From assembly GCF_020215665.1 (NCBI RefSeq), contig NZ_CP084061.1:5802501-5866500 (forward strand): a stretch of 64,000 nucleotides of DNA, read 5' to 3'. The notes under the pieces are model-generated. The model was not told the DNA's origin, searched no databases, and saw nothing but the letters and a program-made list of their open reading frames with translations. Shown piece after piece: positions 1 through 64,000 of the stretch. The translations under genes were made by a program, and so were the position numbers. Each line of letters begins with the position of its first letter. Within the stretch, counting starts at the first letter, position 1. The stretch is from Blautia parvula (GTDB lineage Bacteria; Bacillota; Clostridia; Lachnospirales; Lachnospiraceae).

Positions 1-403
1 GAAAGGGATTACCGTACAGTATTTAAAGAAGTGACATGAGAGGCATAAAGCTGATGTTCGTTTCCGGAGGAGATGGGCATCAGCTTTTTGATGTGCACTT
101 TTGGCAGGAGGATGCCCGCAGGCGACTGTGCTCCGGCGCGTAAGTCCGGCTTAGAACGTGGTTGAAAATAAGGATTTATGTGGAAAACCAGGATTATAAA
201 TATATTTTGATATATAAATAATATCTTATCTCTGATATAATAAAAAACAGATAACAAGAGGTATTGGTAAATTTTGAAGGCCCCTCTGTAGCAGACTGTG
301 CTGATTCAAATGTCAGTATCCGGGGCGCATAAATGTTTCAGTGTGATATCTGTGTCCGGACACCGGAAAAATTTACCTCAAAACAAAAAAGCGGAGGAAG
401 AGT
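1..403. other. Left-edge intergenic region with tail of an unseen upstream gene
   Basis: No convincing gene is complete here. Two plus-strand frames read in from the left edge and stop at 32-34 and 37-39, just before a terminator hairpin, so one is probably the last residues of an upstream gene; I cannot tell which. The stretch from about 91 to 385 has no ORF with a plausible start. The AT-rich part around 190-250 probably holds the promoter of the DUF5714 gene, but I see no well-spaced -35/-10 pair. A GGAGG lies before the start at 404. Confidence 0.4.
47..90 (+). terminator. Rho-independent terminator of the upstream gene
   Basis: The arms AAAGCTGATG (47-56) and CATCAGCTTT (78-87) pair perfectly, with a 21-nt loop and a T run at 84-89. 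It lies just after the stop codons near the left edge, so it ends transcription entering from outside the window. Confidence 0.65.
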
Positions 404-1150
404 ATGGCACATTCAAAGAGTCAAAATGCCTGTCTTGTATGCGGCAAAGAGTTAATTTATCATGAAGAAAGCGTGGAAATGGAGTGCATATACTGCCATA
501 AAAAATTTATGAGCAATGCGGCCTGTGCGGACGGCCACTATGTATGTGATACCTGCCATTCTAAAAAAGGGATTGAAGCCGTAAAAGAGATCTGTCTGCA
601 TAGTAAATCAAAGAATCCGTATGAAATTGCGGTTCAGATGATGGAAACCCCATTTATCCATATGCATGGTCCGGAAAATCATGTGCTGGTGGGAGCTGCT
701 CTGCTGGCAGCTTATAAAAATGCAGGCGGTGACATCGAATTGGATACGGTAATAGAAGAGATGAAAAAACGCGGCAGTCAGGTGCCGGGAGGTACATGCG
801 GCTTTTGGGGATGCTGCGGTGCAGCAGTCAGCACCGGAATCTTTGTCAGTCTCGTCACAGGTGCCACACCTTTAAGCGGAAAAAGCTGGGGTCTTTCCAA
901 TCAGATGACATCCAGGGCGCTGGCACAAATCGGAGCCATTGACGGCCCCAGATGCTGCAAGAGGAATGCTTTCCTTGCCATGAAAGAGGCCGTGCGGTTT
1001 GCAGAGGAGCATTTACCAAACGCAGAAGGCAAAACGATTCAGATGGAACTGCCGGATGAGATCATATGCACGTTTACAAGTAAAAACCATCAGTGTATCG
1101 GGAAAAGATGCCCGTTTAATGCGGTAAACCATAAAAAGAAAACAGAATGA
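404..1150 (+). CDS. DUF5714 domain-containing cysteine-rich protein
   Basis: Soluble protein of 248 residues with no signal peptide. It is rich in paired cysteines: CLVC near residue 10, CIYC near 28, CDTC near 49, then GTCGFWGCCG near 130, a PRCCKR segment near 185 and a C-terminal CIGKRC. The first three pairs look like a zinc-ribbon, and the rest matches the DUF5714 family, whose biochemical role is not established. The later cysteine and glycine-rich segments could bind metal or a cofactor; this is inference. Start chosen because GGAGG lies 9 bases upstream. It is the first of four closely spaced plus-strand genes. Confidence 0.75.
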   Translation: MAHSKSQNACLVCGKELIYHEESVEMECIYCHKKFMSNAACADGHYVCDTCHSKKGIEAVKEICLHSKSKNPYEIAVQMMETPFIHMHGPENHVLVGAALLAAYKNAGGDIELDTVIEEMKKRGSQVPGGTCGFWGCCGAAVSTGIFVSLVTGATPLSGKSWGLSNQMTSRALAQIGAIDGPRCCKRNAFLAMKEAVRFAEEHLPNAEGKTIQMELPDEIICTFTSKNHQCIGKRCPFNAVNHKKKTE

Positions 1151-1220
1151 TTACGGCTGCAGCCAGATAAAGGGGCTTTCATCGGGTACAGTGGATAGAT
1201 TCCAAAATGAGGTGAAACAT

Positions 1221-1754
1221 ATGATTATATACACAGCAAGACACGGACAGACAGAATGGAATGCTCTCCATAAAGTCTGCGGCAGAACAGATGTGGATTT
1301 AACCCCGGAAGGATATAAGCAGGCTGAAGCATTGGCCGAAAATGTATCCGGGTGCCGCATCCATATGATCTATTCCTCACCCCTGCGCCGCGCGGCGGAA
1401 ACCAGCAGAATAATTTCAGAGCGAATGGGAATCCCCTATTTCACAGACAACAGACTGATGGAACAGGACTATGGCATTTATGAGGGCGTGGATAGAAAAA
1501 ATGAGGATTTTCTGAGGAATAAGAAAAATTTTGCGTTCCGTTATCCCAGCGGGGAATCCATGATGCAGACTGCCGTTCGTGTGTATGGGCTGTTGGATGA
1601 GATCAGAGAAAAAGAGGCAGGTAAAAATGTTTTACTGGTCAGCCATGGCGGAGTCTGCCGGGTCATCAGATCTTATTTTGTGGATATGACAAACGAGGAG
1701 TATTTCAATTATACGCAGAAAAACGGAGCTCTGGAGGTATACGAATACAGATGA
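1221..1754 (+). CDS. Histidine phosphatase family protein (phosphoglycerate mutase-like)
   Basis: 177 residues starting at the ATG at 1221, preceded by AGGTG. An upstream in-frame start at 1191 lacks a ribosome site and would put extra residues before the motif. The N-terminal motif TARHGQTEWN carries the phosphohistidine, followed by a conserved arginine (YSSPLRRAAET) and the second catalytic histidine in LLVSHGGVCR. These are hallmarks of the branch that includes GpmB, CobC and broad-specificity phosphatases. The substrate cannot be told from sequence. Its stop overlaps the next start by 4 bases (ATGA), so the two are translationally coupled. Confidence 0.85.
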   Translation: MIIYTARHGQTEWNALHKVCGRTDVDLTPEGYKQAEALAENVSGCRIHMIYSSPLRRAAETSRIISERMGIPYFTDNRLMEQDYGIYEGVDRKNEDFLRNKKNFAFRYPSGESMMQTAVRVYGLLDEIREKEAGKNVLLVSHGGVCRVIRSYFVDMTNEEYFNYTQKNGALEVYEYR

Positions 1755-2110
1755 AAGACAGTTTGAACAGGGTATTGGGCATGCATGTCAAAGTGATCAT
1801 AGACAGGCCTCTGGGCAGCTATCATCCGGAACACAAAGACCTGTATTATCCCATTAATTATGGATATATCGAAGGAATCCTGGCTGCTGACCAGGAGGAA
1901 CAGGACGTCTATTTTATGGGCATCCATGAACCTGTCGAATGCGCGGAGGGTGTTATCATCGCTGTGATCCACCGGAAAAACGATGTGGAGGATAAGTGGG
2001 TGGCAGCTCCTGAGAATATGAAATTCAGCATTGATGAGATAGAAAAGGCAGTGCATTTTCAGGAACAATACTTTGATCATGAGATTCTGATGCAGGATAC
2101 GCATGAATAA
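1751..2110 (+). CDS. Short inorganic pyrophosphatase-like protein
   Basis: A 119-residue protein with the family I pyrophosphatase signature near residue 30 (YYPINYGYIEG) and a conserved acidic VIIAVIHRKND/VEDKW segment. Classical soluble PPases are about 170 residues and have a DxxxxD metal motif; that part is reduced here (AADQEEQDVY). It may therefore be a divergent hydrolase acting on a phosphoanhydride rather than the housekeeping PPase. Translationally coupled to the histidine phosphatase upstream, which suggests the two act on related phosphate compounds. Confidence 0.7.
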   Translation: MKDSLNRVLGMHVKVIIDRPLGSYHPEHKDLYYPINYGYIEGILAADQEEQDVYFMGIHEPVECAEGVIIAVIHRKNDVEDKWVAAPENMKFSIDEIEKAVHFQEQYFDHEILMQDTHE

Positions 2111-2147
2111 AAGGGTATCAAACACAAACAACGAAAGAAGGGATAAG

Positions 2148-2402
2148 ATGGGAGAACTATCAAAGCTTCTGAATATCGGCCCGGTGGTAGAAGAACAACT
2201 CAATCAGGTCGGAATCACTACTTATGACCAGTTAAAAGAAATAGGAAGCAGGCAGGCATGGTTAAAGATCAAAGCCATCGATGATTCTGCCTGCATCCAC
2301 CGTCTGTATGGCCTGGAAGGGGCAGTACAGGGAGTGAAAAAGAGCCAGCTTTCACCGGAAGTAAAAGCCGAATTGAAAGAATTCTATCATCACTGTAAAT
2401 AA
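2148..2402 (+). CDS. TfoX/Sxy C-terminal domain-like protein
   Basis: 84 residues when started at 2148, which has a GAAAGAAGGGATAAG ribosome site; the in-frame ATG at 2103 would overlap the preceding gene and lacks one. The sequence is one TfoX C-terminal-type helix-hairpin-helix fold: LLNIGPVVEEQLNQVGI, TYDQLKEIGS, then LYGLEGAVQGV. This module occurs alone in many Clostridia with no proven function. A role in competence, as for Sxy in Proteobacteria, cannot be assumed. It ends this small operon, followed by a strong terminator. Confidence 0.75.
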   Translation: MGELSKLLNIGPVVEEQLNQVGITTYDQLKEIGSRQAWLKIKAIDDSACIHRLYGLEGAVQGVKKSQLSPEVKAELKEFYHHCK

Positions 2403-2458
2403 CCGATAAACAAATCCTGCCGCCCGTAAAATCCACATGCCGGTTCAGGAAAGAAATA

Positions 2459-2502
2459 CAGCCGCACAGTATACGGAAGAATCATACTGTGCGGCTGTTT
2501 TA
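2459..2502 (+). terminator. Rho-independent terminator after the TfoX-like gene
   Basis: A perfect 14-bp stem (arms 2459-2472 and 2484-2497, CAGCCGCACAGTAT pairing with its complement), an 11-nt loop, and TTTTAT following. It separates the plus-strand operon from the convergent hut operon. Confidence 0.85.
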
Positions 2503-2538
2503 TGTCCTTATGCTTTAGAGGGTGCATGAGACAATTGT

Positions 2539-4533
2539 TTACTTACTTAAGCCGTTAATCATTTCAGAAAGTTCCTGATCATCGCAGCTAAAAGGAAGGG
2601 TGAGTGTATTTCCCGGTTCCTGATAGAGAGAGACAGTTTCCAGTGCGTGGGGATTACCTGCCCAGGCACGCCTTGCGACACCACACATGACATCATAGTT
2701 CACTGCACGGCAGATGATCTCATCCACCTCAGGAGAACCGTCCAGGAGCAGGCCGTAGCCGCAGCTCTGAGAATTGCCGATGCCGGTTCCGCCGCCGTTG
2801 TGCATGGTCATCATGGTCATTCCCATGGCAGCGTCACCGCCGTAGACAAGTGCGGACATGTCTGCGGTTATGTTGCTGCCGTCATGGATGTTGGAGGTTT
2901 CTCTTGAGGGTGCATCCACACCTCCGGTATCCATGTGATCCCGGCCCATCATGATAGGCCCGGTTTTGCCTTCCCGTACCAGACGGTTGAAGGCAAGCGC
3001 GATCTTTTTCCTTGTCTCGCCGTCCTGATAAAGGATTCGGGCCTGAGTACCGATGACCAGATTGTTTTCACCTGCGTGTTTGATCCACAGATAGTTGTCA
3101 TAGTCCTGGAACCGGCGGTCTTTGTCAATACAGTCCATTGCGGTCTGGTCTGTAAGTGCAAGATCTTCCGGTTTTCCGCTTAATACAACCCAGCGGAAGG
3201 GTCCGTAACCATAATCGAAGAGGGTCGGCCCCATGAATTCTTCCACAAAGGATTTGTAGATGAATCCATCCAGATCATTTACTCCGTTCCGGCACACTTC
3301 CCTGATTCCGATGTCATACATTGTAGTAGTCAGACTGTTTCCGTAGTCGAAGAAATAGGTACCTCTGGAACGCAGGATTTCGATCAGTTCGTGATGCCGG
3401 AACAGTGTTTTCTTTACTTTTTCTTCAAATAAAGGTTTGTTTTCGGCAAGCATTTTTGTCCGCTCTTCAAAGGTAAGACCCTGTGGACAGTACCCGCCGT
3501 CAAATGCCACATGGCAGGATGTCTGGTCTGTGAGCAGGTCGATTTTCTGGTCTGTTTCCACCGCGTATTCCAGCAGATCTACGATATTTCCATGGAAGGC
3601 AATGGAGACCGGTTCCTTTTTTTCCTGATATTCTTTTGCAAGTGCAAAGGCTTCTTCGGGGGTACGTGCCATGGATTTTATCCATCCCAGGCGCATACGC
3701 AGCTCTATTTTAGAGACGTCCACCTCTGCGATGATGCCCACGCCCTGGCAAAGCTCAATGGCTTTACCCTGCGCCCCGCTCATGCCTCCAAGGCCTGCTG
3801 AAACCAGCAGGTTTCCGCGGAGGACTTCCTCATTGCTTTTGTGAAGGATCTGCCTGGCTGCTGCCAGGAAGGTAGAATACGTACCGTGCACAATTCCCTG
3901 GGAGCCGATATAAAACCAGCCTCCGGCGGTAAACTGACCATAATTGGTGACTCCAAGGGCAGCGCAGCGATTCCACTGTTCCAGATTATTATATTTACCT
4001 ACCATGAGACCATTGGCAAGAATGACCCTGGGGCAGGAGCGGGCTGATTTGAAAAGTCCTACGGGATGACCGGAGCTGACTACAAGAGTCTGTTCTTCTG
4101 TGATTTGTTCCAGGTATTTTTTTATGAGCCTGTACTGCATCCAGTTCTGGCATACCTGTCCGGTTTCTCCGTATGTGACCAGTTCGTAGGGATAAAGTGC
4201 CACATCAAAATTCAGGTTATTGTCGATCATGACCTGAATGGCCTTTCCGGCCAGGCATTTCCCTTTGTATTCGTCCACGGGTTTTCCGTAGATAGCTCCG
4301 TGGGGACGGAAACGGTAGCCGTAGATCCGGCCGTGTTCCATAAGTTCCTGGTAAAATTCAGGAATGATCTCCCGGTGGTATTCGGGGGGAATATAACGCA
4401 GAGCGTTTTTGAGGGCAAGCTTTACGTCTGCCTCACTCAGTGCAACCTCCCGCTTCGGTGCCCGGCGTACTGCCGGGTCGAAGGTACCGGGGGAGGGGAG
4501 AGGCCCCTCCCATGCATATAAAATAGTGTCCAT
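2539..4533 (-). CDS. hutU: Urocanate hydratase (urocanase)
   Basis: 664 residues, of the longer urocanase type seen in Clostridia. It adds water to urocanate to give 4-imidazolone-5-propionate using tightly bound NAD+ (second step of histidine degradation, cytoplasm). Visible family features are the NAD-binding glycine-rich run SAGLGGMSGAQGKA near residue 245, the SSGHPVG segment, the DYGNSLTT and YGPFRWV segments, and GPIMMGRDHMDTGG with a C-terminal NGGGTGIGNSQ. The start has GGAAGG upstream. Last gene of the minus-strand hut operon, 21 bases after the flavoenzyme gene. Confidence 0.96.
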   Translation of the reverse strand: MDTILYAWEGPLPSPGTFDPAVRRAPKREVALSEADVKLALKNALRYIPPEYHREIIPEFYQELMEHGRIYGYRFRPHGAIYGKPVDEYKGKCLAGKAIQVMIDNNLNFDVALYPYELVTYGETGQVCQNWMQYRLIKKYLEQITEEQTLVVSSGHPVGLFKSARSCPRVILANGLMVGKYNNLEQWNRCAALGVTNYGQFTAGGWFYIGSQGIVHGTYSTFLAAARQILHKSNEEVLRGNLLVSAGLGGMSGAQGKAIELCQGVGIIAEVDVSKIELRMRLGWIKSMARTPEEAFALAKEYQEKKEPVSIAFHGNIVDLLEYAVETDQKIDLLTDQTSCHVAFDGGYCPQGLTFEERTKMLAENKPLFEEKVKKTLFRHHELIEILRSRGTYFFDYGNSLTTTMYDIGIREVCRNGVNDLDGFIYKSFVEEFMGPTLFDYGYGPFRWVVLSGKPEDLALTDQTAMDCIDKDRRFQDYDNYLWIKHAGENNLVIGTQARILYQDGETRKKIALAFNRLVREGKTGPIMMGRDHMDTGGVDAPSRETSNIHDGSNITADMSALVYGGDAAMGMTMMTMHNGGGTGIGNSQSCGYGLLLDGSPEVDEIICRAVNYDVMCGVARRAWAGNPHALETVSLYQEPGNTLTLPFSCDDQELSEMINGLSK

Positions 4534-4554
4534 ATTGTATATCCTTCCCTGCCT

Positions 4555-6555
4555 TTACAGACTGCGTGCCAGCTCGTAGGCATCCCAGACTGCATACATA
4601 ATATTGCGTACTCTCCGTGCGTCACCCAGCAGATAAATCTCATTTTCTTCCAGGCTTAACTGCTCGTAAAGTGAATTGTTGGAGGTATATCCGATGGCAC
4701 AGACAAATGTGTCAGCGTCTAATTTGTGCTCTTCACCGTCTTTTGTGTAGGTCACCGTGTTTCCTTCGATGCATTTGACGCCTGCGCCTGCAATCTGCTG
4801 TACATGGTGGAAGTGCAGCAGATCCTTCAGCATGATCTTATTCATATGGGGAACCGGTGCCCCTGCAGATAAAATCTCAGGCAGGGCTTCCAGTATCGTC
4901 ACCTGTTTCCCGTTTTCAGCCAGGTCAAGGGCCAGTTCGCATCCTACAAGACCGCCGCCGATGATGACGGTATGGCTGCCCGGTTTGATCTCGCCGGAGA
5001 AGATGCGCTCTGCAGGGTACATATCGTGATTTCCCGGCAGACGGAGGGTCCGCGGCGTGGAACCGGTGGCAACGATCACGGCGTCATGGGGATAGGATTT
5101 CAGGGTTTCTGCCGTAACAGCAGTATTGTAATGAATCTCCACACCCATTTCCTCCAGGGTTCTCTGATACCAGTCAATCAGCTTTAAGTCATCGTGCTTG
5201 AATGAAGGTGCACCTGCCAGATGAAGGGAGCCGCCCGGCCGGTTGCTTTTTTCCAGGATGACAGGGGAATGTCCTCTGAGTTTCAGTACTCTTGCTGCCT
5301 CCATACCTGCCACGCCGGCGCCGATGATGAGAATCTTTTTCTGTACACATGCGGGCTTCAGATCATAGTATGTCTCTCTTCCGCAGGAAGGGTTCACTGC
5401 GCAGGAAACAGGTTTGGCGGTGATAAGCCGGTTCATACAGCCCTCATGGCATCCGAGACAGGGGCGGACAAACTCGAATCTGCCGCTTCGGATTTTATTT
5501 ACCGTGTCAGGGTCAGCCAGAAGACTTCTGCCCAGGGCGATCAGGTCGGTTTTGCCATCCCGCAGGGCTTCGGAAGCCAGGTCCGGATTTTCCATGCGTC
5601 CGGCAATGAGGATGGGGACATCCATTTCTTTTTTCAGAATTTCGCCGAAGGGAAGGTTCATTCCCTTTTCAAAATACATAGGCGGATGGGACCAGTACCA
5701 GGAATCATAGGCTCCGGCATCCACATCCAGTGCATCGTAGCCTGCTTTGACCAGAATCTTGGCAGCTTCGATACCTTCCGGGATATCACGGCCGAGTTCT
5801 TCAAATTCTTCGCCGGGAAGGCCACCCTGGCGCACGCCTTTTATGTAGGATTTTAAACAGTAGCGAAGGATGACCGGGAATTTCTCACCGCATTTTTTCT
5901 TGATATTCTGCACTACTTCACAGGCAAACCGGAGACGGTTCTCCAGGCATCCGCCGTATTCATCCGTCCGTTTGTTAAAGAACGGAATGGCAAACTGATC
6001 CAGAAGATATCCCTCATGGACGGCATGGATTTCAATACCGTCAAAGCCTGCCTGCTGGCAGATTTTTGCCGTATCGCCGCATCGTTCTACGATGGTATGG
6101 ATCTCATCCACGGTCAGTTCCCTGCACATAAGGTTCTCATCCCAGTAACTGCTGATCGGGGAGGGGGCGATGGGGGGCTGTCCGCAGAGCAGGTGAGGTT
6201 TCAGCACACGGCCGAAGCCGGCAGTGAGCTGAGTGAAAATTTTGGAGCCGTAAGCGTGGACACGCTCACACATTTCCGCTGTGTTCATGATAAATGTGGA
6301 AGGGTTGTCCGTGGGGCACGGCATGGTTCCGTCCACTGCTTTTTCAATATCGTTTTCCGCGTAAATGGTACCTGTGATGATGAGGCCCACACCGCCTTTG
6401 GCCCTTGCCACATAGTATTCAATTCCGCGTTCGTTAAATGTATTCTCAGCGGTTACCATACCGCCGGTGCCCATGGCTGCCATCACATATCTGTTTTTCA
6501 GGGTACAGCCTGCCAATTGGTAAGGCTCAAATAAGATTTTATGGTTTTCTTTCAT
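4555..6555 (-). CDS. Old Yellow Enzyme / 2-enoate reductase-type FMN-FeS-FAD flavoenzyme
   Basis: 666 residues from the ATG at 6555 (GGAG about 9 bases upstream; the in-frame GTG at 6564 sits too close to it). Residues 1-350 form an FMN-binding OYE barrel, with IHAVHEGYLLDQF near 176-188 supplying the tyrosine and histidines typical of 2,4-dienoyl-CoA and 2-enoate reductases. Cys 366, 369, 373 and 385 form the C-x2-C-x3-C-x11-C site of a [4Fe-4S] cluster. Two dinucleotide folds follow (IIGAGVAGMEAA and VIIGGGLVGCELA) for FAD and NAD(P)H. The enzyme type reduces an activated C=C bond. Lying between hutU and the transporter, its likely substrate is urocanate; this is inference. Confidence 0.88.
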   Translation of the reverse strand: MKENHKILFEPYQLAGCTLKNRYVMAAMGTGGMVTAENTFNERGIEYYVARAKGGVGLIITGTIYAENDIEKAVDGTMPCPTDNPSTFIMNTAEMCERVHAYGSKIFTQLTAGFGRVLKPHLLCGQPPIAPSPISSYWDENLMCRELTVDEIHTIVERCGDTAKICQQAGFDGIEIHAVHEGYLLDQFAIPFFNKRTDEYGGCLENRLRFACEVVQNIKKKCGEKFPVILRYCLKSYIKGVRQGGLPGEEFEELGRDIPEGIEAAKILVKAGYDALDVDAGAYDSWYWSHPPMYFEKGMNLPFGEILKKEMDVPILIAGRMENPDLASEALRDGKTDLIALGRSLLADPDTVNKIRSGRFEFVRPCLGCHEGCMNRLITAKPVSCAVNPSCGRETYYDLKPACVQKKILIIGAGVAGMEAARVLKLRGHSPVILEKSNRPGGSLHLAGAPSFKHDDLKLIDWYQRTLEEMGVEIHYNTAVTAETLKSYPHDAVIVATGSTPRTLRLPGNHDMYPAERIFSGEIKPGSHTVIIGGGLVGCELALDLAENGKQVTILEALPEILSAGAPVPHMNKIMLKDLLHFHHVQQIAGAGVKCIEGNTVTYTKDGEEHKLDADTFVCAIGYTSNNSLYEQLSLEENEIYLLGDARRVRNIMYAVWDAYELARSL

Positions 6556-6590
6556 GATTTTCACACTCCGAATATAGATTTACCGGTTTG

Positions 6591-7937
6591 TCACACCAGT
6601 ATTTTTGCCATCAGCGCTACCATTGGAATCAGAATGATGGTGCGGATGAAGAAAATTTTAACAAGGTCTCCGAAGCCTACGGGAATATCAGATTCCAGCA
6701 TGGCGTTGGCACTCTCCGTAAAGAATATGATCTGTGATGTGGACAGCACAACAACGAAAAACGCACTGGCCGCAGCCACAGCTTTGCCTTTGATCAGGGT
6801 TGCCGGTATGGACAACGCAAAGATTCCCACAATGGAGGAAGCAGCAATCTGCTGTGCATCCGGAAGTCCTAAGAGACTTAAGATCGGTGCCATGGGAATG
6901 GCAATCCATTTGGCAATAGGTGTATAGTTAAAAATCAGAAGGCAGATAACGGAAAGGGATACAATAAAAGCATTTACCTTGATACCAAACATAAAAGAAG
7001 ATTTCAGCTGTTCTAAAAATACAGTGAATTTTGTTCCCGATGCTTTTTCCAGGGCATCCTGGTACGCGGTGGGAAATGTCTGGCCACTGTAGTGTTCCGG
7101 TTTTCTCTGGGCCTCTGTCTGTACGGTTCCGTCAATATAGGTATCCGGTTTTCTGGACAGCGGAGGAATACGGATCATAATTGCCGCCAGTACAAATACA
7201 CAGATAAAAGCCGCCAGTACAACCTCGCTGTAGAGATTTTCTATTCCTGCAATGGATGACAGGAAGGCAAAACCGCCCAGACTGGCAATACTGAAGTTGG
7301 TGGTGATGGAGCTGGCTTCTCTGGCTGTATATACTTTCTTCTGATACAGGTCATTGGTGATCATAACGCCTGCCGCGGGAGCTGCCACAAAGGAAGAAAT
7401 AGCATCCACAGCCGATTTGCCGGGTACCTTATAGACACGGCGCATGATCGGCTCGAGCAGTTTTCCCAGAAATTCCAGAAAACCGAATTCTGTGATAAAG
7501 GCAACCAGGGTTCCGGCTACCATGATGGCAAAGAACGAATCAGCGGCAATGCTCAGAGAGGTCTCTCCGATCTCCGGGTCTATAATGGGAGCAGGCCCAA
7601 TCTGGAAGATAGCCATGACACTGAAAATAGCTGCAGTGACATAGGTAAAGTAGGAGAAAAGATTATCTTTCTGATAAGTGCTTTTCAGGATGCCGGGTAC
7701 ATTTTTTCCGTATTTTACATAGATGCTGGCTGCCAGTACAACAAGGCAGGAAATCATAACAAAAATATACTGGACTTTTGGACCAAGTGCAGTCTGAATG
7801 ATGTCCATGATATGTACCATGGGCACTTTTTTGTTGCCATTGTAAGGAATGGTAACAAAGAAAAGAAAAACACCGATAATACTGCAGATAAAGAAACGTA
7901 CTTTAATGCTTGAGCTGTATTCTTTTTTATTTTCCAT
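6591..7937 (-). CDS. YjiH-family membrane transporter with Gate domain (probable histidine permease)
   Basis: 448 residues with roughly ten hydrophobic segments (e.g. VRFFICSIIGVFLFFVTI near the start, IFVMISCLVVLAASIYV, ITEFGFLEFLGKLLEPI, and a hydrophobic C-terminus). The GKSAVDAISSFVAAPAAGV segment matches the nucleoside-recognition/Gate domain of the YjiH family. Family members are often found in hut clusters, so histidine or urocanate uptake is likely but unproven. AGGAG precedes the ATG. 18 bases after hutH and 35 before the flavoenzyme, so clearly one operon. Confidence 0.82.
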   Translation of the reverse strand: MENKKEYSSSIKVRFFICSIIGVFLFFVTIPYNGNKKVPMVHIMDIIQTALGPKVQYIFVMISCLVVLAASIYVKYGKNVPGILKSTYQKDNLFSYFTYVTAAIFSVMAIFQIGPAPIIDPEIGETSLSIAADSFFAIMVAGTLVAFITEFGFLEFLGKLLEPIMRRVYKVPGKSAVDAISSFVAAPAAGVMITNDLYQKKVYTAREASSITTNFSIASLGGFAFLSSIAGIENLYSEVVLAAFICVFVLAAIMIRIPPLSRKPDTYIDGTVQTEAQRKPEHYSGQTFPTAYQDALEKASGTKFTVFLEQLKSSFMFGIKVNAFIVSLSVICLLIFNYTPIAKWIAIPMAPILSLLGLPDAQQIAASSIVGIFALSIPATLIKGKAVAAASAFFVVVLSTSQIIFFTESANAMLESDIPVGFGDLVKIFFIRTIILIPMVALMAKILV

Positions 7938-7955
7938 ATTTAACTCCTATATTCT

Positions 7956-9506
7956 TTAAAAGACGATGGGGCCGCAGGCGTTTTCCACTGCCTGGAGCAG
8001 GCTGTCATCAGCAAGCAGTTCTTCACAGGTATTGATTTCAGGGTAGAGCTCACGGTCTTTGTCATAGAATGGGATTCTGCTGCGGACCATGTCATAGGCT
8101 GCTTTTGTTCCTTTTCCAAGCGCACCCTTTTTACCGGCATCTGACTGGCTTCTTAAATCAATTGCCTGGCAGGCACAGAGAATTTCCATAGCCAGTACAC
8201 GACGTACATTTTCGGCAATATCCCGGGCTGTTCTTGCGGAGATGGTGCCCATGGATACATGGTCTTCCTGGTTGGCGGAAGAAGGAATGCTGTCCACGCA
8301 GGCCGGATGAGCCAGTATTTTATTCTCAGATACCAGGGCAGCAGCACAATACTGCACGATCATATAACCGGAATTCAGTCCGCCGCCCTCTACCAGGAAT
8401 GCGGGAAGTCCGTAGTTGAGGGCCGGATTTACAAGACGCTCAATACGGCGTTCTGCCACATCTGCAAGTTCAGCGACAGCGATACCGAGGAAATCAAAGG
8501 TGAGAGCCATGGGCTGTCCGTGGAAGTTTCCGCCGGAAATGACCTCCTGGGTCTCCGGGAAGATGATCGGGTTGTCTGTTACCGAGTTCATTTCCACTTC
8601 TATCTGGTCAATAATGTAATTCAGGGCATTTTTAGATGCACCGTGAATCTGGGGCAGACAGCGCAGGGTGTATGGGTCCTGTACGCGAAGCTCGCCCTGC
8701 TCTGTCGTCATCTGACTGCCTTCCAGCAGTTCATTTAAAATGCGGGCGGTGTCGATCTGGCCTTTGTGCGGGCGGGTGAGATGGACCTGTGGTTTCAGTG
8801 CTGTTGTGATACCGTTCAGTGCTTCAAAGGAGAGGGCTGCCGCGATATCTCCGTATTTGATCAGGCGGATGGCATCATATACTGTGAGGGCTCCCACAGC
8901 GGTCATGACCTGTGTTCCGTTGATCAGCGCAATGCCTTCTTTTTCATGAAGGTTGATGACCGGGATTCCTGCTTTTTCCATGGCCTCTCTGCCCGGATAA
9001 ATGTGTCCCTCATATTCAGCAAGCCCCATGCCCATCATGGGAAGCACCATGTGGGAGAGCGGAGCCAGATCGCCGCTGGCACCCAGAGAGCCTTTCTGCG
9101 GAATGACGGGGTGCAGATGTTTGTTCAGCATGGCAACCAGGGTTTCCACTGTCTCGAGACGTGCACCGGAGAAGCCTTTTGCCAGATTGTTCAGACGGAG
9201 CAGAATGATGCCGCGGACTACTTCTGCCGGGAATGCCTCTCCGGCTCCCACTGCATGGGTCATGATCACGTTTTTCTGAAGCTGTACACAGTCCTCTTTG
9301 GAAATGACAACATCGCTGAATTTGCCGAATCCTGTGGTAACACCATAAACGACTTCTTCGCGTTCTACAAAATCATCAATGATTTTTCTGGATGCACGGA
9401 TGCGTTCCACTGCCTCCTTGTCCAGTTCCACGAAAGCGTCAAAACGGCAGACTGCCACCAATTCGTCCAGCGTCAGTGTTTCCCCTGTTATTACTACTGT
9501 TTGCAT
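7956..9506 (-). CDS. hutH: Histidine ammonia-lyase
   Basis: 516 residues, the usual family length. Removes ammonia from L-histidine to give urocanate. The Ala143-Ser144-Gly145 triplet (GASGDLAPLSH) cyclises to the MIO electrophile, and Tyr54 in YGVTTGFG is the catalytic base/acid. Further conserved segments are NGTQVMT, DNPIIF followed by SGGNFHGQP, and SANQEDHVSMG. First gene of the minus-strand operon, with GAGGAGG before the ATG. Its upstream region is shared with the divergent SARP-type regulator, which is therefore the best candidate for its control. Confidence 0.97.
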   Translation of the reverse strand: MQTVVITGETLTLDELVAVCRFDAFVELDKEAVERIRASRKIIDDFVEREEVVYGVTTGFGKFSDVVISKEDCVQLQKNVIMTHAVGAGEAFPAEVVRGIILLRLNNLAKGFSGARLETVETLVAMLNKHLHPVIPQKGSLGASGDLAPLSHMVLPMMGMGLAEYEGHIYPGREAMEKAGIPVINLHEKEGIALINGTQVMTAVGALTVYDAIRLIKYGDIAAALSFEALNGITTALKPQVHLTRPHKGQIDTARILNELLEGSQMTTEQGELRVQDPYTLRCLPQIHGASKNALNYIIDQIEVEMNSVTDNPIIFPETQEVISGGNFHGQPMALTFDFLGIAVAELADVAERRIERLVNPALNYGLPAFLVEGGGLNSGYMIVQYCAAALVSENKILAHPACVDSIPSSANQEDHVSMGTISARTARDIAENVRRVLAMEILCACQAIDLRSQSDAGKKGALGKGTKAAYDMVRSRIPFYDKDRELYPEINTCEELLADDSLLQAVENACGPIVF

Positions 9507-9560
9507 AAAAAATCCTCCTCTTTTTTATATGTGGTTTTTCTATAAACTTCACACGCTTTT

Positions 9561-9634
9561 CTTTTATTATAGACAACAGATGTCAGTTTATCGTCACTTT
9601 CTGACTTGACATGTCATGCAAATTAAAGTTTTAA
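9561..9634. promoter_or_regulatory. Divergent hutH / regulator control region
   Basis: On the minus strand a TATAAT (9571-9566) lies about 60 bases before hutH without a good -35, as in activator-dependent promoters. On the plus strand TTGACA (9606-9611) is followed at 17 bp by a weak -10. Between and over them GTCA/TGAC half-sites recur: TGTCA at 9581, GTCA at 9593, TGAC at 9602 and the palindrome TGACATGTCA at 9607-9616. SARP-type regulators bind repeated half-sites, so this is a candidate operator; the assignment is inference. Confidence 0.4.
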
Positions 9635-9784
9635 CAGGAAAAAGTGAAAAAGGAGGAGATGTTCAGGATGACGATTCAATGAATTCTTTACGGAATGCGA
9701 AAATTCAGATATAATGTAAGGCAGATATTTCAGATATGTTCCAGTGACATAAACTATATATCAGCAAAGGGGAAAACAGGAAAA

Positions 9785-12613
9785 ATGAAAATTACGGTTC
9801 ATTTTCTGGGAAAACCGGAGATCATCAGGGACGGGGTCCGGGTGGTGATCCCGCAGAAAAAGATTCAGGCATTGCTATTATATCTTCTTTTTAATGAGAG
9901 CTGTTCCAGGGATGAGCTGGCAGCCCTGTTCTGGGAGGAGCAAAGTGAGGAGGGAGCCAGGCGAAATCTGCGGAACAGCCTGTATAAGCTGCGGACACTG
10001 TTGGGGGATGGTGTTCTTGTGACCATGGGGAAAGAGTATATCAAGCTGGACCCGGAGATAGAGATTGTCAGGGATACCGATGTATTTCTCATGGACAATG
10101 GTGAAAAATATCTGCTGCAGATGGAGAACTGCTGCTTTTTAGATAAGTTTCATCTGAAAAATTGTGTCGGGTTTGAAAAGTGGGTGAGCAGTATTCAGAA
10201 TGTGTATGAGAAGCTGTTTGTGGACCGTTTTCTTCCTGCCATGAAAAAATGCATGGAGAGAGAGGATTACACTGCGGCGGAGGGATATGCAAGGAAAATA
10301 CTGCTCCTGGACCCTTATCAGGAGAGGGCCTGCTGTGCGCTGATGCAGATTTATGCGGCGCGCAGGGATTATAACAAGGCGGTACTGGTCTATACCGGGT
10401 TTGCGGAGAATCTGAAGAAGGATGTGGGAGTGGAGCCGGAGCCACGTACAAAGGACCAGTATGAAAAAATCCTGCTCATGCGCAAACGGCGCAGGGAGGA
10501 AGGGGACGGCTCTCTCTACGGCGGCCATCTGCAGGCTGTGGCAGAGCTCTCCAAGGAGTATCTCAGATACAGCCGCAGGGAGGAGGCGGATATCTGCATT
10601 CTCTGCGGAAGTGTTGGCATGGGGAAATCCATGGTCTTAAAAACGTTTATTGAGAGTATGGAGAACGCAAGGGTGATCTCCGTGGAGTTCCAGGTTTCAG
10701 ACCAGCAGGTCAGATATCTGGCTTTGGAGAAAGTGATGGAGCAGATCTGTGACAGATGCCGTATTGCTCTTCCCCAGGAGAATATGGAATTCTTCGGGGG
10801 AAACAGTGATATCTGTTACAGGAACCGGATGGAGATCATGATGAAGGCGGTCAGGAGAAAGGACGGCAATTATATTCTGCTGCTGAGGAACATGGAATCC
10901 GTGGATGAACAGAGTCTCAATCTGCTTATCTCCTGTTTTTTTGAGCGTTACAGAAGAGACTTCTTTATATTAATGGAATACTGCCCGAATTTTCAGGCAC
11001 AGCCGCAGCTTCTGGCACGCCTGGAATCTGTGTCACGGGTGAGGGTGGTGAGACTCCGCCATCTGACGGAGGAGGAAAGCAGAGCATATCTGGTGGATGC
11101 CCTGGGAGAAAAGTTTCCGGAAAAACTCTCCTCCCACAGCATCTATGAATATACAGGCGGAAACCTGAGGTTTCTGAAGGATGTGGCGGAAAATATCCGT
11201 GTAGGGGCAGAAGAGAATTTTCAGTTTCTGCCGGAGACGGAGAGGACACTGGAGAGGCTGTTTTCCGGATTCAGGCAGGAGGAATACGAGTATCTGGAGT
11301 ATTTGTCTGTGATGGAGCACGGTACCGATGTACAGCAGCTTAGCAGTATGCTGGAAGAAAACTCCGTGAAGGTGATGAAGATCCTGGATTTTCTCATGCG
11401 AAGAAGGCTCCTTTCCGAGACCGGCGCGGGAAAGCACAGGATGCTGAAAATACGGGAAAAAATGGTGCGGGACATGATATATGAACGCACCTCCCAGTTT
11501 AAGCGGCTGGAACTTCACAAGCTGGCGATCCGGTATTATGAAAAGATATACCAGAAGAACAGAGGGGTATATTTTTATCTGTCCGAACTGCGGTATCATT
11601 ACAGTTTTACAGACTGCGAGTATGAGAAGCTGTATTATGATATTATGAATCTGCAGTATGTGCTGGACTATTACGATGAATTTTTCCCTACGGTGGTCAA
11701 TGATGAAGATACGAGAAAGAGTTTAAGGCTGGACAGGGAACGCATTTATCAGGATATGGACGAGTATACCCAGCGCCTGGAAGCCATGGAGGATGAGGTG
11801 GATTTCAGGGATTATGAGGAGCTGCATATGGTCCTTGATTTCCTGGCAGGGCGTTCGCTCACACGTGACGGCAAGCGTAAGCAGGGGATCGTGTATATCC
11901 AGGAGATGATAAGGCGCGCCAGGGAGCTGGAACGGACGGATATGCTTCTCAAGGGATACGTGGAATTGATCTGCTTTGGCCTGAAGGAGGGCAGTGTCAA
12001 GTGGATGGAAAAGTATCTGAAGGAGGCAAAATCCACAGAGAACCTGAAGGCTTATGCCAGGGAGAGAGGGGTACTGCTGAGGCTGGAGGGATACTGCAAT
12101 ATCCTGAAAGAAGAGTATGACAAGGCAGAAAATCTGCTGCTCTCCTCCATCCAGTTATTTGAAAGCCCGAAGATGAAACGGGCCAATTATTTTAATGTGG
12201 CAGGCGCCTATGACTATCTGGCGCTGATCTACAGGCGGCGCGGGGAGTATGAGAAGGCCGGTAAGATCATGGAGAAAGCCATCTGTCTCTGCCAGGAAAA
12301 ACGCGTGACAAAGAGCCTGGATCTGTTTTATGAGGATTACGGATATATTTTATATCTGCAGGGGAACTATGGGGAGGCAGAGCGGTATTTTCAGAAGAGC
12401 GCCAGAATCTACGATGAGTTCGGTACCTATTGGCTTCGTTCGGTGGGGGAATGCTGCATGTCCGTCATCGCCCTGTCCAGAAAAGAGGAGGACAAGGCGC
12501 TGGAACATTTCCGTATGGCTGAAATCTTTTCACAGAAAGATATGACAGCGGAGGAACTGAAAATGCTGGAGGATACCAGGGCAAGGCTGAAGGCGGCAAG
12601 AGTTTTGAGGTGA
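9785..12613 (+). CDS. SARP/BTAD transcriptional regulator with AAA ATPase and TPR repeats
   Basis: 942 residues from the ATG at 9785, which directly begins the folded domain (MKITVHFLGKPEII); the upstream start at 9695 adds a tail without homology features. Residues 1-95 are an OmpR-like winged helix (SRDELAALFW, RRNLRNSLYKLR), about 100-240 the bacterial transcriptional activation (BTAD) helical repeat ending KDVGVEPEP, followed by an ATPase with Walker A-like GSVGMGKSM and a hydrophobic ILLLRNME strand. The rest is TPR-like helical repeats (e.g. YLALIYRRRGEYEKAGKIMEK). It is divergent from hutH and is probably the activator of the hut operon; the ligand is unknown. Confidence 0.82.
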   Translation: MKITVHFLGKPEIIRDGVRVVIPQKKIQALLLYLLFNESCSRDELAALFWEEQSEEGARRNLRNSLYKLRTLLGDGVLVTMGKEYIKLDPEIEIVRDTDVFLMDNGEKYLLQMENCCFLDKFHLKNCVGFEKWVSSIQNVYEKLFVDRFLPAMKKCMEREDYTAAEGYARKILLLDPYQERACCALMQIYAARRDYNKAVLVYTGFAENLKKDVGVEPEPRTKDQYEKILLMRKRRREEGDGSLYGGHLQAVAELSKEYLRYSRREEADICILCGSVGMGKSMVLKTFIESMENARVISVEFQVSDQQVRYLALEKVMEQICDRCRIALPQENMEFFGGNSDICYRNRMEIMMKAVRRKDGNYILLLRNMESVDEQSLNLLISCFFERYRRDFFILMEYCPNFQAQPQLLARLESVSRVRVVRLRHLTEEESRAYLVDALGEKFPEKLSSHSIYEYTGGNLRFLKDVAENIRVGAEENFQFLPETERTLERLFSGFRQEEYEYLEYLSVMEHGTDVQQLSSMLEENSVKVMKILDFLMRRRLLSETGAGKHRMLKIREKMVRDMIYERTSQFKRLELHKLAIRYYEKIYQKNRGVYFYLSELRYHYSFTDCEYEKLYYDIMNLQYVLDYYDEFFPTVVNDEDTRKSLRLDRERIYQDMDEYTQRLEAMEDEVDFRDYEELHMVLDFLAGRSLTRDGKRKQGIVYIQEMIRRARELERTDMLLKGYVELICFGLKEGSVKWMEKYLKEAKSTENLKAYARERGVLLRLEGYCNILKEEYDKAENLLLSSIQLFESPKMKRANYFNVAGAYDYLALIYRRRGEYEKAGKIMEKAICLCQEKRVTKSLDLFYEDYGYILYLQGNYGEAERYFQKSARIYDEFGTYWLRSVGECCMSVIALSRKEEDKALEHFRMAEIFSQKDMTAEELKMLEDTRARLKAARVLR

Positions 12614-12652
12614 GACAGTAACGGTTCGGTGGTCTGAATGGTTACTCGTGAT

Positions 12653-13957
12653 TTATTGGGCAATGGTATACCGGGTATTTTTGCCTCTGCCCTGTTGGGA
12701 TAAAAGTTTGTACTGCAGCATTCGTTTGATAAGACGGTTGGAGGTGGCCTGGCTGACAGTCAGCAGGTCCTCCACATCCCGACGGGTGACAGCACCCTGC
12801 GTTTTTGCCAGGCTTAAGACCTGTTCCATCATTTTGGATTCCGGAGTCTGTTCTGTACTTATCCTCGAATCTGCATTGAGATTGGGGAGTATGATTTTAA
12901 ATGCATTACTGCTTGTCTTGATCTGTGGTGTCTTCCCTGTTCCCCAGTAGGCACTCATGATTTTTTGTATACCGGTACCGTAGGCTTCAATAAGTTGGAG
13001 ACGGTAGAATATGTTGGCCAGTTTCGGGTTGCGGCATACAGAGAGGCCAAGCATAATATCATCCAGAGAAATTCCGTCCGGCAGGCCGCCGATGGAGACA
13101 AATTCCAGCCGGTCGGGATATATGCTGATTAGAGTGGCCGCACTGTAAGAGTATTCGCGGTGGACTAAGGCGTTGAGTAGTGCTTCACGTACAGCAGATT
13201 CCGGATAATCGCGGTTGTCAATACGTCTCAGTTTGTCAAATTCCGCATGGGTTTGATTTCTCAGGTCAATATAATCATACACATCAGTGAGCTGCTTGAG
13301 CAGGGAGCCGGAAAACTCTCGGCGGTCTTTAAAAACGCTCTGGTCATCTGTTTCAAAAACAGCAGCCTTGATCGTATGGGTGCACTGGTCTGAGAGAAGC
13401 TGGCCAAGATTAGTATAGAGATTATCGTGATTCAGGATACCAAGTGTTTTTTTCTGTGTGGTTTCAAAAGCAATCTCTCTTTGAGAAAATTCTGAAGCCG
13501 CGGCATAGAAAGTCAGCTCCTGTTCCAGAGAACGTATGGATTCAAAACTGTCTCCATCGGTGTCTTTTATCATACGACGAATCGCAGTGTCTGTTGCCGG
13601 TACAGAGGAGGTGCCCTGCCTTACATAGACGCCCTCCGGGCGCAGTCCTTTTTTGGACAGGTAATAAGGACGTTCTGTACCACGTTGTATATGGATCGCT
13701 GTTATATTTTTGCCATCATAATTTAGTGTTTCATAATGAAGAAACATGGTAATATCAGGTTTAATGCTGTCACGCACCATATTTGCAATCTGCTGTATTG
13801 TCTCATCGGGATTGTGAATTCCAGTGATATTACCGCTGTCATCCACTCCTATATATAAAATACCGCCGTTGCTGTTTGCAAAGGCAATGATTTCTTTTTT
13901 TATATCGTCCACAACAATTCGTTTCAGTTCTGTTGTTTCATTTTCCTGAAATATCAT
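12653..13957 (-). CDS. AlbA_2 (Schlafen-type) putative DNA-binding regulator
   Basis: 434 residues. The N-terminal part (about 1-130) is an AlbA_2 domain: ETTELKRIVVDD, then FANSNGGILYIGVDDSG and the VRQGTSSVPAT segment. A GHKL-like C-terminal region (ALVHREYS, DRLEFVSIGGLP, FYRLQLIEAYGTGI) follows, then a winged-helix tail (VTRRDVEDLLTVSQATSNRLI). This architecture is common among Firmicute regulators and some defence-associated proteins, but the ligand and targets are unknown. GGAGGG precedes the ATG. It is convergent with the SARP gene, 39 bases apart. Confidence 0.8.
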   Translation of the reverse strand: MIFQENETTELKRIVVDDIKKEIIAFANSNGGILYIGVDDSGNITGIHNPDETIQQIANMVRDSIKPDITMFLHYETLNYDGKNITAIHIQRGTERPYYLSKKGLRPEGVYVRQGTSSVPATDTAIRRMIKDTDGDSFESIRSLEQELTFYAAASEFSQREIAFETTQKKTLGILNHDNLYTNLGQLLSDQCTHTIKAAVFETDDQSVFKDRREFSGSLLKQLTDVYDYIDLRNQTHAEFDKLRRIDNRDYPESAVREALLNALVHREYSYSAATLISIYPDRLEFVSIGGLPDGISLDDIMLGLSVCRNPKLANIFYRLQLIEAYGTGIQKIMSAYWGTGKTPQIKTSSNAFKIILPNLNADSRISTEQTPESKMMEQVLSLAKTQGAVTRRDVEDLLTVSQATSNRLIKRMLQYKLLSQQGRGKNTRYTIAQ

Positions 13958-14291
13958 AAAAATACCCTCCTTTTCTTATTTTACGTTTTACGCTGTTGTT
14001 CGGATTTCTGTTTTCTTTGTAACGCATGTACGTGGATTGCATTACATTCTAACATCCGGCTGTCTTCTAAACTGCGATATTCTAATTACATTCTACTCAT
14101 TCTTGTCATACTTGTCAAGGTAATGAGAATAATAAATATTTGCGGAAAGAATGTTTTTTTAAGATTAATGCAATAGGGAAAAATGTTCTTTTACTAATAA
14201 CCGGAAAATGATTCGTAAGTTTGCAAATGCTGATTTTTATATGGTATAATAAAACAGACTGTGCTATAATCAAAACAGAATTCCTCTGCCT
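13958..14291. other. Intergenic region between two divergent genes
   Basis: 334 AT-rich bases without a gene. It holds the promoter of the nuclease gene at its right end and presumably that of the minus-strand regulator at its left end. I see no repeat or hairpin of note. Confidence 0.5.
14221..14250 (+). promoter_or_regulatory. Promoter of the Rpn-family gene
   Basis: TTGCAA (14221-14226) and TATAAT (14245-14250) with an 18-bp spacer. A second TATAAT at 14265-14270 has no good -35. Confidence 0.5.
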
Positions 14292-15185
14292 GTGCGGAGG
14301 TTATATATAAATCAAAACAGAAAACCGGCACAACTTTTATTTAAGGATAATTTTATGTTCGATGCAGTTATGGTGCATGAGGAAATCTGCCGTGATTTTC
14401 TGGAATTAGCTGTAGGCTTTCCAATCGAGAAGGTGGAGATCAGCAAAGAGAAAAGCATGATCTACCATCCGGAATACCGGGGCATACGGCTTGACATTAT
14501 CGCCCGGGATGAAAACAGGACCCACTATAATGTGGAAATGCAGGTGGCAAAAAAATCCCATCTGGGAAAAAGAGCCCGATATTATCACAGCCAAATGGAT
14601 ATGGAACTGCTGCTGACCGGAGAAGACTACAGGGAACTTCCTGCGGCCTATGTGATTTTTATCTGCGATTTTGATCCATTCGGGCAGAAAAAGTACCGCT
14701 ATACTTTCCAAAACATCTGCACGGAGACAGGCTTATCCATTGCAGACGGAAGCACTACTATTTTTTTGAGCACATGCGGAAACAATACGGCAGAGGTGCC
14801 TGAAAAACTTGTTAAATTTCTTGAATTTGTCAGAGCCGGCGAGGCAGACAGTACCCGGGACTACCAGGACAGCTTTATCAGAAAGATCCAGAAGTCCATG
14901 GAGGATATCAGAAGCAGCCGGGAAATGGAGGAGAAGTTTATGCTGCTGGAAGAGTTATTGAAGGATGAACGTGCAGAAGGCAGAGTGGAGGGCAGAGCAG
15001 AAGGCAAAGCGCTGGGCAAAGCGGAATCTATCCTGCTTTTGCTGCAGGATTCAGGTATGATACCGGATGAACTCAGAAGCAAAATCCTGGAGGAACAGGA
15101 TACGGATATCCTTTCAAAATATCTGAAGCTGGCGGCACGCGCGGAGTCAGTTGCAGAGTTTATAAAAGAAATGGATAAAATCTAA
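14292..15185 (+). CDS. Rpn-family recombination-promoting nuclease / putative transposase
   Basis: Up to 297 residues. The PD-(D/E)XK-like core lies near residues 60-85 (RLDIIARDENRTHYNVEMQ), giving the D and ExQ metal ligands of this nuclease superfamily. The C-terminus carries the repetitive EGRVEGRAEGKALGKAES linker common in the family. Members of the family are reported to promote RecA-independent recombination. The start is uncertain: a GTG at 14292 gives the longest frame but has no ribosome site in front. The good site CGGAGG (14295-14300) instead points to position 14307, where the codon is ATA. Confidence 0.78.
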   Translation: MRRLYINQNRKPAQLLFKDNFMFDAVMVHEEICRDFLELAVGFPIEKVEISKEKSMIYHPEYRGIRLDIIARDENRTHYNVEMQVAKKSHLGKRARYYHSQMDMELLLTGEDYRELPAAYVIFICDFDPFGQKKYRYTFQNICTETGLSIADGSTTIFLSTCGNNTAEVPEKLVKFLEFVRAGEADSTRDYQDSFIRKIQKSMEDIRSSREMEEKFMLLEELLKDERAEGRVEGRAEGKALGKAESILLLLQDSGMIPDELRSKILEEQDTDILSKYLKLAARAESVAEFIKEMDKI

Positions 15186-15602
15186 ACGGCGTTTCAAAAT
15201 TATCATATAAGGATGCTGCGGCCATTTGCCTGCAGCATCCCTGTCTTACAATTCTATGCCATATCCGGCATATGACAAACCCTATCATCAATTATATTTG
15301 TAACCATCCGGCCGTCAGAAGCATTCGCGGCATTTGCCTATGAAAAAACGCTTTGCCACGGGGCAGATATCTGCTTCCGTTATTCTTATGTACGGTCAGT
15401 GCACAAAATGCGCAGGACCCGACCGGACAGTTACGTATATTTTTATATGACGGGCAGAGGAATTCTGATAGCCAGTTTCCCCGAATTATGATAGTATAAA
15501 ACTACACGATTGCCCCACAGCAGAATGCCGGGCATGATCGGTTGTGCCAGAAAATAGTATAAGAAAACAGTACAGGCATCACATAAGAAAAGGAGAATGC
15601 AT
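15186..15602. other. Intergenic region with a hairpin and a structured repeat
   Basis: 417 bases without a gene. A 9-bp hairpin (GGATGCTGC at 15211-15219 with GCAGCATCC at 15232-15240), without a strong T run, probably ends the nuclease transcript. The structured repeat at 15300-15434 follows, and the last part leads into the AGGAG before the VOC gene. Confidence 0.55.
15300..15434. repeat. Structured dispersed repeat, copy 1
   Basis: 135-bp element bounded by inverted ends GTAAC...GTTAC, extended by TCCGG/CCGGA. Inside are a hairpin TTTGCC...GGCAGA and a hairpin GTGCA-loop-TGCGC. A homologous 134-bp copy lies at 62255-62388. Paired positions differ between the copies but remain complementary, which supports a conserved fold. 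Neither copy has an ORF. Confidence 0.7.
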
Positions 15603-15986
15603 ATGATGAAAAATTACGTTACAGGACTGCAGCATATTGGAATTCCCACAAATGATATAAAGAAAAGTCTTGAGTTTTATGAAAAACTGGGATTTGAAAA
15701 TATTTATCAGGTAAAAAACGGGGCAGAGACTGTGGCCTTCCTGAGATATGAAAATTTAACACTGGAAATATATGAAAATGGTGCTGCGTCGGAGCGTGAC
15801 GGCAGTGTGGATCATTTTGCGCTTGACACAAAACATGTGGAAGAGCTGTATGAGAAAATGAAACAGGAGGGATATACCATGCTGACCCCGGGAATCAACA
15901 GTCTTCCTTTTTGGGAAAAAGGAATCAAATTTTTTATCATTGAAGGGCCGAACAGAGAAAGAATCGAGTTCTGTGAGATTCTGTAG
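15603..15986 (+). CDS. VOC (glyoxalase/dioxygenase superfamily) protein
   Basis: 127 residues from the ATG at 15603, 7 bases after AGGAG; an in-frame ATG at 15597 is only one base from that site. A single VOC-fold pair of beta-alpha-beta-beta-beta modules: LQHIGIPTNDIKKSLEFYEKL carries the first metal-ligand histidine, VDHFALDT the second, and EGPNRERIEFCEIL the terminal glutamate. Likely a small lyase, epimerase or isomerase; substrate unknown. 12 bases before a Gfo/Idh/MocA dehydrogenase gene, so probably acting on the same sugar-like compound. Confidence 0.8.
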   Translation: MMKNYVTGLQHIGIPTNDIKKSLEFYEKLGFENIYQVKNGAETVAFLRYENLTLEIYENGAASERDGSVDHFALDTKHVEELYEKMKQEGYTMLTPGINSLPFWEKGIKFFIIEGPNRERIEFCEIL

Positions 15987-15998
15987 GAGGAGATGGGT

Positions 15999-17075
15999 AT
16001 GAAAAGAGCAGTATTTGGTATTGTGGGCGCCGGATGGAGGGCTGAATTTTTCCTGAGGGCGGCAAAAGAGCTTCCGGAATTTTTTCATGTGAGCATTGTG
16101 GTGGAGCGGAATCCGGAAAAAGCAAAACGGCTGGAGCGTCAATGGGGCGTTAAGGTTCTGCCTGACCTGGATGCGCTTGCCAAGTGCAGGGAAGAGGTGG
16201 AATTTGTGGTCATGTGCCTCTCCCCGGATGTGATGCCGGCGATGCTTAATAAGGCTTCTGATCTGGGCTTTTATGTGCTCAGCGAGACATTTGCGCTGAA
16301 CTGCGCAGATGCCATTGAGGAGTATTATCACGGGATCAAGGACCCATCCAGAGTGCAGTTCGCAGAGCAGTATTGGCTGCGGCCCGCCCATATGGCGAGG
16401 ATGGCTGTCATTGAGTCGGGAAGGATCGGCCGTGTGACACAGGCACAGATTTCCGTGGGCCATGGATATCACGGTGTCAGCCTGCTCAGAAAATATCTGG
16501 ATGTGGGATTTGAAAACTGTGAGATTCGGGCATGGGAATTTGCCAATCCCATTGTGGAAGGCCCGGGACGCGCCGGATATCCCGAGAAAGAGCAGATCAT
16601 ACAGGACAGACGGCAGTTTGCAGTGCTTGATTTTGGCGGCAAATGGGGTGTATTTGATTTTACGGAAGAACAGTATTTTTCGAAAATCCGGGGCAGCAGA
16701 GTGCTGATCCGAGGTGACAGAGGGGAAATAGAAAACAATACCATCCGCTGTCTGAAAGATTACAAAACACCGGTGGAATACAATATGACAAGAAGCGGTT
16801 CCGGTATAGACGAGGGCCTTGGCGCCCCGGTCATAGAGGGAATCCAGGCAGCCGGAGAATGGCTGTACCTTAATCCATTCGGAAGGCCGAGACTCAGTGA
16901 CGAGGAAATTGCCGTAGCAGATACTGTCTGGAAAATGCATCAGTATGTATGCGGTGGTGAGAGCTTCTATTCCCTGGAGGAAGCCTGTCAGGACCAGTAT
17001 CTTGACTGTATGATAAAAAGCGCAGTCAAGTCAGGGGAGAGCGTAAAGACCCGGAGCCATAGCTGGACAAAATAA
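15999..17075 (+). CDS. Gfo/Idh/MocA family NAD(P)-dependent oxidoreductase
   Basis: 358 residues from the ATG at 15999, 8 bases after AGGAGG; the ATG at 15993 is too close to it. The N-terminal Rossmann fold is shown by FGIVGAGWRAEFFLRAAKE, and the middle by EFVVMCLSPDVMPAML. The usual EKP lysine motif is replaced by LSETFALNC, so the catalytic lysine is not evident. The family oxidises or reduces sugars, inositols or related polyols; the substrate is not identifiable. Forms a two-gene unit with the VOC protein upstream. Confidence 0.85.
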   Translation: MKRAVFGIVGAGWRAEFFLRAAKELPEFFHVSIVVERNPEKAKRLERQWGVKVLPDLDALAKCREEVEFVVMCLSPDVMPAMLNKASDLGFYVLSETFALNCADAIEEYYHGIKDPSRVQFAEQYWLRPAHMARMAVIESGRIGRVTQAQISVGHGYHGVSLLRKYLDVGFENCEIRAWEFANPIVEGPGRAGYPEKEQIIQDRRQFAVLDFGGKWGVFDFTEEQYFSKIRGSRVLIRGDRGEIENNTIRCLKDYKTPVEYNMTRSGSGIDEGLGAPVIEGIQAAGEWLYLNPFGRPRLSDEEIAVADTVWKMHQYVCGGESFYSLEEACQDQYLDCMIKSAVKSGESVKTRSHSWTK

Positions 17076-17145
17076 GGAAAAGACAGGTTCAGCAGCCGGG
17101 AGAACGGAACAGTTCCCCATTTTGTATATAAAAGGAGCAGCAGCA

Positions 17146-18195
17146 ATGGAAAAGAAAGAACAGCAGCACAAGCGCCGTGTCCGCTATAAAGGCACCCATC
17201 CAAGAAATTATAAAGAAAAATATAAAGAACTGCAGCCGGAGAAATACGCGGATACCATCCAAAAGGTCATTGAAAAAGGCAGTACACCTGCCGGAATGCA
17301 CATTTCCATTATGGTAAAGGAAATCCTGGATTTTCTGCAGATACAGCCGGGGCAGACAGGTCTGGATGCAACCCTCGGGTACGGCGGACACACGTCGGAA
17401 ATGCTGAAATGCCTGCAGGCAGAAGGCCATATTTATGCCCTGGATGTGGACCCCATTGAGATGGAAAAGACGAGAGAGCGGCTGCAGAAAAAAGGATACG
17501 GCCCTGAGATACTTACCATCATACAGAAAAATTTCGCTGATATTGACCAGGTGGCAGAACAGGCCGGAAAGTTTGATTTTGTTCTGGCGGACCTGGGCGT
17601 ATCCTCCATGCAGATAGACAATCCTGACAGAGGATTTTCCTACAAAACGGACGGACCTCTGGATCTGAGGCTGAATCCCCAAAAGGGTGTCTCCGCTGCG
17701 CAGCGCCTTAAGGAAGTGACCCAGGAAGAACTGGAGGGAATGCTGGTAGAAAATTCAGACGAGCCTTTTGCAGAGGAGATCGCCAGGGCTGTTATGCAGG
17801 AATTAAAAAAAGGAAATGAGGTGTCCACCACCACACAGCTTCGCAGAATCATCGAGAAAGCACTCTGCCGTGTACCGGAAAAGGAGCGGGAGGAGGCTGT
17901 GAAAAAATCCTGCCAGAGAACCTTCCAGGCACTCAGGATTGATGTGAACAGCGAGTTTGAGGTGCTGGAAGCCTTTCTGGAGAAGCTGCCCGATGTTCTG
18001 GCAGAGGGCGGCCGCGCGGCTATTCTGACCTTTCATTCAGGGGAGGACAGGCTTGTGAAAAAATCCTTCAAGCAGCTTTGCAAAGCAGGTGTATACAGGG
18101 AAGTATCCACAGAAGTGATCCGGCCGTCCGCAGAGGAATGCAGAAGAAATCCACGTGCAAGGTCTACAAAAATGCGCTGGGCCGTCAAAGCATAA
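17146..18195 (+). CDS. rsmH: RsmH/MraW-like 16S rRNA (cytosine-N4) methyltransferase
   Basis: 349 residues from the ATG at 17146, preceded by AAAGGAG. Would methylate N4 of C1402 in 16S rRNA with S-adenosylmethionine. Family features are GLDATLGYGGHTSEML (SAM site, near residue 75), LADLGVSSMQID, the FSYKTDGPLDLRLN segment, FQALRIDVNSE and LTFHSGEDRLVK. Compared with classical RsmH it has a basic N-terminal extension of about 45 residues, and SIMVKE replaces the usual HxPVLLxE. It stands alone rather than before ftsL in a division cluster, so it may be a paralogue. A strong terminator follows. Confidence 0.85.
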   Translation: MEKKEQQHKRRVRYKGTHPRNYKEKYKELQPEKYADTIQKVIEKGSTPAGMHISIMVKEILDFLQIQPGQTGLDATLGYGGHTSEMLKCLQAEGHIYALDVDPIEMEKTRERLQKKGYGPEILTIIQKNFADIDQVAEQAGKFDFVLADLGVSSMQIDNPDRGFSYKTDGPLDLRLNPQKGVSAAQRLKEVTQEELEGMLVENSDEPFAEEIARAVMQELKKGNEVSTTTQLRRIIEKALCRVPEKEREEAVKKSCQRTFQALRIDVNSEFEVLEAFLEKLPDVLAEGGRAAILTFHSGEDRLVKKSFKQLCKAGVYREVSTEVIRPSAEECRRNPRARSTKMRWAVKA

Positions 18196-18214
18196 CAAGA
18201 AGCTTAAAGACCAT

Positions 18215-18258
18215 GGCATGGAGATTCATAAGTAATTATGGCCTCCATGCCGTTTTTT
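18215..18258 (+). terminator. Rho-independent terminator after the RsmH-like gene
   Basis: Arms GGCATGGAG (18215-18223) and CTCCATGCC (18243-18251) form a perfect 9-bp stem, followed by TTTTTT at 18253-18258. Confidence 0.85.
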
Positions 18259-18352
18259 GTAACATGGCTGTCACAACTCTTTTTTATCCTTTAACAGGAT
18301 GGATGAAGTAAACGATTTGATTCCATACTGAGAAAGGGAGTATAAAAGAATT

Positions 18353-19204
18353 ATGAAAATATTAAAGAAACTGATTTTCGCCGTTTGTCTGTTATTTCTT
18401 CTGACCGCAGGCTGTATCTTCTATGCATTTCGGATCGAACCGTTCCGGATCAGCGTCAATACCTTTGCCATGGGGGCAGAAGAAAGCAGTGCAGAACCTG
18501 TAAAGATCGTTCAGATCTCAGATATTCATATAAAGGAGGACTTCACATACAAAAATCTGGAGAAAATAGTGGAGAGATGCAATCGCCTGTCACCGGATTT
18601 TGTTGTCTTTACAGGAGATTTATATGATAATTATGCAAAATACAGCGATGACAGCCGCATTATCTCCGAATTGAAAAAGCTGCATGCGGAATATGGAAAG
18701 ATTGCCATATGGGGAAACAGGGACTACGGTGGCGGCGCGGTGCGAAAATATCAGGAGATCATGGAACTTTCGGGGTTTACATTACTTAAAAATGAGAGTA
18801 TGTTCATTACAACGAAGAACGGGAAAAAAATACAGTTTACAGGTCTGGATGATTCTCTTCTGGGGCAGCCGTCCATGCCGGATATGACCGGAACGGACGC
18901 GGCGGATTTTAAGATCCTCCTGACCCATGAGCCGGACAGCGTCCTGACGTTTCCGGACAGCGGTCATCCACTGATCTTAAGCGGGCACAGCCATGGAGGG
19001 CAGGTCAGGATTCCGTTTCTTCCCTTTGTAAACGAAAGGGCCGTGGCAGCGACCTCCCTCTCCTCCAAATACAGCGGAGGGATGTACCGGGTGGGAGAGG
19101 AGGGGAAACAGAAGCTGTATGTAAATACCGGACTTGGGACTACCCATATTTCCGCCCGCTTTGGTGTGGTTCCGGAGATCACAGTGTTTGAAATTTATAT
19201 CTGA
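18353..19204 (+). CDS. Membrane-anchored metallophosphoesterase (YkuE-like)
   Basis: 283 residues. A hydrophobic segment near residues 5-24 (LIFAVCLLFLLTAGCIFYAF) anchors the enzyme with its domain outside. Metal motifs appear in family order: VQISDIHI, FTGDLYDN, WGNRDYGGG, LTHEPD and SGHSHGGQ. The third motif is GNRD where most relatives have GNHD/E, so the usual catalytic histidine is replaced by arginine. Similar proteins act on phospholipid head groups or nucleotides. 20 bases ahead of a two-component system, so perhaps part of its envelope-stress response. Confidence 0.83.
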   Translation: MKILKKLIFAVCLLFLLTAGCIFYAFRIEPFRISVNTFAMGAEESSAEPVKIVQISDIHIKEDFTYKNLEKIVERCNRLSPDFVVFTGDLYDNYAKYSDDSRIISELKKLHAEYGKIAIWGNRDYGGGAVRKYQEIMELSGFTLLKNESMFITTKNGKKIQFTGLDDSLLGQPSMPDMTGTDAADFKILLTHEPDSVLTFPDSGHPLILSGHSHGGQVRIPFLPFVNERAVAATSLSSKYSGGMYRVGEEGKQKLYVNTGLGTTHISARFGVVPEITVFEIYI

Positions 19205-19224
19205 ATATTGGGGAGAGAGAACAC

Positions 19225-19875
19225 ATGAAGGTTTTGATCGCAGAAGATGATGAAAATATGAGCCGTATTTTAAAGCTGTATCTGGAGAGAGAGGGGTACA
19301 CCGTGCAGACTGTTTTTAACGGGGAGGACGCGCTTGATTATTTTGAAACGGATGGGGCGGACCTGATGATCTTAGACTGGATGATGCCCGGAAGAGACGG
19401 ACTTTCTGTGTGCAGGGAGATCCGCCGTATGAAAATTCCGGTGAAGATCATCATGCTCACCGCAAAGTCAGCAGCGGCCAGTGAATTGCAGGGCCTTGTC
19501 ACAGGGGCAGACGATTATATCAGGAAACCTTTTGATATGGAAATCCTGCTGGTGCGCATAAAAAAACTGTGCAATATGGAATCCATCCTGCGCTGCGGAG
19601 CGGTTTCCCTGAATCCCCAGACTCATGAGGTGCGGATGGACCAAAAGAAGGTGGATCTGACGAAAAAGGAATACGATCTGCTTCATTATTTTCTCGTGAA
19701 TAAGAACATGATCCTGTCCAGGGAACAGATTTTGGACAGCGTCTGGGGGATGGATTACGCAGGGGATGTGCGGACCGTGGATACGCATATCCGGCGTCTG
19801 AGAAAAAAGATCGGTGATTCCTGCATCAAAACCAGTTTTGGTTCAGGCTATAGGATGGAGGAAGCTTATGAATAA
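19225..19875 (+). CDS. OmpR-family response regulator
   Basis: 216 residues. Receiver domain with acidic pocket (AEDDEN), phospho-aspartate in LMILDWMMPGRDG near residue 52 and the KPFD lysine near 102; C-terminal winged helix ending RTVDTHIRRLRKKIG and FGSGYRMEE. Works with the histidine kinase whose start overlaps its end by 8 bases. Targets are unknown; the linked metallophosphoesterase suggests a cell-envelope regulon. Confidence 0.92.
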   Translation: MKVLIAEDDENMSRILKLYLEREGYTVQTVFNGEDALDYFETDGADLMILDWMMPGRDGLSVCREIRRMKIPVKIIMLTAKSAAASELQGLVTGADDYIRKPFDMEILLVRIKKLCNMESILRCGAVSLNPQTHEVRMDQKKVDLTKKEYDLLHYFLVNKNMILSREQILDSVWGMDYAGDVRTVDTHIRRLRKKIGDSCIKTSFGSGYRMEEAYE

Positions 19876-21247
19876 GCTATCACAAAAATTCATGGCAGGC
19901 ATTCTTGTCATACTGTCTGTTTCCACCTGTGCATCAGCCCTGTTAAACGCCGGTTTTGTGGATAAATATTATCTGCACCAGAAAAAAAAGAGTCTCTCTG
20001 AGATTTGCGGCAGGCTCATGGAAGCAGTGGATGACGGCGTACCCTATGAAGAGGCGATCCGGGAAATTGAGGCGGAAAATAAAGTGATAGCCGTATCCGC
20101 AGACAGCCGCAGCTCGGACAATGACATGATCAATTATGAAATAAGAGATGCTTTTCAGGTAAAAGGTGTTGGGTTTCAGAAGTTCTGGCTGTGGGAAGAA
20201 GATTACAAAGAGGTGATGCGCGGGAAGAACAGAATCCGCCTCTACAGCCAGGAAAAATTAAATTACAGTCTGCTTGTGGAATACGCTGCCGGGGACTCCA
20301 GACTGTTTTCAGTTGCCATGATCCTTCCTGATATAAAAGATGCGGTCCGGATCATGAACGCATGTACGGTATCCATCAGTTTCCTTACCATTTTACTGTC
20401 TCTTCTGTTTATTTTTATTCTGGTGAGAAGGGTGACCGCGCCGCTGAAACAATTCGATGCCTTTGCTGCCTCCATGGGAAGAAACGAATTTCATCCGCTG
20501 GAGATCCATACGAATGATGAACTGGAGAGGGCAGCCGCCAATCTCAATGCCATGGGAAACCAGATCACGGCCTACCAGAAATCCCTGCAGAATAAAAAGG
20601 AACAGATGGAACAGCTTCTGGACAATGTCGCCCACGATCTGAAAACGCCGGTTTCCCTGATCAGGCTCTATGCAGACGGGATAAAAGACGGTCTGGATGA
20701 CGGCACCTTTCTGGACACGATCATGCAGCAGAGCAGTCAGATGGACCGGATGATAAACAGGCTGCTGTTTTTGACCCGCATTGAGAAAAAAGAGCCATCC
20801 CTTGAACCATATGATCTCAGTGACATGCTGCAGGATATCCTGGAATCCTGCACGCCGCTTTCGAAAGAGCAGAATCTGGAATTTGTCCCGGATATCCAAG
20901 CGCAGACTGTGGTGACAACAAACGGAGAGTGGATGGAATCTGTTTTTTCCAACCTGATTACAAACGCCGTAAAATACGCTTCCGGTCATAAGATATGGAT
21001 CACCCTGCAGAAAAACGCCGAACAGGTGGTTTTCATCATAAAAAATGAGTGCCGGAAGGAACACCTGAATCTGGAGAAAATATGGGATCCATACTATGTG
21101 GGAGAGCAGTCACGCAATAAACATCTTTCCGGGACAGGACTGGGCCTTACGATGGTGAAGAAAATGGTTCAGAAGCTAAACTGCGAGATAACCTGTACCT
21201 TAGAAGACGAAATGCTCTCTTTTATCCTGAAGATACCCCTGGATTGA
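19868..21247 (+). CDS. Sensor histidine kinase
   Basis: 459 residues from the ATG at 19868, within the end of the regulator gene; longer frames overlap it further. Two membrane spans (about 10-30 and 165-190) enclose an extracellular sensor of about 135 residues, then HAMP, the dimerisation histidine in DNVAHDLKTPVSLIR, and the ATPase boxes NLITNAVKYA and SGTGLGLTMVKKM. The conserved DxGxG box is weak (IIKNECRKE), as in some small Clostridia kinases. Followed by a bidirectional terminator. Confidence 0.9.
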   Translation: MNKLSQKFMAGILVILSVSTCASALLNAGFVDKYYLHQKKKSLSEICGRLMEAVDDGVPYEEAIREIEAENKVIAVSADSRSSDNDMINYEIRDAFQVKGVGFQKFWLWEEDYKEVMRGKNRIRLYSQEKLNYSLLVEYAAGDSRLFSVAMILPDIKDAVRIMNACTVSISFLTILLSLLFIFILVRRVTAPLKQFDAFAASMGRNEFHPLEIHTNDELERAAANLNAMGNQITAYQKSLQNKKEQMEQLLDNVAHDLKTPVSLIRLYADGIKDGLDDGTFLDTIMQQSSQMDRMINRLLFLTRIEKKEPSLEPYDLSDMLQDILESCTPLSKEQNLEFVPDIQAQTVVTTNGEWMESVFSNLITNAVKYASGHKIWITLQKNAEQVVFIIKNECRKEHLNLEKIWDPYYVGEQSRNKHLSGTGLGLTMVKKMVQKLNCEITCTLEDEMLSFILKIPLD

Positions 21248-21282
21248 TCCAAAGAGACATCGGATCTTCCGGAACGATAAAA

Positions 21283-21330
21283 CCCGTACCAAAAGACTGC
21301 CGTAATGCAGCCTTATGATACGGGCTTTTT
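21283..21330. terminator. Bidirectional terminator between convergent genes
   Basis: CCCGTA (21283-21288) pairs with TACGGG (21319-21324), with CTTTTT after on the plus strand and GGTTTTA after on the minus strand. The loop is long and can pair further. It ends both the kinase and the acetyltransferase transcripts. Confidence 0.55.
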
Positions 21331-21334
21331 ATGC

Positions 21335-21952
21335 TTATTCTGTAATCTCTCCGCCGGTCTCAAAGAGGCGGTCTTTGAAATAATATTTCTTATCCTCATC
21401 CGTGATCTCTTTGATGACCCTGGCCGGATTTCCCACGGCCACGCTGTTGTCCGGGATATCCTTTGTGACAACACTGCCGGAGCCGATCACCACATTGTTT
21501 CCAATATGCACGCCCGGATTGATCACCACATTGCCGCCTACCCATACATTGTCACCGATGGATATTCCGATACCATATTCCCAGCCGGAATTTCTGGTTT
21601 CCGGGTGCAGGGGATGGCCGGCAGTGTAGATGGAGACATTGGGGGCAAACATAACATTTTTTCCGATGGTCACTTTAGCGACATCTAAAATCACACAGTT
21701 GGCATTGGCGAAGAAGTTTTCACCCACTTCTGTGTTGCTGCCGTAATCAAAATAGATGGGCTGTTCCATCCAGACATTCTCTCCGGTCTTTCCCAGCAGT
21801 TCCTTTAAGATGGCAACTCTTTTTTCTCCCTGGGAAGGGCGGCACTGGTTAAAGTCATAGCAAAGCTCTTTTGCTTTTGCACGCTCTTCGGTAAGCACGG
21901 TATCTGCCGGGTAGTAGAGCATTTCTTTCAGCATGCGTTCTTTTTGCGTCAT
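21335..21952 (-). CDS. maa: Maltose/galactoside O-acetyltransferase (LbH family)
   Basis: 205 residues. An N-terminal helical cap (MTQKERMLKEMLYYPAD, the Maa-type domain) is followed by left-handed beta-helix hexapeptide repeats from about residue 70 to 185 (e.g. IGDNVWVGGNVVINPGVHIG). The catalytic histidine lies in APNVSIYTAGHPLHP. Acetylates a sugar hydroxyl with acetyl-CoA, which may detoxify non-metabolised sugars. It is 6 bases after malQ, the last gene of the alpha-glucan operon. Confidence 0.88.
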   Translation of the reverse strand: MTQKERMLKEMLYYPADTVLTEERAKAKELCYDFNQCRPSQGEKRVAILKELLGKTGENVWMEQPIYFDYGSNTEVGENFFANANCVILDVAKVTIGKNVMFAPNVSIYTAGHPLHPETRNSGWEYGIGISIGDNVWVGGNVVINPGVHIGNNVVIGSGSVVTKDIPDNSVAVGNPARVIKEITDEDKKYYFKDRLFETGGEITE

Positions 21953-21958
21953 AATCTG

Positions 21959-23446
21959 TTACCTTTCATAAATTCTTGTGATTTTCCGTATCCGGTTCTG
22001 TAAATCCTGCGAAAATTCACCGGGCAGGAGCCGCCACTTCCAGTTTTCACCCAGAGTGGACGGGGTGTTCATGCGGCAGTCATTGCCAAGGCCCAGGTAA
22101 TCCTGCATGGGGATGATGCACAGGCGTGCGCAGCTTCCCATGACCCGGCAGATGACCTCCCAGTACAGACTTCTGTCTGCAGTAGTGTAGTCGTGCAGGT
22201 AATCACGCAGCATTTCCTTTTCCTTCGCTGAAATATCCTGGTACCAACCATTTAATGTGGCATTGTCATGGGTGCCTGTATAGACCACGGAATTCTCAGG
22301 ATAATTGTGGGGCAGGTAGTCACTGGCACATCCCGTATCCCTGGTGTCAAAGGCAAATTCAAACACTTTCATGCCGGGAAATCCGCTTTCCCAGACCATA
22401 TGGCGCACAGAATCGGTCACATATCCCAGATCTTCGGCAATGACATCTCTCCAGCCAAGGACTTCCTTCATTTTGTTGAAAATCTCCATGCCGGGGCCTT
22501 TTTCCCAGTGCCCGTTCCAGGCGGTGGTGTCTCCGTAGGGAATGGAAAAATATTCGTCAAATCCCCGGAAATGGTCGATTCTCACCACGTCATAGAGCCG
22601 GAAGGTGTAGGAGAGACGTTCCATCCACCAGGCAAATCCGGTGTTTCTATGGTAATCCCAGCGGTAAAGAGGATTGCCCCAGAGCTGGCCGTCTGCGGCG
22701 AATCCATCGGGCGGACAGCCGGCTACAGCCACGGGCACATTATCTTCGTCAAGCTGGAACAGCTCCGGATGTGCCCAGGTATCAGCACTATCGTAGGCAA
22801 CATAGATGGGGATATCCCCGATGATCCGGATGCCCTTTTGGTTTGCATAGGATTTCAGCTTCTGCCACTGGCAGGTGAACTGAAACTGCATATATTTGTA
22901 AAATTCGATATCAAAATACAGTTTTTCCCTGTAGTAGTCCAGGGCATATCCATAGCGTTTTCTGATATCCTCCGGCCATTGGTCCCAGCATTCATCCCCG
23001 AAGAAATTCTTCACTGCCATGAAGAGCGCATAGTCCTCAAGCCACCAGGAATTATCGGAACAAAAAGTCAGAAAATCCTGATTCTGTGATACATTGCTCC
23101 GCTCGTATGCTGTGCGGAGCAGTTTAAAACGCGCTTTGTATATCTTTCCGTAGTCCACAGACCTGGGATCGCTGCCGAAGTCAGCATCGTCGCATTCTTC
23201 CTGCGAGAGTACACCCTCGCTGATCAGAACCTCCAGGTCAATAAAGTAAGGATTGCCTGCATAGGTGGAGAATGACTGGTAAGGTGAATCTCCGTAGCTT
23301 GTGGGACCCAGAGGCAGAATCTGCCAGTATTTCTGCCCGGCAGATGCGAGCTGGTCCGCAAATGTATAGGCTTCTTTTGAAAAACAGCCGATTCCGTAGC
23401 CTGACGGAAGGCTGGATATGGGAAGTAAAATTCCGCTTTCTCTCAT
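21959..23446 (-). CDS. malQ: 4-alpha-glucanotransferase (amylomaltase, GH77)
   Basis: 495 residues, the normal bacterial length. Transfers 1,4-alpha-glucan segments between maltodextrins, releasing glucose. GH77 features: LPISSLPSGYGIGCF and WQILPLGPTSYGDSPYQ at the N-terminus, RIIGDIPIYV, the nucleophile Asp in VRIDHFRGFDEY, the acid Glu in IAEDLGYVT, and GTHDNATLNGWY. The GGGGG before the ATG is the likely ribosome site. It lies between the GH13 glucosidase and the acetyltransferase. Confidence 0.96.
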   Translation of the reverse strand: MRESGILLPISSLPSGYGIGCFSKEAYTFADQLASAGQKYWQILPLGPTSYGDSPYQSFSTYAGNPYFIDLEVLISEGVLSQEECDDADFGSDPRSVDYGKIYKARFKLLRTAYERSNVSQNQDFLTFCSDNSWWLEDYALFMAVKNFFGDECWDQWPEDIRKRYGYALDYYREKLYFDIEFYKYMQFQFTCQWQKLKSYANQKGIRIIGDIPIYVAYDSADTWAHPELFQLDEDNVPVAVAGCPPDGFAADGQLWGNPLYRWDYHRNTGFAWWMERLSYTFRLYDVVRIDHFRGFDEYFSIPYGDTTAWNGHWEKGPGMEIFNKMKEVLGWRDVIAEDLGYVTDSVRHMVWESGFPGMKVFEFAFDTRDTGCASDYLPHNYPENSVVYTGTHDNATLNGWYQDISAKEKEMLRDYLHDYTTADRSLYWEVICRVMGSCARLCIIPMQDYLGLGNDCRMNTPSTLGENWKWRLLPGEFSQDLQNRIRKITRIYER

Positions 23447-23595
23447 AGGTAAAACCCCCTGATCGTATTCAGAGCCGGCGGATGTACCGCTTGGGCTTAT
23501 GGGGTTATTTTATCATAGATGCAGCGGAAATGGAAACCTATTTGTAACGAATCAGCAGGTCTGCCCGTAACTGTGAGGGTACCCAACCGTTACAT
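23447..23595. other. Spacer between GH13 gene and malQ with a short structured repeat
   Basis: 149 bases. Holds the 50-bp inverted-repeat element at 23544-23593, immediately after the GH13 stop on the minus strand, so it could act as an attenuator or processing site between the two genes. No good promoter for malQ was seen. Confidence 0.4.
23544..23593. repeat. Short degenerate relative of the structured repeat
   Basis: 50 bp bounded by GTAACG and CGTTAC. Its first 22 bases (GTAAC, TCAG, CAGGTCTGC in order) match the reverse complement of the right end of the copy at 62255-62388. The middle of the larger element is missing. It looks like an internally deleted copy in the opposite orientation; the match is short, so homology is probable rather than certain. 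Confidence 0.45.
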
Positions 23596-25269
23596 TTATT
23601 TCTCCAGTTCCAGCACCAATACCTGGTAGCCGTGTAAGGTTATGGAATGATCTGTAAGGTTCATATCAGGATAGTTGTTGATCAGGACCTTTTTGCAGGC
23701 AGCAGGCAGTTCTATGGTCTGCTCCTCCTTCTGGTAATTGCCGATCACAAGCAGGTCCTTGTCACCTCTGCGGAAATAGGACATAAGGTTGTGGCGCTCC
23801 TCGAGATAGGGAACCAGCTCCCCGTACACTACGGTTTCCTGATATTCCGGATCTTTTCTCAGGGCGATCAGTGCCTTATAGAAAGCGTACACGGAATTTT
23901 CATCATGGATCTGGGATTCCACATTGATCTCTGTGTAGTTGGGATTGAGGATAAGCCATGGTTTACCTGTAGTGAAGCCGGCGTTCTCCCGGCTGTTCCA
24001 CTGCATGGGAGATCTGGCGTTGTCACGGTTGTAGGTTGCCATGATCTTCAGCGCCTCTTCCTCAGAATATCCGGCCTCCCGTGCTACGTGGTACTGGTCA
24101 AGAGCGCTGATATCGTCAACCTCCTCCAGTGGGATCACACCCAGGTTTTCCATGCCGATCTCCTGTCCCTGATAGATGAAAGGAAGGCCTTTCAGCATGA
24201 AATACAGGGCAGCCAGCATTTTTTTGCTGGTATCGCAGCAGTCACCTTCCGGAATATAGTAGCTGACACCCCGGGGCTCGTCATGGTTTTCAATGATGTT
24301 GGATAAAAATCCGATGTCACCTACGCGCTTTTGGGAGTGGAAGCAGCATTTCTTGTAGTCATCCGGTGTGATGCGTTTACAGTCATACCATCCCTTTTCA
24401 CTCTTGCCGAAAGAGGTTTCGGCAAAGTCAAACATGGAGGAGAAGTAGCCGTTGTCTCCGATGAAATCAGGAATCTCCTCTTCTTTTTCATTGAACACTT
24501 CACCTACCGTAAACGCGTCGTGGGGCTTGAAGGTGCGGTCACGCATTTCGCCCAGAAATTCACCAACCCCTGTGGCATCCTCCAGCATATTGTCAATGAG
24601 GCTCAATCCGTCTTCGCGGTCAACCGGGTAATCTTTGTAAGGAAGCTTTTTCTTGATATTGATGATCGCGTCAATGCGGAACCCGCCAAGGCCCTTGTCC
24701 AGCCACCAGTTGATGTTTTTGTAAACCTCTTCCCTGACGGCTTCGTTTTCCCAGTTCAGGTCCGGCTGTTTTTTGTGGAACACGTGCATGTACTGCTTGT
24801 CCGGGCGTCCGGGAAGGGGTTCCCACACAGAGCCGCCGAAGTAGCTTCTCCAGTTGCAGGGCAGTTCGCCTTCTTTTCTGTCCTCTATGTAGAAGAAGTT
24901 GCCGTATTCCCCGTCCGGGTCCGCGCAGGCCTTTTGGAACCATTCATGTTCATCGGAACAGTGGTTTACCACCAGGTCCATGAGAATGTACATACCGCGT
25001 TTTTCTGCCTCTTTCAGCAGGTGGTCCATATCCTCCATGGTGCCGAAGGAGGGGTCGATTTTATAGTAATCCGAGATATCATAACCCTGGTCTGCAAAAG
25101 GAGATGCATAGATGGGGGAAATCCAGATGATGTCCACACCCAAATCCTTTAAATAGTCCAGCTTGCTGATGATGCCCGGCAGATCACCGATGCCGTCTCC
25201 GTTGGAATCATAAAAACTTTTTGGATAAATCTGATATGCCACTTTGCCGTGCCACCATTTTCTTTGCAT
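23596..25269 (-). CDS. Alpha-glucosidase / oligo-1,6-glucosidase (GH13)
   Basis: 557 residues from the ATG at 25269 (GGAGG 10 bases upstream; the TTG at 25275 is too near it). Hydrolyses alpha-linked gluco-oligosaccharides from the non-reducing end. GH13 motifs in order: WISPIYASPFADQGYDISDY, MDLVVNHCSDEHEWF, the nucleophile Asp in GFRIDAIINI, the acid Glu in FTVGEVFNE, and ENHDEPRG. The NAFFIYQ-type region reads LPFIYQGQEIGMEN. The valine-free motif after the nucleophile is of the oligo-1,6-glucosidase/trehalose-6-phosphate hydrolase group, so exact linkage preference is uncertain. Operon with malQ; AraC-type gene upstream. Confidence 0.92.
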   Translation of the reverse strand: MQRKWWHGKVAYQIYPKSFYDSNGDGIGDLPGIISKLDYLKDLGVDIIWISPIYASPFADQGYDISDYYKIDPSFGTMEDMDHLLKEAEKRGMYILMDLVVNHCSDEHEWFQKACADPDGEYGNFFYIEDRKEGELPCNWRSYFGGSVWEPLPGRPDKQYMHVFHKKQPDLNWENEAVREEVYKNINWWLDKGLGGFRIDAIINIKKKLPYKDYPVDREDGLSLIDNMLEDATGVGEFLGEMRDRTFKPHDAFTVGEVFNEKEEEIPDFIGDNGYFSSMFDFAETSFGKSEKGWYDCKRITPDDYKKCCFHSQKRVGDIGFLSNIIENHDEPRGVSYYIPEGDCCDTSKKMLAALYFMLKGLPFIYQGQEIGMENLGVIPLEEVDDISALDQYHVAREAGYSEEEALKIMATYNRDNARSPMQWNSRENAGFTTGKPWLILNPNYTEINVESQIHDENSVYAFYKALIALRKDPEYQETVVYGELVPYLEERHNLMSYFRRGDKDLLVIGNYQKEEQTIELPAACKKVLINNYPDMNLTDHSITLHGYQVLVLELEK

Positions 25270-25392
25270 GTTCAATATACCTCCGTATGATCGATCTGAT
25301 TTTTGGCAGCTTTCTTCTGCCGCCTGACGAGGATTATTATACTGACATTTGACACGGTTTGTCTTACGAATATTTGATTAAAAACTACGAAA

Positions 25393-26322
25393 TTATGACT
25401 TTTCGCTGCGGAAAGTTTTTCTGTACTGCAGAGGTGTGGAGCCGGTCTTCTTACGGAACTCCCGAAGAAAATTCCCAAGATTGTTGAAACCGCAGTCCAG
25501 GCAGATGTCCATGACCGGCAGTTCCGTGTCCTGGAGCAGGGTGATGGCACGGCCGATGCGGTATTCATTGATATAGGTGACAGGCGTCCTGCCGATGGCC
25601 TTTTTAAAAAAGCGGCAGAAATACTGTTCGTTCATGCCTGCCTGCCGGGCCAGGTCGTGGATATAGAATTTTTCCTGATAATGTTCATGGATGTAAGCCA
25701 GGGAATTTTTGATGATTTCCACTCTGTAATCATCGGTTTTCTCCTGTGTGGTCAGCAGTCCCTCACCTGCCAGAATACCCAGTATTTTCAGGAGGCCGGC
25801 CCGGATAAAGAGCTGGGAGGGCAGGTCTTCCGTCACCGTCTGCCCTTCCTTTGAGAGGTAGGAACCACTCTGGTAAAATACATTTACAATATCCAGATAT
25901 TCTTTTTTGACTGCAGAAAAGGCGGGGTCCTTAGGACTCAGACACAGGGGGAAATAGAGTTTTTTCTTTAACAGGGGCTGGAGGATACGGCTCTGGGCGA
26001 TATCATAATTGTCAAAACTTAAAATGCGAGGGTGAAAGAGCACGGCAGATTCCAGGCAGGCGGACTTTGGATGGATGGAATGCAGATCCCCGGCGTTGAT
26101 GAAATAAAAACACTCCTCCTGTATGTGATAAGTCTCCATATTGACATCCAGTTGGAAGTCTCCTTTCATAAAATACAGGATTTCCACCTCGTCATGCCAG
26201 TGATGTTTTACTCCTTCCCAGTCTGTGACCTCGAAGATTTCATAGAGGCCGCAGGGGAAAGAGGCTGTGCCGTGGTCTTTCTGCTCCTTCAGATCCATAT
26301 CAGAGTTGTCCGGTAATTTCAT
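25393..26322 (-). CDS. AraC-family transcriptional regulator
   Basis: 309 residues. The N-terminal cupin (HHWHDEVEILYFMKGDFQLDVN, then FYFINAGDLHSIHP) would sense a sugar. The C-terminal AraC domain has two helix-turn-helix motifs (IHDLARQAGMNEQYFCRFFKK and VMDICLDCGFNNLGNFLREFRKKTG). It is 117 bases upstream of the GH13 gene on the same strand and is the likely activator of the alpha-glucan operon. GGGGAG precedes its ATG. Confidence 0.92.
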   Translation of the reverse strand: MKLPDNSDMDLKEQKDHGTASFPCGLYEIFEVTDWEGVKHHWHDEVEILYFMKGDFQLDVNMETYHIQEECFYFINAGDLHSIHPKSACLESAVLFHPRILSFDNYDIAQSRILQPLLKKKLYFPLCLSPKDPAFSAVKKEYLDIVNVFYQSGSYLSKEGQTVTEDLPSQLFIRAGLLKILGILAGEGLLTTQEKTDDYRVEIIKNSLAYIHEHYQEKFYIHDLARQAGMNEQYFCRFFKKAIGRTPVTYINEYRIGRAITLLQDTELPVMDICLDCGFNNLGNFLREFRKKTGSTPLQYRKTFRSEKS

Positions 26323-26460
26323 ATGCTCCCCGCCTTTCCAGGGGCGTGTTTGTAACCATTTTAACGATTTGCGCCCCGTACTAAATCATTCTGATAAAAA
26401 GCATAGCACAGAATATTGGGAGCAACAAGGAAAATATGTGGGTATATGGCTGAACCGGAC

Positions 26461-26638
26461 GTCATGGGGGCATGGGTATCTCTCACGCAGACACCCGCAA
26501 CGCTCAGTCAAGCTAACCGTTAACTGCAACTAAGAGCACTCGGGAGAGCCCTCGTGTCTAAGTTTCCGTAAACGGTGGATCTTGCCATCGCTAAAAGCGC
26601 GGGAATGTCTGCATGAGAGATACCCATGCCCCCATGAC
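26461..26638 (+). repeat. Structured 178-bp element, copy A
   Basis: Bounded by 33-nt arms (26461-26493 and 26606-26638) complementary at all but one position. Inside, CCCGC (26494-26498) can pair with GCGGG near 26599, ACCGTT (26516-26521) with AACGGT (26570-26575), and an apical hairpin is formed by CAC..GGG with CCC..GTG around an AGAG loop. Homology to copy B continues outside the arms (AACCGGAC before, TGT and TTGGA after). The outer arms differ in sequence from those of copy B but are again self-complementary. Confidence 0.8.
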
Positions 26639-26702
26639 TGTGCGTTGGAAGCGAGAATTTTAAAATATTATGTTTTTGAAATCTTCCGTTATCCAATATA
26701 CA

Positions 26703-26881
26703 GTCACCCGGGCCCTGGCATCTCTTACGCAAACATTTGCCCGCGTATTTAGGGAGGACGAGATCCACCGTTTACGGAAACTTAGGCGCGAGGGCTTTCC
26801 CGAGCGTCTTAGTTGCAGTTAACGGTTAGCTCGGCCGAGCGTTGCGGGTGTTTGCGTAAGAGATGCCAGGGGCCGGGTGAC
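26703..26881 (-). repeat. Structured 179-bp element, copy B (inverted)
   Basis: Homologue of copy A in reverse orientation, with 33-nt arms at 26703-26735 and 26849-26881 that again mismatch at only one position. Relative to copy A the arms carry several base changes that occur in both arms together (e.g. the GGGTATC part becomes TGGCATC with a matching change opposite). The apical stem changes CAC/GTG to CGC/GCG. The internal single-stranded parts, such as TTAACTGCAACTAAG, are nearly identical between copies. Confidence 0.8.
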
Positions 26882-26911
26882 GTCCGGTTAGGAAAAAACT
26901 TAAATATCCTC

Positions 26912-26940
26912 TTGACTCTGACGGAGCGTCATAGTGTAAT
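26912..26940 (+). promoter_or_regulatory. MerR-type promoter with dyad in the spacer
   Basis: TTGACT (26912-26917) and TGTAAT (26935-26940), spacer 17 bp; a -10 read two bases further right would give the 19-bp spacer typical of MerR targets. The spacer contains the inverted repeat TGACG-GAG-CGTCA (26919-26931), the position where MerR-family dimers bind and untwist DNA. It probably serves autoregulation of the gene that follows. Confidence 0.65.
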
Positions 26941-26973
26941 CTGTAAATCAGGAAAGACAGGAGGAAGAAATAT

Positions 26974-27819
26974 ATGAGGACTGTAAAACAGGTTTCTGAA
27001 ATGACAGGTATCAGCGTGCGTGCGCTTCATTATTATGATCAGATCGGTCTGTTAAGACCCACGGTATGTAATGAGGCGGGATACAGGTTTTATGACGATA
27101 AAGCCCTGGAGATTCTGCGGCAGATTCTATTCTTTCGGGAGTTTGATATGCCCCTGAAAGAAATAAAGGCCATTCTGGACAGTCCTGATTATGACCGGGA
27201 GCAGGTTTTGAGAAGCCAGAAAAGACTTCTGGAACTGAAAATGAAGCGCCTGGAACGCCTGATTTCCAACATGAATGACATTTTGAAAGGAGAAGACAAG
27301 ATGGATTTTGATGTGTTCAGCAAAGCGGAAATTGAAGAGTTATATAAACATATGACAGACAAAATGAATGAGAGCCAGAGACAGGCAGTCCGGGAGAAAT
27401 TCGGCAGTATGGAGGCTTTCAAAGCGCATTATATAGAAAATGCATCCAGTGAAAATGTACAGGAAAACTTCAAAAAAGTGGTGGAGTGGTACGGCGATAA
27501 GCAGGCTGCACTGGATGCCTCAAAAAATCCTGCCGGTGCTGAGGTCGTGCAGGCATACCAGAACCGGCTTAATGATATCTGCAGCAGACTGGCAGCAAAA
27601 AGAGAGATGCCGCAGGATTCTTTTGAGGTCAAATCCCTTATCGGCGAGTATGAATTTGTTTCAAAACAGCTTTACCAGATATCCGACGCAGAGAAAATAA
27701 TGCTGGAGCTGGCAGATCTTTACCGGGAAAATCAGGCAGCAAAAGAGGCATTTGACGGACAGTACGGGGAAGGTATGGCACAGTATTTTGCAGGGGCCAT
27801 ATGGGAATATTTTAAGTGA
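26974..27819 (+). CDS. MerR-family regulator with TipAS effector domain
   Basis: 281 residues. N-terminal MerR winged helix (TVKQVSEMTGISVRALHYYDQIGLLRP and GYRFYDDKALEILRQI), a coiled-coil of about 35 residues (QKRLLELKMKRLERLI), and a C-terminal TipAS domain of about 145 residues (from MDFDVFSKAEIEELY). TipAS domains in this class bind peptide antibiotics or other ligands. The promoter with a spacer dyad just upstream suggests autoactivation. The next gene (GH3) follows a terminator, so shared regulation is possible but not shown. Confidence 0.9.
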   Translation: MRTVKQVSEMTGISVRALHYYDQIGLLRPTVCNEAGYRFYDDKALEILRQILFFREFDMPLKEIKAILDSPDYDREQVLRSQKRLLELKMKRLERLISNMNDILKGEDKMDFDVFSKAEIEELYKHMTDKMNESQRQAVREKFGSMEAFKAHYIENASSENVQENFKKVVEWYGDKQAALDASKNPAGAEVVQAYQNRLNDICSRLAAKREMPQDSFEVKSLIGEYEFVSKQLYQISDAEKIMLELADLYRENQAAKEAFDGQYGEGMAQYFAGAIWEYFK

Positions 27820-27830
27820 TTGGAAGACAG

Positions 27831-27876
27831 CAGGCTGTCGGACGGAGTCCATTCCGTCCGGCAGGCCTGTTTTTTT
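27831..27876 (+). terminator. Rho-independent terminator after the MerR gene
   Basis: Long GC-rich stem from CAGGCTGTCGGACGGA (27831-27846) with TCCGTCCGGCAGGCCTG (27853-27869), 6-nt loop, then seven T at 27870-27876. Confidence 0.9.
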
Positions 27877-27914
27877 AGGTCAAAATCAGCCTAATATGTG
27901 TCAAAAACGTCATA

Positions 27915-27943
27915 TTGTCTTTTACTCCGCGCGAAGGTAAAAT
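27915..27943 (+). promoter_or_regulatory. Promoter of the GH3 gene
   Basis: TTGTCT (27915-27920) and TAAAAT (27938-27943) with a 17-bp spacer, 37 bases before the GTG start. Confidence 0.5.
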
Positions 27944-27979
27944 GAAGAAAGAATAAATCACGCGGATAGGAGAAACAAA

Positions 27980-30742
27980 GTGGAAAATAAATATGTGATC
28001 AACTGGGAAAAATACGCCTCCCTTGCCCGTCAGGCAGCAGCAGAGGGAGCGGTACTGCTTAAAAATGACGATCAGGCCCTGCCCTTAAAAAAGGAGACGA
28101 TTTCCGTATTCGGCAGGATCCAGTTCCATTATTATAAGAGCGGAACCGGTTCAGGAGGCCTTGTAAATGCAAAATATGTAGTGGGTATAACCGATGCCCT
28201 GCTGGAGGAAGAAAATTTGTCCGTCAATGAGGAACTGGCAGAGGTTTACCGTTCCTGGATCGCAGAGCATCCTTTTGACCAGGGAAGCGGCTGGGCGCAG
28301 GAGCCCTGGTGCCAGGAGGAAATGCCTCTGGAAGAAAAACTGGTGGAGGAGGCAGCAGCCAAATCCGACGCGGCAGTCATTGTGATCGGCCGTACTGCTG
28401 GGGAGGACAGGGACGCTTCGGCAGAGAAGGGAAGCTATCTTCTGACGGATTTGGAAGAGGATATGCTTTCTAAGGTGTGCCGTGCCTTTGAGAGAGTCAT
28501 TGTTGTCCTGAATGTGGGAAATATCATTGACATGAAGTGGGTGGATAAATACAGACCATCCGCTGTTCTTTACACCTGGCAGGGAGGCCAGGAAGGCGGC
28601 CACAGTGTTGCAGATGTGCTGACAGGACGGGTAAATCCCTGCGGAAAACTGGCTGATACCATCGCACATGATATCTCTGACTACCCCTCCACAGAGAATT
28701 TCGGTGGAGATACCTTTGATCTCTACACAGAGGATATCTATGTGGGGTACCGTTATTTTGAGACGTTTGCCAGGGACAAAGTGCTGTATCCCTTTGGATT
28801 TGGTCTGTCTTATACCGGCTTTGGAATCACGTGCAGCCCCGCAGAACACCGGGATGGGGAGACAATAGTCCGTGTAAAGGTCACCAACACAGGCGCCCTT
28901 CCGGGAAAAGAAGTGGTGCAGGTATATGTAAATCCTCCCCAGGGAAAATTAGGGAAACCCCTTAGAAATCTGGCTGCGTTTGCCAAGACAAAATGCCTTG
29001 TTCCGGGAGAAGAACAGGAACTTACCTTAAAGTTTTCGGATTATGATATCGCCTCCTATGACGACAGCGGCGTGACAGGACACAAGTCCTGTTATGTTCT
29101 GGAGAAGGGCAGTTATGAAGTCTATGCAGGTACAGATGTGCGAAGCGCCGAAGCTGCCGGAAGCTTTGAGATTCCGGAGACAGAGGTGATTTCTGCCTGT
29201 ACGGAAGCTGCCGGCCCGGTCAGGAAATTTGAGAGAATGCGCGTCGGAAAAGGCGGTGTTTTGGCGTGGGAAGAGGTGCCTGTGCGCACTCATAAAATGC
29301 AGGAACGTGTGCAGACGGAAACGCTTCCGGACATTACTTACACAGGGGATAAAGGATACACACTGGGAGAAGTTTTTGACGGGGAACTGTCCCTGGACGA
29401 ATTTCTGGCACAGCTTTCAGAGGAGGATCTGTGCTGCATCGTCAGAGGGGAAGGCATGTGTTCTCCAAAGGTAACGCCCGGAACTGCAGCGGCTTTCGGC
29501 GGTGTCACGGAATCCCTGCAGAGGTACGGCATTCCCTGCGGCTGCTGTGCGGACGGCCCTTCCGGTATCCGTATGGACTGCGGAACACCTGCATTTTCCA
29601 TGCCGAACGGTACTTGTCTGGCCTGCACATTTGACACGGAGCTGTCGGAAGCCTTATACGAAATGGAAGGTGCTGAGCTCAGGAAAAACCGCATTGATAC
29701 GCTTCTCGGCCCCGGAATCAATATCCACAGAAATCCCTTAAATGGGCGTAACTTTGAATATTTCTCAGAGGACCCGTATCTGACCGGTATGATGGCATCC
29801 GCCCAGTTAAAGGGTATGGCACGCTATGGTGTAACAGGAACCGTGAAACATTTTGCGGCCAATAACCAGGAATACCACAGAAGACTTCTGGACTCCGTCA
29901 TGTCAGAGCGGGCACTGAGGGAAATCTATCTCCGGGGCTTTGAGATCGCAGTAAAAGAGGGAAAAGCCTATTCCATCATGACCACCTACGGCGCAATAAA
30001 CGGTCTGTGGACAGCCAGCAATTACGACCTTCTGACCACCATCCTGAGGAAAGAATGGAATTTTGACGGTATGGTCATGACTGACTGGTGGGCTGACTTA
30101 AACGACGAGGGAGGCCCTGCCTCCACGGATAATCTGGCCGCTATGGTACGGAGTCAGAATGATGTCTATATGGTGACACAGGATTCGCTCACAAATAAAG
30201 ATAACCTGATGAAGAGCCTGAAAGAGGGAACTCTGAAACGCGGCGCTCTTCTGCGGAGTGCGGGAAATATCTGCCGCATGCTCATGAAATCTCCGGTGAT
30301 GGAACGGTCCCTCGGCAGAATGTCCGAGGAGGAAAAAAAGGCCGGTGAAGTTATGGCCGGAGAGGACAAGGTGGATTTTGATATTACCTATCACAAGGTG
30401 GACGGAAAGCTGGTTCTGGACGGTACAGAGATAGATACGTCAAAAGGAAAAAGCGTGGTGTACGGGATTTTACTGGATACTTTCGGATCTTATACCGTGC
30501 GCCTGAAAGTAAAGGCAGACGGCAGTGAGCTGGCGCAGATTCCTGTCTCCGTATTTGCAAACGGGCACCTGGAGGGGACGATTACCATCAACGGAACGAA
30601 TGGGGAGTGGATAGAGATAGAAAAAACCATTGGTCCGTTGTTCGGCCCTCATAACTATATAAGGCTGTATTTTGCACAGGGAGGAATGAAGATCCAGACC
30701 GTGACAGTGGAACTGCAGGAAGAGATGAGCAGAGGCTTTTGA
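27980..30742 (+). CDS. Beta-glucosidase, GH3, with reversed domain order
   Basis: 920 residues from a GTG with AGGAG 7 bases upstream. No signal peptide, so intracellular. The order is the reverse of most GH3 enzymes: the C-terminal-type sandwich comes first (ARQAAAEGAVLLKNDDQALPL near residue 15, WQGGQEGG near 205), then an FnIII-like domain (VRVKVTNTGALPGKEVVQVYV near 300), then the catalytic barrel (YGIPCGCCADGPSGIR near 520, KHFAANNQE near 620) with the nucleophile Asp in MVMTDWWAD near residue 700. A final beta domain follows. This arrangement is known in Ruminococcus albus-type enzymes. Cleaves terminal beta-glucosides; exact substrate unknown. Confidence 0.92.
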   Translation: MENKYVINWEKYASLARQAAAEGAVLLKNDDQALPLKKETISVFGRIQFHYYKSGTGSGGLVNAKYVVGITDALLEEENLSVNEELAEVYRSWIAEHPFDQGSGWAQEPWCQEEMPLEEKLVEEAAAKSDAAVIVIGRTAGEDRDASAEKGSYLLTDLEEDMLSKVCRAFERVIVVLNVGNIIDMKWVDKYRPSAVLYTWQGGQEGGHSVADVLTGRVNPCGKLADTIAHDISDYPSTENFGGDTFDLYTEDIYVGYRYFETFARDKVLYPFGFGLSYTGFGITCSPAEHRDGETIVRVKVTNTGALPGKEVVQVYVNPPQGKLGKPLRNLAAFAKTKCLVPGEEQELTLKFSDYDIASYDDSGVTGHKSCYVLEKGSYEVYAGTDVRSAEAAGSFEIPETEVISACTEAAGPVRKFERMRVGKGGVLAWEEVPVRTHKMQERVQTETLPDITYTGDKGYTLGEVFDGELSLDEFLAQLSEEDLCCIVRGEGMCSPKVTPGTAAAFGGVTESLQRYGIPCGCCADGPSGIRMDCGTPAFSMPNGTCLACTFDTELSEALYEMEGAELRKNRIDTLLGPGINIHRNPLNGRNFEYFSEDPYLTGMMASAQLKGMARYGVTGTVKHFAANNQEYHRRLLDSVMSERALREIYLRGFEIAVKEGKAYSIMTTYGAINGLWTASNYDLLTTILRKEWNFDGMVMTDWWADLNDEGGPASTDNLAAMVRSQNDVYMVTQDSLTNKDNLMKSLKEGTLKRGALLRSAGNICRMLMKSPVMERSLGRMSEEEKKAGEVMAGEDKVDFDITYHKVDGKLVLDGTEIDTSKGKSVVYGILLDTFGSYTVRLKVKADGSELAQIPVSVFANGHLEGTITINGTNGEWIEIEKTIGPLFGPHNYIRLYFAQGGMKIQTVTVELQEEMSRGF

Positions 30743-30845
30743 TAGGAAAAGGATGACACCGCATGCAGGCTGTTCCCACGTTTGGGGCGCGTGATACAGG
30801 CGGAAATATAGAACGCGGTATGATATATACGGCATGACGTTCAGA

Positions 30846-30891
30846 AGAGTGTAGAACCTTTGGAAGAGAGAAGGTTCTGCACTCTTTTTTT
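30846..30891 (+). terminator. Rho-independent terminator after the GH3 gene
   Basis: 15-bp stem: AGAGTGTAGAACCTT (30846-30860) with AAGGTTCTGCACTCT (30871-30885), then a T run to 30891. Confidence 0.9.
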
Positions 30892-30918
30892 GCGGTACAC
30901 AACCCGTAAGTTGGACAC

Positions 30919-30954
30919 AAAAAAAGCCGGGAGACATTTCTCCTGGCCTTTTTT
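30919..30954 (-). terminator. Terminator downstream of the initiator tRNA
   Basis: Stem GCCGGGAG (30926-30933) with CTCCTGGC (30940-30947), flanked by A-rich and T-rich tracts on the two sides, so it can work in both directions. It lies 6 bases past the 3' end of the minus-strand tRNA. Confidence 0.8.
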
Positions 30955-30959
30955 CAGAG

Positions 30960-31033
<74 letters not shown>

Positions 31034-31053
31034 TTATATATTTAAGTATATTC

Positions 31054-31082
31054 AGTATAGTTCCTTTTTATACTAATGTCAA
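31054..31082 (-). promoter_or_regulatory. Consensus promoter of the initiator tRNA
   Basis: On the minus strand TTGACA (31082-31077) and TATACT (31059-31054) with a 17-bp spacer, about 20 bases before the tRNA 5' end. Perfect -35 and near-perfect -10, as expected for a stable RNA gene. Confidence 0.85.
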
Positions 31083-31257
31083 GAAAATAAATCGAAGGCA
31101 AAAAGCCTTACTTCCCATGTCCTTTGGACGACGTTTCCCGGGGTGTCCAAAAGCTCTGCCGCCACTTTTCAAAAAAACCATTCAGTTTCCCCCGCAACTA
31201 TGGTACAATAAAACAAAAACCAACCAACACACCAACAGCAGAAAGGCAGGAGAACAG

Positions 31258-32481
31258 ATGGCGGGAAAATGTATCCTATGCGGTGGAAAATTAAGAAACG
31301 GAATCTGCACAGAATGTGGTATGGACAACAATAAATCGGATGCCGCATACCGTTCCCAGGTGAATCGCAGCCAGTGCGAGGATGCCCCCCTAACGCATGT
31401 GCACGGGGAGGAGAGCACAGAACTTTACAGGAAGCCGGCTCTGAACCATCCCCGTCAGCAGCAGTACAGCCCTTCGGGCCAGGGCGGGAACGCAGCGAAA
31501 AAAAATCAGGGAGCCGGAAAAGCTCCGGGAAAATATACTTTGAACGGCGGAAACACCAAAAACACAGTGGATTTCAACCGTTTACGTGATATATCAAAAA
31601 GACCGGGAAGTTCCGGCATGTATTCGCCGGGCAGAGGAGGGGGCAGCAACAAAGCGGGGATCACTGTGGTTGTGGTGGCAGTCCTGGCAGGCATGATCCT
31701 GGTGTCCATTGGCTATGCCAACAAGTCAGAGACCACTGTGACAACAGAAAAGATCATTAACGAACCGGATTACCAGGAACCGTTTGATTACCAGCAGCCC
31801 TACGATTATCCGGAATACACCTTTGATCCCTACCAGTACACTACAAAAGAACTGGCGCCGGAAGGGGAGAACTGGGACACAGAACTGTCTGCGGGGGCGT
31901 ATATGGTGGGATATGACATCCCGGAGGGCCGGTACGTTGCAGAGGGCGGCGAAGGCATGCGTCTGGAAGTGGCTGATATGGACAGTAATGTGTGGTTCAG
32001 CGAATATTTCGGTGAGGATGAGAACCAGGTACAGCAGTTAGATGACGTGAGACTGTTTACCGGTGCCATTGTCATGGTAAACGGCGGCGGAAATATACAT
32101 ATCACATCCGAAAACGCACAGACAGAAGCCGTTGTGACACCTTCCGCAAACCCACTGACAGAGGAGATCACACTGACGGACACCATGGTGGCAGGGGAAG
32201 ATTTCCCGGAAGGGACCTACGATATTGTCATAGCTGCGGATGATTTTGGAATCGTGACCTATGAACTTCCAAAGGAACAGGGGCAGGAGTATGGACTGAA
32301 CTTCAGTTTTCTGATGGATTCCAGTCCAAGCGGAGAGTATCCGGATTATACAAGAGAATATAAAAATGCGGTACTGCCCAAAGGCACCACAGTGACAGCG
32401 GATGAGCTGACCATAAAACTGGTCCCCAGCTCCAGGATCATTTCTGAGGACTACAATGCGTTTTACGATAACTACAGTTGA
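31258..32481 (+). CDS. Zinc-ribbon membrane protein with two extracellular repeat domains
   Basis: 407 residues from the ATG at 31258 (AGGAG upstream); the longer frame to 30997 runs through the tRNA region and is not coding. Cys 5, 8, 17 and 20 form a zinc ribbon. A low-complexity linker leads to a single membrane span at about 134-153, then a Tyr/Pro/Asp-rich stalk and two related beta domains, each opening with a similar motif (AYMVGYDIPEGRYVAE near 215 and TMVAGEDFPEGTYDIV near 305). No LPXTG-type signal seen. Function unknown. 12 bases before a sortase gene, so the two may act together at the cell surface. Confidence 0.72.
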   Translation: MAGKCILCGGKLRNGICTECGMDNNKSDAAYRSQVNRSQCEDAPLTHVHGEESTELYRKPALNHPRQQQYSPSGQGGNAAKKNQGAGKAPGKYTLNGGNTKNTVDFNRLRDISKRPGSSGMYSPGRGGGSNKAGITVVVVAVLAGMILVSIGYANKSETTVTTEKIINEPDYQEPFDYQQPYDYPEYTFDPYQYTTKELAPEGENWDTELSAGAYMVGYDIPEGRYVAEGGEGMRLEVADMDSNVWFSEYFGEDENQVQQLDDVRLFTGAIVMVNGGGNIHITSENAQTEAVVTPSANPLTEEITLTDTMVAGEDFPEGTYDIVIAADDFGIVTYELPKEQGQEYGLNFSFLMDSSPSGEYPDYTREYKNAVLPKGTTVTADELTIKLVPSSRIISEDYNAFYDNYS

Positions 32482-32493
32482 TAGGAGACACCC

Positions 32494-33303
32494 ATGAGCA
32501 GGAAGAATAAAAAGAAGACAACATTCGGAGGCATACTGCGGAATATCATTCTCATTGCAGCTATCTGTGTATTCCTTTTTTCCGCGTACCAGCTTGTTAA
32601 TATTTATCTGGAGTACAAAAAAGGAACCGATGAATACGACAAGATAAGGGAATATGTAAAAGAACCCGAAGCCGGGAAAGAGGACAAAAAGGACGAACCC
32701 AAAGCCAAGGAGGAGGAGGAGAAGAAGGAGGAGCTGATAGGCCCCCAGATCGACTTTGCCGGCCTCAAAGAGATCAATCCTGACATTGTGGGATGGATCC
32801 AGATGGAAGCCCTTGATGTGAGCTATCCTATCGTGAAGGGGACGGACAATGACCATTACCTCCATTATACTTTTGAGGGACAGCAGAATGCCGCAGGCGC
32901 CATTTTTATGGAACACACCAACAACAGCAATTTTGAAGACTGCAACACCATCATTTACGGGCATAATATGAAAAACGGTTCCATGTTCGGCACCTTCAGG
33001 ACACTTCACGAGCCGGAAAACCTGACCAGTCCGTATCTGTGGATCTGTCTGCCGGATAAGAGCTACCGCTACGAGATATTTACGGTGCACACAACATCCG
33101 CCACGGGCGATACCTACACGCTTTTCAGCGCCCCGGATGACCAGTTCGCGCAGTATCTGAAGAAAATGCGGGATGCCTCAGAATTTGAGGTGGGCACTGA
33201 GCCCACCAAGGACGATAAGATCGTAACACTCTCAACCTGCACCGGAAATGATGCAACCAGATTTGTGATACAGGCCAGACGCCTGCCGGAGGTATATAAA
33301 TAA
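32494..33303 (+). CDS. srtB: Class B sortase
   Basis: 269 residues. N-terminal membrane anchor (about 13-35), a charged Lys/Glu-rich linker, then the sortase barrel. Catalytic His in IIYGHNMKNGSMF (near residue 153), Cys in TLSTCTGND (near 249) and Arg in RFVIQARR. The FEDCNTIIYGHN and PIVKGTDNDHYL segments are typical of class B. Joins a surface protein to an acceptor amine at the outer membrane face. Its natural substrate is not obvious; the upstream zinc-ribbon protein is a neighbour but lacks a classic sorting signal. The stop overlaps the sirtuin start by one base. Confidence 0.9.
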   Translation: MSRKNKKKTTFGGILRNIILIAAICVFLFSAYQLVNIYLEYKKGTDEYDKIREYVKEPEAGKEDKKDEPKAKEEEEKKEELIGPQIDFAGLKEINPDIVGWIQMEALDVSYPIVKGTDNDHYLHYTFEGQQNAAGAIFMEHTNNSNFEDCNTIIYGHNMKNGSMFGTFRTLHEPENLTSPYLWICLPDKSYRYEIFTVHTTSATGDTYTLFSAPDDQFAQYLKKMRDASEFEVGTEPTKDDKIVTLSTCTGNDATRFVIQARRLPEVYK

Positions 33304-34028
33304 TGGAAGGGACGAAGAAGCTTCAGCAGATTATTTCAGAGAGCAGCAATATTGTATTTTTCGGAGGGGCCGGGGTCTCCACAGAGAGCGGTATCCCTGA
33401 TTTCAGAAGTGTGGACGGCCTTTATCACCAGCAGTGGGAGTATCCGCCGGAGACCATTTTAAGCCATACCTTTTTCATGAGGAAACCGGAAGAATTTTAT
33501 CGTTTTTATAAAGCCAAAATGCTCTGTGATACGGCGAAGCCAAATGCCGCGCACTTAAAACTGGCAGAGCTTGAAAAAGCAGGAAAGTTAAAAGCTGTCA
33601 TTACCCAGAATATTGACAATCTTCATCAGATGGCCGGCAGCAGAAACGTGCTGGAGCTGCACGGAAGTGTATACCGCAACTACTGCATGAAATGCTGCAC
33701 ATCCTACGATTTTGCCTATATGAAGGCAGCAAAAGGCGTGCCGAAATGTGAAAAATGCGGCGGCATCATCAAGCCGGATGTGGTTCTCTATGAGGAGAGC
33801 CTGGACAACGGGACGATCACCAGAGCCGTGCAGGCCATCGCCGAGGCAGAGGTCCTGATCATCGGGGGAACTTCCCTGGCTGTCTATCCGGCAGCGTCCC
33901 TGATCGATTATTTCACCGGGAAGCACCTGGTAGTCATCAACCGGGATGCCACGCCCAGGGACCGGATGGCAGACCTTGTGATCAATGCGCCCATCGGGCA
34001 GGTATTCTCACAGATCCACGTGGAATAA
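33303..34028 (+). CDS. cobB: NAD-dependent protein deacylase (sirtuin)
   Basis: 241 residues. Removes acyl groups from lysine using NAD+. Motifs: GGAGVSTESGIPDFRS (NAD site, near residue 20), TQNIDNLHQMAG, catalytic His in ELHGSVYRNYC, and four zinc cysteines in CMKC...CEKCGG near 125-153. GGTSLAVYPAA and INRDATPRD complete the Rossmann fold. Matches the class U/M prokaryotic sirtuins. Starts on the last base of the sortase stop, so it is translationally coupled, though a functional link is not evident. Confidence 0.93.
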   Translation: MEGTKKLQQIISESSNIVFFGGAGVSTESGIPDFRSVDGLYHQQWEYPPETILSHTFFMRKPEEFYRFYKAKMLCDTAKPNAAHLKLAELEKAGKLKAVITQNIDNLHQMAGSRNVLELHGSVYRNYCMKCCTSYDFAYMKAAKGVPKCEKCGGIIKPDVVLYEESLDNGTITRAVQAIAEAEVLIIGGTSLAVYPAASLIDYFTGKHLVVINRDATPRDRMADLVINAPIGQVFSQIHVE

Positions 34029-34060
34029 AACAGAAAAGGCAGACAGAAAGGAAACCGGAC

Positions 34061-34249
34061 ATGGGTTACAGTTATGAAGTTGGAGATATTGTAAAACTGA
34101 AGAAACAGCACCCCTGCGGCAGCCAGGAATGGGAAATCCTCCGGGTAGGTGCTGATTTTCGACTGAAATGCACAGGATGTGGTCACCAGATCATGCTGGC
34201 GAGGAGAATTGTGGAGAAAAATACCAAAGATTTGAAAAAAAAGGCTTGA
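34061..34249 (+). CDS. DUF951 family small protein
   Basis: 62 residues. Matches the DUF951 family: YEVGDIVKLKKQHPCG, then EWEILRVGADFRLKCTGCGHQIMLAR. The three cysteines (PCG, CTGC) suggest a small SH3-like or zinc-bound nucleic-acid-binding domain. The family is widely conserved just upstream of rpsF in Firmicutes; its function is not established. AAAGGAAA precedes the ATG. Confidence 0.85.
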   Translation: MGYSYEVGDIVKLKKQHPCGSQEWEILRVGADFRLKCTGCGHQIMLARRIVEKNTKDLKKKA

Positions 34250-34274
34250 ATATCCAGGAATGATGTGTTAAAAT
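34246..34274 (+). promoter_or_regulatory. Promoter of the rpsF-ssb-rpsR operon
   Basis: TTGAAT (34246-34251) overlaps the end of the DUF951 gene; TAAAAT (34269-34274) follows after 17 bp. The leader to rpsF is about 70 bases. Confidence 0.6.
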
Positions 34275-34351
34275 AAATCCTTGTGATATATTATTTATCC
34301 TTGTTCTCTGCATATCAGAGGGCCAGAAGACCATAAGGAGGTAAAAACAGC

Positions 34352-34639
34352 ATGAACAAATATGAATTAGCATTAGTCGTTAATGCGAAGATCGAAGATG
34401 AAGCTCGTGCAGCAGTTGTGGAAAAAGCGAAAGGCTACATTACCCGTTACAACGGAGTTATTTCCGAAGTAGAAGAGTGGGGCAAAAAAAGATTAGCTTA
34501 CGAAATCCAGAAAATGCGCGAAGGATATTACTACTTCATCCAGTTTGAAGCTGATGCAGCTTGCCCTGCAGAAGTAGAACGCCACATTCGCATCATGGAC
34601 AATGTATTAAGATATTTAGTTGTTAGAAAAGACGCTTAA
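34352..34639 (+). CDS. rpsF: 30S ribosomal protein S6
   Basis: 95 residues, usual length. Typical S6 sequence (NKYELALVVNAK, KRLAYEIQKMREGYYYFIQFEA, and RHIRIMDNVLRYLVVR). Binds 16S rRNA with S18, encoded two genes on. AAGGAGG upstream. Codons use A/T-ending favourites, as in highly expressed genes. Confidence 0.98.
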   Translation: MNKYELALVVNAKIEDEARAAVVEKAKGYITRYNGVISEVEEWGKKRLAYEIQKMREGYYYFIQFEADAACPAEVERHIRIMDNVLRYLVVRKDA

Positions 34640-34739
34640 TTCTTTCTGATGGCACAAAACGCGGATCCATTTAGAATTATGAAAGTAGATTTCTGATTCC
34701 CGATACTATGTGCAAGGTAAGAAATGATGAGGTAGAGAT

Positions 34740-35204
34740 ATGAACAAAGTAATTTTAATGGGTCGTTTAACCAGAGATCCTGAGGTGAGATACTCCGCAG
34801 GAGAAAACTCTATGGCAATTGCCAGATATACAATAGCCGTTGACCGCCGTTTCAAGAGAGACGGAGAAGCTACCGCAGACTTTATCGGATGTGTGGCTTT
34901 TGGAAGACAGGCTGAATTTGCAGAAAAATACTTCCGTCAGGGTATCAAGATCGCCATCAGCGGCAGGATCCAGACAGGCAGCTATGTGAACAAAGACGGC
35001 GTAAAAGTCTACACCACAGATGTTGTGGTTGAGGACCAGGAGTTCGCCGAGAGCAAAGCAGTCAGCGACAGCCATGTGGGACAGGCTGGCGGACAGGGAA
35101 TGCAGGGCATGGGAATGCCTTCACCGACACCTGGTGCAGCATCCTCTGCAGACGGATTCATGAACATTCCGGACGGAATTGACGAAGAGTTACCGTTCAA
35201 CTGA
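34740..35204 (+). CDS. ssb: Single-stranded DNA-binding protein
   Basis: 154 residues. N-terminal OB fold (MNKVILMGRLTRDPEVRY, FKRDGEATADFIGCVAFGRQAEFAEKYFRQG), a Gly/Met-rich linker, and the acidic C-terminal tip DGIDEELPFN that recruits replication and repair proteins. In the standard rpsF-ssb-rpsR arrangement. Confidence 0.97.
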   Translation: MNKVILMGRLTRDPEVRYSAGENSMAIARYTIAVDRRFKRDGEATADFIGCVAFGRQAEFAEKYFRQGIKIAISGRIQTGSYVNKDGVKVYTTDVVVEDQEFAESKAVSDSHVGQAGGQGMQGMGMPSPTPGAASSADGFMNIPDGIDEELPFN

Positions 35205-35238
35205 TAAAGGACGGAATTTGATTAGGAGGTAAAAAATC

Positions 35239-35502
35239 ATGGCTTACGAAAAAGGTAACAGACCGGATTCTCCGATGAAGAGAAGAGGCGGACGCAGAAG
35301 AAAAAAAGTTTGCGTGTTCTGTGGAAAAGAAAATAACGAAATCAACTACAAAGATGCAAATAAATTAAAAAGATATGTCTCTGAGAGAGGAAAAATCCTT
35401 CCGAGAAGAATCACAGGAAACTGTGCAAAACATCAGAGAGCTTTAACTGTAGAGATTAAGAGAGCAAGACATCTGGCAATTATGCCTTATGTTCAGGACT
35501 AA
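35239..35502 (+). CDS. rpsR: 30S ribosomal protein S18
   Basis: 87 residues. The core [24 protein letters not shown] and [21 protein letters not shown] is diagnostic. Has two cysteines in KVCVFCGKE near residue 18 and one in TGNCAKHQ, as in zinc-type S18. AGGAGG upstream. Last gene of the operon before a strong terminator. Confidence 0.98.
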
Positions 35503-35529
35503 TCTGCATACAGAAGCATTGTAGATAGG

Positions 35530-35560
35530 GCGCCGCTGCGTTGTGCAGCGGCGCTTTTTA
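35530..35560 (+). terminator. Rho-independent terminator after rpsR
   Basis: Perfect 10-bp stem GCGCCGCTGC (35530-35539) / GCAGCGGCGC (35545-35554), 5-nt loop, then TTTTTA. Confidence 0.92.
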
Positions 35561-35680
35561 TATTTCTGAAGAAGTCCGGCAGACGCGGAAAGCACTCTTT
35601 TGGTTTCATCACACCAAAAAACGTGTTATAATGGGCACATCGGATGCGTTCGGTTATACAAAGGAAAGTGAGGCAGGTAC

Positions 35681-36382
35681 ATGAATTACAAAATTTTAAT
35701 TGCTGAGGACGAACAGGACATTGCGGAGCTTTTAAAACTATATTTTGAAAATGAAGGCTACTGCGTCTTTTGGGCCGGCAATGGAGTGGAGGCGCTGAAG
35801 ATTCTGGAGAGGGAGGATATCAGTCTGGCAGTGCTTGATATTATGATGCCCCGGATGGACGGATATGAGCTCACCCGGCGTATCCGGGAAACCAGCAATA
35901 TCCCCATTCTGATTCTCTCCGCCAGGGATAAGAGCAATGATAAGATCCTTGGCCTGAATCTGGGAGCTGACGATTACATGGCGAAGCCTTTTGACCCGCT
36001 TGAGATTGTGGCAAGGGTGAATTCCAACCTCCGCCGTTTTTACCAGTTAAATACAGAGAAACCGAAACGGGAGGAATCCTATATTCTGAAGGTGGGGGAT
36101 CTGAGCCTGGATACACAGACGCTTGTCCTGAAGAAAAAGGGCGAGGAGGTTCTGCTCACACCAATGGAGTACAAGATTCTGGCCCTGCTTATGAAAAAGC
36201 CGGGCACTATCTATACAAAGGTGCAGATTTACGAGAGCACCAGCGGGGAGTATTTTGAGAGTGATGACAACACGATCATGGTCCATATTTCCAATCTCAG
36301 GGATAAAATAGAAGATAACCCGAAAAATCCACGCTACATAAAAACCATAAGAGGAGTGGGTTACAAGATTGAAGACAGATAA
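35681..36382 (+). CDS. OmpR-family response regulator
   Basis: 233 residues. Receiver with AEDEQD pocket, phospho-Asp in LAVLDIMMPRMDG (near 52) and KPFDPLE lysine; winged helix ending DNTIMVHISNLRDKIEDNP and IKTIRGVGYKIED. Upstream, the inverted repeat TTTTGGT/ACCAAAA around 35599-35622 and a TATAAT near 35625 may be the promoter and operator. Its end overlaps the kinase start. Confidence 0.92.
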   Translation: MNYKILIAEDEQDIAELLKLYFENEGYCVFWAGNGVEALKILEREDISLAVLDIMMPRMDGYELTRRIRETSNIPILILSARDKSNDKILGLNLGADDYMAKPFDPLEIVARVNSNLRRFYQLNTEKPKREESYILKVGDLSLDTQTLVLKKKGEEVLLTPMEYKILALLMKKPGTIYTKVQIYESTSGEYFESDDNTIMVHISNLRDKIEDNPKNPRYIKTIRGVGYKIEDR

Positions 36383-37991
36383 GAGAAAAACAGGAAGCTT
36401 TCTGGCTCTTCTTATACAGAATTATGTGGGATTTACGCTGACCATACTCTGCATTCTGGCATTGATTTCCACTGTCATCAACAAAGGTTTTGAAAGGCGG
36501 CTGGACCTGCCCAGCACCAGTGTCCTGGAAGAAAATGAGGGGCTTTTAGAGGCAGGCAGTTATGATAAATTTCCTTATAAAAAGGTGCTTGGCAAAAGAG
36601 GAGACTTTGCAGTTCTGGATGAGGACTGTAAGGTGGTGTATAAGAGCAGTGACGAGATGGAGACGTCCTTCACTGCTGCGGAGCTGTACTGTATACCGGA
36701 AATGACACTCTGGGAGTTTACGGAGACGACAACCTTTACGAATCAGGAGGGAAAGAAACAGATCCTGGTGAAACGGTACGGGCAAATTCCCAGTCAGGAT
36801 GGCGAAATGTATGAGGAGACAGAGAGTTTCATGATCCTGGATGAAAATTATAAGGTGCTGACCAATACCATGGACTTTCCTGCAAAGCGTCTCGGGGAGA
36901 GGGAACTGCAGTATATGACAGATTCGGTCTCAAAAAAATACGGATACCAGAAACATGTGTTTACCGGGGAGGACGGCAGAAAGTACACGGCAGTCTTCAA
37001 ATATAAGAAGATAGATGACCCCAGTTACCGCCAAATTGTCTCTGCCCTGGAACGGCTCTGGCTGCTGACAATCCCGCTGTATATTATCGTTGTGGCCGTT
37101 TTTGTGCTCAAACTGAACCGGAAGGTAAAGGTGCCGCTTACTTCTCTGAGCCGCACCATCACCCAGTACCAGCAGGGGGAGAAGCCCAGCAATGAGTACA
37201 GAGGGCCAAATGAGTTCGTGGAGATAGGTGATGATTTTGTCAGACTTGCCAACCGGCTCAACGAGAGTGAGGAGAGGCGTCTGAAGGCAGACAGGGATAA
37301 GCAGAAGATGCTGGCTGACATTTCCCATGATTTAAAGACTCCTATCACGGTGATCCAGGGATATGCCAGGGCTATCTGTGACGGTATGATACCTGAGGAG
37401 CGGCGGGAACAGTATCTCAGGACCATTTATCTGAAATCCTCAGCTCTCAATGAACTGATCAACACCTTTTATGAGTACAGCAAACTGGAGCATCCTGATT
37501 TCAGCCCTACACTGAAAAGGGAAAATATCTGTGAGTTTGCCAGGGAATATTTGGCAGCCAAATACAATGAGATTGCCCTGGCCGGATTCGACCTGGAGGT
37601 GGACATTCCGGAGGAGCCTCTCTTTTGTGACATTGACGCACAGCAGTTCAGGCGCGTGTTTGAAAATATCATTGCCAATGCGCTGCGGCACAATCAGGAG
37701 GGAACCATACTGCGCTTTAAGATCGCGGCTGAGGGAAACAGCATCAAGATCACCATTTCGGACAACGGAAAGGGAATCCCTCCGGAGATCGCGGATGTTA
37801 TCTTTGAACCCTTCACTGTGGGGGATGAGTCCCGCAACAGCAAGCAGGGAACCGGTCTGGGGCTTGCCATTGCCAAAAAGATCGTGAAATCCCATAAGGG
37901 ATATATCAGCCTTTCCAAAAAACCGGAAAAGGGAATGTCCACAGAGTTTATCATATGGATGAAAATGGGAGAAACGCTGTCTGAGACATGA
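36369..37991 (+). CDS. Sensor histidine kinase
   Basis: 540 residues starting at TTG 36369, 14 bases inside the regulator gene, with GGAGTGG upstream; no later ATG keeps the first membrane span. Two spans (about 13-35 and 230-252) flank a 195-residue sensor, followed by HAMP, the His in LADISHDLKTPITVIQGYA, NIIANALRHNQ, DNGKGIPPE and GTGLGLAIAKKI. Signal unknown. Its stop lies inside a terminator-like hairpin. Confidence 0.9.
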   Translation: MKTDKRKTGSFLALLIQNYVGFTLTILCILALISTVINKGFERRLDLPSTSVLEENEGLLEAGSYDKFPYKKVLGKRGDFAVLDEDCKVVYKSSDEMETSFTAAELYCIPEMTLWEFTETTTFTNQEGKKQILVKRYGQIPSQDGEMYEETESFMILDENYKVLTNTMDFPAKRLGERELQYMTDSVSKKYGYQKHVFTGEDGRKYTAVFKYKKIDDPSYRQIVSALERLWLLTIPLYIIVVAVFVLKLNRKVKVPLTSLSRTITQYQQGEKPSNEYRGPNEFVEIGDDFVRLANRLNESEERRLKADRDKQKMLADISHDLKTPITVIQGYARAICDGMIPEERREQYLRTIYLKSSALNELINTFYEYSKLEHPDFSPTLKRENICEFAREYLAAKYNEIALAGFDLEVDIPEEPLFCDIDAQQFRRVFENIIANALRHNQEGTILRFKIAAEGNSIKITISDNGKGIPPEIADVIFEPFTVGDESRNSKQGTGLGLAIAKKIVKSHKGYISLSKKPEKGMSTEFIIWMKMGETLSET

Positions 37992-38000
37992 CGGCGTTTT
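37971..38000 (+). terminator. Terminator overlapping the kinase stop codon
   Basis: AAACGCTGTC (37972-37981) can pair with GACGGCGTTT (37990-37999) with one unpaired base, followed by a T run. The TGA stop at 37989-37991 lies within it. Confidence 0.6.
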
Positions 38001-38064
38001 TCTGCTTTTGATCCCGGCATAAAGGTTCGTCATTTTGCACGAAAATGGGAACTGCAATTTAAAG

Positions 38065-38093
38065 TTGTGCATCACCGTATTTGATGGTATAAT
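38065..38093 (+). promoter_or_regulatory. Promoter of the gdpP-rplI-dnaB operon
   Basis: TTGTGC (38065-38070) and a perfect TATAAT (38088-38093) with a 17-bp spacer, 73 bases before gdpP. Confidence 0.6.
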
Positions 38094-38166
38094 ATTAAAG
38101 TACATTTTCATCCGGCAACGCATAATGAAGACTGGACAAAGTAGAGAAATTGGCAGGTAAGAGGAT

Positions 38167-40212
38167 ATGAATGGGAAAATTAAGATTAAAGGTCAGTTGA
38201 AGCTGTACATGCAGTGGCCGGTAATTCTGGCAGTCCTTCTGATTCTCATGGATATTTGTGTGTTCCGCATCAACAGGCGTGCTGGTGCTATTGCCAGCGG
38301 ATTTTTGGCTGTTTATTTGCTGATAGTTATTTTCTTATACCATCACAGCCGTGCCATCATCATGAATGAGCTGATTTCTTTTGCGACCCAGTACGGGCAG
38401 GTGCAGAGAAGCCTGCTGAAGGAATTTATCGTTCCTTACGCGCTGCTGGACAGCAAGGGAAAGCTGATGTGGATGAATGATGCATTTTCCGCCTTGTGTG
38501 AAAAACCGCGGAAATATAGAAAATCAATAACCACCCTGTTTCCGGAGATCACTGTGGACACGCTGCCGAAGGAGGATGCTTCTGAGGTTGTATTCCAGTT
38601 CAGTGAGAGGGATTATCGTGCGTCCATGCGCAGGATTTCCATCCAGAAGCTTTTGGAGGATTCAGGTCTGGTGGAGGCAGAGGAAGAGAATTTCCTCACA
38701 GCGCTGTATCTCTTTGACGAGACAGAGATTAACCGCTACATCCGCAGGACAGAGGACGAGAAGCTGGTTACAGGGCTTTTGTATCTGGACAATTACGACG
38801 AGGCACTCAACAGTGTGGAGGAAGTGCGCCGTTCACTTTTGGTTGCTTTGATAGAAAGAAAGCTGAACAAGTATTTCAGCGAGGTAGACTGTCTTGTGAA
38901 GAAGCTGGAAAAAGACAAGTTTATACTTGTGATGCGCCAGCGCTCTCTGGAGGAACTGAAGAAGAAACGTTTCAATATTCTGGAAGACGTAAAAACCGTC
39001 AACATCGGAAACGACATGGCAGTGACCATCAGTATCGGTATCGGTATCAATGCGCCCAGCTATGCCCAGAATTATGAGTACTCCAGAATCGCCATTGACC
39101 TTGCCCTTGGCCGCGGCGGTGACCAGGTGGTGATCAAGGACAAAGAGAGCATGACATATTTTGGCGGGAAATCCCAGCAGATGGGCAAGAATACCCGTGT
39201 GAAGGCACGTGTGAAGGCACATGCCCTGAAAGAATTTATGGTTGCCAAGGATAAAGTGGTGGTCATGGGACATAAGATTTCCGATGTGGACTCTATCGGT
39301 GCCGGTATCGGTATCTACAGGGCAGCAAAATCCCTGAATAAGAAGGCCCATATTGTTGTAAATAATCCAACCATGTCTGTGCGCCCTATCATTGAGAATT
39401 TTATGAACAATCCGGATTATGATGAGCATATGTTTGTGGACAGCGCGGAGGCAAAGGATATTGTGGACAACAATACCGTTGTGGTCGTGGTGGATACCAA
39501 TAAGCCAAGCTACACGGAGTGTGAGGAGCTTCTTTCTAAGACAAAGACCATTGTGGTGCTGGATCATCACCGCCAGGGTGCGGAAGTGATCTCCAATGCA
39601 GTGCTCTCTTATATAGAGCCTTTTGCTTCCTCAGCTTGTGAGATGGTGGCAGAGATCCTGCAGTATTTCTCTGATGATATCAGGATTTACAATATAGAGG
39701 CTGATGCCCTTTACTCCGGCATCATCATTGACACTAACAATTTTACAGCCAAGACGGGTGTGAGAACATTTGAAGCTGCTGCTTTTCTGCGCCGGTGTGG
39801 TGCGGATGTAACCCGCGTGCGTAAAATGTTCCGGGACGATGTGGCGTCCTACCGGGCGAAAGCTGAGGCAATCCGTCATGTGGAGACTTATCGGAATTAT
39901 TTCGCCATTGCAGTCTGCCCCAGTGAGGGTCTGGACAGCCCTACCATTGTGGCGTCTCAGGCAGCCAATGAGCTTCTGAATATCAGCAGTGTGCGGGCAT
40001 CCTTTGTGCTCACAGACTATAATCACACCATTTATTTCAGCGCCCGGGCCATTGATGAGGTGAATGTGCAGCTTATCATGGAACGTCTGGGAGGAGGCGG
40101 CCACATCAATATGGCGGGAGCACAGCTCAAGGATGAGACGATGGAAATCGCTGTCATCAAACTGAAAGAGACCATTGACCAGATGATCAAGGAAGGAGAT
40201 ATAGAGATATGA
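38167..40212 (+). CDS. gdpP: Cyclic-di-AMP phosphodiesterase GdpP (DHH family)
   Basis: 681 residues. Two N-terminal membrane spans (about 15-55), a PAS-like domain ([19 protein letters not shown]), a degenerate GGDEF domain ([33 protein letters not shown]), then the DHH domain with [12 protein letters not shown] and VVLDHHRQG and the DHHA1 motif [12 protein letters not shown]. Degrades c-di-AMP to pApA, controlling potassium balance and cell-wall stability. Its stop overlaps the rplI start (ATGA). This gdpP-rplI-dnaB order is standard in Firmicutes. Confidence 0.96.
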
Positions 40213-40655
40213 AAGTAATTTTAATGGAAGACGTAAAATCCCTGGGTAAAAAGGGTGACATTGTAAATGTAAGCGACGGATATGCCAGAAACATGCTGTT
40301 TCCAAAGAAACTTGGCCTGGAGGCTACATCCAAAAACATCAATGATTTAAAGCTCCAGAAAGCTCACGAGGATAAGGTAGCACAGGAGCTGCTTGATGCA
40401 GCCCAGGCTTTCAAGGCAGAGCTGGAGACAAAAGAAGTGACCGTATCCATCAAGGTGGGAGAAAACGGCCGTACATTTGGTTCTGTCTCCTCAAAAGAGC
40501 TGGCTGAAGCAGCAAAAGACCAGCTGGGATATGATATTGACAAAAAGAAAATGCAGCTTTCCTCCCCGATCAAAGAACTGGGGACCACAAAGGTGCCGAT
40601 TCGTCTGCATCCGAAAGTGACAGCAGAGCTGAAAGTCATTGTGAAGGAAGCATAA
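40209..40655 (+). CDS. rplI: 50S ribosomal protein L9
   Basis: 148 residues. N-terminal domain [33 protein letters not shown], long connecting helix, C-terminal rRNA-binding domain ending [15 protein letters not shown]. Translationally coupled to gdpP by a 4-base overlap. Confidence 0.98.
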
Positions 40656-40685
40656 CGCTTCCGGGGGAAAGGAGCCATAGCTGTC

Positions 40686-42014
40686 ATGGAAGAAGCACTC
40701 ATAAAGAGAATCCTGCCCCACAGCATTGAGGCGGAGCAGTCGGTTATCGGTTCCATGATCATGAACAAAGATGCCATCGTGACCGCATCGGAGATTATTA
40801 CAGGTGATGATTTTTATCAGCAGCAGTATGGCATTGTCTTTGAAGCCATGGTGGGGCTTTACAATGAGAACAAGCCTGTGGATCTGGTGACACTGCAGAA
40901 CAGGCTGAAAGAGCTGGATGTGCCGCCTGAGATCTCCAGCATGGAGTTTGTGGGAGAGCTGGTGGCAGCAGTGCCTACCTCTGTCAATGTAAAGTATTAC
41001 GCGGAGATCGTGTCTGAAAAGGCAATGCTGCGCAAACTGATCAAGACCACAGAGGAGATTGCCAACACCTGTTATCTTGGCAATGAGCGGACGCAGGATA
41101 TTCTTGAGATTACGGAAAAGAAGATTTTTGACCTGGTACAGAGAAAAAGCAGTGATGAATTTGTACCGATAAAGGATGTGGTCCTGAATGCCATTGAGAA
41201 GATTGAGAAGGCATCCAGGACAAAAGGAAGTGTTACCGGTATCCCCACAGGCTTTATAGACCTGGATTACAAGATGTCCGGTTTCCAGCCGTCTGACCTG
41301 ATTCTGGTAGCTGCAAGGCCGTCCATGGGTAAAACGGCATTCGTACTGAATATTGCCCAGTATATGGCGTTTAAGAGTGGTGTCACCACAGCGATCTTCA
41401 GTCTGGAGATGTCAAAGGAGCAGCTGGTAAACCGTCTGCTGTCTTTGGAGTCAAAGGTGGATTCCCAGAGTATCCGTACAGGTAATCTGGAGGATGAGGA
41501 CTGGGCAAAGCTGATCGAGGGCGCCAATATCATCGGGTCATCCAATATGATCATTGACGATACGCCGGGTATCTCCATTTCAGAACTGCGGTCAAAGTGC
41601 AGGAAGTATAAGCTGGAGCAGAATCTGGGCGTTATCTTTATTGACTACCTGCAGCTTATGTCAGGAAGCGGCAGAAGCGAATCGCGCCAGCAGGAGATTT
41701 CCGATATTTCCAGGTCTCTGAAAGCACTGGCAAGGGAACTGAGCGTGCCGGTAGTGGCGCTGTCCCAGTTGAGCCGTGCCGTGGAACAGAGGCCGGATCA
41801 CAGGCCCATGCTTTCTGACCTGCGAGAGTCAGGGGCAATTGAGCAGGATGCCGATGTTGTTATGTTTATTTACAGAGATGATTATTATAATAAGGACTCT
41901 GAGAATAAGAATATTGCGGAGATTATTATTGCGAAACAGAGGAATGGTCCGATCGGGACGGTGAATCTGGTTTGGCTGCCTAATTATACGAAGTTTGTGA
42001 ATATGAAAAAATAA
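40686..42014 (+). CDS. dnaB: Replicative DNA helicase DnaB
   Basis: 442 residues. N-terminal helical domain (HSIEAEQSVIGSMIMN), linker, and RecA-like C-terminal domain with Walker A AARPSMGKTAF (near 216), FSLEMSKEQLVNRLL, Walker B IFIDYLQLMSG and the arginine-finger region LRESGAIEQDADVV. Hexameric helicase that unwinds DNA at the fork. GGAAAGGAG region lies upstream; 30 bases after rplI. Confidence 0.97.
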   Translation: MEEALIKRILPHSIEAEQSVIGSMIMNKDAIVTASEIITGDDFYQQQYGIVFEAMVGLYNENKPVDLVTLQNRLKELDVPPEISSMEFVGELVAAVPTSVNVKYYAEIVSEKAMLRKLIKTTEEIANTCYLGNERTQDILEITEKKIFDLVQRKSSDEFVPIKDVVLNAIEKIEKASRTKGSVTGIPTGFIDLDYKMSGFQPSDLILVAARPSMGKTAFVLNIAQYMAFKSGVTTAIFSLEMSKEQLVNRLLSLESKVDSQSIRTGNLEDEDWAKLIEGANIIGSSNMIIDDTPGISISELRSKCRKYKLEQNLGVIFIDYLQLMSGSGRSESRQQEISDISRSLKALARELSVPVVALSQLSRAVEQRPDHRPMLSDLRESGAIEQDADVVMFIYRDDYYNKDSENKNIAEIIIAKQRNGPIGTVNLVWLPNYTKFVNMKK

Positions 42015-42282
42015 AAAAAGAGGTTCTGCGGCGGGGGTGCTGTGGGGCCTTTTTTGTTGGGAGCGCACCCCCAATCCGCCTCTGCCCCTCCCGGCACGCT
42101 TCTCATTTCCCTGGTGTTCACACGGCCGCAGGGGAGTGGAGGAGGAAAGTGTGACGTTTGGAAGAGAGTCGCAGATGTGGAAGGGATAGGGAAAAGAGTG
42201 GGCAGGGGGTTGACAGTGAGGAAGAGGAGTGATATATTTGTCTTATTAAGAGATAAATATATCACTTTTGGAGGATGAGAGT
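42015..42282. other. G-rich intergenic region leading into the accessory island
   Basis: 268 bases, strikingly rich in G on the plus strand and unlike its neighbours. No gene is seen. A weak stem between AAAAAAAGAGG and GGCCTTTTTT around 42013-42055 may terminate dnaB. The right end holds the promoter and palindrome of the next gene. Confidence 0.4.
42210..42265 (+). promoter_or_regulatory. Promoter with long palindromic operator (module 1)
   Basis: TTGACA (42210-42215) and TATATT (42233-42238) with a 17-bp spacer. A palindrome spans 42229-42265: GTGATATATTT pairs with AAATATATCAC, and the centre TCTTATTAAGA is itself symmetric. It overlaps the -10, the place for a repressor such as the XRE protein encoded two genes on. 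Confidence 0.7.
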
Positions 42283-42924
42283 ATGAAGAGGGATTGGAAA
42301 GGGATTGGGTTGATTGGGGTTATTTTGGCGGAGTTTTTAGCGGTGGGGTTTGATGTGATCTTTAATGGGAGCAGGATCGTGAAACCGATAGATATGGAGA
42401 CTTATGTGTTCAGGGGGACGGATTTGCCTTTGATAGCGGCTACGGCGGGGCTTGTCTGTTATGTGTTTTATCTGGTGATCCGGGCAGTAGTAGTGAACTT
42501 CAGGAAGGGAGAAACGGCGGCTAAGGGAGTGACCAGGAAGCTGAATCCTAAGTTTGGGTGGTTTGGATTTTTTGGATTTGTGGGATTTATGGGGATTCCG
42601 GTTTATATGGTGCAGGGGCAGGTCTGGCCGTTTTTCTTTTTTGTATTTTTCGGGTTTTTTGGATTTTTCTATGAGGCGAAGATGAGCTGTACTTTGATGG
42701 ATGAAAGATTTAAGGAGGAACAGGCAAGGGCACAGCTGGTCTCTTACAGAACAGGCTTTGGGCTTCTGTGGGTGGTGGCCTGGTTTATGGGAATTACAGG
42801 AGGACATATAGATATACGTTATGTGGCTCTTATCTTTACCGTTGCCTCGTCCCTGATCATTGCGCTGGTACTTTTTTTAAACAGCTATCTTCTGTACAAA
42901 TATGATACGGAGGAAGCAGAGTGA
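42283..42924 (+). CDS. Integral membrane protein (DUF3796-like), XRE-linked
   Basis: 213 residues from the ATG at 42283, GGAGG 8 bases upstream. Five to six hydrophobic segments: near 8-27, 48-68, a Phe/Gly-rich pair at 88-130 ([17 protein letters not shown] and [15 protein letters not shown]), and two at the C-terminus. The resemblance to DUF3796 membrane proteins is by pattern and by its XRE neighbour. Function unknown. Codons in the first third are unusually G-ending. The palindromic operator upstream suggests repression by the XRE gene starting 1 base after its stop. Confidence 0.68.
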
Positions 42925-42925
42925 T

Positions 42926-43135
42926 ATGGGGGTAGATGGATTTACATGCAACCTGAAAAAATACCGCCAGCTAAAAGATATGACCCAGGAACAACTGGCC
43001 AATGCTGTAGGCGTCCGCCGCGAAACCATTATGCGCCTGGAAAAAGCCCAGTATAATCCTTCACTGAAACTGGCAATTGATATTTCAAGGGTTGTGGAGG
43101 CTCCCATAGAAGAAATCTTTATTTTTGATGAGTAG
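42926..43135 (+). CDS. XRE-family transcriptional regulator (module 1)
   Basis: 69 residues from the ATG at 42926; the in-frame ATG at 42902 lies deeper in the previous gene. One Cro/CI helix-turn-helix domain ([35 protein letters not shown]) and the short tail [12 protein letters not shown], as in small stand-alone regulators. Likely represses its own operon through the palindrome at 42229-42265. Followed by a perfect terminator. Confidence 0.85.
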
Positions 43136-43137
43136 AC

Positions 43138-43176
43138 AAAAATGCAGCCATCACTTTCCGAATGGCTGCATTTTTA
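43138..43176 (+). terminator. Rho-independent terminator after XRE module 1
   Basis: Perfect 10-bp stem ATGCAGCCAT (43142-43151) / ATGGCTGCAT (43162-43171), A tract before and T tract after, so it may act in both directions. Confidence 0.88.
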
Positions 43177-43474
43177 TTACGCTTTCTGTCGGTTCCGAAT
43201 CTCCCTCTCTGCGAGGAAGAGCGAAAGTGGATACATCCTGTCCTGGTGCCGAATGGAAGGCCGGGAGATGAATCGGAAGAACTATTCCCTTTTCGGCGTG
43301 TGCCCGGTGAGACAGTCTGGCACGTATCCCCATGAGCACGCTCGAAATGTAAAAAAGTTTTCCAGGTCATGGAACATCCGCTGCTATTCAAAAATATCAT
43401 GAAAGGCAATTTCCTGCGCTTTCCTGAACACCCTAAAAAGCCTGTCTTATCAATTGATTTTTTCTAAATGGTTT
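43177..43474. other. Intergenic region between terminator and the convergent hydrolase gene
   Basis: About 300 bases. Short ORFs on both strands lack ribosome sites and recognisable domains. The base composition (mixed GC) differs from the AT-rich gene that follows. It could be a remnant of a lost gene, but I cannot identify one. Confidence 0.35.
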
Positions 43475-44299
43475 TCACTTATATAAACCAAGAAGATCAT
43501 TTACAAATATTTCATCATTGGTAAATTGAATTTTATTATTGTTTAAAAATCCATCCAATGATTGGATCGTTTTTTCAACAACAGAAATTTTCCATCTTTT
43601 GCTTAAATCTTTTTTAAAACTAATATAAATTTCATTTTTTAACGGTTCATATACGATTGAACTCAGAGTATTATCCTGACTGGTTTTGCTTAAAATTTCA
43701 AAGGCTTCATCTATTCCAAAGCTGTCCATATGATCGGAAATATATTCATAAGCACAAATATATCTGTCAGCACCTATACCACATACTTTATCATAATTTA
43801 CATCCTCAAAATTTCCATTCGGAAAATTAGTCATAATAATAAAATCATTATGAATGGGACTTATTATATTTCTATCCTTTCCCTCTTCCAGAATAAATGC
43901 ACCACCGGTTTTATCGGCAATCATAGTATGCAGTCCTAAATCCGGAAATAATGGATTCCTGGGATACGAGATCACTCTTTTATCAGGAAGTTCAAAAAAT
44001 TCAGAGGATTTTCCTGTTTTCCTTAAGGCCTCGTCAAAAATCTCAAAAGCAAACCAATCGTTTTCGTCACAACTTGCTCTAAAACCCGGACCATATTCTA
44101 CTGCCTGAGTACAGACAAAAAGCCCCTCACTATTAAAACCGGCGATATCCCTGTATCTGTTATCTAATAAAGCTGAAAAGTAAAATAAGTTCTTATCATT
44201 ATAACTTTTGACTTTCAATCTTAAGTCAATATCATCAGTGTCGAAATTCATACCATAAATAGCTTTTTCCTGATGATATACTGCAAAACTTGTACACAT
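43475..44299 (-). CDS. Linear amide C-N hydrolase, choloylglycine hydrolase-like (Ntn)
   Basis: 274 residues. Begins Met-Cys-Thr-Ser, so Cys2 becomes the N-terminal nucleophile after Met removal, as in bile salt hydrolases, penicillin V acylases and related amidases. GMNFDTDDIDLRL near residue 16, FNSEGLFVCTQ near 55 and TNFPNGNF near 157 fit the Ntn fold. At 274 residues it is shorter than typical bile salt hydrolase (about 315-330). The usual bile-salt pocket arginine near residue 18 is not evident, so its substrate is open. Clearly more AT-rich than its neighbours, suggesting recent transfer. AAAGGAGG upstream. Confidence 0.75.
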   Translation of the reverse strand: MCTSFAVYHQEKAIYGMNFDTDDIDLRLKVKSYNDKNLFYFSALLDNRYRDIAGFNSEGLFVCTQAVEYGPGFRASCDENDWFAFEIFDEALRKTGKSSEFFELPDKRVISYPRNPLFPDLGLHTMIADKTGGAFILEEGKDRNIISPIHNDFIIMTNFPNGNFEDVNYDKVCGIGADRYICAYEYISDHMDSFGIDEAFEILSKTSQDNTLSSIVYEPLKNEIYISFKKDLSKRWKISVVEKTIQSLDGFLNNNKIQFTNDEIFVNDLLGLYK

Positions 44300-44480
44300 T
44301 TTGAAGCCTCCTTTTAATATAATCTGTTTAGAGTATTGAAAGAATCATCTGGATATTTTATCATTGGCTTCACCACTTTTTTACACTTCTGTTCATATGA
44401 TACCACAGACATCCTGACGGTTCAATCCACAACATTTTTGTCTGTATAACCCCTGTCCCCTATATTATCAAAAATATAAA
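44300..44480. other. AT-rich divergent spacer
   Basis: Holds the promoter of the hydrolase gene (minus) on the left. I see no gene and no strong repeat. Confidence 0.35.
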
Positions 44481-44541
44481 GTAAAGAACTCTTTACATTT
44501 TGGCGGAATATGTTATAATACAAATGTAAAGAACTTTTGAC
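44481..44541 (+). promoter_or_regulatory. Promoter flanked by two matching operators (module 2)
   Basis: TTTACA (44492-44497) and TATAAT (44514-44519), 16-bp spacer. Two copies of a 16-bp dyad flank the -10: GTAAAGAACTCTTTAC (44481-44496, perfect) covering the -35, and GTAAAGAACTTTTGAC (44526-44541, imperfect) just after the start of transcription. This is a classic arrangement for cooperative repression by a small Cro/CI-like protein, here probably that at 44907. Confidence 0.8.
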
Positions 44542-44561
44542 ATTTAAAGGAGGTATAGATC

Positions 44562-44882
44562 ATGAAAAAAATGGATGAGATGGACAGGAATATCAGGCTG
44601 CGTTCTGAAGAATTAGGGTTTAAAGCTGCGGTTTTTGTTCTGGCAGTCTGGGTATTGATTGAATGCTGGCGTAATTTTTCCGGTGATGGCATATCGAATC
44701 CGATTCCCATGCTGGTGCTGGCAGCAGTTTTATGTGTTCAGGGATTTTCAGAGATGCAGATGAAAAGAAAAATGATTTCCGGTGATGAAGAGTACAGAGA
44801 ACCAAACAAACTTTTATGGAGCATAATCTCAGCCATTGCCATAATAGCCATTATAATAACCATTGGTTTCTATCTATTATAA
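44562..44882 (+). CDS. Small membrane protein, XRE-linked (module 2)
   Basis: 106 residues. Three hydrophobic segments (about 20-37, 47-60 and 86-105: LLWSIISAIAIIAIIITIGFYLL) with charged ends, no known catalytic motif. DUF6442-like by appearance only. AGGAGG is 7 bases before the ATG. 24 bases ahead of a small XRE gene, the same order as module 1 at 42283-43135. Function unknown; such pairs may sense membrane state or antimicrobial peptides, which is inference. Confidence 0.72.
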   Translation: MKKMDEMDRNIRLRSEELGFKAAVFVLAVWVLIECWRNFSGDGISNPIPMLVLAAVLCVQGFSEMQMKRKMISGDEEYREPNKLLWSIISAIAIIAIIITIGFYLL

Positions 44883-44906
44883 TTCCGCAGAAAAGCAGGA
44901 GTCCAA

Positions 44907-45098
44907 ATGAAAAACAACATCAAACAACTCAGAAAACAAGCCGGCCTCCGCCAGGAAGACATGGCCAATCAACTGGGTGTCACCCGCCAGACCATCATAG
45001 CCATAGAAAACGACAAATACAACCCCACCCTGGAACTGGCCATGAAAATAGCTCGTCTTCTAAACAAAAATGTAGAGGATATCTTCTTTCTGGATTAA
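44907..45098 (+). CDS. XRE-family transcriptional regulator (module 2)
   Basis: 63 residues, all one Cro/CI helix-turn-helix domain: IKQLRKQAGLRQEDMANQLGVTRQTIIAIENDKYNPTL, then ARLLNKNVEDIFFLD. Clearly related to the regulator at 42926. Very likely the repressor for the two GTAAAG dyads upstream. Convergent with pilT, whose restored reading frame would end 22 bases after its stop. Confidence 0.88.
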   Translation: MKNNIKQLRKQAGLRQEDMANQLGVTRQTIIAIENDKYNPTLELAMKIARLLNKNVEDIFFLD

Positions 45099-45119
45099 AG
45101 ATATCCTCTGTAAAAACAA

Positions 45120-45238
45120 TCATATCCTCTTCCCCAACATCTCCGGATTAGAAGCATGCCCCAATGCCTCATGCCTGCTGATCCTTCCCTCCTTCACCAG
45201 CTTCTGCAGACTCGCATCCATAGAAACCATATCCCCCC
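45120..45238 (-). pseudogene. pilT: Displaced C-terminal part of PilT and frameshift site
   Basis: Read in the other frame from the six-G run (45238-45233), the sequence encodes about 37 residues (MVSMDASLQKLV, then ISRHEALGHASNPEMLGKRI) and stops with TGA at 45122-45120. This is the expected PilT tail, so the break is recent. The homopolymer site makes slippage, phase variation or a read error the main explanations. Confidence 0.85.
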
Positions 45239-46174
45239 AGCCGAAGAATAAATAATCCCATCAATCTGATGCACCTTATTTTCCCGAATCATATTCTTAA
45301 TAGCCGGCGTAGTCTTCATGATCTCAAAGGCAGGAGTCAGCCCCTCATTTACATCAGGCACAAGCTGCTGCGACACCACAGCCCGCAGCACAGAAGACAA
45401 CTGCACAGCAATCTGCCTTTGCTGGTTCGGCGGAAAGACATCAATAATGCGGTCTATGGTATTAGCCGCACCCAGCGTATGCAGAGTAGACAACACCAGA
45501 TGTCCCGTCTCAGCCGCTGTCATAGCTACTGCCATCGTCTCATAATCCCTCATCTCGCCCAGGAGGATCACATCAGGACTCTGCCGAAGAGAAGCCCTGA
45601 GCGCCATAATATAACTCTCCGTATCCGTATTGATCTCACGCTGGCTCACAATACTCTTCTTATGGCTGTGCAGAAACTCCAGAGGGTCCTCCAGTGTGAT
45701 AATATGCTTTTCCTGCGTTCTGTTAATGGCGTCTATGATACAGGCCAGCGTAGTGGATTTCCCGCTTCCCGCCGGACCTGTCACAAGTACAAGGCCCTTA
45801 TTTGTATTTCCGAGTTCAATGATAGAATCAGGAATCCCCAGATCCGATGGATTGGGGAGCTGGAAAGTGATGACACGGATGACAGCGGCCATGGACCCCC
45901 TTTGCTTGTAAGTGCTCACCCGATAACGGGAAAGCCCTCTGACGGCAAAGGAAAAGTCATCATCCCCTGTCTCCAGAAAACGGTTGATATCCCGGTTGTC
46001 TGCAAGCTGGTAAATTTCACGTATCATGGATTCTGACTGGGCAGGCATGATCTTGTCCGTATCCATGGTGACCAGTGAGCCGTTCTTTTTGTAGGAGAGC
46101 GGCAGACCTGCAACGATAAAGAGGTCTGACGCACCGGTATTGGTGGTTTCTGTTAAAAATGTAAGTGCATCCAT
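45194..46174 (-). CDS. pilT: Type IV pilus retraction ATPase PilT, C-terminus lost by frameshift
   Basis: 326 residues from the ATG at 46174 (GAAAGGAAA upstream); the longer frame runs into the upstream gene. Twitching-motility ATPase that powers pilus retraction. Walker A GPAGSGKSTT (near 135), Asp box IITLEDPLEFLH, Walker B LLGEMRDYETM, His box HLVLSTLHT. After ENKVHQIDGIIYSSAGG the frame enters unrelated residues and stops. A six-G run (45238-45233) one base short breaks the frame: with seven G the protein would continue DMVSMDASLQKLVKEG, the family consensus, and end at 45120. May be partly or conditionally functional, or a sequencing artefact. Confidence 0.88.
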   Translation of the reverse strand: MDALTFLTETTNTGASDLFIVAGLPLSYKKNGSLVTMDTDKIMPAQSESMIREIYQLADNRDINRFLETGDDDFSFAVRGLSRYRVSTYKQRGSMAAVIRVITFQLPNPSDLGIPDSIIELGNTNKGLVLVTGPAGSGKSTTLACIIDAINRTQEKHIITLEDPLEFLHSHKKSIVSQREINTDTESYIMALRASLRQSPDVILLGEMRDYETMAVAMTAAETGHLVLSTLHTLGAANTIDRIIDVFPPNQQRQIAVQLSSVLRAVVSQQLVPDVNEGLTPAFEIMKTTPAIKNMIRENKVHQIDGIIYSSAGGIWFLWMRVCRSW

Positions 46175-46230
46175 TGCGGTTTCCTTTCTGTATCGGTTCA
46201 GCTTGTCTGAACGGTTGCTTCTTTCCTGCG

Positions 46231-46716
46231 TTATGTGTCGCTTCCGTAGACGGGCAGCGTCTCCTCGGGCTGCCATGTCTCAGTATTTATAAGCTTCCAG
46301 CTTTTGATCTGATAATAACTGTCCCCTGTCTTTAAGTCTTTGGGGAGAAGAAGGGCCACATGCAGTGCCTGCTTTTCTCCTGCGGGGACCTGATATTCCA
46401 TGACCCGCTCTGAAGAAAAGAGGATTCCCTCTGTGTTTTCCAGCGCGGATTTTACGTGCTGCAGATATTCCTCTGTATTTCCATAGAGCGTATACTGCTC
46501 CTCCAGACACTGGTCAATGGTCAGGAGAATGTCATTTGCCTTGTTTTCCGCTTCGTAGTAATCCCTGGTGTGCTCCGCGTTTTTCTGGCTCAGACGGTAA
46601 TCAGAGCGGGCGCTGACCAGAGAGAGTACGGCAAAGGTTATCATGCAGAGCAGGACAAAGATCAGCAGGATTGAGGATGTGCCGACACCCAGTATGGGTT
46701 TTCTGCTTTTTTCCAA
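46231..46716 (-). CDS. Pilus-operon membrane protein of unknown function
   Basis: 161 residues. One N-terminal membrane segment (about 10-35, GVGTSSILLIFVLLCMITFA), then SARSDYRLSQKNAEHTRDYYEAENKAND and a soluble domain with a C-terminal beta-rich part. The segment resembles the start of pilin-like (PilX-type) proteins but without a clear prepilin cleavage motif. Lies between pilT and a pilin-like gene, 15 bases after the latter. Probably a minor component of the pilus machine. Confidence 0.65.
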   Translation of the reverse strand: MEKSRKPILGVGTSSILLIFVLLCMITFAVLSLVSARSDYRLSQKNAEHTRDYYEAENKANDILLTIDQCLEEQYTLYGNTEEYLQHVKSALENTEGILFSSERVMEYQVPAGEKQALHVALLLPKDLKTGDSYYQIKSWKLINTETWQPEETLPVYGSDT

Positions 46717-46731
46717 TTGGCGGACTCCTTT

Positions 46732-47175
46732 CTATTCAGACAACCCTGCTTTGCGGGCTATCGGGACTTTTGTGGTGAGCCGGTAGAGGCTGCCACCCTC
46801 AGAATCAGTAAAATCTATCTGGGCGGTCCTGCAGCTGCCGGAAACGGTCTGTTCTATATTGAGATAGTATACAGCCTCCTTTTGGGAGCAGGATTCCCCG
46901 TCTCTGTCATAGCAGAAGAAAATGATTCCATCCTTTTTAAGTGCCTCAGGAAGAAGTTCTTTCACTGCCTCGTAGGAGCCGTCCGTGTGGGCCAGTACCT
47001 CAGCGGCACTGGAGGCATAGCCGGAGCCAAGAGTCAGTTCTCTTGCCGACTGGCTCATAAAATGCGCTTTTACAAAGACCTGGATACACACAGCGCTGGC
47101 CAGGGAAAAGAATAATATTGCAAGTATCAGTTCGATCAAAAACAGACTGGACCGTGTATTTTGCCGTTCTCTCAC
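46732..47175 (-). CDS. Prepilin-like protein
   Basis: 147 residues. A short basic leader (MRERQNTRSS) is followed by a hydrophobic helix (LFLIELILAILFFSLASAVCIQVF). The Leu-Ile-Glu combination recalls the conserved Glu5 of type IV prepilins, but the usual G|FT cleavage site is replaced by S-LFLIE. The rest is a soluble domain with two cysteines (FFCYDRDGESC). Probable minor pseudopilin. Confidence 0.65.
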   Translation of the reverse strand: MRERQNTRSSLFLIELILAILFFSLASAVCIQVFVKAHFMSQSARELTLGSGYASSAAEVLAHTDGSYEAVKELLPEALKKDGIIFFCYDRDGESCSQKEAVYYLNIEQTVSGSCRTAQIDFTDSEGGSLYRLTTKVPIARKAGLSE

Positions 47176-47196
47176 TGGAATCTCCTTTCTGACAGA

Positions 47197-47679
47197 TTAC
47201 TCACTTTGTACGTGGATCAGCAGGGACAGAGAATGTTTTTTGCTGTCCGCGGCTGTAAAACGGAAGAAGCCCCGGGATGTCTCCTGGATCGTAAAATCCG
47301 TAACCTCCAGTATGGACTCCCCCTGGGATTTCTTTGGTGTATTTTCTTTTTGGGTAAAAAGTTCTTTTATATATCCCTCATCTTCATAAATATAGGTGGC
47401 GTATTCTTTATCCTCTATGGTCTCTAAAAGGATCAGGGCATCCCTGTCCTCTATTTTTCCCATGGAAACGCTGCCGGACACATCGTGCTGGCGTATTTTT
47501 TCCGCCATGTAGGAGAGGGAAGTGCGGGTCGTATAGTTGGCATCCATATCTTCCGCCGTGGACTTATACACATGGGCGCCTATGAGCACCACAGCCAGGG
47601 CCGAAGCGGTGAAGACGCAAAGAAGGCCAAGGGTGAACAGGACATCTATAAAATGGTTCTGATGCTGTCTGGGATTCAT
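47197..47679 (-). CDS. DUF4860-like prepilin-type protein
   Basis: 160 residues. N-terminal anchor FIDVLFTLGLLCVFTASALAVVLIGAHVY near 10-38, then a soluble domain beginning NYTTRTSLSYMAEKIRQHD and ending FRFTAADSKKHSLSLLIHVQSE, which fits DUF4860, a family found in Clostridia pilus loci. Its start overlaps the end of the next upstream gene by 4 bases. Probable minor pseudopilin; role unproven. Confidence 0.7.
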   Translation of the reverse strand: MNPRQHQNHFIDVLFTLGLLCVFTASALAVVLIGAHVYKSTAEDMDANYTTRTSLSYMAEKIRQHDVSGSVSMGKIEDRDALILLETIEDKEYATYIYEDEGYIKELFTQKENTPKKSQGESILEVTDFTIQETSRGFFRFTAADSKKHSLSLLIHVQSE

Positions 47680-48017
47680 GGCGTCACCTCCCCGCCCTTT
47701 AGTGGTATGACATCAACATCCGGCATCAGATTGGAGCCTACCACTTCGTAGGTGACCAGATATTTGTCGTGGTCATAGGTTATGCCGTAATGGTCCTCCA
47801 GATAGGCAAGACTTGCCGGATAGCTGCCCTCCACGGCATAACAGTGTACGGCACTTTTGATGACAGCCTGCTTCAGGCTCCGTTCCTCCTCCTTCTGTGT
47901 GGCAGAGGACACAGAGGACATGCCGTAAAACAGAAAGCACATAAGGCACAGGAACACAAGCGCGGGCAGAAGCAGTCTGTGAAGGGGACGGCGCTTTTCA
48001 ATTTGAAATCGGTTCAT
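47676..48017 (-). CDS. Small pilin-like membrane protein
   Basis: 113 residues. One membrane segment (about 15-35, LLLPALVFLCLMCFLFYGMS), then a domain with VIKSAVHCYAVEGSYPASLAYLEDHYGI, the pattern seen after the pilin helix in type II/IV pseudopilins (Tyr-Pro near an alpha-to-beta turn). No classic cleavage site. Coupled by overlap to the DUF4860 gene. Confidence 0.65.
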   Translation of the reverse strand: MNRFQIEKRRPLHRLLLPALVFLCLMCFLFYGMSSVSSATQKEEERSLKQAVIKSAVHCYAVEGSYPASLAYLEDHYGITYDHDKYLVTYEVVGSNLMPDVDVIPLKGGEVTP

Positions 48018-48030
48018 ATGACAGCCCCCT

Positions 48031-49068
48031 TTATCCGATGCTGGACATGATTCCCATGAGCGGCAGCATGACAGACAAAAGGATCATGCCCACCACCACT
48101 GACAGGACTGCGACCAGGGTTGGTTCCAGTTTTGATACAATACCGGTGATCCGTTCATTTACTTCCTCATCGTACTGTACTGCGATCTGCCGCATCACAT
48201 CATCCATGGCGCCGGTGCGGAACCCGATATTGATCATGTGCGCATAAAGCCCGGAGAAAATATTTGCCTGTGAGAGTGCTTCGGAGAAGCCTGTGCCCTC
48301 AGCGATAAGGTCCCGGGCGGTTTTTATCTTTTCCTGCATGACAGGATGGTCGGTCAGACGTGATACCATCTCAAGACTCTGGTCTGTGTCCAGACCGCTG
48401 CTCAGGGCCAGGGACATGCCGCTTGCAAAGCGAGCAGCAGCTATTTTCTCCGAAAGACCTTTCGTCAGGAAAAAACGTCCGGCAAGATTTTTCAGGGATT
48501 CCCGCCCTTTCTCTGTGCAGGAAAAGTAAAAAAACAGGACAATGATAAAAACAGCAATCACAATAAACACCAGGGCATACCGGTTCAGGACCTGTCCGAA
48601 ACCCATCACGCTTCTGGAAATACCGGTGAGACCTGTTCCGAGCTGTTCAAACACCTGTTCAAATATAGGCATGACCTTTGTGATCAGTACCAGCACCACA
48701 GCCAGCATCATGACGATCATGACCAGAGGGTAAGTGACAGCGCTTTTGATATTTTTGGATATGGCATCCTCCCGCTCATAATGCGCTGCCAGAGCTGACA
48801 TGACATCATCGAGGCGGCCTGCCTGCTCCCCAATCTCCACCATATCGCACAGATATTTGGGGAAAACACCGGCTTCCTCCAGAGAGGTCCAGAGGCAGCC
48901 TGTCTGCTCGATCTGTTCCAGGACTGTTTTGAGAATCTGCTGCCCTTCCTCCTGGGGGGCATCCTCCAGCATAATGGAAAGCCCCTCCGTGGAGGAGATG
49001 CCGGAGCGGAGAATGAGAGCCATCTGGCTGCAGAAGGTTGAGAGTTCCTTGTTGGATAAAACTTTCAT
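48031..49068 (-). CDS. pilC: Type II secretion / type IV pilus inner-membrane platform protein (GspF/PilC)
   Basis: 345 residues. Two repeats of the GspF domain: the first from FCSQMALILRSGIS, followed by two spans (about 110-135 and 160-185), the second from ARFASGMSLALSSGLDTDQSLEMV, ending with the hydrophobic VAVLSVVVGMILLSVMLPLMG. Forms the membrane platform that links ATPases to pilin. Follows the transglutaminase gene by 11 bases. Confidence 0.92.
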   Translation of the reverse strand: MKVLSNKELSTFCSQMALILRSGISSTEGLSIMLEDAPQEEGQQILKTVLEQIEQTGCLWTSLEEAGVFPKYLCDMVEIGEQAGRLDDVMSALAAHYEREDAISKNIKSAVTYPLVMIVMMLAVVLVLITKVMPIFEQVFEQLGTGLTGISRSVMGFGQVLNRYALVFIVIAVFIIVLFFYFSCTEKGRESLKNLAGRFFLTKGLSEKIAAARFASGMSLALSSGLDTDQSLEMVSRLTDHPVMQEKIKTARDLIAEGTGFSEALSQANIFSGLYAHMINIGFRTGAMDDVMRQIAVQYDEEVNERITGIVSKLEPTLVAVLSVVVGMILLSVMLPLMGIMSSIG

Positions 49069-49079
49069 GCTGCTCCTTT

Positions 49080-50045
49080 CTAACGGGTATACCGTACGGT
49101 ATAATTGCTTCCGTCACCAATGTATTTTAAAATCTTTTTGCTGTTTTTATTGCTGGAGGCAAAGGTGGGATCCATGCGTTTCCAGCTTTTGCCGTCAAAT
49201 TCAATGATATTGTCGATCCACCCAACATCCTTGATATACACGCTGATCCACGCGTGGTATACCTTTCCGGAATATCCGATCTCCAGCTTCGCGGGGATAT
49301 CCTGGGAGCGGAGCATGGCAGCCATCAGGGAGGCATAGTCAAAGCAGATGCCTTTGCAGGAAGTAAGCGTCTCGTCCAGATCCGGCAGATATCCGGTGGG
49401 GACGGTTTTGGCCTTCTCCTCATCATAGGATATGGTTTCTGTCACATAGTAATAAATGTCAGCCACAGCATCCAGATCTGAGGTGGCTGTCTTTACCTGT
49501 TCCTGCGCTGTCTTCACCGCCTTGCTTTCAGGGGTAAAATCCACATACTGGTTCGGGTACAGATAGGGAATAAAGTCGCTCTCCAGCTTTACATCAATGG
49601 TTTCACTGTAGAGCGTTGCGTATTTGTCGCCGGTTATATTTTCATATGTGCTTATGGTGTATGAGCCGTCCCCGGATGTAAGGGGCATGGTCACATAGGG
49701 ACCGGAGGTTATGAAATACTTGTAATTTATGCCGTCAGGCCCGTCAATCTGTATATTGGCCTTATCCGCATCACCTGTATACTGAGCCATAATATAGCCC
49801 TGGTCTGTGTGGGAGACGTCGACGATCAGGGGCTCTGCTCCCAGTACGGCGGTTCCTGAGGCCTCGGGCATATGGACATTTGGCGTATTGGGACGTACCG
49901 TTTCTTTTTTCTCTGCTTGGGAAGTGCTGGATTTTTTTGTGGAGCCGGACGATGCGCTGGCGGAAGAACAGGAGGCCAGAATCAGTACGGGACACAGAAC
50001 AGCTAAAATACCGCATAGCAGATGGAATATACGGTTGTGAGTCAT
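49080..50045 (-). CDS. Transglutaminase-like lipoprotein
   Basis: 321 residues. Lipoprotein signal with the lipobox ILASC (Cys near 26). The C-terminal half is a transglutaminase/protease-like domain with Cys in CKGICFDYASLMAAML (near 217), His in YHAWISVYIKDVGW and Asp in MDPTFASS. The N-terminal half has beta-rich sequence after a Ser-rich linker. Surface-located; could crosslink or cleave proteins or peptidoglycan peptides. First gene of the pilus-like operon on this strand. Confidence 0.85.
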   Translation of the reverse strand: MTHNRIFHLLCGILAVLCPVLILASCSSASASSGSTKKSSTSQAEKKETVRPNTPNVHMPEASGTAVLGAEPLIVDVSHTDQGYIMAQYTGDADKANIQIDGPDGINYKYFITSGPYVTMPLTSGDGSYTISTYENITGDKYATLYSETIDVKLESDFIPYLYPNQYVDFTPESKAVKTAQEQVKTATSDLDAVADIYYYVTETISYDEEKAKTVPTGYLPDLDETLTSCKGICFDYASLMAAMLRSQDIPAKLEIGYSGKVYHAWISVYIKDVGWIDNIIEFDGKSWKRMDPTFASSNKNSKKILKYIGDGSNYTVRYTR

Positions 50046-50153
50046 ACTGGACCCTCCTCGTGTTTGCTGCTTCTTACGTTCTGAATAATTGTTTTTATCA
50101 TATCATTTTTTGCCTCATAAAGCAATAAGAGGGAAAACTTATAGAATTTGATA

Positions 50154-50182
50154 TTGTAATATGTCAGTAAATTCGATAAAAT
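50154..50182 (+). promoter_or_regulatory. Promoter of comEA
   Basis: TTGTAA (50154-50159) and TAAAAT (50177-50182) with a 17-bp spacer, 60 bases before the start. Confidence 0.5.
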
Positions 50183-50214
50183 AGAAATAGTTATGCATAC
50201 CGGGAACCTTTTAG

Positions 50215-50919
<705 letters not shown>

Positions 50920-50967
50920 GATATAGTCCTGTATAACGGGTAAACTTAAGGATGAGGAGATAATTAA

Positions 50968-51657
50968 ATGAGTAAAAGAGTTTTGGTTGTTGATGATGAG
51001 AAATTGATCGTAAAGGGAATCCGTTTCAGCCTGGAGCAGGATAATATGGAAGTGGACTGCGCGTACGATGGGGAGGAAGCGCTGGAGAAGGCCAGGGAGA
51101 ACAGCTATGATATGATCCTTCTGGATATTATGCTTCCAAAAATGACGGGACTGGAGGTCTGCCAGCAGATCCGTGAATTTTCCCAGGTACCCATCATTAT
51201 GCTGACTGCAAAAGGTGAGGATATGGACAAGATTCTGGGGCTTGAATACGGTGCGGATGACTATATCACCAAGCCGTTTAATATTTTAGAGGTAAAGGCC
51301 CGCATCAAGGCAATTATGCGCCGGACCAAGAAGGATGATAAGCAGGCGGAGCGTTCCGGCTCCATCACAGTGGGAGATCTGCGTCTGGACTGCGAGAGCC
51401 GCAGAGTCTTTATAAATGATAAGGAAGTCAACCTGACAGCAAAAGAGTTTGACGTCCTGGAACTTCTGGTTAAGAACCCCAACAAGGTTTACAGCAGGGA
51501 GAATCTGCTGAATCTGGTATGGGGATATGAATATCCGGGAGATGTGCGTACCGTTGACGTACATATCCGGCGTCTGCGAGAGAAGATCGAGGAGACTCCC
51601 AGCGAGCCAAAGTATGTACATACCAAATGGGGTGTGGGATACTATTTTCAGGTATAA
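50968..51657 (+). CDS. OmpR-family response regulator (WalR/YycF-like)
   Basis: 229 residues. Receiver (VVDDEKLIVKG, phospho-Asp in MILLDIMLPKMTG, KPFNILE) and a winged helix ending YPGDVRTVDVHIRRLREKIEE and VHTKWGVGYYF, close to the WalR/PhoP type. Forms a pair with the kinase 15 bases downstream. Likely controls cell-envelope genes, but this locus lacks the walHI genes of Bacilli, so orthology to WalR is uncertain. Confidence 0.92.
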   Translation: MSKRVLVVDDEKLIVKGIRFSLEQDNMEVDCAYDGEEALEKARENSYDMILLDIMLPKMTGLEVCQQIREFSQVPIIMLTAKGEDMDKILGLEYGADDYITKPFNILEVKARIKAIMRRTKKDDKQAERSGSITVGDLRLDCESRRVFINDKEVNLTAKEFDVLELLVKNPNKVYSRENLLNLVWGYEYPGDVRTVDVHIRRLREKIEETPSEPKYVHTKWGVGYYFQV

Positions 51658-51672
51658 GGAAAAAGGGAGTCA

Positions 51673-53112
51673 GTGAAGTTGTTTGGAAAAAAAATAAAAC
51701 ATACATTTTTTAAGAGTCTGCGGTTTCGGATTCTGCTGATCCTCATAGTCATCGGCATTGTCCCCAGTATTATCGTGGAAAATTTCATTGTGAACAGTTA
51801 CGAGAACCGGGCTGTGGATATCCGGACAGTCAATGTGAAGAATCAGTGTGATATTCTGGGCAACCAGCTTATGAAGGAGGATTATCTGAATCATCCGGAA
51901 TCTGATGTGATCAATAACGAGCTTTCCATGCTCTCTGCCATTTACAACGGAAGAATCCTGATCATCAATGAGGACTTCCGGGTCATTAAGGATACGTTTG
52001 ACATTGATGTGGGAAGATATGTGCTCTCTGAAGAGGTGATCCGGTGCTTTGAGGGGGAGAAAAATACGCCCCATTACGATAAGAAGAACTCCTATATAGA
52101 GCTGACAAGCCCTCTGACCATTCCGGGTAAGAAAAAGGTGAAGGGTGTCATGCTAATCAGCATTTCCACCAGCGAGATCGCGGACAGTATTGACATGCTG
52201 GAACAGAGGGGAAATCTTCTTCTCATTGCCATCTGTCTGCTTGTGGTGGTGCTGGGATATTTCCTGGCCGGTATATTGGTGAAGCCGTTTTCCAGGGTCA
52301 CCAAGTCCATTGAGGATCTGACGGACGGGTATCTGGATGAGGAGATATCGGTGCCGGATTACACAGAGACGGAGCTTATCACCAACGCCTTTAATAAGAT
52401 GCTGAGCCGAATGAAGGTTCTGGATGAATCCAGGCAGGAGTTTGTATCCAATGTGTCCCATGAGCTGAAGACCCCTATGACATCCATGAAGGTTCTGGCA
52501 GATTCCCTGGTGGGTCAGGAGAATGTGCCGGTCGAGCTGTATCAGGAGTTTATGCAGGACATTGCTGTGGAGATCGACAGGGAGAATAAGATCATCACAG
52601 ATCTTCTCTCTCTTGTAAAGATGGATAAAAAGGCATCCGACTTGAATATTGCGGAAATCAATATCAATCAGCTTCTGGAGAACATCCTGAAGCGGCTAAA
52701 GCCAATCGCCGAGGCAAAGCAGGTGGAACTGATCCTGGAGAGCTACCGGCCTGTGGTGGCGGAGGTGGATGAGGTGAAATTAAGTCTTGCCCTGTCCAAT
52801 CTGGTGGAGAACGGCATAAAATACAATTCGGAGGACGGATGGGTGCGTGTCACGCTGAATGCGGACCACAAGTATTTTTATGTGTCAGTGGCGGATTCCG
52901 GCATTGGTATTCCGGAGGAGAGTATTGACAGGATCTTTGAGAGATTTTACCGGGTGGACAAATCCCACTCCAGAGAGATCGGCGGTACCGGCCTTGGCCT
53001 TGCCATCACCAGAAATGCCATTGTCATGCACAGAGGCGCCATAAAAGTAAAAAGTGAAGAGCATAAAGGAACCACCTTCTCTGTGAGAATTCCTTTGACC
53101 TATATCGCGTAA
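51673..53112 (+). CDS. Sensor histidine kinase (WalK-like)
   Basis: 479 residues, GTG start with AAGGGA upstream. Two membrane spans (about 18-38 and 177-200) around a 140-residue sensor, HAMP, then the His in FVSNVSHELKTPMTSMKVLAD, NLVENGIKYNSEDG, DSGIGIPEE and GGTGLGLAITRNAI. No PAS domain, unlike WalK of Bacilli. Partner of the preceding regulator; the next gene follows after 15 bases, suggesting co-transcription with a surface lipoprotein. Confidence 0.92.
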   Translation: MKLFGKKIKHTFFKSLRFRILLILIVIGIVPSIIVENFIVNSYENRAVDIRTVNVKNQCDILGNQLMKEDYLNHPESDVINNELSMLSAIYNGRILIINEDFRVIKDTFDIDVGRYVLSEEVIRCFEGEKNTPHYDKKNSYIELTSPLTIPGKKKVKGVMLISISTSEIADSIDMLEQRGNLLLIAICLLVVVLGYFLAGILVKPFSRVTKSIEDLTDGYLDEEISVPDYTETELITNAFNKMLSRMKVLDESRQEFVSNVSHELKTPMTSMKVLADSLVGQENVPVELYQEFMQDIAVEIDRENKIITDLLSLVKMDKKASDLNIAEININQLLENILKRLKPIAEAKQVELILESYRPVVAEVDEVKLSLALSNLVENGIKYNSEDGWVRVTLNADHKYFYVSVADSGIGIPEESIDRIFERFYRVDKSHSREIGGTGLGLAITRNAIVMHRGAIKVKSEEHKGTTFSVRIPLTYIA

Positions 53113-53127
53113 AAGGAGGTGGCAGCG

Positions 53128-54069
53128 TTGAAGAAAATAGGACTTATGGGGATTCTTCTGCTGGCAGTGTGCGCTCTTGCAGGCTGCGGGGAGCAGGAAG
53201 GACAGGAAAATACAGAGAAAGCAGAATACAGTATGTATTATCTCTCACCCACGGAGGAATCGCTGGTGGAGGATGATTATGTACCGGAAGAGCGGGTGAC
53301 TGCCAGTATGGTCAGCGAGATGGCAAAAAAACTGACAGAGCCTGTGGACAGTGATGATTATATGAAACTGCTTCCCGATGATGTGAAGATTCTGGAATAT
53401 GAATTTGACGGGCGCGGTGTTGTGCTGAATTTTAACGATGCCTATGCAAAGATGAAAAATACAAGAGAGATTCTTGTCCGCGCGGGAATCGTGAAATCCT
53501 TTACCCAGATTCCGGGGGTCATCAATGTGACCTTTCTGATGGGTGGGGAGCCGCTTACGGATTCAAACGGCAATGTCTACGGCACGATGGACAAGGAAAC
53601 CTTTGTGGAAAATGAGGGGGAGAACCCCAATTCCTATGTCTATGCAGATGTCAATCTGTATTTTGCCAACGAGGCCGGTGACAAGCTGGTGAAAGTGACA
53701 AACGGAGGCGGGTATTACAGCATTAATGTCCCGCTGGAGAAAAAAATCGTGGAGCTGCTCATAAAGGGGCCGCCCGGTGATTCGGATGCCAAGCCCACAA
53801 TTTCCAAGGAGACCAAGATTTTAGGGGTGTCCATTGTGGAAGGTGTCTGTTATGTGAATCTGGACAAGACCTTTATGAACCAGAGTATGAATGTACAGCA
53901 GGAACTGCCTGTGTATTCCATTGTCAATTCCCTGATGGACGCCTGTAAAATCCACGGCGTGCAGATATCTGTGGAGGGAGAGACAAAGGTGACTTTCCGG
54001 GAGAGCATGAGCCTGGATAAGCTTTATAAGGCAGATTACAGTTTAGTGGAGGACGCGTCAGATGAGTAA
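53128..54069 (+). CDS. GerMN-domain lipoprotein
   Basis: 313 residues from the TTG at 53128, 9 bases after AGGAGG; a GTG at 53119 directly abuts that site. Lipobox LAGC (Cys near 20). Two GerMN domains: about 75-165 (VVLNFNDAYAKM, FTQIPGVINVTFLMGGEPL) and about 205-300 (VEGVCYVNLDKTFMN, NSLMDACKIHGVQISVEG). GerMN domains occur in spore germination GerM and in lipoproteins next to kinases such as LpqB. May modulate the upstream kinase. Overlaps comEC by 8 bases. Confidence 0.87.
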   Translation: MKKIGLMGILLLAVCALAGCGEQEGQENTEKAEYSMYYLSPTEESLVEDDYVPEERVTASMVSEMAKKLTEPVDSDDYMKLLPDDVKILEYEFDGRGVVLNFNDAYAKMKNTREILVRAGIVKSFTQIPGVINVTFLMGGEPLTDSNGNVYGTMDKETFVENEGENPNSYVYADVNLYFANEAGDKLVKVTNGGGYYSINVPLEKKIVELLIKGPPGDSDAKPTISKETKILGVSIVEGVCYVNLDKTFMNQSMNVQQELPVYSIVNSLMDACKIHGVQISVEGETKVTFRESMSLDKLYKADYSLVEDASDE

Positions 54070-56278
54070 ACGGCCGCTTTGTGCCTTTGCCCTGCTTTTT
54101 ATGGCGGTTATCTGGTGCCTGAGCCTGGCGGGAGTTCCCTTTTTCGGGAATGCTCCCCCGGTTCTGCCGGAGGGCTGCAGTCCGGACGGAGCAGTGCTGG
54201 AGGGCAGGGTTTATGAGACAAAAAACAATTCTTTTTATACCATTCTATATCTCAGACAAGTAAAAATTCTAAGTGATTCCAACCAATATTCCATGGAACA
54301 GGTAAAAGTAAATATAAAAAATGAACTGGCAAAAAGTACAGTGATGCCGGGTATGAAAGTGCGCCTTACCGGGGACCTGCAGCAGATTCCCCTGCCATCC
54401 AACCCGGGACAGTTCAATGAACGAAGCTACTATTACGCAAGAAAAGTCAAATGGTATCTGGAGGGCAGAAGTCTTGAGGCTGTTGGGGGGGATGCCCGGT
54501 CTTTCGACGCGCTGCGCTGTGAGGCAAAGGCTTTTCTGAAAGAGAAGATACTGCAGCTTGCGCCCGGACGCACCGGGGGGATTTTCTGCGCTATGATGCT
54601 GGGGGAAAAGCAGGAGATCGGCCGGGAGAACCAGATGCTGCTGAGGCTGGACGGAGTTCTTCACATTGCTGCCATCAGCGGAACACACCTTTCTTTTCTG
54701 GGATGGGGGCTGTACCGGATACTGCGGAAACTGCGTCTGCCGGTTCCCGGGGCGGGAGGAATCTCTGTTTTTCTCATGATACAGTACGGAATCTTCACAG
54801 GCAGCAGCGCTTCTGCCATGCGGGCAGTGATCATGTTTTCCCTGGCAGTTGGGGCAATGGCAGTGGGCAGGACATACGATCTGCTTTCCGCCCTGTCCCT
54901 CTCGGCAGTCCTGCTTCTTCTGGAAAGTCCCGGTTATCTGTATGACAGTGGATTTTTGCTGTCATTTGGAGCAATTCTGGGTTTGGCTGTGGTCTATCCG
55001 GCTTTTGTGGAAAAGAAAGAAGAAAGCAGGCTGGTTCTGGGACTTAAATCAGGTCTTGCCCTGCAGCTTGCCACCATTCCCATACAGATGTATTTTTTCT
55101 ATGAACTGCCTGTTTTCGGGATTCTGGTTAACCTGCTGGTGCTGCCCACTGTGGGAATCGTGCTGGCGTCAGGCCTCTTTGGCTGTCTGTCCGGCCTGGC
55201 AGTTCCTCTTTTGGGGAGAATGCTGATGCTTCCCGGTGCCTTTCTTCTGGAAGTTTATCTTAAGATTGGTGAGTGGCTGCAGGGAATCCCCTTTGCGTCG
55301 GTGATCACGGGAAGGCCGCATATGTGGAAAATCATTGTGTATTATATTTTACTGGCTGTGTGGGTTCGGTATTGCCGGGGAAAGGAGCGGGGGGAAAAGT
55401 ATAGAAGGCTGCGGTATCTTCCCGTGCTCCTGGGATGTTTCCTGCTGTTTGTAAATATTCCGGATGAAAAACTGCGCATCACATTTCTGGATGTGGGGCA
55501 GGGAGACTGTTCTGTCGTCAGGTTTGAAGGAAAGACATATGTAATAGACGGCGGCAGCAGCAGTGTATCCGGTGTGGGAAATTACAGGATTCTGCCGTTT
55601 TTAAAGTGTATGGGAATCAGAAAGGTGGATGGGATCTTTCTGTCGCATATGGATGATGATCATATAAACGGAATCGCGGAGCTGCTTGAAGCTGTCAAAA
55701 ACCGGGAGACCTCTCTGCGGATAGATAAGATTTTTTTATCAGAGTGCGGGGAGAAACAGGAGAAGCTGGCGGAAATGAAGCAGACGGGAGAAAAAGCAGG
55801 CTGCCGTATTTTTTATCTGTACAGCGGGGACAGGATCAGAAAGGGAGAGATGGAACTGCGCTGTCTCTATCCCTACATAGATACAAAAGGGGAGAGCAAC
55901 GAGAACTCCCAGGTTCTCAGATTGACCTGCGGGAAGTTCGGTGCGCTTTTCACCGGTGATACGGAAGGAAGCGGGGAGACGGCTGTCACCGGGATTCTGG
56001 AACAGGAACAGACAGCGTGCCAGCTTTTAAAGGTGGCGCACCACGGCTCCAAAAACTCCACATCCATCCGTTTTCTGGAGGCTGTGAAGCCTGTGGCAGG
56101 CATTATCTCCTGCGGGGAGGGCAACCGCTACGGGCATCCGCACAGAGAGCTGATGGAACGGCTGGAGGAGGAAAAGGTGGAGGTGTTTCAGACAAAGGAT
56201 TGGGGCGCAGTATTTGTTGTGACGGACGGAAAAAGAACAGAAGTGTCTTTTCAGCATAAAAAATCCATGGTAAACTAG
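54062..56278 (+). CDS. comEC: DNA-uptake channel ComEC/Rec2
   Basis: 738 residues, full length. An N-terminal OB-like part (DUF4131), the competence membrane domain with about eight spans (from HIAAISGTHLSFLGWGLYRIL near 200 to 455), and a C-terminal metallo-beta-lactamase domain: FLDVGQGDCSVVRFEGK, LSHMDDDHINGI, FTGDTEGSGE and VAHHGSKNSTS. Transports single-stranded DNA through the membrane, with the MBL domain proposed as the nuclease. With comEA and the pilus-like operon it suggests natural competence. Confidence 0.95.
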   Translation: MSKRPLCAFALLFMAVIWCLSLAGVPFFGNAPPVLPEGCSPDGAVLEGRVYETKNNSFYTILYLRQVKILSDSNQYSMEQVKVNIKNELAKSTVMPGMKVRLTGDLQQIPLPSNPGQFNERSYYYARKVKWYLEGRSLEAVGGDARSFDALRCEAKAFLKEKILQLAPGRTGGIFCAMMLGEKQEIGRENQMLLRLDGVLHIAAISGTHLSFLGWGLYRILRKLRLPVPGAGGISVFLMIQYGIFTGSSASAMRAVIMFSLAVGAMAVGRTYDLLSALSLSAVLLLLESPGYLYDSGFLLSFGAILGLAVVYPAFVEKKEESRLVLGLKSGLALQLATIPIQMYFFYELPVFGILVNLLVLPTVGIVLASGLFGCLSGLAVPLLGRMLMLPGAFLLEVYLKIGEWLQGIPFASVITGRPHMWKIIVYYILLAVWVRYCRGKERGEKYRRLRYLPVLLGCFLLFVNIPDEKLRITFLDVGQGDCSVVRFEGKTYVIDGGSSSVSGVGNYRILPFLKCMGIRKVDGIFLSHMDDDHINGIAELLEAVKNRETSLRIDKIFLSECGEKQEKLAEMKQTGEKAGCRIFYLYSGDRIRKGEMELRCLYPYIDTKGESNENSQVLRLTCGKFGALFTGDTEGSGETAVTGILEQEQTACQLLKVAHHGSKNSTSIRFLEAVKPVAGIISCGEGNRYGHPHRELMERLEEEKVEVFQTKDWGAVFVVTDGKRTEVSFQHKKSMVN

Positions 56279-56381
56279 AATGTGATTGAAAATGCCGTCG
56301 GCAAGCTGTGCGTCATAATTTGTGGGGAATTTAACTTTGATGAGGGAGATGCAGCTTGTCGGAATAAAAAGGAGCATCTAA

Positions 56382-57362
56382 ATGAAAAGTTTACAGGAAG
56401 ACATAAAAAACCAGGATTTCAAGAAGGTCTATCTCTTCTGCGGAGAGGAGGCCTATCTGAAACAGCAGTATAAACATAGAATGAAGGCAGCGCTGCTGCC
56501 GGAAGACGACAGCATGAATTTTTCCATGTTCGAGGGAAAGAAGACAGAGCCGAAGAGTGTGATCGATCTGGCGGAGACCATGCCTTTTTTTGCTGACCGA
56601 AGAGTGATCATGCTGGAGGATACAGGATTTTTTAAAAACCAATGCACAGATTTGCCGGAGTATATGGCGGAACTGCCGGATTACCTCTGCATGATCTTTG
56701 TGGAGGATGAAGTGGACAAGCGGAGCCGGATGTTCAAGGCTGTGAAGAAATACGGCAGAATCGTGGAGTTTGCAAAGCAGGATTCCCAGACCCTGATGCG
56801 CTGGGTCTTAGGCATGATGAAACGGGAAGGAAAGAAGATAACCCAGGGGGATATAGAACTGTTTCTGACAAAGACGGGAACAGATATGGGAAACATAGAA
56901 AAAGAGCTGGAAAAGCTTCTCTGCTATACCATGGGCAGGGACGTCATTACAGCCGGGGATATTGAGGCGGTATGCACCACCCAGATCACAAACCATATTT
57001 TCGACATGATCAAGGCTGTGACGGAGAAGAAGCAGAAGCGGGCACTGGATCTGTACTATGACCTGCTCTCCTTAAAAGAGCCGCCCATGAGGATCCTCTT
57101 TCTCCTTGCCCGGCAGTTTAACCTGATCATGCAGGTGAAAGAGCTTTCCCGGGAGGGATATGACCAGCCTGCCATTGCCAAGAGGACCGGGCTTCAGCCT
57201 TTTGTGGTCAGAAATTATGCAGGGTATGCCCACAGGTACAGCACAGAGGAGCTGCGCGCCGCTGTGGAGGAATGTGTGCAGACGGAGGCAAAGGTAAAGA
57301 CAGGATATATGAATGATGTGATGAGTGTGGAACTTCTGCTGGTGAAATTCAGCAGCAGCTAA
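56382..57362 (+). CDS. holA: DNA polymerase III subunit delta
   Basis: 326 residues. FKKVYLFCGEEAYLKQQYKHRMK at the start, EDTGFFKNQ, MIFVEDEVDKRSRMFKAVKK, and the C-terminal LLARQFNLIMQVKEL fit the clamp-loader delta family. Opens the sliding clamp. Position between comEC and rpsT is standard in Firmicutes. AAAAGGAG upstream. Confidence 0.95.
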   Translation: MKSLQEDIKNQDFKKVYLFCGEEAYLKQQYKHRMKAALLPEDDSMNFSMFEGKKTEPKSVIDLAETMPFFADRRVIMLEDTGFFKNQCTDLPEYMAELPDYLCMIFVEDEVDKRSRMFKAVKKYGRIVEFAKQDSQTLMRWVLGMMKREGKKITQGDIELFLTKTGTDMGNIEKELEKLLCYTMGRDVITAGDIEAVCTTQITNHIFDMIKAVTEKKQKRALDLYYDLLSLKEPPMRILFLLARQFNLIMQVKELSREGYDQPAIAKRTGLQPFVVRNYAGYAHRYSTEELRAAVEECVQTEAKVKTGYMNDVMSVELLLVKFSSS

Positions 57363-57378
57363 GCATCCTGAACCGCTG

Positions 57379-57429
57379 CCGGCATCCGGCCATGAAAAGA
57401 CGCTGCCATGGTCCGGATGCCGGTATTTT
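57379..57429 (+). terminator. Rho-independent terminator after holA
   Basis: Perfect 11-bp stem CCGGCATCCGG (57379-57389) / CCGGATGCCGG (57413-57423), followed by TATTTTG. Confidence 0.75.
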
Positions 57430-57441
57430 GCGGGATAAAAA

Positions 57442-57478
57442 AATCCCGGCTGATGACGGGCAGCCGGGATTTTAAATA
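57442..57478 (-). terminator. Rho-independent terminator after rpsT
   Basis: Stem AATCCCGGCTG (57442-57452) / CAGCCGGGATT (57461-57471), 8-nt loop. On the minus strand it is followed by TTTTTTATCC, and it lies 22 bases after the rpsT stop. Confidence 0.88.
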
Positions 57479-57492
57479 TTCTGTCTATATGA

Positions 57493-57753
57493 TTAGAGTG
57501 CGTTTACAGCTTTGGATAATCTGGAAACTTTTCTTGCTGCATTGTTTTTGTGATAAACACCTTTGGATGCAGCTTTGTCGATAGTAGAGATAGCGTTCTG
57601 CAGAGCTGCTGCTGCTGCCTCTTTATCTTTTGCTGTAACTGCTGCTTCTACCTTTTTGATAGAAGTTTTCACTGCTGATTTGATAGATTTATTTCTGTCA
57701 GCTTTTGTTTTGTTTACTAAAATTCTTTTCTTTGCGGATTTAATATTTGCCAA
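57493..57753 (-). CDS. rpsT: 30S ribosomal protein S20
   Basis: 86 residues from the TTG at 57753, giving the standard N-terminus (M)ANIKSAKKRI with GGAGG 8 bases before. The longer frame from 57780 adds nine residues through the ribosome site. TKADRNKSIKSAVKTSIKKVEAAV and ASKGVYHKNNAARKVSRLSKAVNAL are diagnostic. TTG start and antisense orientation to its neighbours are normal for this gene in Firmicutes. Confidence 0.97.
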   Translation of the reverse strand: MANIKSAKKRILVNKTKADRNKSIKSAVKTSIKKVEAAVTAKDKEAAAAALQNAISTIDKAASKGVYHKNNAARKVSRLSKAVNAL

Positions 57754-57978
57754 ACCGTACACCTCCAAAATTGTTTTCAATATTATTTTTTATTCGTGAC
57801 AATAGGAAGACGCAGAACGCACTTTCTATCGTTTGTTATGGTTTTGTACCGGTTAGACACGGACACGCCGGTACCACATGCTTTTTTATTCTAGTTGATT
57901 TAATTGTAAATGTCAATACATAAAATCCCCCAAAATGCAAAAAATAGGAACAAATACCCCCGGAAAGGAAGGTTGGAT

Positions 57979-58884
57979 ATGGCTTTAGGAAGAATACGCA
58001 CGGACCTGGCACTGGAAACAAAAGAGAAATTCGAGGAGGACAATGTGGAAATCCGAGGTGTGATCATCGAGGAGGACTACAATGAGGAGAAAGATATCCG
58101 CACCACAACCGTAAAAATTGAGACAGAGAACGGGGCAAAAGCCATGGGACGTCCTCAGGGTGTTTATATAACGCTGGAGGCTCCGAATATGTCTGTGCCG
58201 GATGAGGATTATCACAGGGAGATCTCAAAAGAGCTGGCAAAACATATCAGAAAGCTGGTTCCTATGGAAAAAGAGCTGACCGCCCTGGTGGTGGGCCTTG
58301 GAAACCGGGAGGTGACACCGGACGCTCTGGGGCCTGATGTGGTCTCCAATCTGCGCATTACCCGTCACGTGATACAGGAGTACGGAGTGCAGAGCATGGG
58401 CAGGGAATATGCCAACAGTATCAGCGGCCTGGTACCCGGTGTTATGGCCCAGACAGGCATGGAAACTCTGGAGATCATCAAGGGTGTGGTGGATGAGACG
58501 AAGCCGGATGTGGTGTTCGCCGTGGATGCCCTGGCAGCCCGCAGCACAAAACGCCTGAATCGGACGATTCAGATCACGGATACAGGCATCAATCCCGGCT
58601 CCGGTGTGGGAAACCACAGAAACGGGCTGAGTGAGGAAACTCTGGGCGTAAAGGTGATCGGCATCGGCGTGCCGACTGTGGTGGATGCAGCCACCATCGT
58701 GCAGGATTCCATGGCTCACCTGCTGGATACCCTGGAAGAGTCTGAGAAAAAAGAATTTCTGGAAGAAATGATCGCACCATCCCTCCACAGCATGTTTGTA
58801 ACTCCAAAAGATGTGGATGAGACCGTGAAACGCCTGTCCTACACCATTTCCGAGGGACTGAACATGGCATTTGAGCAGGCATAA
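57979..58884 (+). CDS. gpr: GPR endopeptidase (germination protease)
   Basis: 301 residues from the ATG at 57979, preceded by GGAAGG; the longer frame from 57910 adds residues before the known propeptide. RTDLALETKEKF near residue 5 is the propeptide cleavage segment. VVGLGNREVTPDALGPDVV and FAVDALAARSTKRLNRTIQITDTGINPGSG carry the conserved acidic residues of this aspartate-type protease. Degrades small acid-soluble spore proteins at germination. Next to spoIIP as in Bacillus. Confidence 0.96.
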   Translation: MALGRIRTDLALETKEKFEEDNVEIRGVIIEEDYNEEKDIRTTTVKIETENGAKAMGRPQGVYITLEAPNMSVPDEDYHREISKELAKHIRKLVPMEKELTALVVGLGNREVTPDALGPDVVSNLRITRHVIQEYGVQSMGREYANSISGLVPGVMAQTGMETLEIIKGVVDETKPDVVFAVDALAARSTKRLNRTIQITDTGINPGSGVGNHRNGLSEETLGVKVIGIGVPTVVDAATIVQDSMAHLLDTLEESEKKEFLEEMIAPSLHSMFVTPKDVDETVKRLSYTISEGLNMAFEQA

Positions 58885-58918
58885 GGAAAAAGACACGTCC
58901 CTGTTTTTTCTCCGCAGA

Positions 58919-58949
58919 CGCATAATTCATGTAAGTTGTCTCATATATA
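58919..58949 (+). promoter_or_regulatory. Candidate sigma-E promoter of spoIIP
   Basis: GCATAATT (58920-58927), a 14-base spacer, then CATATATA (58942-58949), 17 bases before the GTG start. It resembles the mother-cell sigma-E consensus (about GCATATT, N14, CATACAAT). In Bacillus spoIIP is a sigma-E gene with its own promoter. The match is approximate. Confidence 0.4.
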
Positions 58950-58965
58950 GATATGAGGTGATAGG

Positions 58966-60276
58966 GTGAAGAAGATGGATGATGGAAAGCTTCTGCGGAT
59001 TGTGTTGTGGCTGCTCTTATGTGCTGTTGGAGCATATATTCTCATAAAAGGAATGTCTTTAGATAAAAAAACGCTGGTGAACATGTGCAGGGATGCCCAG
59101 GAGAAAGCCATAGAGGCATACCTGCCGGGAATCCTGGAGACGGAAGGGGTCAAGACCCAGACGCCTGTGGAGTGGCTCTGCAGCAAAGTGGAGGAACAGC
59201 TTCCGTTTCTGGGGACCATCCAGGCAAAGGAGATGGAAGAGACAGAGAAGGACCGGGAGACAGACAAGAAGATCATGGAGGAAAATTCCGATTTTCTTGA
59301 GGCAAAACTTCTGGAAGAAAACCAGGAGGCAGGCCCTGTGGGGTCCGGTGAGGAAAACACAGGGGGCGTGGATGCCCAGAGTGAAAACCAACAAAGCGCG
59401 GAAAATACGGAAGCTCTGCAGGATGCAGCCAAAGAGAATGCACAGACAGCAGACGCGGGTGATGGCGGGCAGGCAGAGGCTTCTGCAGCCAATGCCATAG
59501 TAAATCCCATTTCCCTTGATATGTTCCAGGATTTTGACTATGTGATCAGCAATTTTTATACCATTGACAAGACCACCAGCATCAACAGCGACCAGTTAAA
59601 CGCCCCGGCCCTTGTGTCGGAGGATCTGAAAATGACAACAGGAAATGATCAGCCGCAGATACTGGTGTATCACAGCCATTCCCAGGAAGAATTCATTGAT
59701 TCCAACCCGGGAGACCCCAGTACCAGCATTGTGGGGGTGGGAGAATATCTGGTTCGTCTTTTAAGAGATACATACGGCTATAATGTGCTCCATGTGACAG
59801 ATACCTTTGACATTGTGGACGGAAAACTGGACAGAAATAAAGCCTACAACTACGCCCAGGATAAAATCAGCCAGGTGCTGGAGGAAAATCCCAGTGTGGA
59901 AGTGGTCATTGACCTGCACAGAGATGGTGTGCCGGACGACAAACACCTGGTTACGGACGTGAACGGGAAACCAACGGCCAAAATTATGTTTTTCAACGGA
60001 TTGAGCCGCACCAACCAGAACGGGGATATTGAATATCTGCCGAATCCCTACATTCAGGATAATCTGGCATTCTCCCTGCAGCTTGCGCTTCAGGCAAAGC
60101 AGTATTACCCGGATTGGCTGCGCACCATCTATCTGAGAGGCTACCGCTATAATCTCCATCTGCGGCCAAAAGCCCTTCTTGTGGAATGCGGTGCACAGAC
60201 CAATACCGTGGAGGAAGAAATGAATGCCATGGAACCTTTGGCGGACGTGCTGAATAAAGTCTTAAAAGGGGAATGA
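58966..60276 (+). CDS. spoIIP: Stage II sporulation protein P
   Basis: 436 residues, GTG start with GAGGTG upstream. One N-terminal membrane segment (about 10-28), a long acidic Gln/Glu-rich linker (about 95-185), then the SpoIIP amidase/endopeptidase domain with QPQILVYHSHSQEEFID, VIDLHRDGVPD and the terminal LLVECGAQTNTVEEEMNAME. Degrades septal peptidoglycan with SpoIID and SpoIIM during engulfment. Directly follows gpr. Confidence 0.94.
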   Translation: MKKMDDGKLLRIVLWLLLCAVGAYILIKGMSLDKKTLVNMCRDAQEKAIEAYLPGILETEGVKTQTPVEWLCSKVEEQLPFLGTIQAKEMEETEKDRETDKKIMEENSDFLEAKLLEENQEAGPVGSGEENTGGVDAQSENQQSAENTEALQDAAKENAQTADAGDGGQAEASAANAIVNPISLDMFQDFDYVISNFYTIDKTTSINSDQLNAPALVSEDLKMTTGNDQPQILVYHSHSQEEFIDSNPGDPSTSIVGVGEYLVRLLRDTYGYNVLHVTDTFDIVDGKLDRNKAYNYAQDKISQVLEENPSVEVVIDLHRDGVPDDKHLVTDVNGKPTAKIMFFNGLSRTNQNGDIEYLPNPYIQDNLAFSLQLALQAKQYYPDWLRTIYLRGYRYNLHLRPKALLVECGAQTNTVEEEMNAMEPLADVLNKVLKGE

Positions 60277-60291
60277 ACGGCGAAGAAATGC

Positions 60292-60321
60292 TTGATTCCC
60301 CCTAAACCTTCGTGCTATACT
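60292..60321 (+). promoter_or_regulatory. Promoter of lepA
   Basis: TTGATT (60292-60297) and TATACT (60316-60321), 18-bp spacer. A hairpin (TGGGCTT, then AAGCCCA, about 60326-60354) would form near the 5' end of the transcript and may also stop readthrough from spoIIP. Confidence 0.5.
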
Positions 60322-60433
60322 AACATGGGCTTGTTGTGAAATGCAGGAAGCCCATTTAAAGTGTAAGAATAAGAAAGTAACCATATTCGTATTTTGAGAA
60401 GAGATAGAGAAAAACAATAGGAGGAATCAAGCA

Positions 60434-62248
60434 GTGGCAGGAGTTGACCAGAGTAAAATCCGTAATTTTTGTATCATCGCACATATAGACCATGGAAAAT
60501 CCACCCTGGCGGACCGGATTATTGAAAAGACAGGACTTTTGACAGAGAGAGAAATGCAGTCCCAGGTTCTGGATAACATGGATCTGGAGAGGGAGAGGGG
60601 CATAACCATCAAGTCCCAGGCAGTCCGCATTGTCTACCAGGCAAAAGACGGAGAGGAATATATTTTCAATCTGATCGACACGCCGGGCCACGTGGACTTC
60701 AACTATGAGGTGTCCAGAAGTCTGGCCGCCTGTGACGGCGCCATTCTGGTGGTGGATGCCGCCCAGGGCATTGAAGCCCAGACTCTTGCAAATGTCTATC
60801 TGGCGCTGGATCATGACCTGGATGTATTTCCGGTCATCAATAAAATAGATCTTCCCAGTGCGGAACCGGACAGAGTGAAAAATGAGATTGAGGATGTCAT
60901 CGGTATAGAAGCCCAGGATGCGCCTCTGATCTCCGCCAAAATGGGACTGAACATTGAGGAAGTTCTGGAGAAGATCGTGGAGAAAATACCGGCACCCGCC
61001 GGAGATGCCCAGGCACCTCTGCAGGCTCTTATTTTCGATTCTGTTTACGATTCCTACAAGGGTGTCATTGTGTTCTGCAGGATCAAAGAAGGAAGCGTAA
61101 AAAAAGGTACGAAAATCCGTATGATGGCAACCGGCGCTGTGGAGGAAGTAGTGGAAGTGGGATACTTCGGAGCGGGACAGTTTCTTCCCTGTGACGAACT
61201 GTCTGCCGGCATGGTAGGTTATATCACTGCCAGTATTAAGAATGTAAAAGATACCCGCGTGGGTGATACCATAACAGACGACGAAAACCCCTGTGCAGAG
61301 CCTCTTCCGGGTTACAAGAAAGTAAACCCCATGGTGTACTGCGGTGTATATCCCGCGGACGGCTCCAAGTACCAGGATTTGAGGGATGCCCTGGACAAGC
61401 TTCAGTTAAATGATGCCTCCCTGCAGTTTGAGCCGGAGACCTCTGTAGCGCTGGGCTTTGGTTTCCGCTGCGGTTTTCTGGGACTGCTCCATCTGGAGAT
61501 CATCCAGGAGCGTCTGGAAAGGGAATATAACCTGGACCTGGTAACAACTGCCCCGGGCGTTGTTTACAAAGTGCACAAGACCAACGGTGAGATGATGGAT
61601 CTGACCAACCCATCCAATCTGCCTGACCCCTCTGAGATCGAATACATGGAAGAACCTATGGTAAAGGCAGAAATCATGGTGACTACAGATTTCATCGGCC
61701 CTATTATGGATCTCTGCCAGGAGCGCCGCGGGCAGTATCAGGGCATGGAATATATGGAAACCACTCGTGCTCTTTTGAAATACCATCTGCCTCTCAATGA
61801 AATTATTTATGATTTCTTTGATGCCCTGAAATCACGTTCCAGAGGATATGCGTCCTTTGACTATGAGATGCTGGGATATGAACGCAGTGACCTTGTCAAG
61901 CTGGATATTCTGGTGAACAAGGAGGAAGTGGATGCCCTCTCCTTTATCGTGTTTGAAGGCTCTGCCTATGAGCGCGGCAGGAAGATGTGCGAGAAGCTGA
62001 AGGAGGAGATTCCCAGACAGCTTTTTGAAATCCCCATTCAGGCAGCCATCGGCAGCAAGATCATTGCCCGTGAGACCGTGAAGGCCATGAGAAAAGACGT
62101 GCTGGCGAAATGTTACGGCGGCGATATTTCCCGAAAGAGAAAGCTTCTGGAGAAGCAGAAGGAAGGAAAGAAACGTATGCGCCAGGTAGGAAATGTAGAG
62201 ATTCCGCAGAAGGCATTTATGAGCGTTCTGAAGCTGGACGATAAATAG
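60434..62248 (+). CDS. lepA: Elongation factor 4 (LepA)
   Basis: 604 residues from a GTG with AGGAGG upstream. GTPase domain: [49 protein letters not shown]. Then domain II, III ([22 protein letters not shown]) and the LepA-specific C-terminal part ([42 protein letters not shown]). Back-translocating ribosomal GTPase. Normal length. Confidence 0.98.
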
Positions 62249-62254
62249 GATTTT

Positions 62255-62388
62255 GTAACGATTCAGCTAGCTGAATCGTTACGGGTATTCGCCCATTAAA
62301 AATCGCTTCGCGATGGGGCGAATATCTGCCGCCACTACTCTTTTGCACGGTCAGCGCAGTAAATGCGCAGACCTGACTGAACAGTTAC
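62255..62388. repeat. Structured dispersed repeat, copy 2
   Basis: 134-bp element bounded by GTAAC...GTTAC, extended by TTCAG/CTGAA. It starts with a perfect 28-nt palindrome (62255-62282), then has a hairpin TTCGCC...GGCGAA and a hairpin GCGCA-loop-TGCGC enclosed by GGTC/GACC. Homologous to 15300-15434 across its middle and right parts. Lies between lepA and hemW; no ORF. Confidence 0.72.
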
Positions 62389-62418
62389 AGAATTTTCAGA
62401 AATACAGGAGAAGACAAG

Positions 62419-63561
62419 ATGAAAAAAGATTTGGGGCTGTATCTTCACATCCCTTTCTGTATACAAAAATGCGGATACTGTGATTTTTTATCCGCATCGG
62501 GAACCGGGGAGGAGAAAGAAGCGTATGTACAGGCTTTGGAAAAAGAAATCCGAAGCTACGGGGATTTTGCAAAAGGTTACAGGGTTTCCACGGTTTTTGT
62601 GGGAGGAGGCACCCCTTCCTGTCTGGAAGCGCCTCAGACAGAGCGGATTTTTCAGGCAGTAAGGGACACCTTTGATATAGAAAGAATGCCGGAGATCTCC
62701 ATGGAGATGAATCCGGGCACTGTGACCCCAGAGAAACTGCAGACCTATAAAAACTGTGGTATCAACCGCCTGAGTATGGGGCTGCAGTCTGTCAGGGACA
62801 GTAATCTGAAGCTGCTGGGCAGGATTCATACCTACGAGGCGTTTCTGGAGAGCTATCATCTGGCAAGAGAAGCAGGGTTTCAGAACATCAATGTGGATTT
62901 GATCTCCTCCCTGCCGGGACAGACAGAAGCGTCCTGGAGAGAGGAGCTGGAAACAACCGCAGAGCTTTCCCCGGAACATATTTCCGTATACCAGCTCATT
63001 TTGGAAGAGGGTACACCCTTTTATGAGAAGTATGCCGGACATCCGGAGCTTCTTCCCGATGAGGAGACAAGCAGGGCTATCTACGAAGTGACCGCAGAGG
63101 TGCTTGCAGCGTACGGATTCCGCCAGTATGAGATATCCAATTATGCGAAAGAGGGCAGGGAGTGCCGCCATAATCTGAAATACTGGGAGCGCGGTGATTA
63201 TCTGGGCCTTGGCCTGGGCGCTGCCTCCATGGTCAGGAACATCCGCATGAGCAATACCGGGGATATGAAAACATATCTGGAAAAATGCGGGGAACCGAAA
63301 ACCATGCGCACAGACGTACAGTTTTTGGAGGAGCCTCAGCAGATGGAGGAATTCATGTTTTTAGGGCTTCGCAAGACAAGGGGAATCTCAAAAAAAGAAT
63401 TTCGCCGGGTCTTTGGCCGGGATATTGAACTGGTATATGAAAAAGCGCTGGAAAAGCTTCTGTCAAACGGAATGCTGCTGGAAAAAAAGGACAGGCTGTA
63501 TCTCTCAAAAGAAGGGGTACTTTTAAGCAATGCTGTCCTATCGGAGTTTCTCTTTGACTGA
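62419..63561 (+). CDS. hemW: Radical SAM heme chaperone HemW
   Basis: 380 residues. LYLHIPFCIQKCGYCDF carries the CxxxCxxC [4Fe-4S] site of radical SAM enzymes, with the extra CDF typical of HemW rather than HemN (which has CxxxCxxCxC followed by C). VFVGGGTPSCL, EMNPGTVTPEKL, INRLSMGLQSV and the C-terminal HemN_C winged helix (FMFLGLRKTRGI) follow. Thought to deliver heme to target proteins. lepA-hemW is a standard Firmicute order. AGGAG upstream. Confidence 0.95.
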   Translation: MKKDLGLYLHIPFCIQKCGYCDFLSASGTGEEKEAYVQALEKEIRSYGDFAKGYRVSTVFVGGGTPSCLEAPQTERIFQAVRDTFDIERMPEISMEMNPGTVTPEKLQTYKNCGINRLSMGLQSVRDSNLKLLGRIHTYEAFLESYHLAREAGFQNINVDLISSLPGQTEASWREELETTAELSPEHISVYQLILEEGTPFYEKYAGHPELLPDEETSRAIYEVTAEVLAAYGFRQYEISNYAKEGRECRHNLKYWERGDYLGLGLGAASMVRNIRMSNTGDMKTYLEKCGEPKTMRTDVQFLEEPQQMEEFMFLGLRKTRGISKKEFRRVFGRDIELVYEKALEKLLSNGMLLEKKDRLYLSKEGVLLSNAVLSEFLFD

Positions 63562-63726
63562 TAAGTCAGGCGCGGGAGTTTGTGAACACAGGTTATAGAA
63601 ATTTAATAAAGTTTTACAGTTTATCTCTGGAAAATTAATATAGAATGTGTCAGAATAAAGAAAGGAAATATATGTTGAAACGGCAGGTAATAACGGCCGT
63701 TTTGTATGACAGTGTGGGAGGGTATA
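63562..63726 (+). other. Leader region of the CBS gene with a hairpin and a small upstream ORF
   Basis: Contains a hairpin AAACGGC/GCCGTTT around 63678-63702 with a short T run, possibly the hemW terminator. An ATG at 63672 with AAAGGAAA in front opens a 29-codon frame that overlaps the CBS gene start and ends at 63761. It may be a leader peptide or chance. Confidence 0.3.
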
Positions 63727-64000
63727 ATGAATATTTTATTTTTTCTCACTCCGAAGAGTGATGTGGCCTATATCTATGACACCTTCAGTTTAAGGCAGGT
63801 CTTGGAAAAGATGGAATATCACCGGTATTCATGTATTCCGATTATCGGGGAGAATGGAAAATATGTGGGGACGATTACAGAAGGAGACTTACTCTGGGGG
63901 CTGAAAAGCCGCGGCGACCTGAATTTAAAGGCTGCGGAGGAAATTCCGATCACTGCGTTCAAGCGGCGGGCAAATTATACGCCGGTGCGTGTGGACTCGG
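63727..64000 (+). CDS. CBS-domain protein (partial, runs off the right edge)
   Basis: First 91 residues. Opens MNILFFLTPKSDVAYI, then a CBS motif: DTFSLRQVLEKMEYHRYSC followed by IPIIGENGKYVGTITEGDLLW. CBS pairs bind adenine nucleotides and regulate enzymes or transporters. Which partner domain follows cannot be seen. GGGAGG is 8 bases upstream. Confidence 0.78.
   Translation, partial: MNILFFLTPKSDVAYIYDTFSLRQVLEKMEYHRYSCIPIIGENGKYVGTITEGDLLWGLKSRGDLNLKAAEEIPITAFKRRANYTPVRVDS

Follow-up and report, generated by a model that had tools for sequence, protein, structure and literature searches.

The window, by which is meant the whole stretch of 64,000 nucleotides of Blautia parvula DNA that was analysed, contains an inverted pair of long hairpins that belongs to a dispersed family of palindromic repeats in Lachnospiraceae. 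On balance, these repeats are probably non-autonomous mobile DNA palindromes that form inverted pairs like those of REPINs and are moved in trans, and the hairpin dimers are much larger than known REPs. This reading draws on the structure of the hairpins, the existence of the family, the lack of wobble tolerance in the stems, the orientation of pairs, and the absence of whole pairs from relatives at two loci. It would require an enzyme that transposes the pairs, with DNA as the acting molecule and presumably no transcription. The preliminary description had offered a structured RNA, a DNA hairpin substrate and a new MITE-like family as possibilities, and the last two are favoured here.

The hairpin pair of the window

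Hairpin A lies at positions 26461 to 26638 on the forward strand, with an outer stem formed by 26461-26493 and 26606-26638, and hairpin B at positions 26703 to 26881 on the reverse strand, with an outer stem formed by 26703-26735 and 26849-26881; each outer stem encloses a conserved core. The outer arms are 33 nt long and 97% complementary in both copies, which align as inverted homologues over their full length (196 columns), as expected from the two inverted hairpins of ~178 bp with 33-bp outer stems that had been described. The core of A (26504-26588, forward strand; G000:5829004-5829088 in coordinates of the B. parvula genome, G000), represented by the 84-position model R1, is made up of P2, a CTA/GGAT mismatched loop, P3, an A-A mismatch, and an apical stem, and the core of B (26755-26838, reverse strand; G000:5829255-5829338) has a model score of 110.2 bits. 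The ACCGTT/AACGGT, CCCGC/GCGGG and apical helices that had been proposed are all present in the predicted fold of both copies, for which the fold energies of the two strands are predicted as -107 and -113 kcal/mol for A and -104 and -115 kcal/mol for B. Differences between the arms of A and B are mostly compensated, with 22 of the 33 outer pairs identical, 9 differing on both sides with pairing retained, and 2 differing on one side, in agreement with the earlier claim that each arm had changed to match the other.

An unpaired GGAC tag stands at the foot of hairpin A (26457-26460, forward strand), where the first stem base extends it to GGACG, and the GGAC tag of hairpin B occupies the other outer end of the pair (26882-26885, reverse strand; GTCC on the forward strand). 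The spacer between the hairpins (26639-26702, 64 bp), if the C of each adjoining stem is counted in, has a CTGT..TTGG-like motif at both ends, and this motif is enriched 3' of other copies. The presumed insert comprises the entire pair (26435-26896, 462 bp, with ends placed to within a few bases), is wholly absent from the relative G009, and is flanked by 7-bp direct repeats, AGGAAAA, on the left (26428-26434) and on the right (26890-26896), which may be a target-site duplication. The bounds of the hairpins themselves are thus as first described, but the unit appears to be wider, because the GGAC tags lie outside the stems and a segment of about 26435-26896 is missing as one piece in a relative.

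Anatomy and covariation

The model matched 103 times in 80 loci, and 93 copies remained after removal of 10 opposite-strand shadows. Of these, 70 could be anchored by a GGACG motif at the 5' and a CTG motif at the 3' foot; the search required both motifs, so that 70/93 is not an unbiased frequency of the tags. Anchored copies have hairpins of 173-271 nt between the tags, with outer stems of 23-55 bp in 65 of the 70, and these stems are 97.5% Watson-Crick (62 mismatches in 2446 pairs). The sequence of the outer stem varies between copies, and cores are in some cases nearly identical within a subfamily. When the first 25 stem bases are compared with those of the nearest other copy, identity is at least 80% in 17 of the 70 copies, 60-80% in 32, and less in 21.

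In an alignment of 71 cores, 93.2% of cells are paired and two-sided variation occurs in 26 of the 27 pairs. Fitting of the alignment to the structure favours the covariation count, which stands at 507 two-sided cells versus 131 +/- 13 in shuffles (none of 500 reached it) and falls to 41-96 when the partners are slid; the covariation that had been noticed in two copies is therefore far above chance. The near constancy of the loops, also noticed then, is family-wide, with conservation of 94-100% for the unpaired CTA and GGAT, 96 and 87% for the A-A mismatch, and 81-90% for the TC/TC mismatch across the 71 cores. These conserved mismatches are kept defects within otherwise well-paired helices. 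The further claim that the covariation is the signature of selection for structure has to be divided, as the covariation is real but could arise without selection by copying from arm to arm; selection on the core is still called for, because the mismatched loops are conserved.

Immediately outside the tags, the two flanks are complementary to a degree beyond that of mismatched flanks (66 copies, p = 1.6e-7), a control that leaves local composition unmatched. The mobile-pair reading does not account for this complementarity. EFAR elements of Enterococcus faecalis are stem-loop miniature insertions of ~170 bp that target stem-loops, leaving complementary ends. The flanks of the hairpin family are comparable by this description, and their complementarity could reflect similar insertion at hairpins or a further stem.

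Copies and distribution

The first additional copies in the B. parvula genome came from blastn. A covariance model built from 11 cores then located copies at 27 places, and one more in the fetched loci brings the total to at least 28; the model search returned 28 rows, one of them an opposite-strand shadow, and scored 150 of 1578 candidates, so that the figure is a lower bound. In a sample of Lachnospiraceae, 25 of 299 genomes have a match (the B. parvula genome counted), including one, G041/L069 (E 3e-4), whose fold looks doubtful. The covariance-model search that the preliminary description recommended thus did recover further copies in both settings. Within a sample of 20 genomes of the genus, matches occur in three, namely B. 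parvula, G008 (29 matches), and G009 (10 matches, with at least 2 extra copies found by alignment), and the model found none in the 17 others. A broader model, of 71 members, gave matches in six of the 392 order genomes sampled and in two of the 398 phylum genomes (B. parvula included), all of them Lachnospiraceae. No match was obtained outside this family in the two samples, where stricter filters applied and 9-10 candidates were scored per genome, such that weak or lone copies may escape. An exact pattern scan of named genomes gave at least 117 stretches. Among the matches listed, carriers include Blautia schinkii, Oliverpabstia intestinalis, and Candidatus Blautia equi, as well as metagenome-assembled genomes labelled Dorea, Roseburia, Eubacterium, Lachnotalea, Lachnospiraceae, Clostridiales, and once Clostridiaceae (all labels as deposited).

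Phage and plasmid collections gave no match to one blastn query each, nor did viral contigs to a single exact degenerate pattern. Rfam release 15 returned nothing credible for the element at the gathering threshold or at relaxed E-values, consistent with the earlier statement that no known RNA family could be recognised; weak matches to miRNA and other models fell below the threshold, and the only two matches above it were tRNAs outside the element. The portions available of the literature searched contain no report naming this hairpin family, and the available portion of one source on stem-loop families (PMC2267715) does not mention Lachnospiraceae.

Two further features of the B. parvula genome were recorded. 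Eight of 23 independent element positions fall inside 260 kb, at 3.02-3.28 Mb, a value equalled or exceeded in 11 of 20000 random draws. In the 3040433 region (L123), a 40-nt insert with a hairpin of its own sits inside P3 and is missing from the G008 orthologue.

Presence and absence of pairs in relatives

At the window locus, G009 retains both flanks and lacks the whole pair, and B. parvula has an additional 462 bp flanked by AGGAAAA. The empty site of G009 reads AAGAAAAAAC, not AGGAAAA, and confidence in the mobile-pair reading is slightly lower because this site is not an exact match to the 7-bp repeat, which is A-rich and seen at one locus only. The pair is also absent in G008, where the right flank cannot be aligned. 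At a second locus (447 kb), the pair is missing in both G008 and G009, where the sequence from the stop codon to the following promoter-like stretch differs from that of B. parvula. Comparison with these two genomes reveals no clear direct repeat, and G011 and G019 also have too little room for a pair. The two loci are most simply read as insertions of whole pairs. Joint deletion could alternatively account for the absence of both hairpins, though the lack of room in G011 and G019 speaks against it at the second locus. Among other loci compared, L115 versus L170 was rejected as an empty site, as one partner has instead decayed in B. parvula, G009 has one partner without the other at L128/L185, which counts against the mobile-pair reading, and the intergenic DNA at L135 is too diverged for an empty-site reading.

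Evolution of the stems

Orthologous copies are shared among B. parvula, G008 and G009. Ten comparisons of such copies were tried, from which two without found ends and L115/L170 were excluded; of the remaining seven, L115/L171 and L170/L171 represent one locus, so the comparisons are not fully independent. In total, 225 outer pairs are unchanged, 24 have changed on both sides and are paired, 7 have changed on one side (G-T gained or lost in 3, A-C gained or lost in 3, and 1 other), and 1 has changed on both sides and is unpaired. The two-sided changes include flips from C-G to G-C, and a 3-bp indel between G008 and G009 is matched in both arms. The arms of a stem behave nearly as a single evolving site.

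Template switching at hairpins copies one arm to the other, giving two-sided changes without a wobble intermediate, according to the available part of PMC8794818, where the process is inferred mainly for short stems of rRNA and microRNA; the hairpin family shares this pattern of change in the long stems of dispersed repeats. The complementarity of the arms may be kept by template switching and/or by strong selection against unpaired DNA hairpins, and it can be argued that selection acts on the core under either one, because the mismatches persist. An extreme version is that the copies are dead insertions held palindromic by neutral template-switch correction alone, free of any present selection, for which the near-unity of the two arms, the 3-bp indel found in both, and the mechanism itself (PMC8794818, as available) might be cited. 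This version is unlikely, as correction should erase the CTA/GGAT, A-A and TC/TC mismatches, which hold at 81-100% conservation in the 71 cores, drawn from many genomes. Long stems that are orthologous between species would allow the contribution of template-switch correction to be measured directly against that of compensatory selection.

Probable maintenance of pairing at the level of DNA

In the helices of RNA, G-U is expected to be far commoner than A-C. The 71 cores contain 1734 Watson-Crick, 28 G-T, 31 A-C, and 97 other cells, whereas a control with SRP RNA (30 loci, Lachnospiraceae) contains 734 Watson-Crick, 212 G-T, and 1 A-C. A first version of this control, in which a motif filter kept 14 of 30 loci, gave 93 G-T versus 2 A-C, and a stricter motif that kept 1 of 30 was discarded. 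The procedure used for SRP RNA, when applied to 30 of 60 usable cores, gave 635 Watson-Crick, 13 G-T and 11 A-C on the forward strand and 671 Watson-Crick, 27 G-T and 17 A-C on the reverse strand. In the outer stems, read on the forward strand, A-C cells (24) outnumber G-T cells (9). Pairing looks to be maintained at the DNA level, because tolerance of G-U is absent or weak, unlike in the SRP control.

Against this, in 67 of 70 copies the better RNA fold is that of the reverse strand, although the copies are not independent and much of the advantage stems from their shared core. Combined with the excess of A-C over G-T in outer stems read on the forward strand (24 versus 9) and with a G-T share that is larger on the reverse strand and still small, this advantage is a hint that the reverse strand is transcribed. 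Promoters reading into the element, scored with a self-written matrix, are not enriched relative to shuffles on either side; the sole excess (15 of 66 copies at >=9 bits) lies on the upstream side and reads away from the element, as expected for divergent genes. A multicopy structured non-coding RNA, or a 3'-UTR element under selection for RNA helices, would explain the massive covariation of the 71 cores, the better fold of the reverse strand, and the position of the element just behind co-oriented genes (58 of 92 cases, with a median of 38 bp from stop codon to 5' end), but it has a low probability in view of the near equality of G-T and A-C, the promoter counts, two-sided changes that proceed without wobble intermediates and include C-G to G-C flips, and the patchy distribution and whole-pair absences. 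The structured RNA suggested in the preliminary description accordingly finds little favour in the data, be it the 28 G-T versus 31 A-C cells (212 versus 1 in SRP RNA), the 24 two-sided versus 7 one-sided changes, or the lack of enriched promoters into the element. The family thus provides a natural counter-example to the equation of covariation with RNA, as it passes for a structured RNA by the usual counts and yet lacks wobble pairs.

Comparison with known elements

Integron attC sites have GTTRRRY / RYYYAAC ends and an integron integrase, and the ends of the hairpin family read GGACG..CTG. Close parallels are found with REPs and REPINs of the GTAG or CGTC type, which in the available parts of PMC3116915 and PMC3733652 are palindromes of 20-40 bp with a stem of 5-13 bp and an unpaired tag (GTAG or CGTC) at one of the ends, those of the GTAG type having a RAYT / Y1 transposase in the genome. 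Like REPINs as presented there, the hairpin family consists of tagged palindromes near the 3' ends of ORFs that form inverted doublets, with tags outside in 23 of 27 pairs of close neighbours. Unlike REPs, its members measure 173-271 nt, with 23-55 outer pairs in 65 of 70 copies, and carry a GGAC(G) tag; in distinction from GTAG REPs, the Y1 transposase is missing from G008 and G009, and stems vary between copies. CGTC REPs (PMC3733652, as available) share tagged palindromes, head-to-head dimers, the lack of a dedicated transposase and a location near ORF 3' ends, and differ in their stems of 8-9 bp, loops of 4-5 nt and CGTC tag, the GGAC tag of the hairpin family being placed 5' of the stem. 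Neither Firmicutes nor Clostridi is mentioned in the main text of that paper. Size, tag and transposase set the hairpin family apart from both GTAG and CGTC REPs, and it is for this reason regarded as a new variant of mobile palindromic repeats, which adds a large family to a major gut lineage.

Bacterial MITEs, in the available part of PMC3733652, are likewise short, non-coding and dispersed, with inverted ends comparable to those of the pair. In the hairpin family, however, the inverted ends are the hairpins themselves, and no parent insertion sequence was found by neighbour clustering and the PF01797 search. MITEs carry terminal inverted repeats and a target-site duplication and have a related autonomous insertion sequence; the ends of the pair are inverted, and a direct repeat of 7 bp is present at one locus, with none clear at another.

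Search for an enzyme and a possible mode of mobility

Clustering of neighbouring proteins at 55 and at 192 loci revealed none that recurs like a partner, which weighs against the mobile reading, and the clusters are small and apparently composed of common paralogues (ABC transporters and similar, as judged by eye). The genome-wide search for transposases covered one family, PF01797 (Y1 transposase), which has no member in G008 and G009 and one broken fragment in the B. parvula genome, and is present in 12 of 21 element-carrying genomes versus 11 of 19 element-free genomes. The Y1 transposase was ruled out as a partner by the absence of PF01797 from G008 and G009, and the mobilising enzyme is apparently not a Y1/HUH transposase.

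In the mode of mobility envisaged here, the unit would be an unpaired GGAC tag, a largely free outer stem, and a covarying core with strongly conserved mismatches, and two such units, inverted with tags outside, would enter intergenic DNA together as a single pair, in many cases immediately past a stop codon. The DNA would fold while single-stranded, during replication or transposition, and an enzyme supplied in trans would recognise the tag and the mismatched loops. The sequence of the outer stem would not be recognised, and the stems would therefore be free to drift, with the arms staying complementary through hairpin-primed template switching, which copies one onto the other, and/or through the loss of broken hairpins. 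It is possible, though distinctly more speculative, that the family represents a new class of mobile DNA, in which a fixed set of mismatches in an otherwise sequence-free hairpin serves as a recognition code, an enzyme other than Y1/HUH reads the folded DNA, and the stem of each copy is kept paired by arm-to-arm copying. Such an enzyme, if found, could be a recombinase that reads the shape of DNA.

Arrangement and genomic setting

Most copies are solitary, a point against the preferred reading. Among neighbours no more than 3.2 kb apart, with coordinates pooled from the own-genome, family, genus, order and named-genome searches and the fetched loci, 23 of 27 are convergent, 4 are direct (two belonging to the same tandem array), and none are divergent. 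The upstream gene is co-oriented in 58 of 92 cases, with the 5' end of the element a median of 38 bp past the stop codon and within 100 bp of it in 52 of the 58, and downstream genes are farther off; genes were called by a simple ORF rule, and the element end was approximated for 23 unanchored copies. Placement after genes would suit immobile hairpins that serve the host as DNA or as terminators, be it as a transcription barrier or as a nucleoid or replication site, and the retention of orthologous copies between species and the 8 of 23 independent positions within 260 kb also speak for this possibility. It is nonetheless improbable, given that matches occur in only 25 of 299 genomes of the family and in none of 17 further members of the genus, that whole pairs are absent in relatives, and that pairs are convergent even where the flanking genes diverge, as they do on either side of the pair in the window.

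Terminator-like sites near 66 copies exceed shuffled expectation upstream (16 versus 5.0 reading forward, 2 versus 0.7 reading in reverse) and downstream (9 versus 2.3 and 9 versus 1.0, respectively); adjoining terminators were rejected as a general rule, as these copies show an excess over shuffles only. At L302 (1560-2614), three near-identical tandem hairpins directly follow an apparent intrinsic terminator, in an array derived from a duplicated larger unit, and tandem repeats fill the spacers of two pairs (L128, 2614-3700, and L171). Other long hairpins occur within 1 kb of the element, 3' of it in 19 out of 70 copies and 5' of it in none of the 70. In four similar loci of G189 (L089-L092), a second, different long hairpin is located ~130-510 bp 3' of the element and has paired CTTAG motifs in a mismatched loop.
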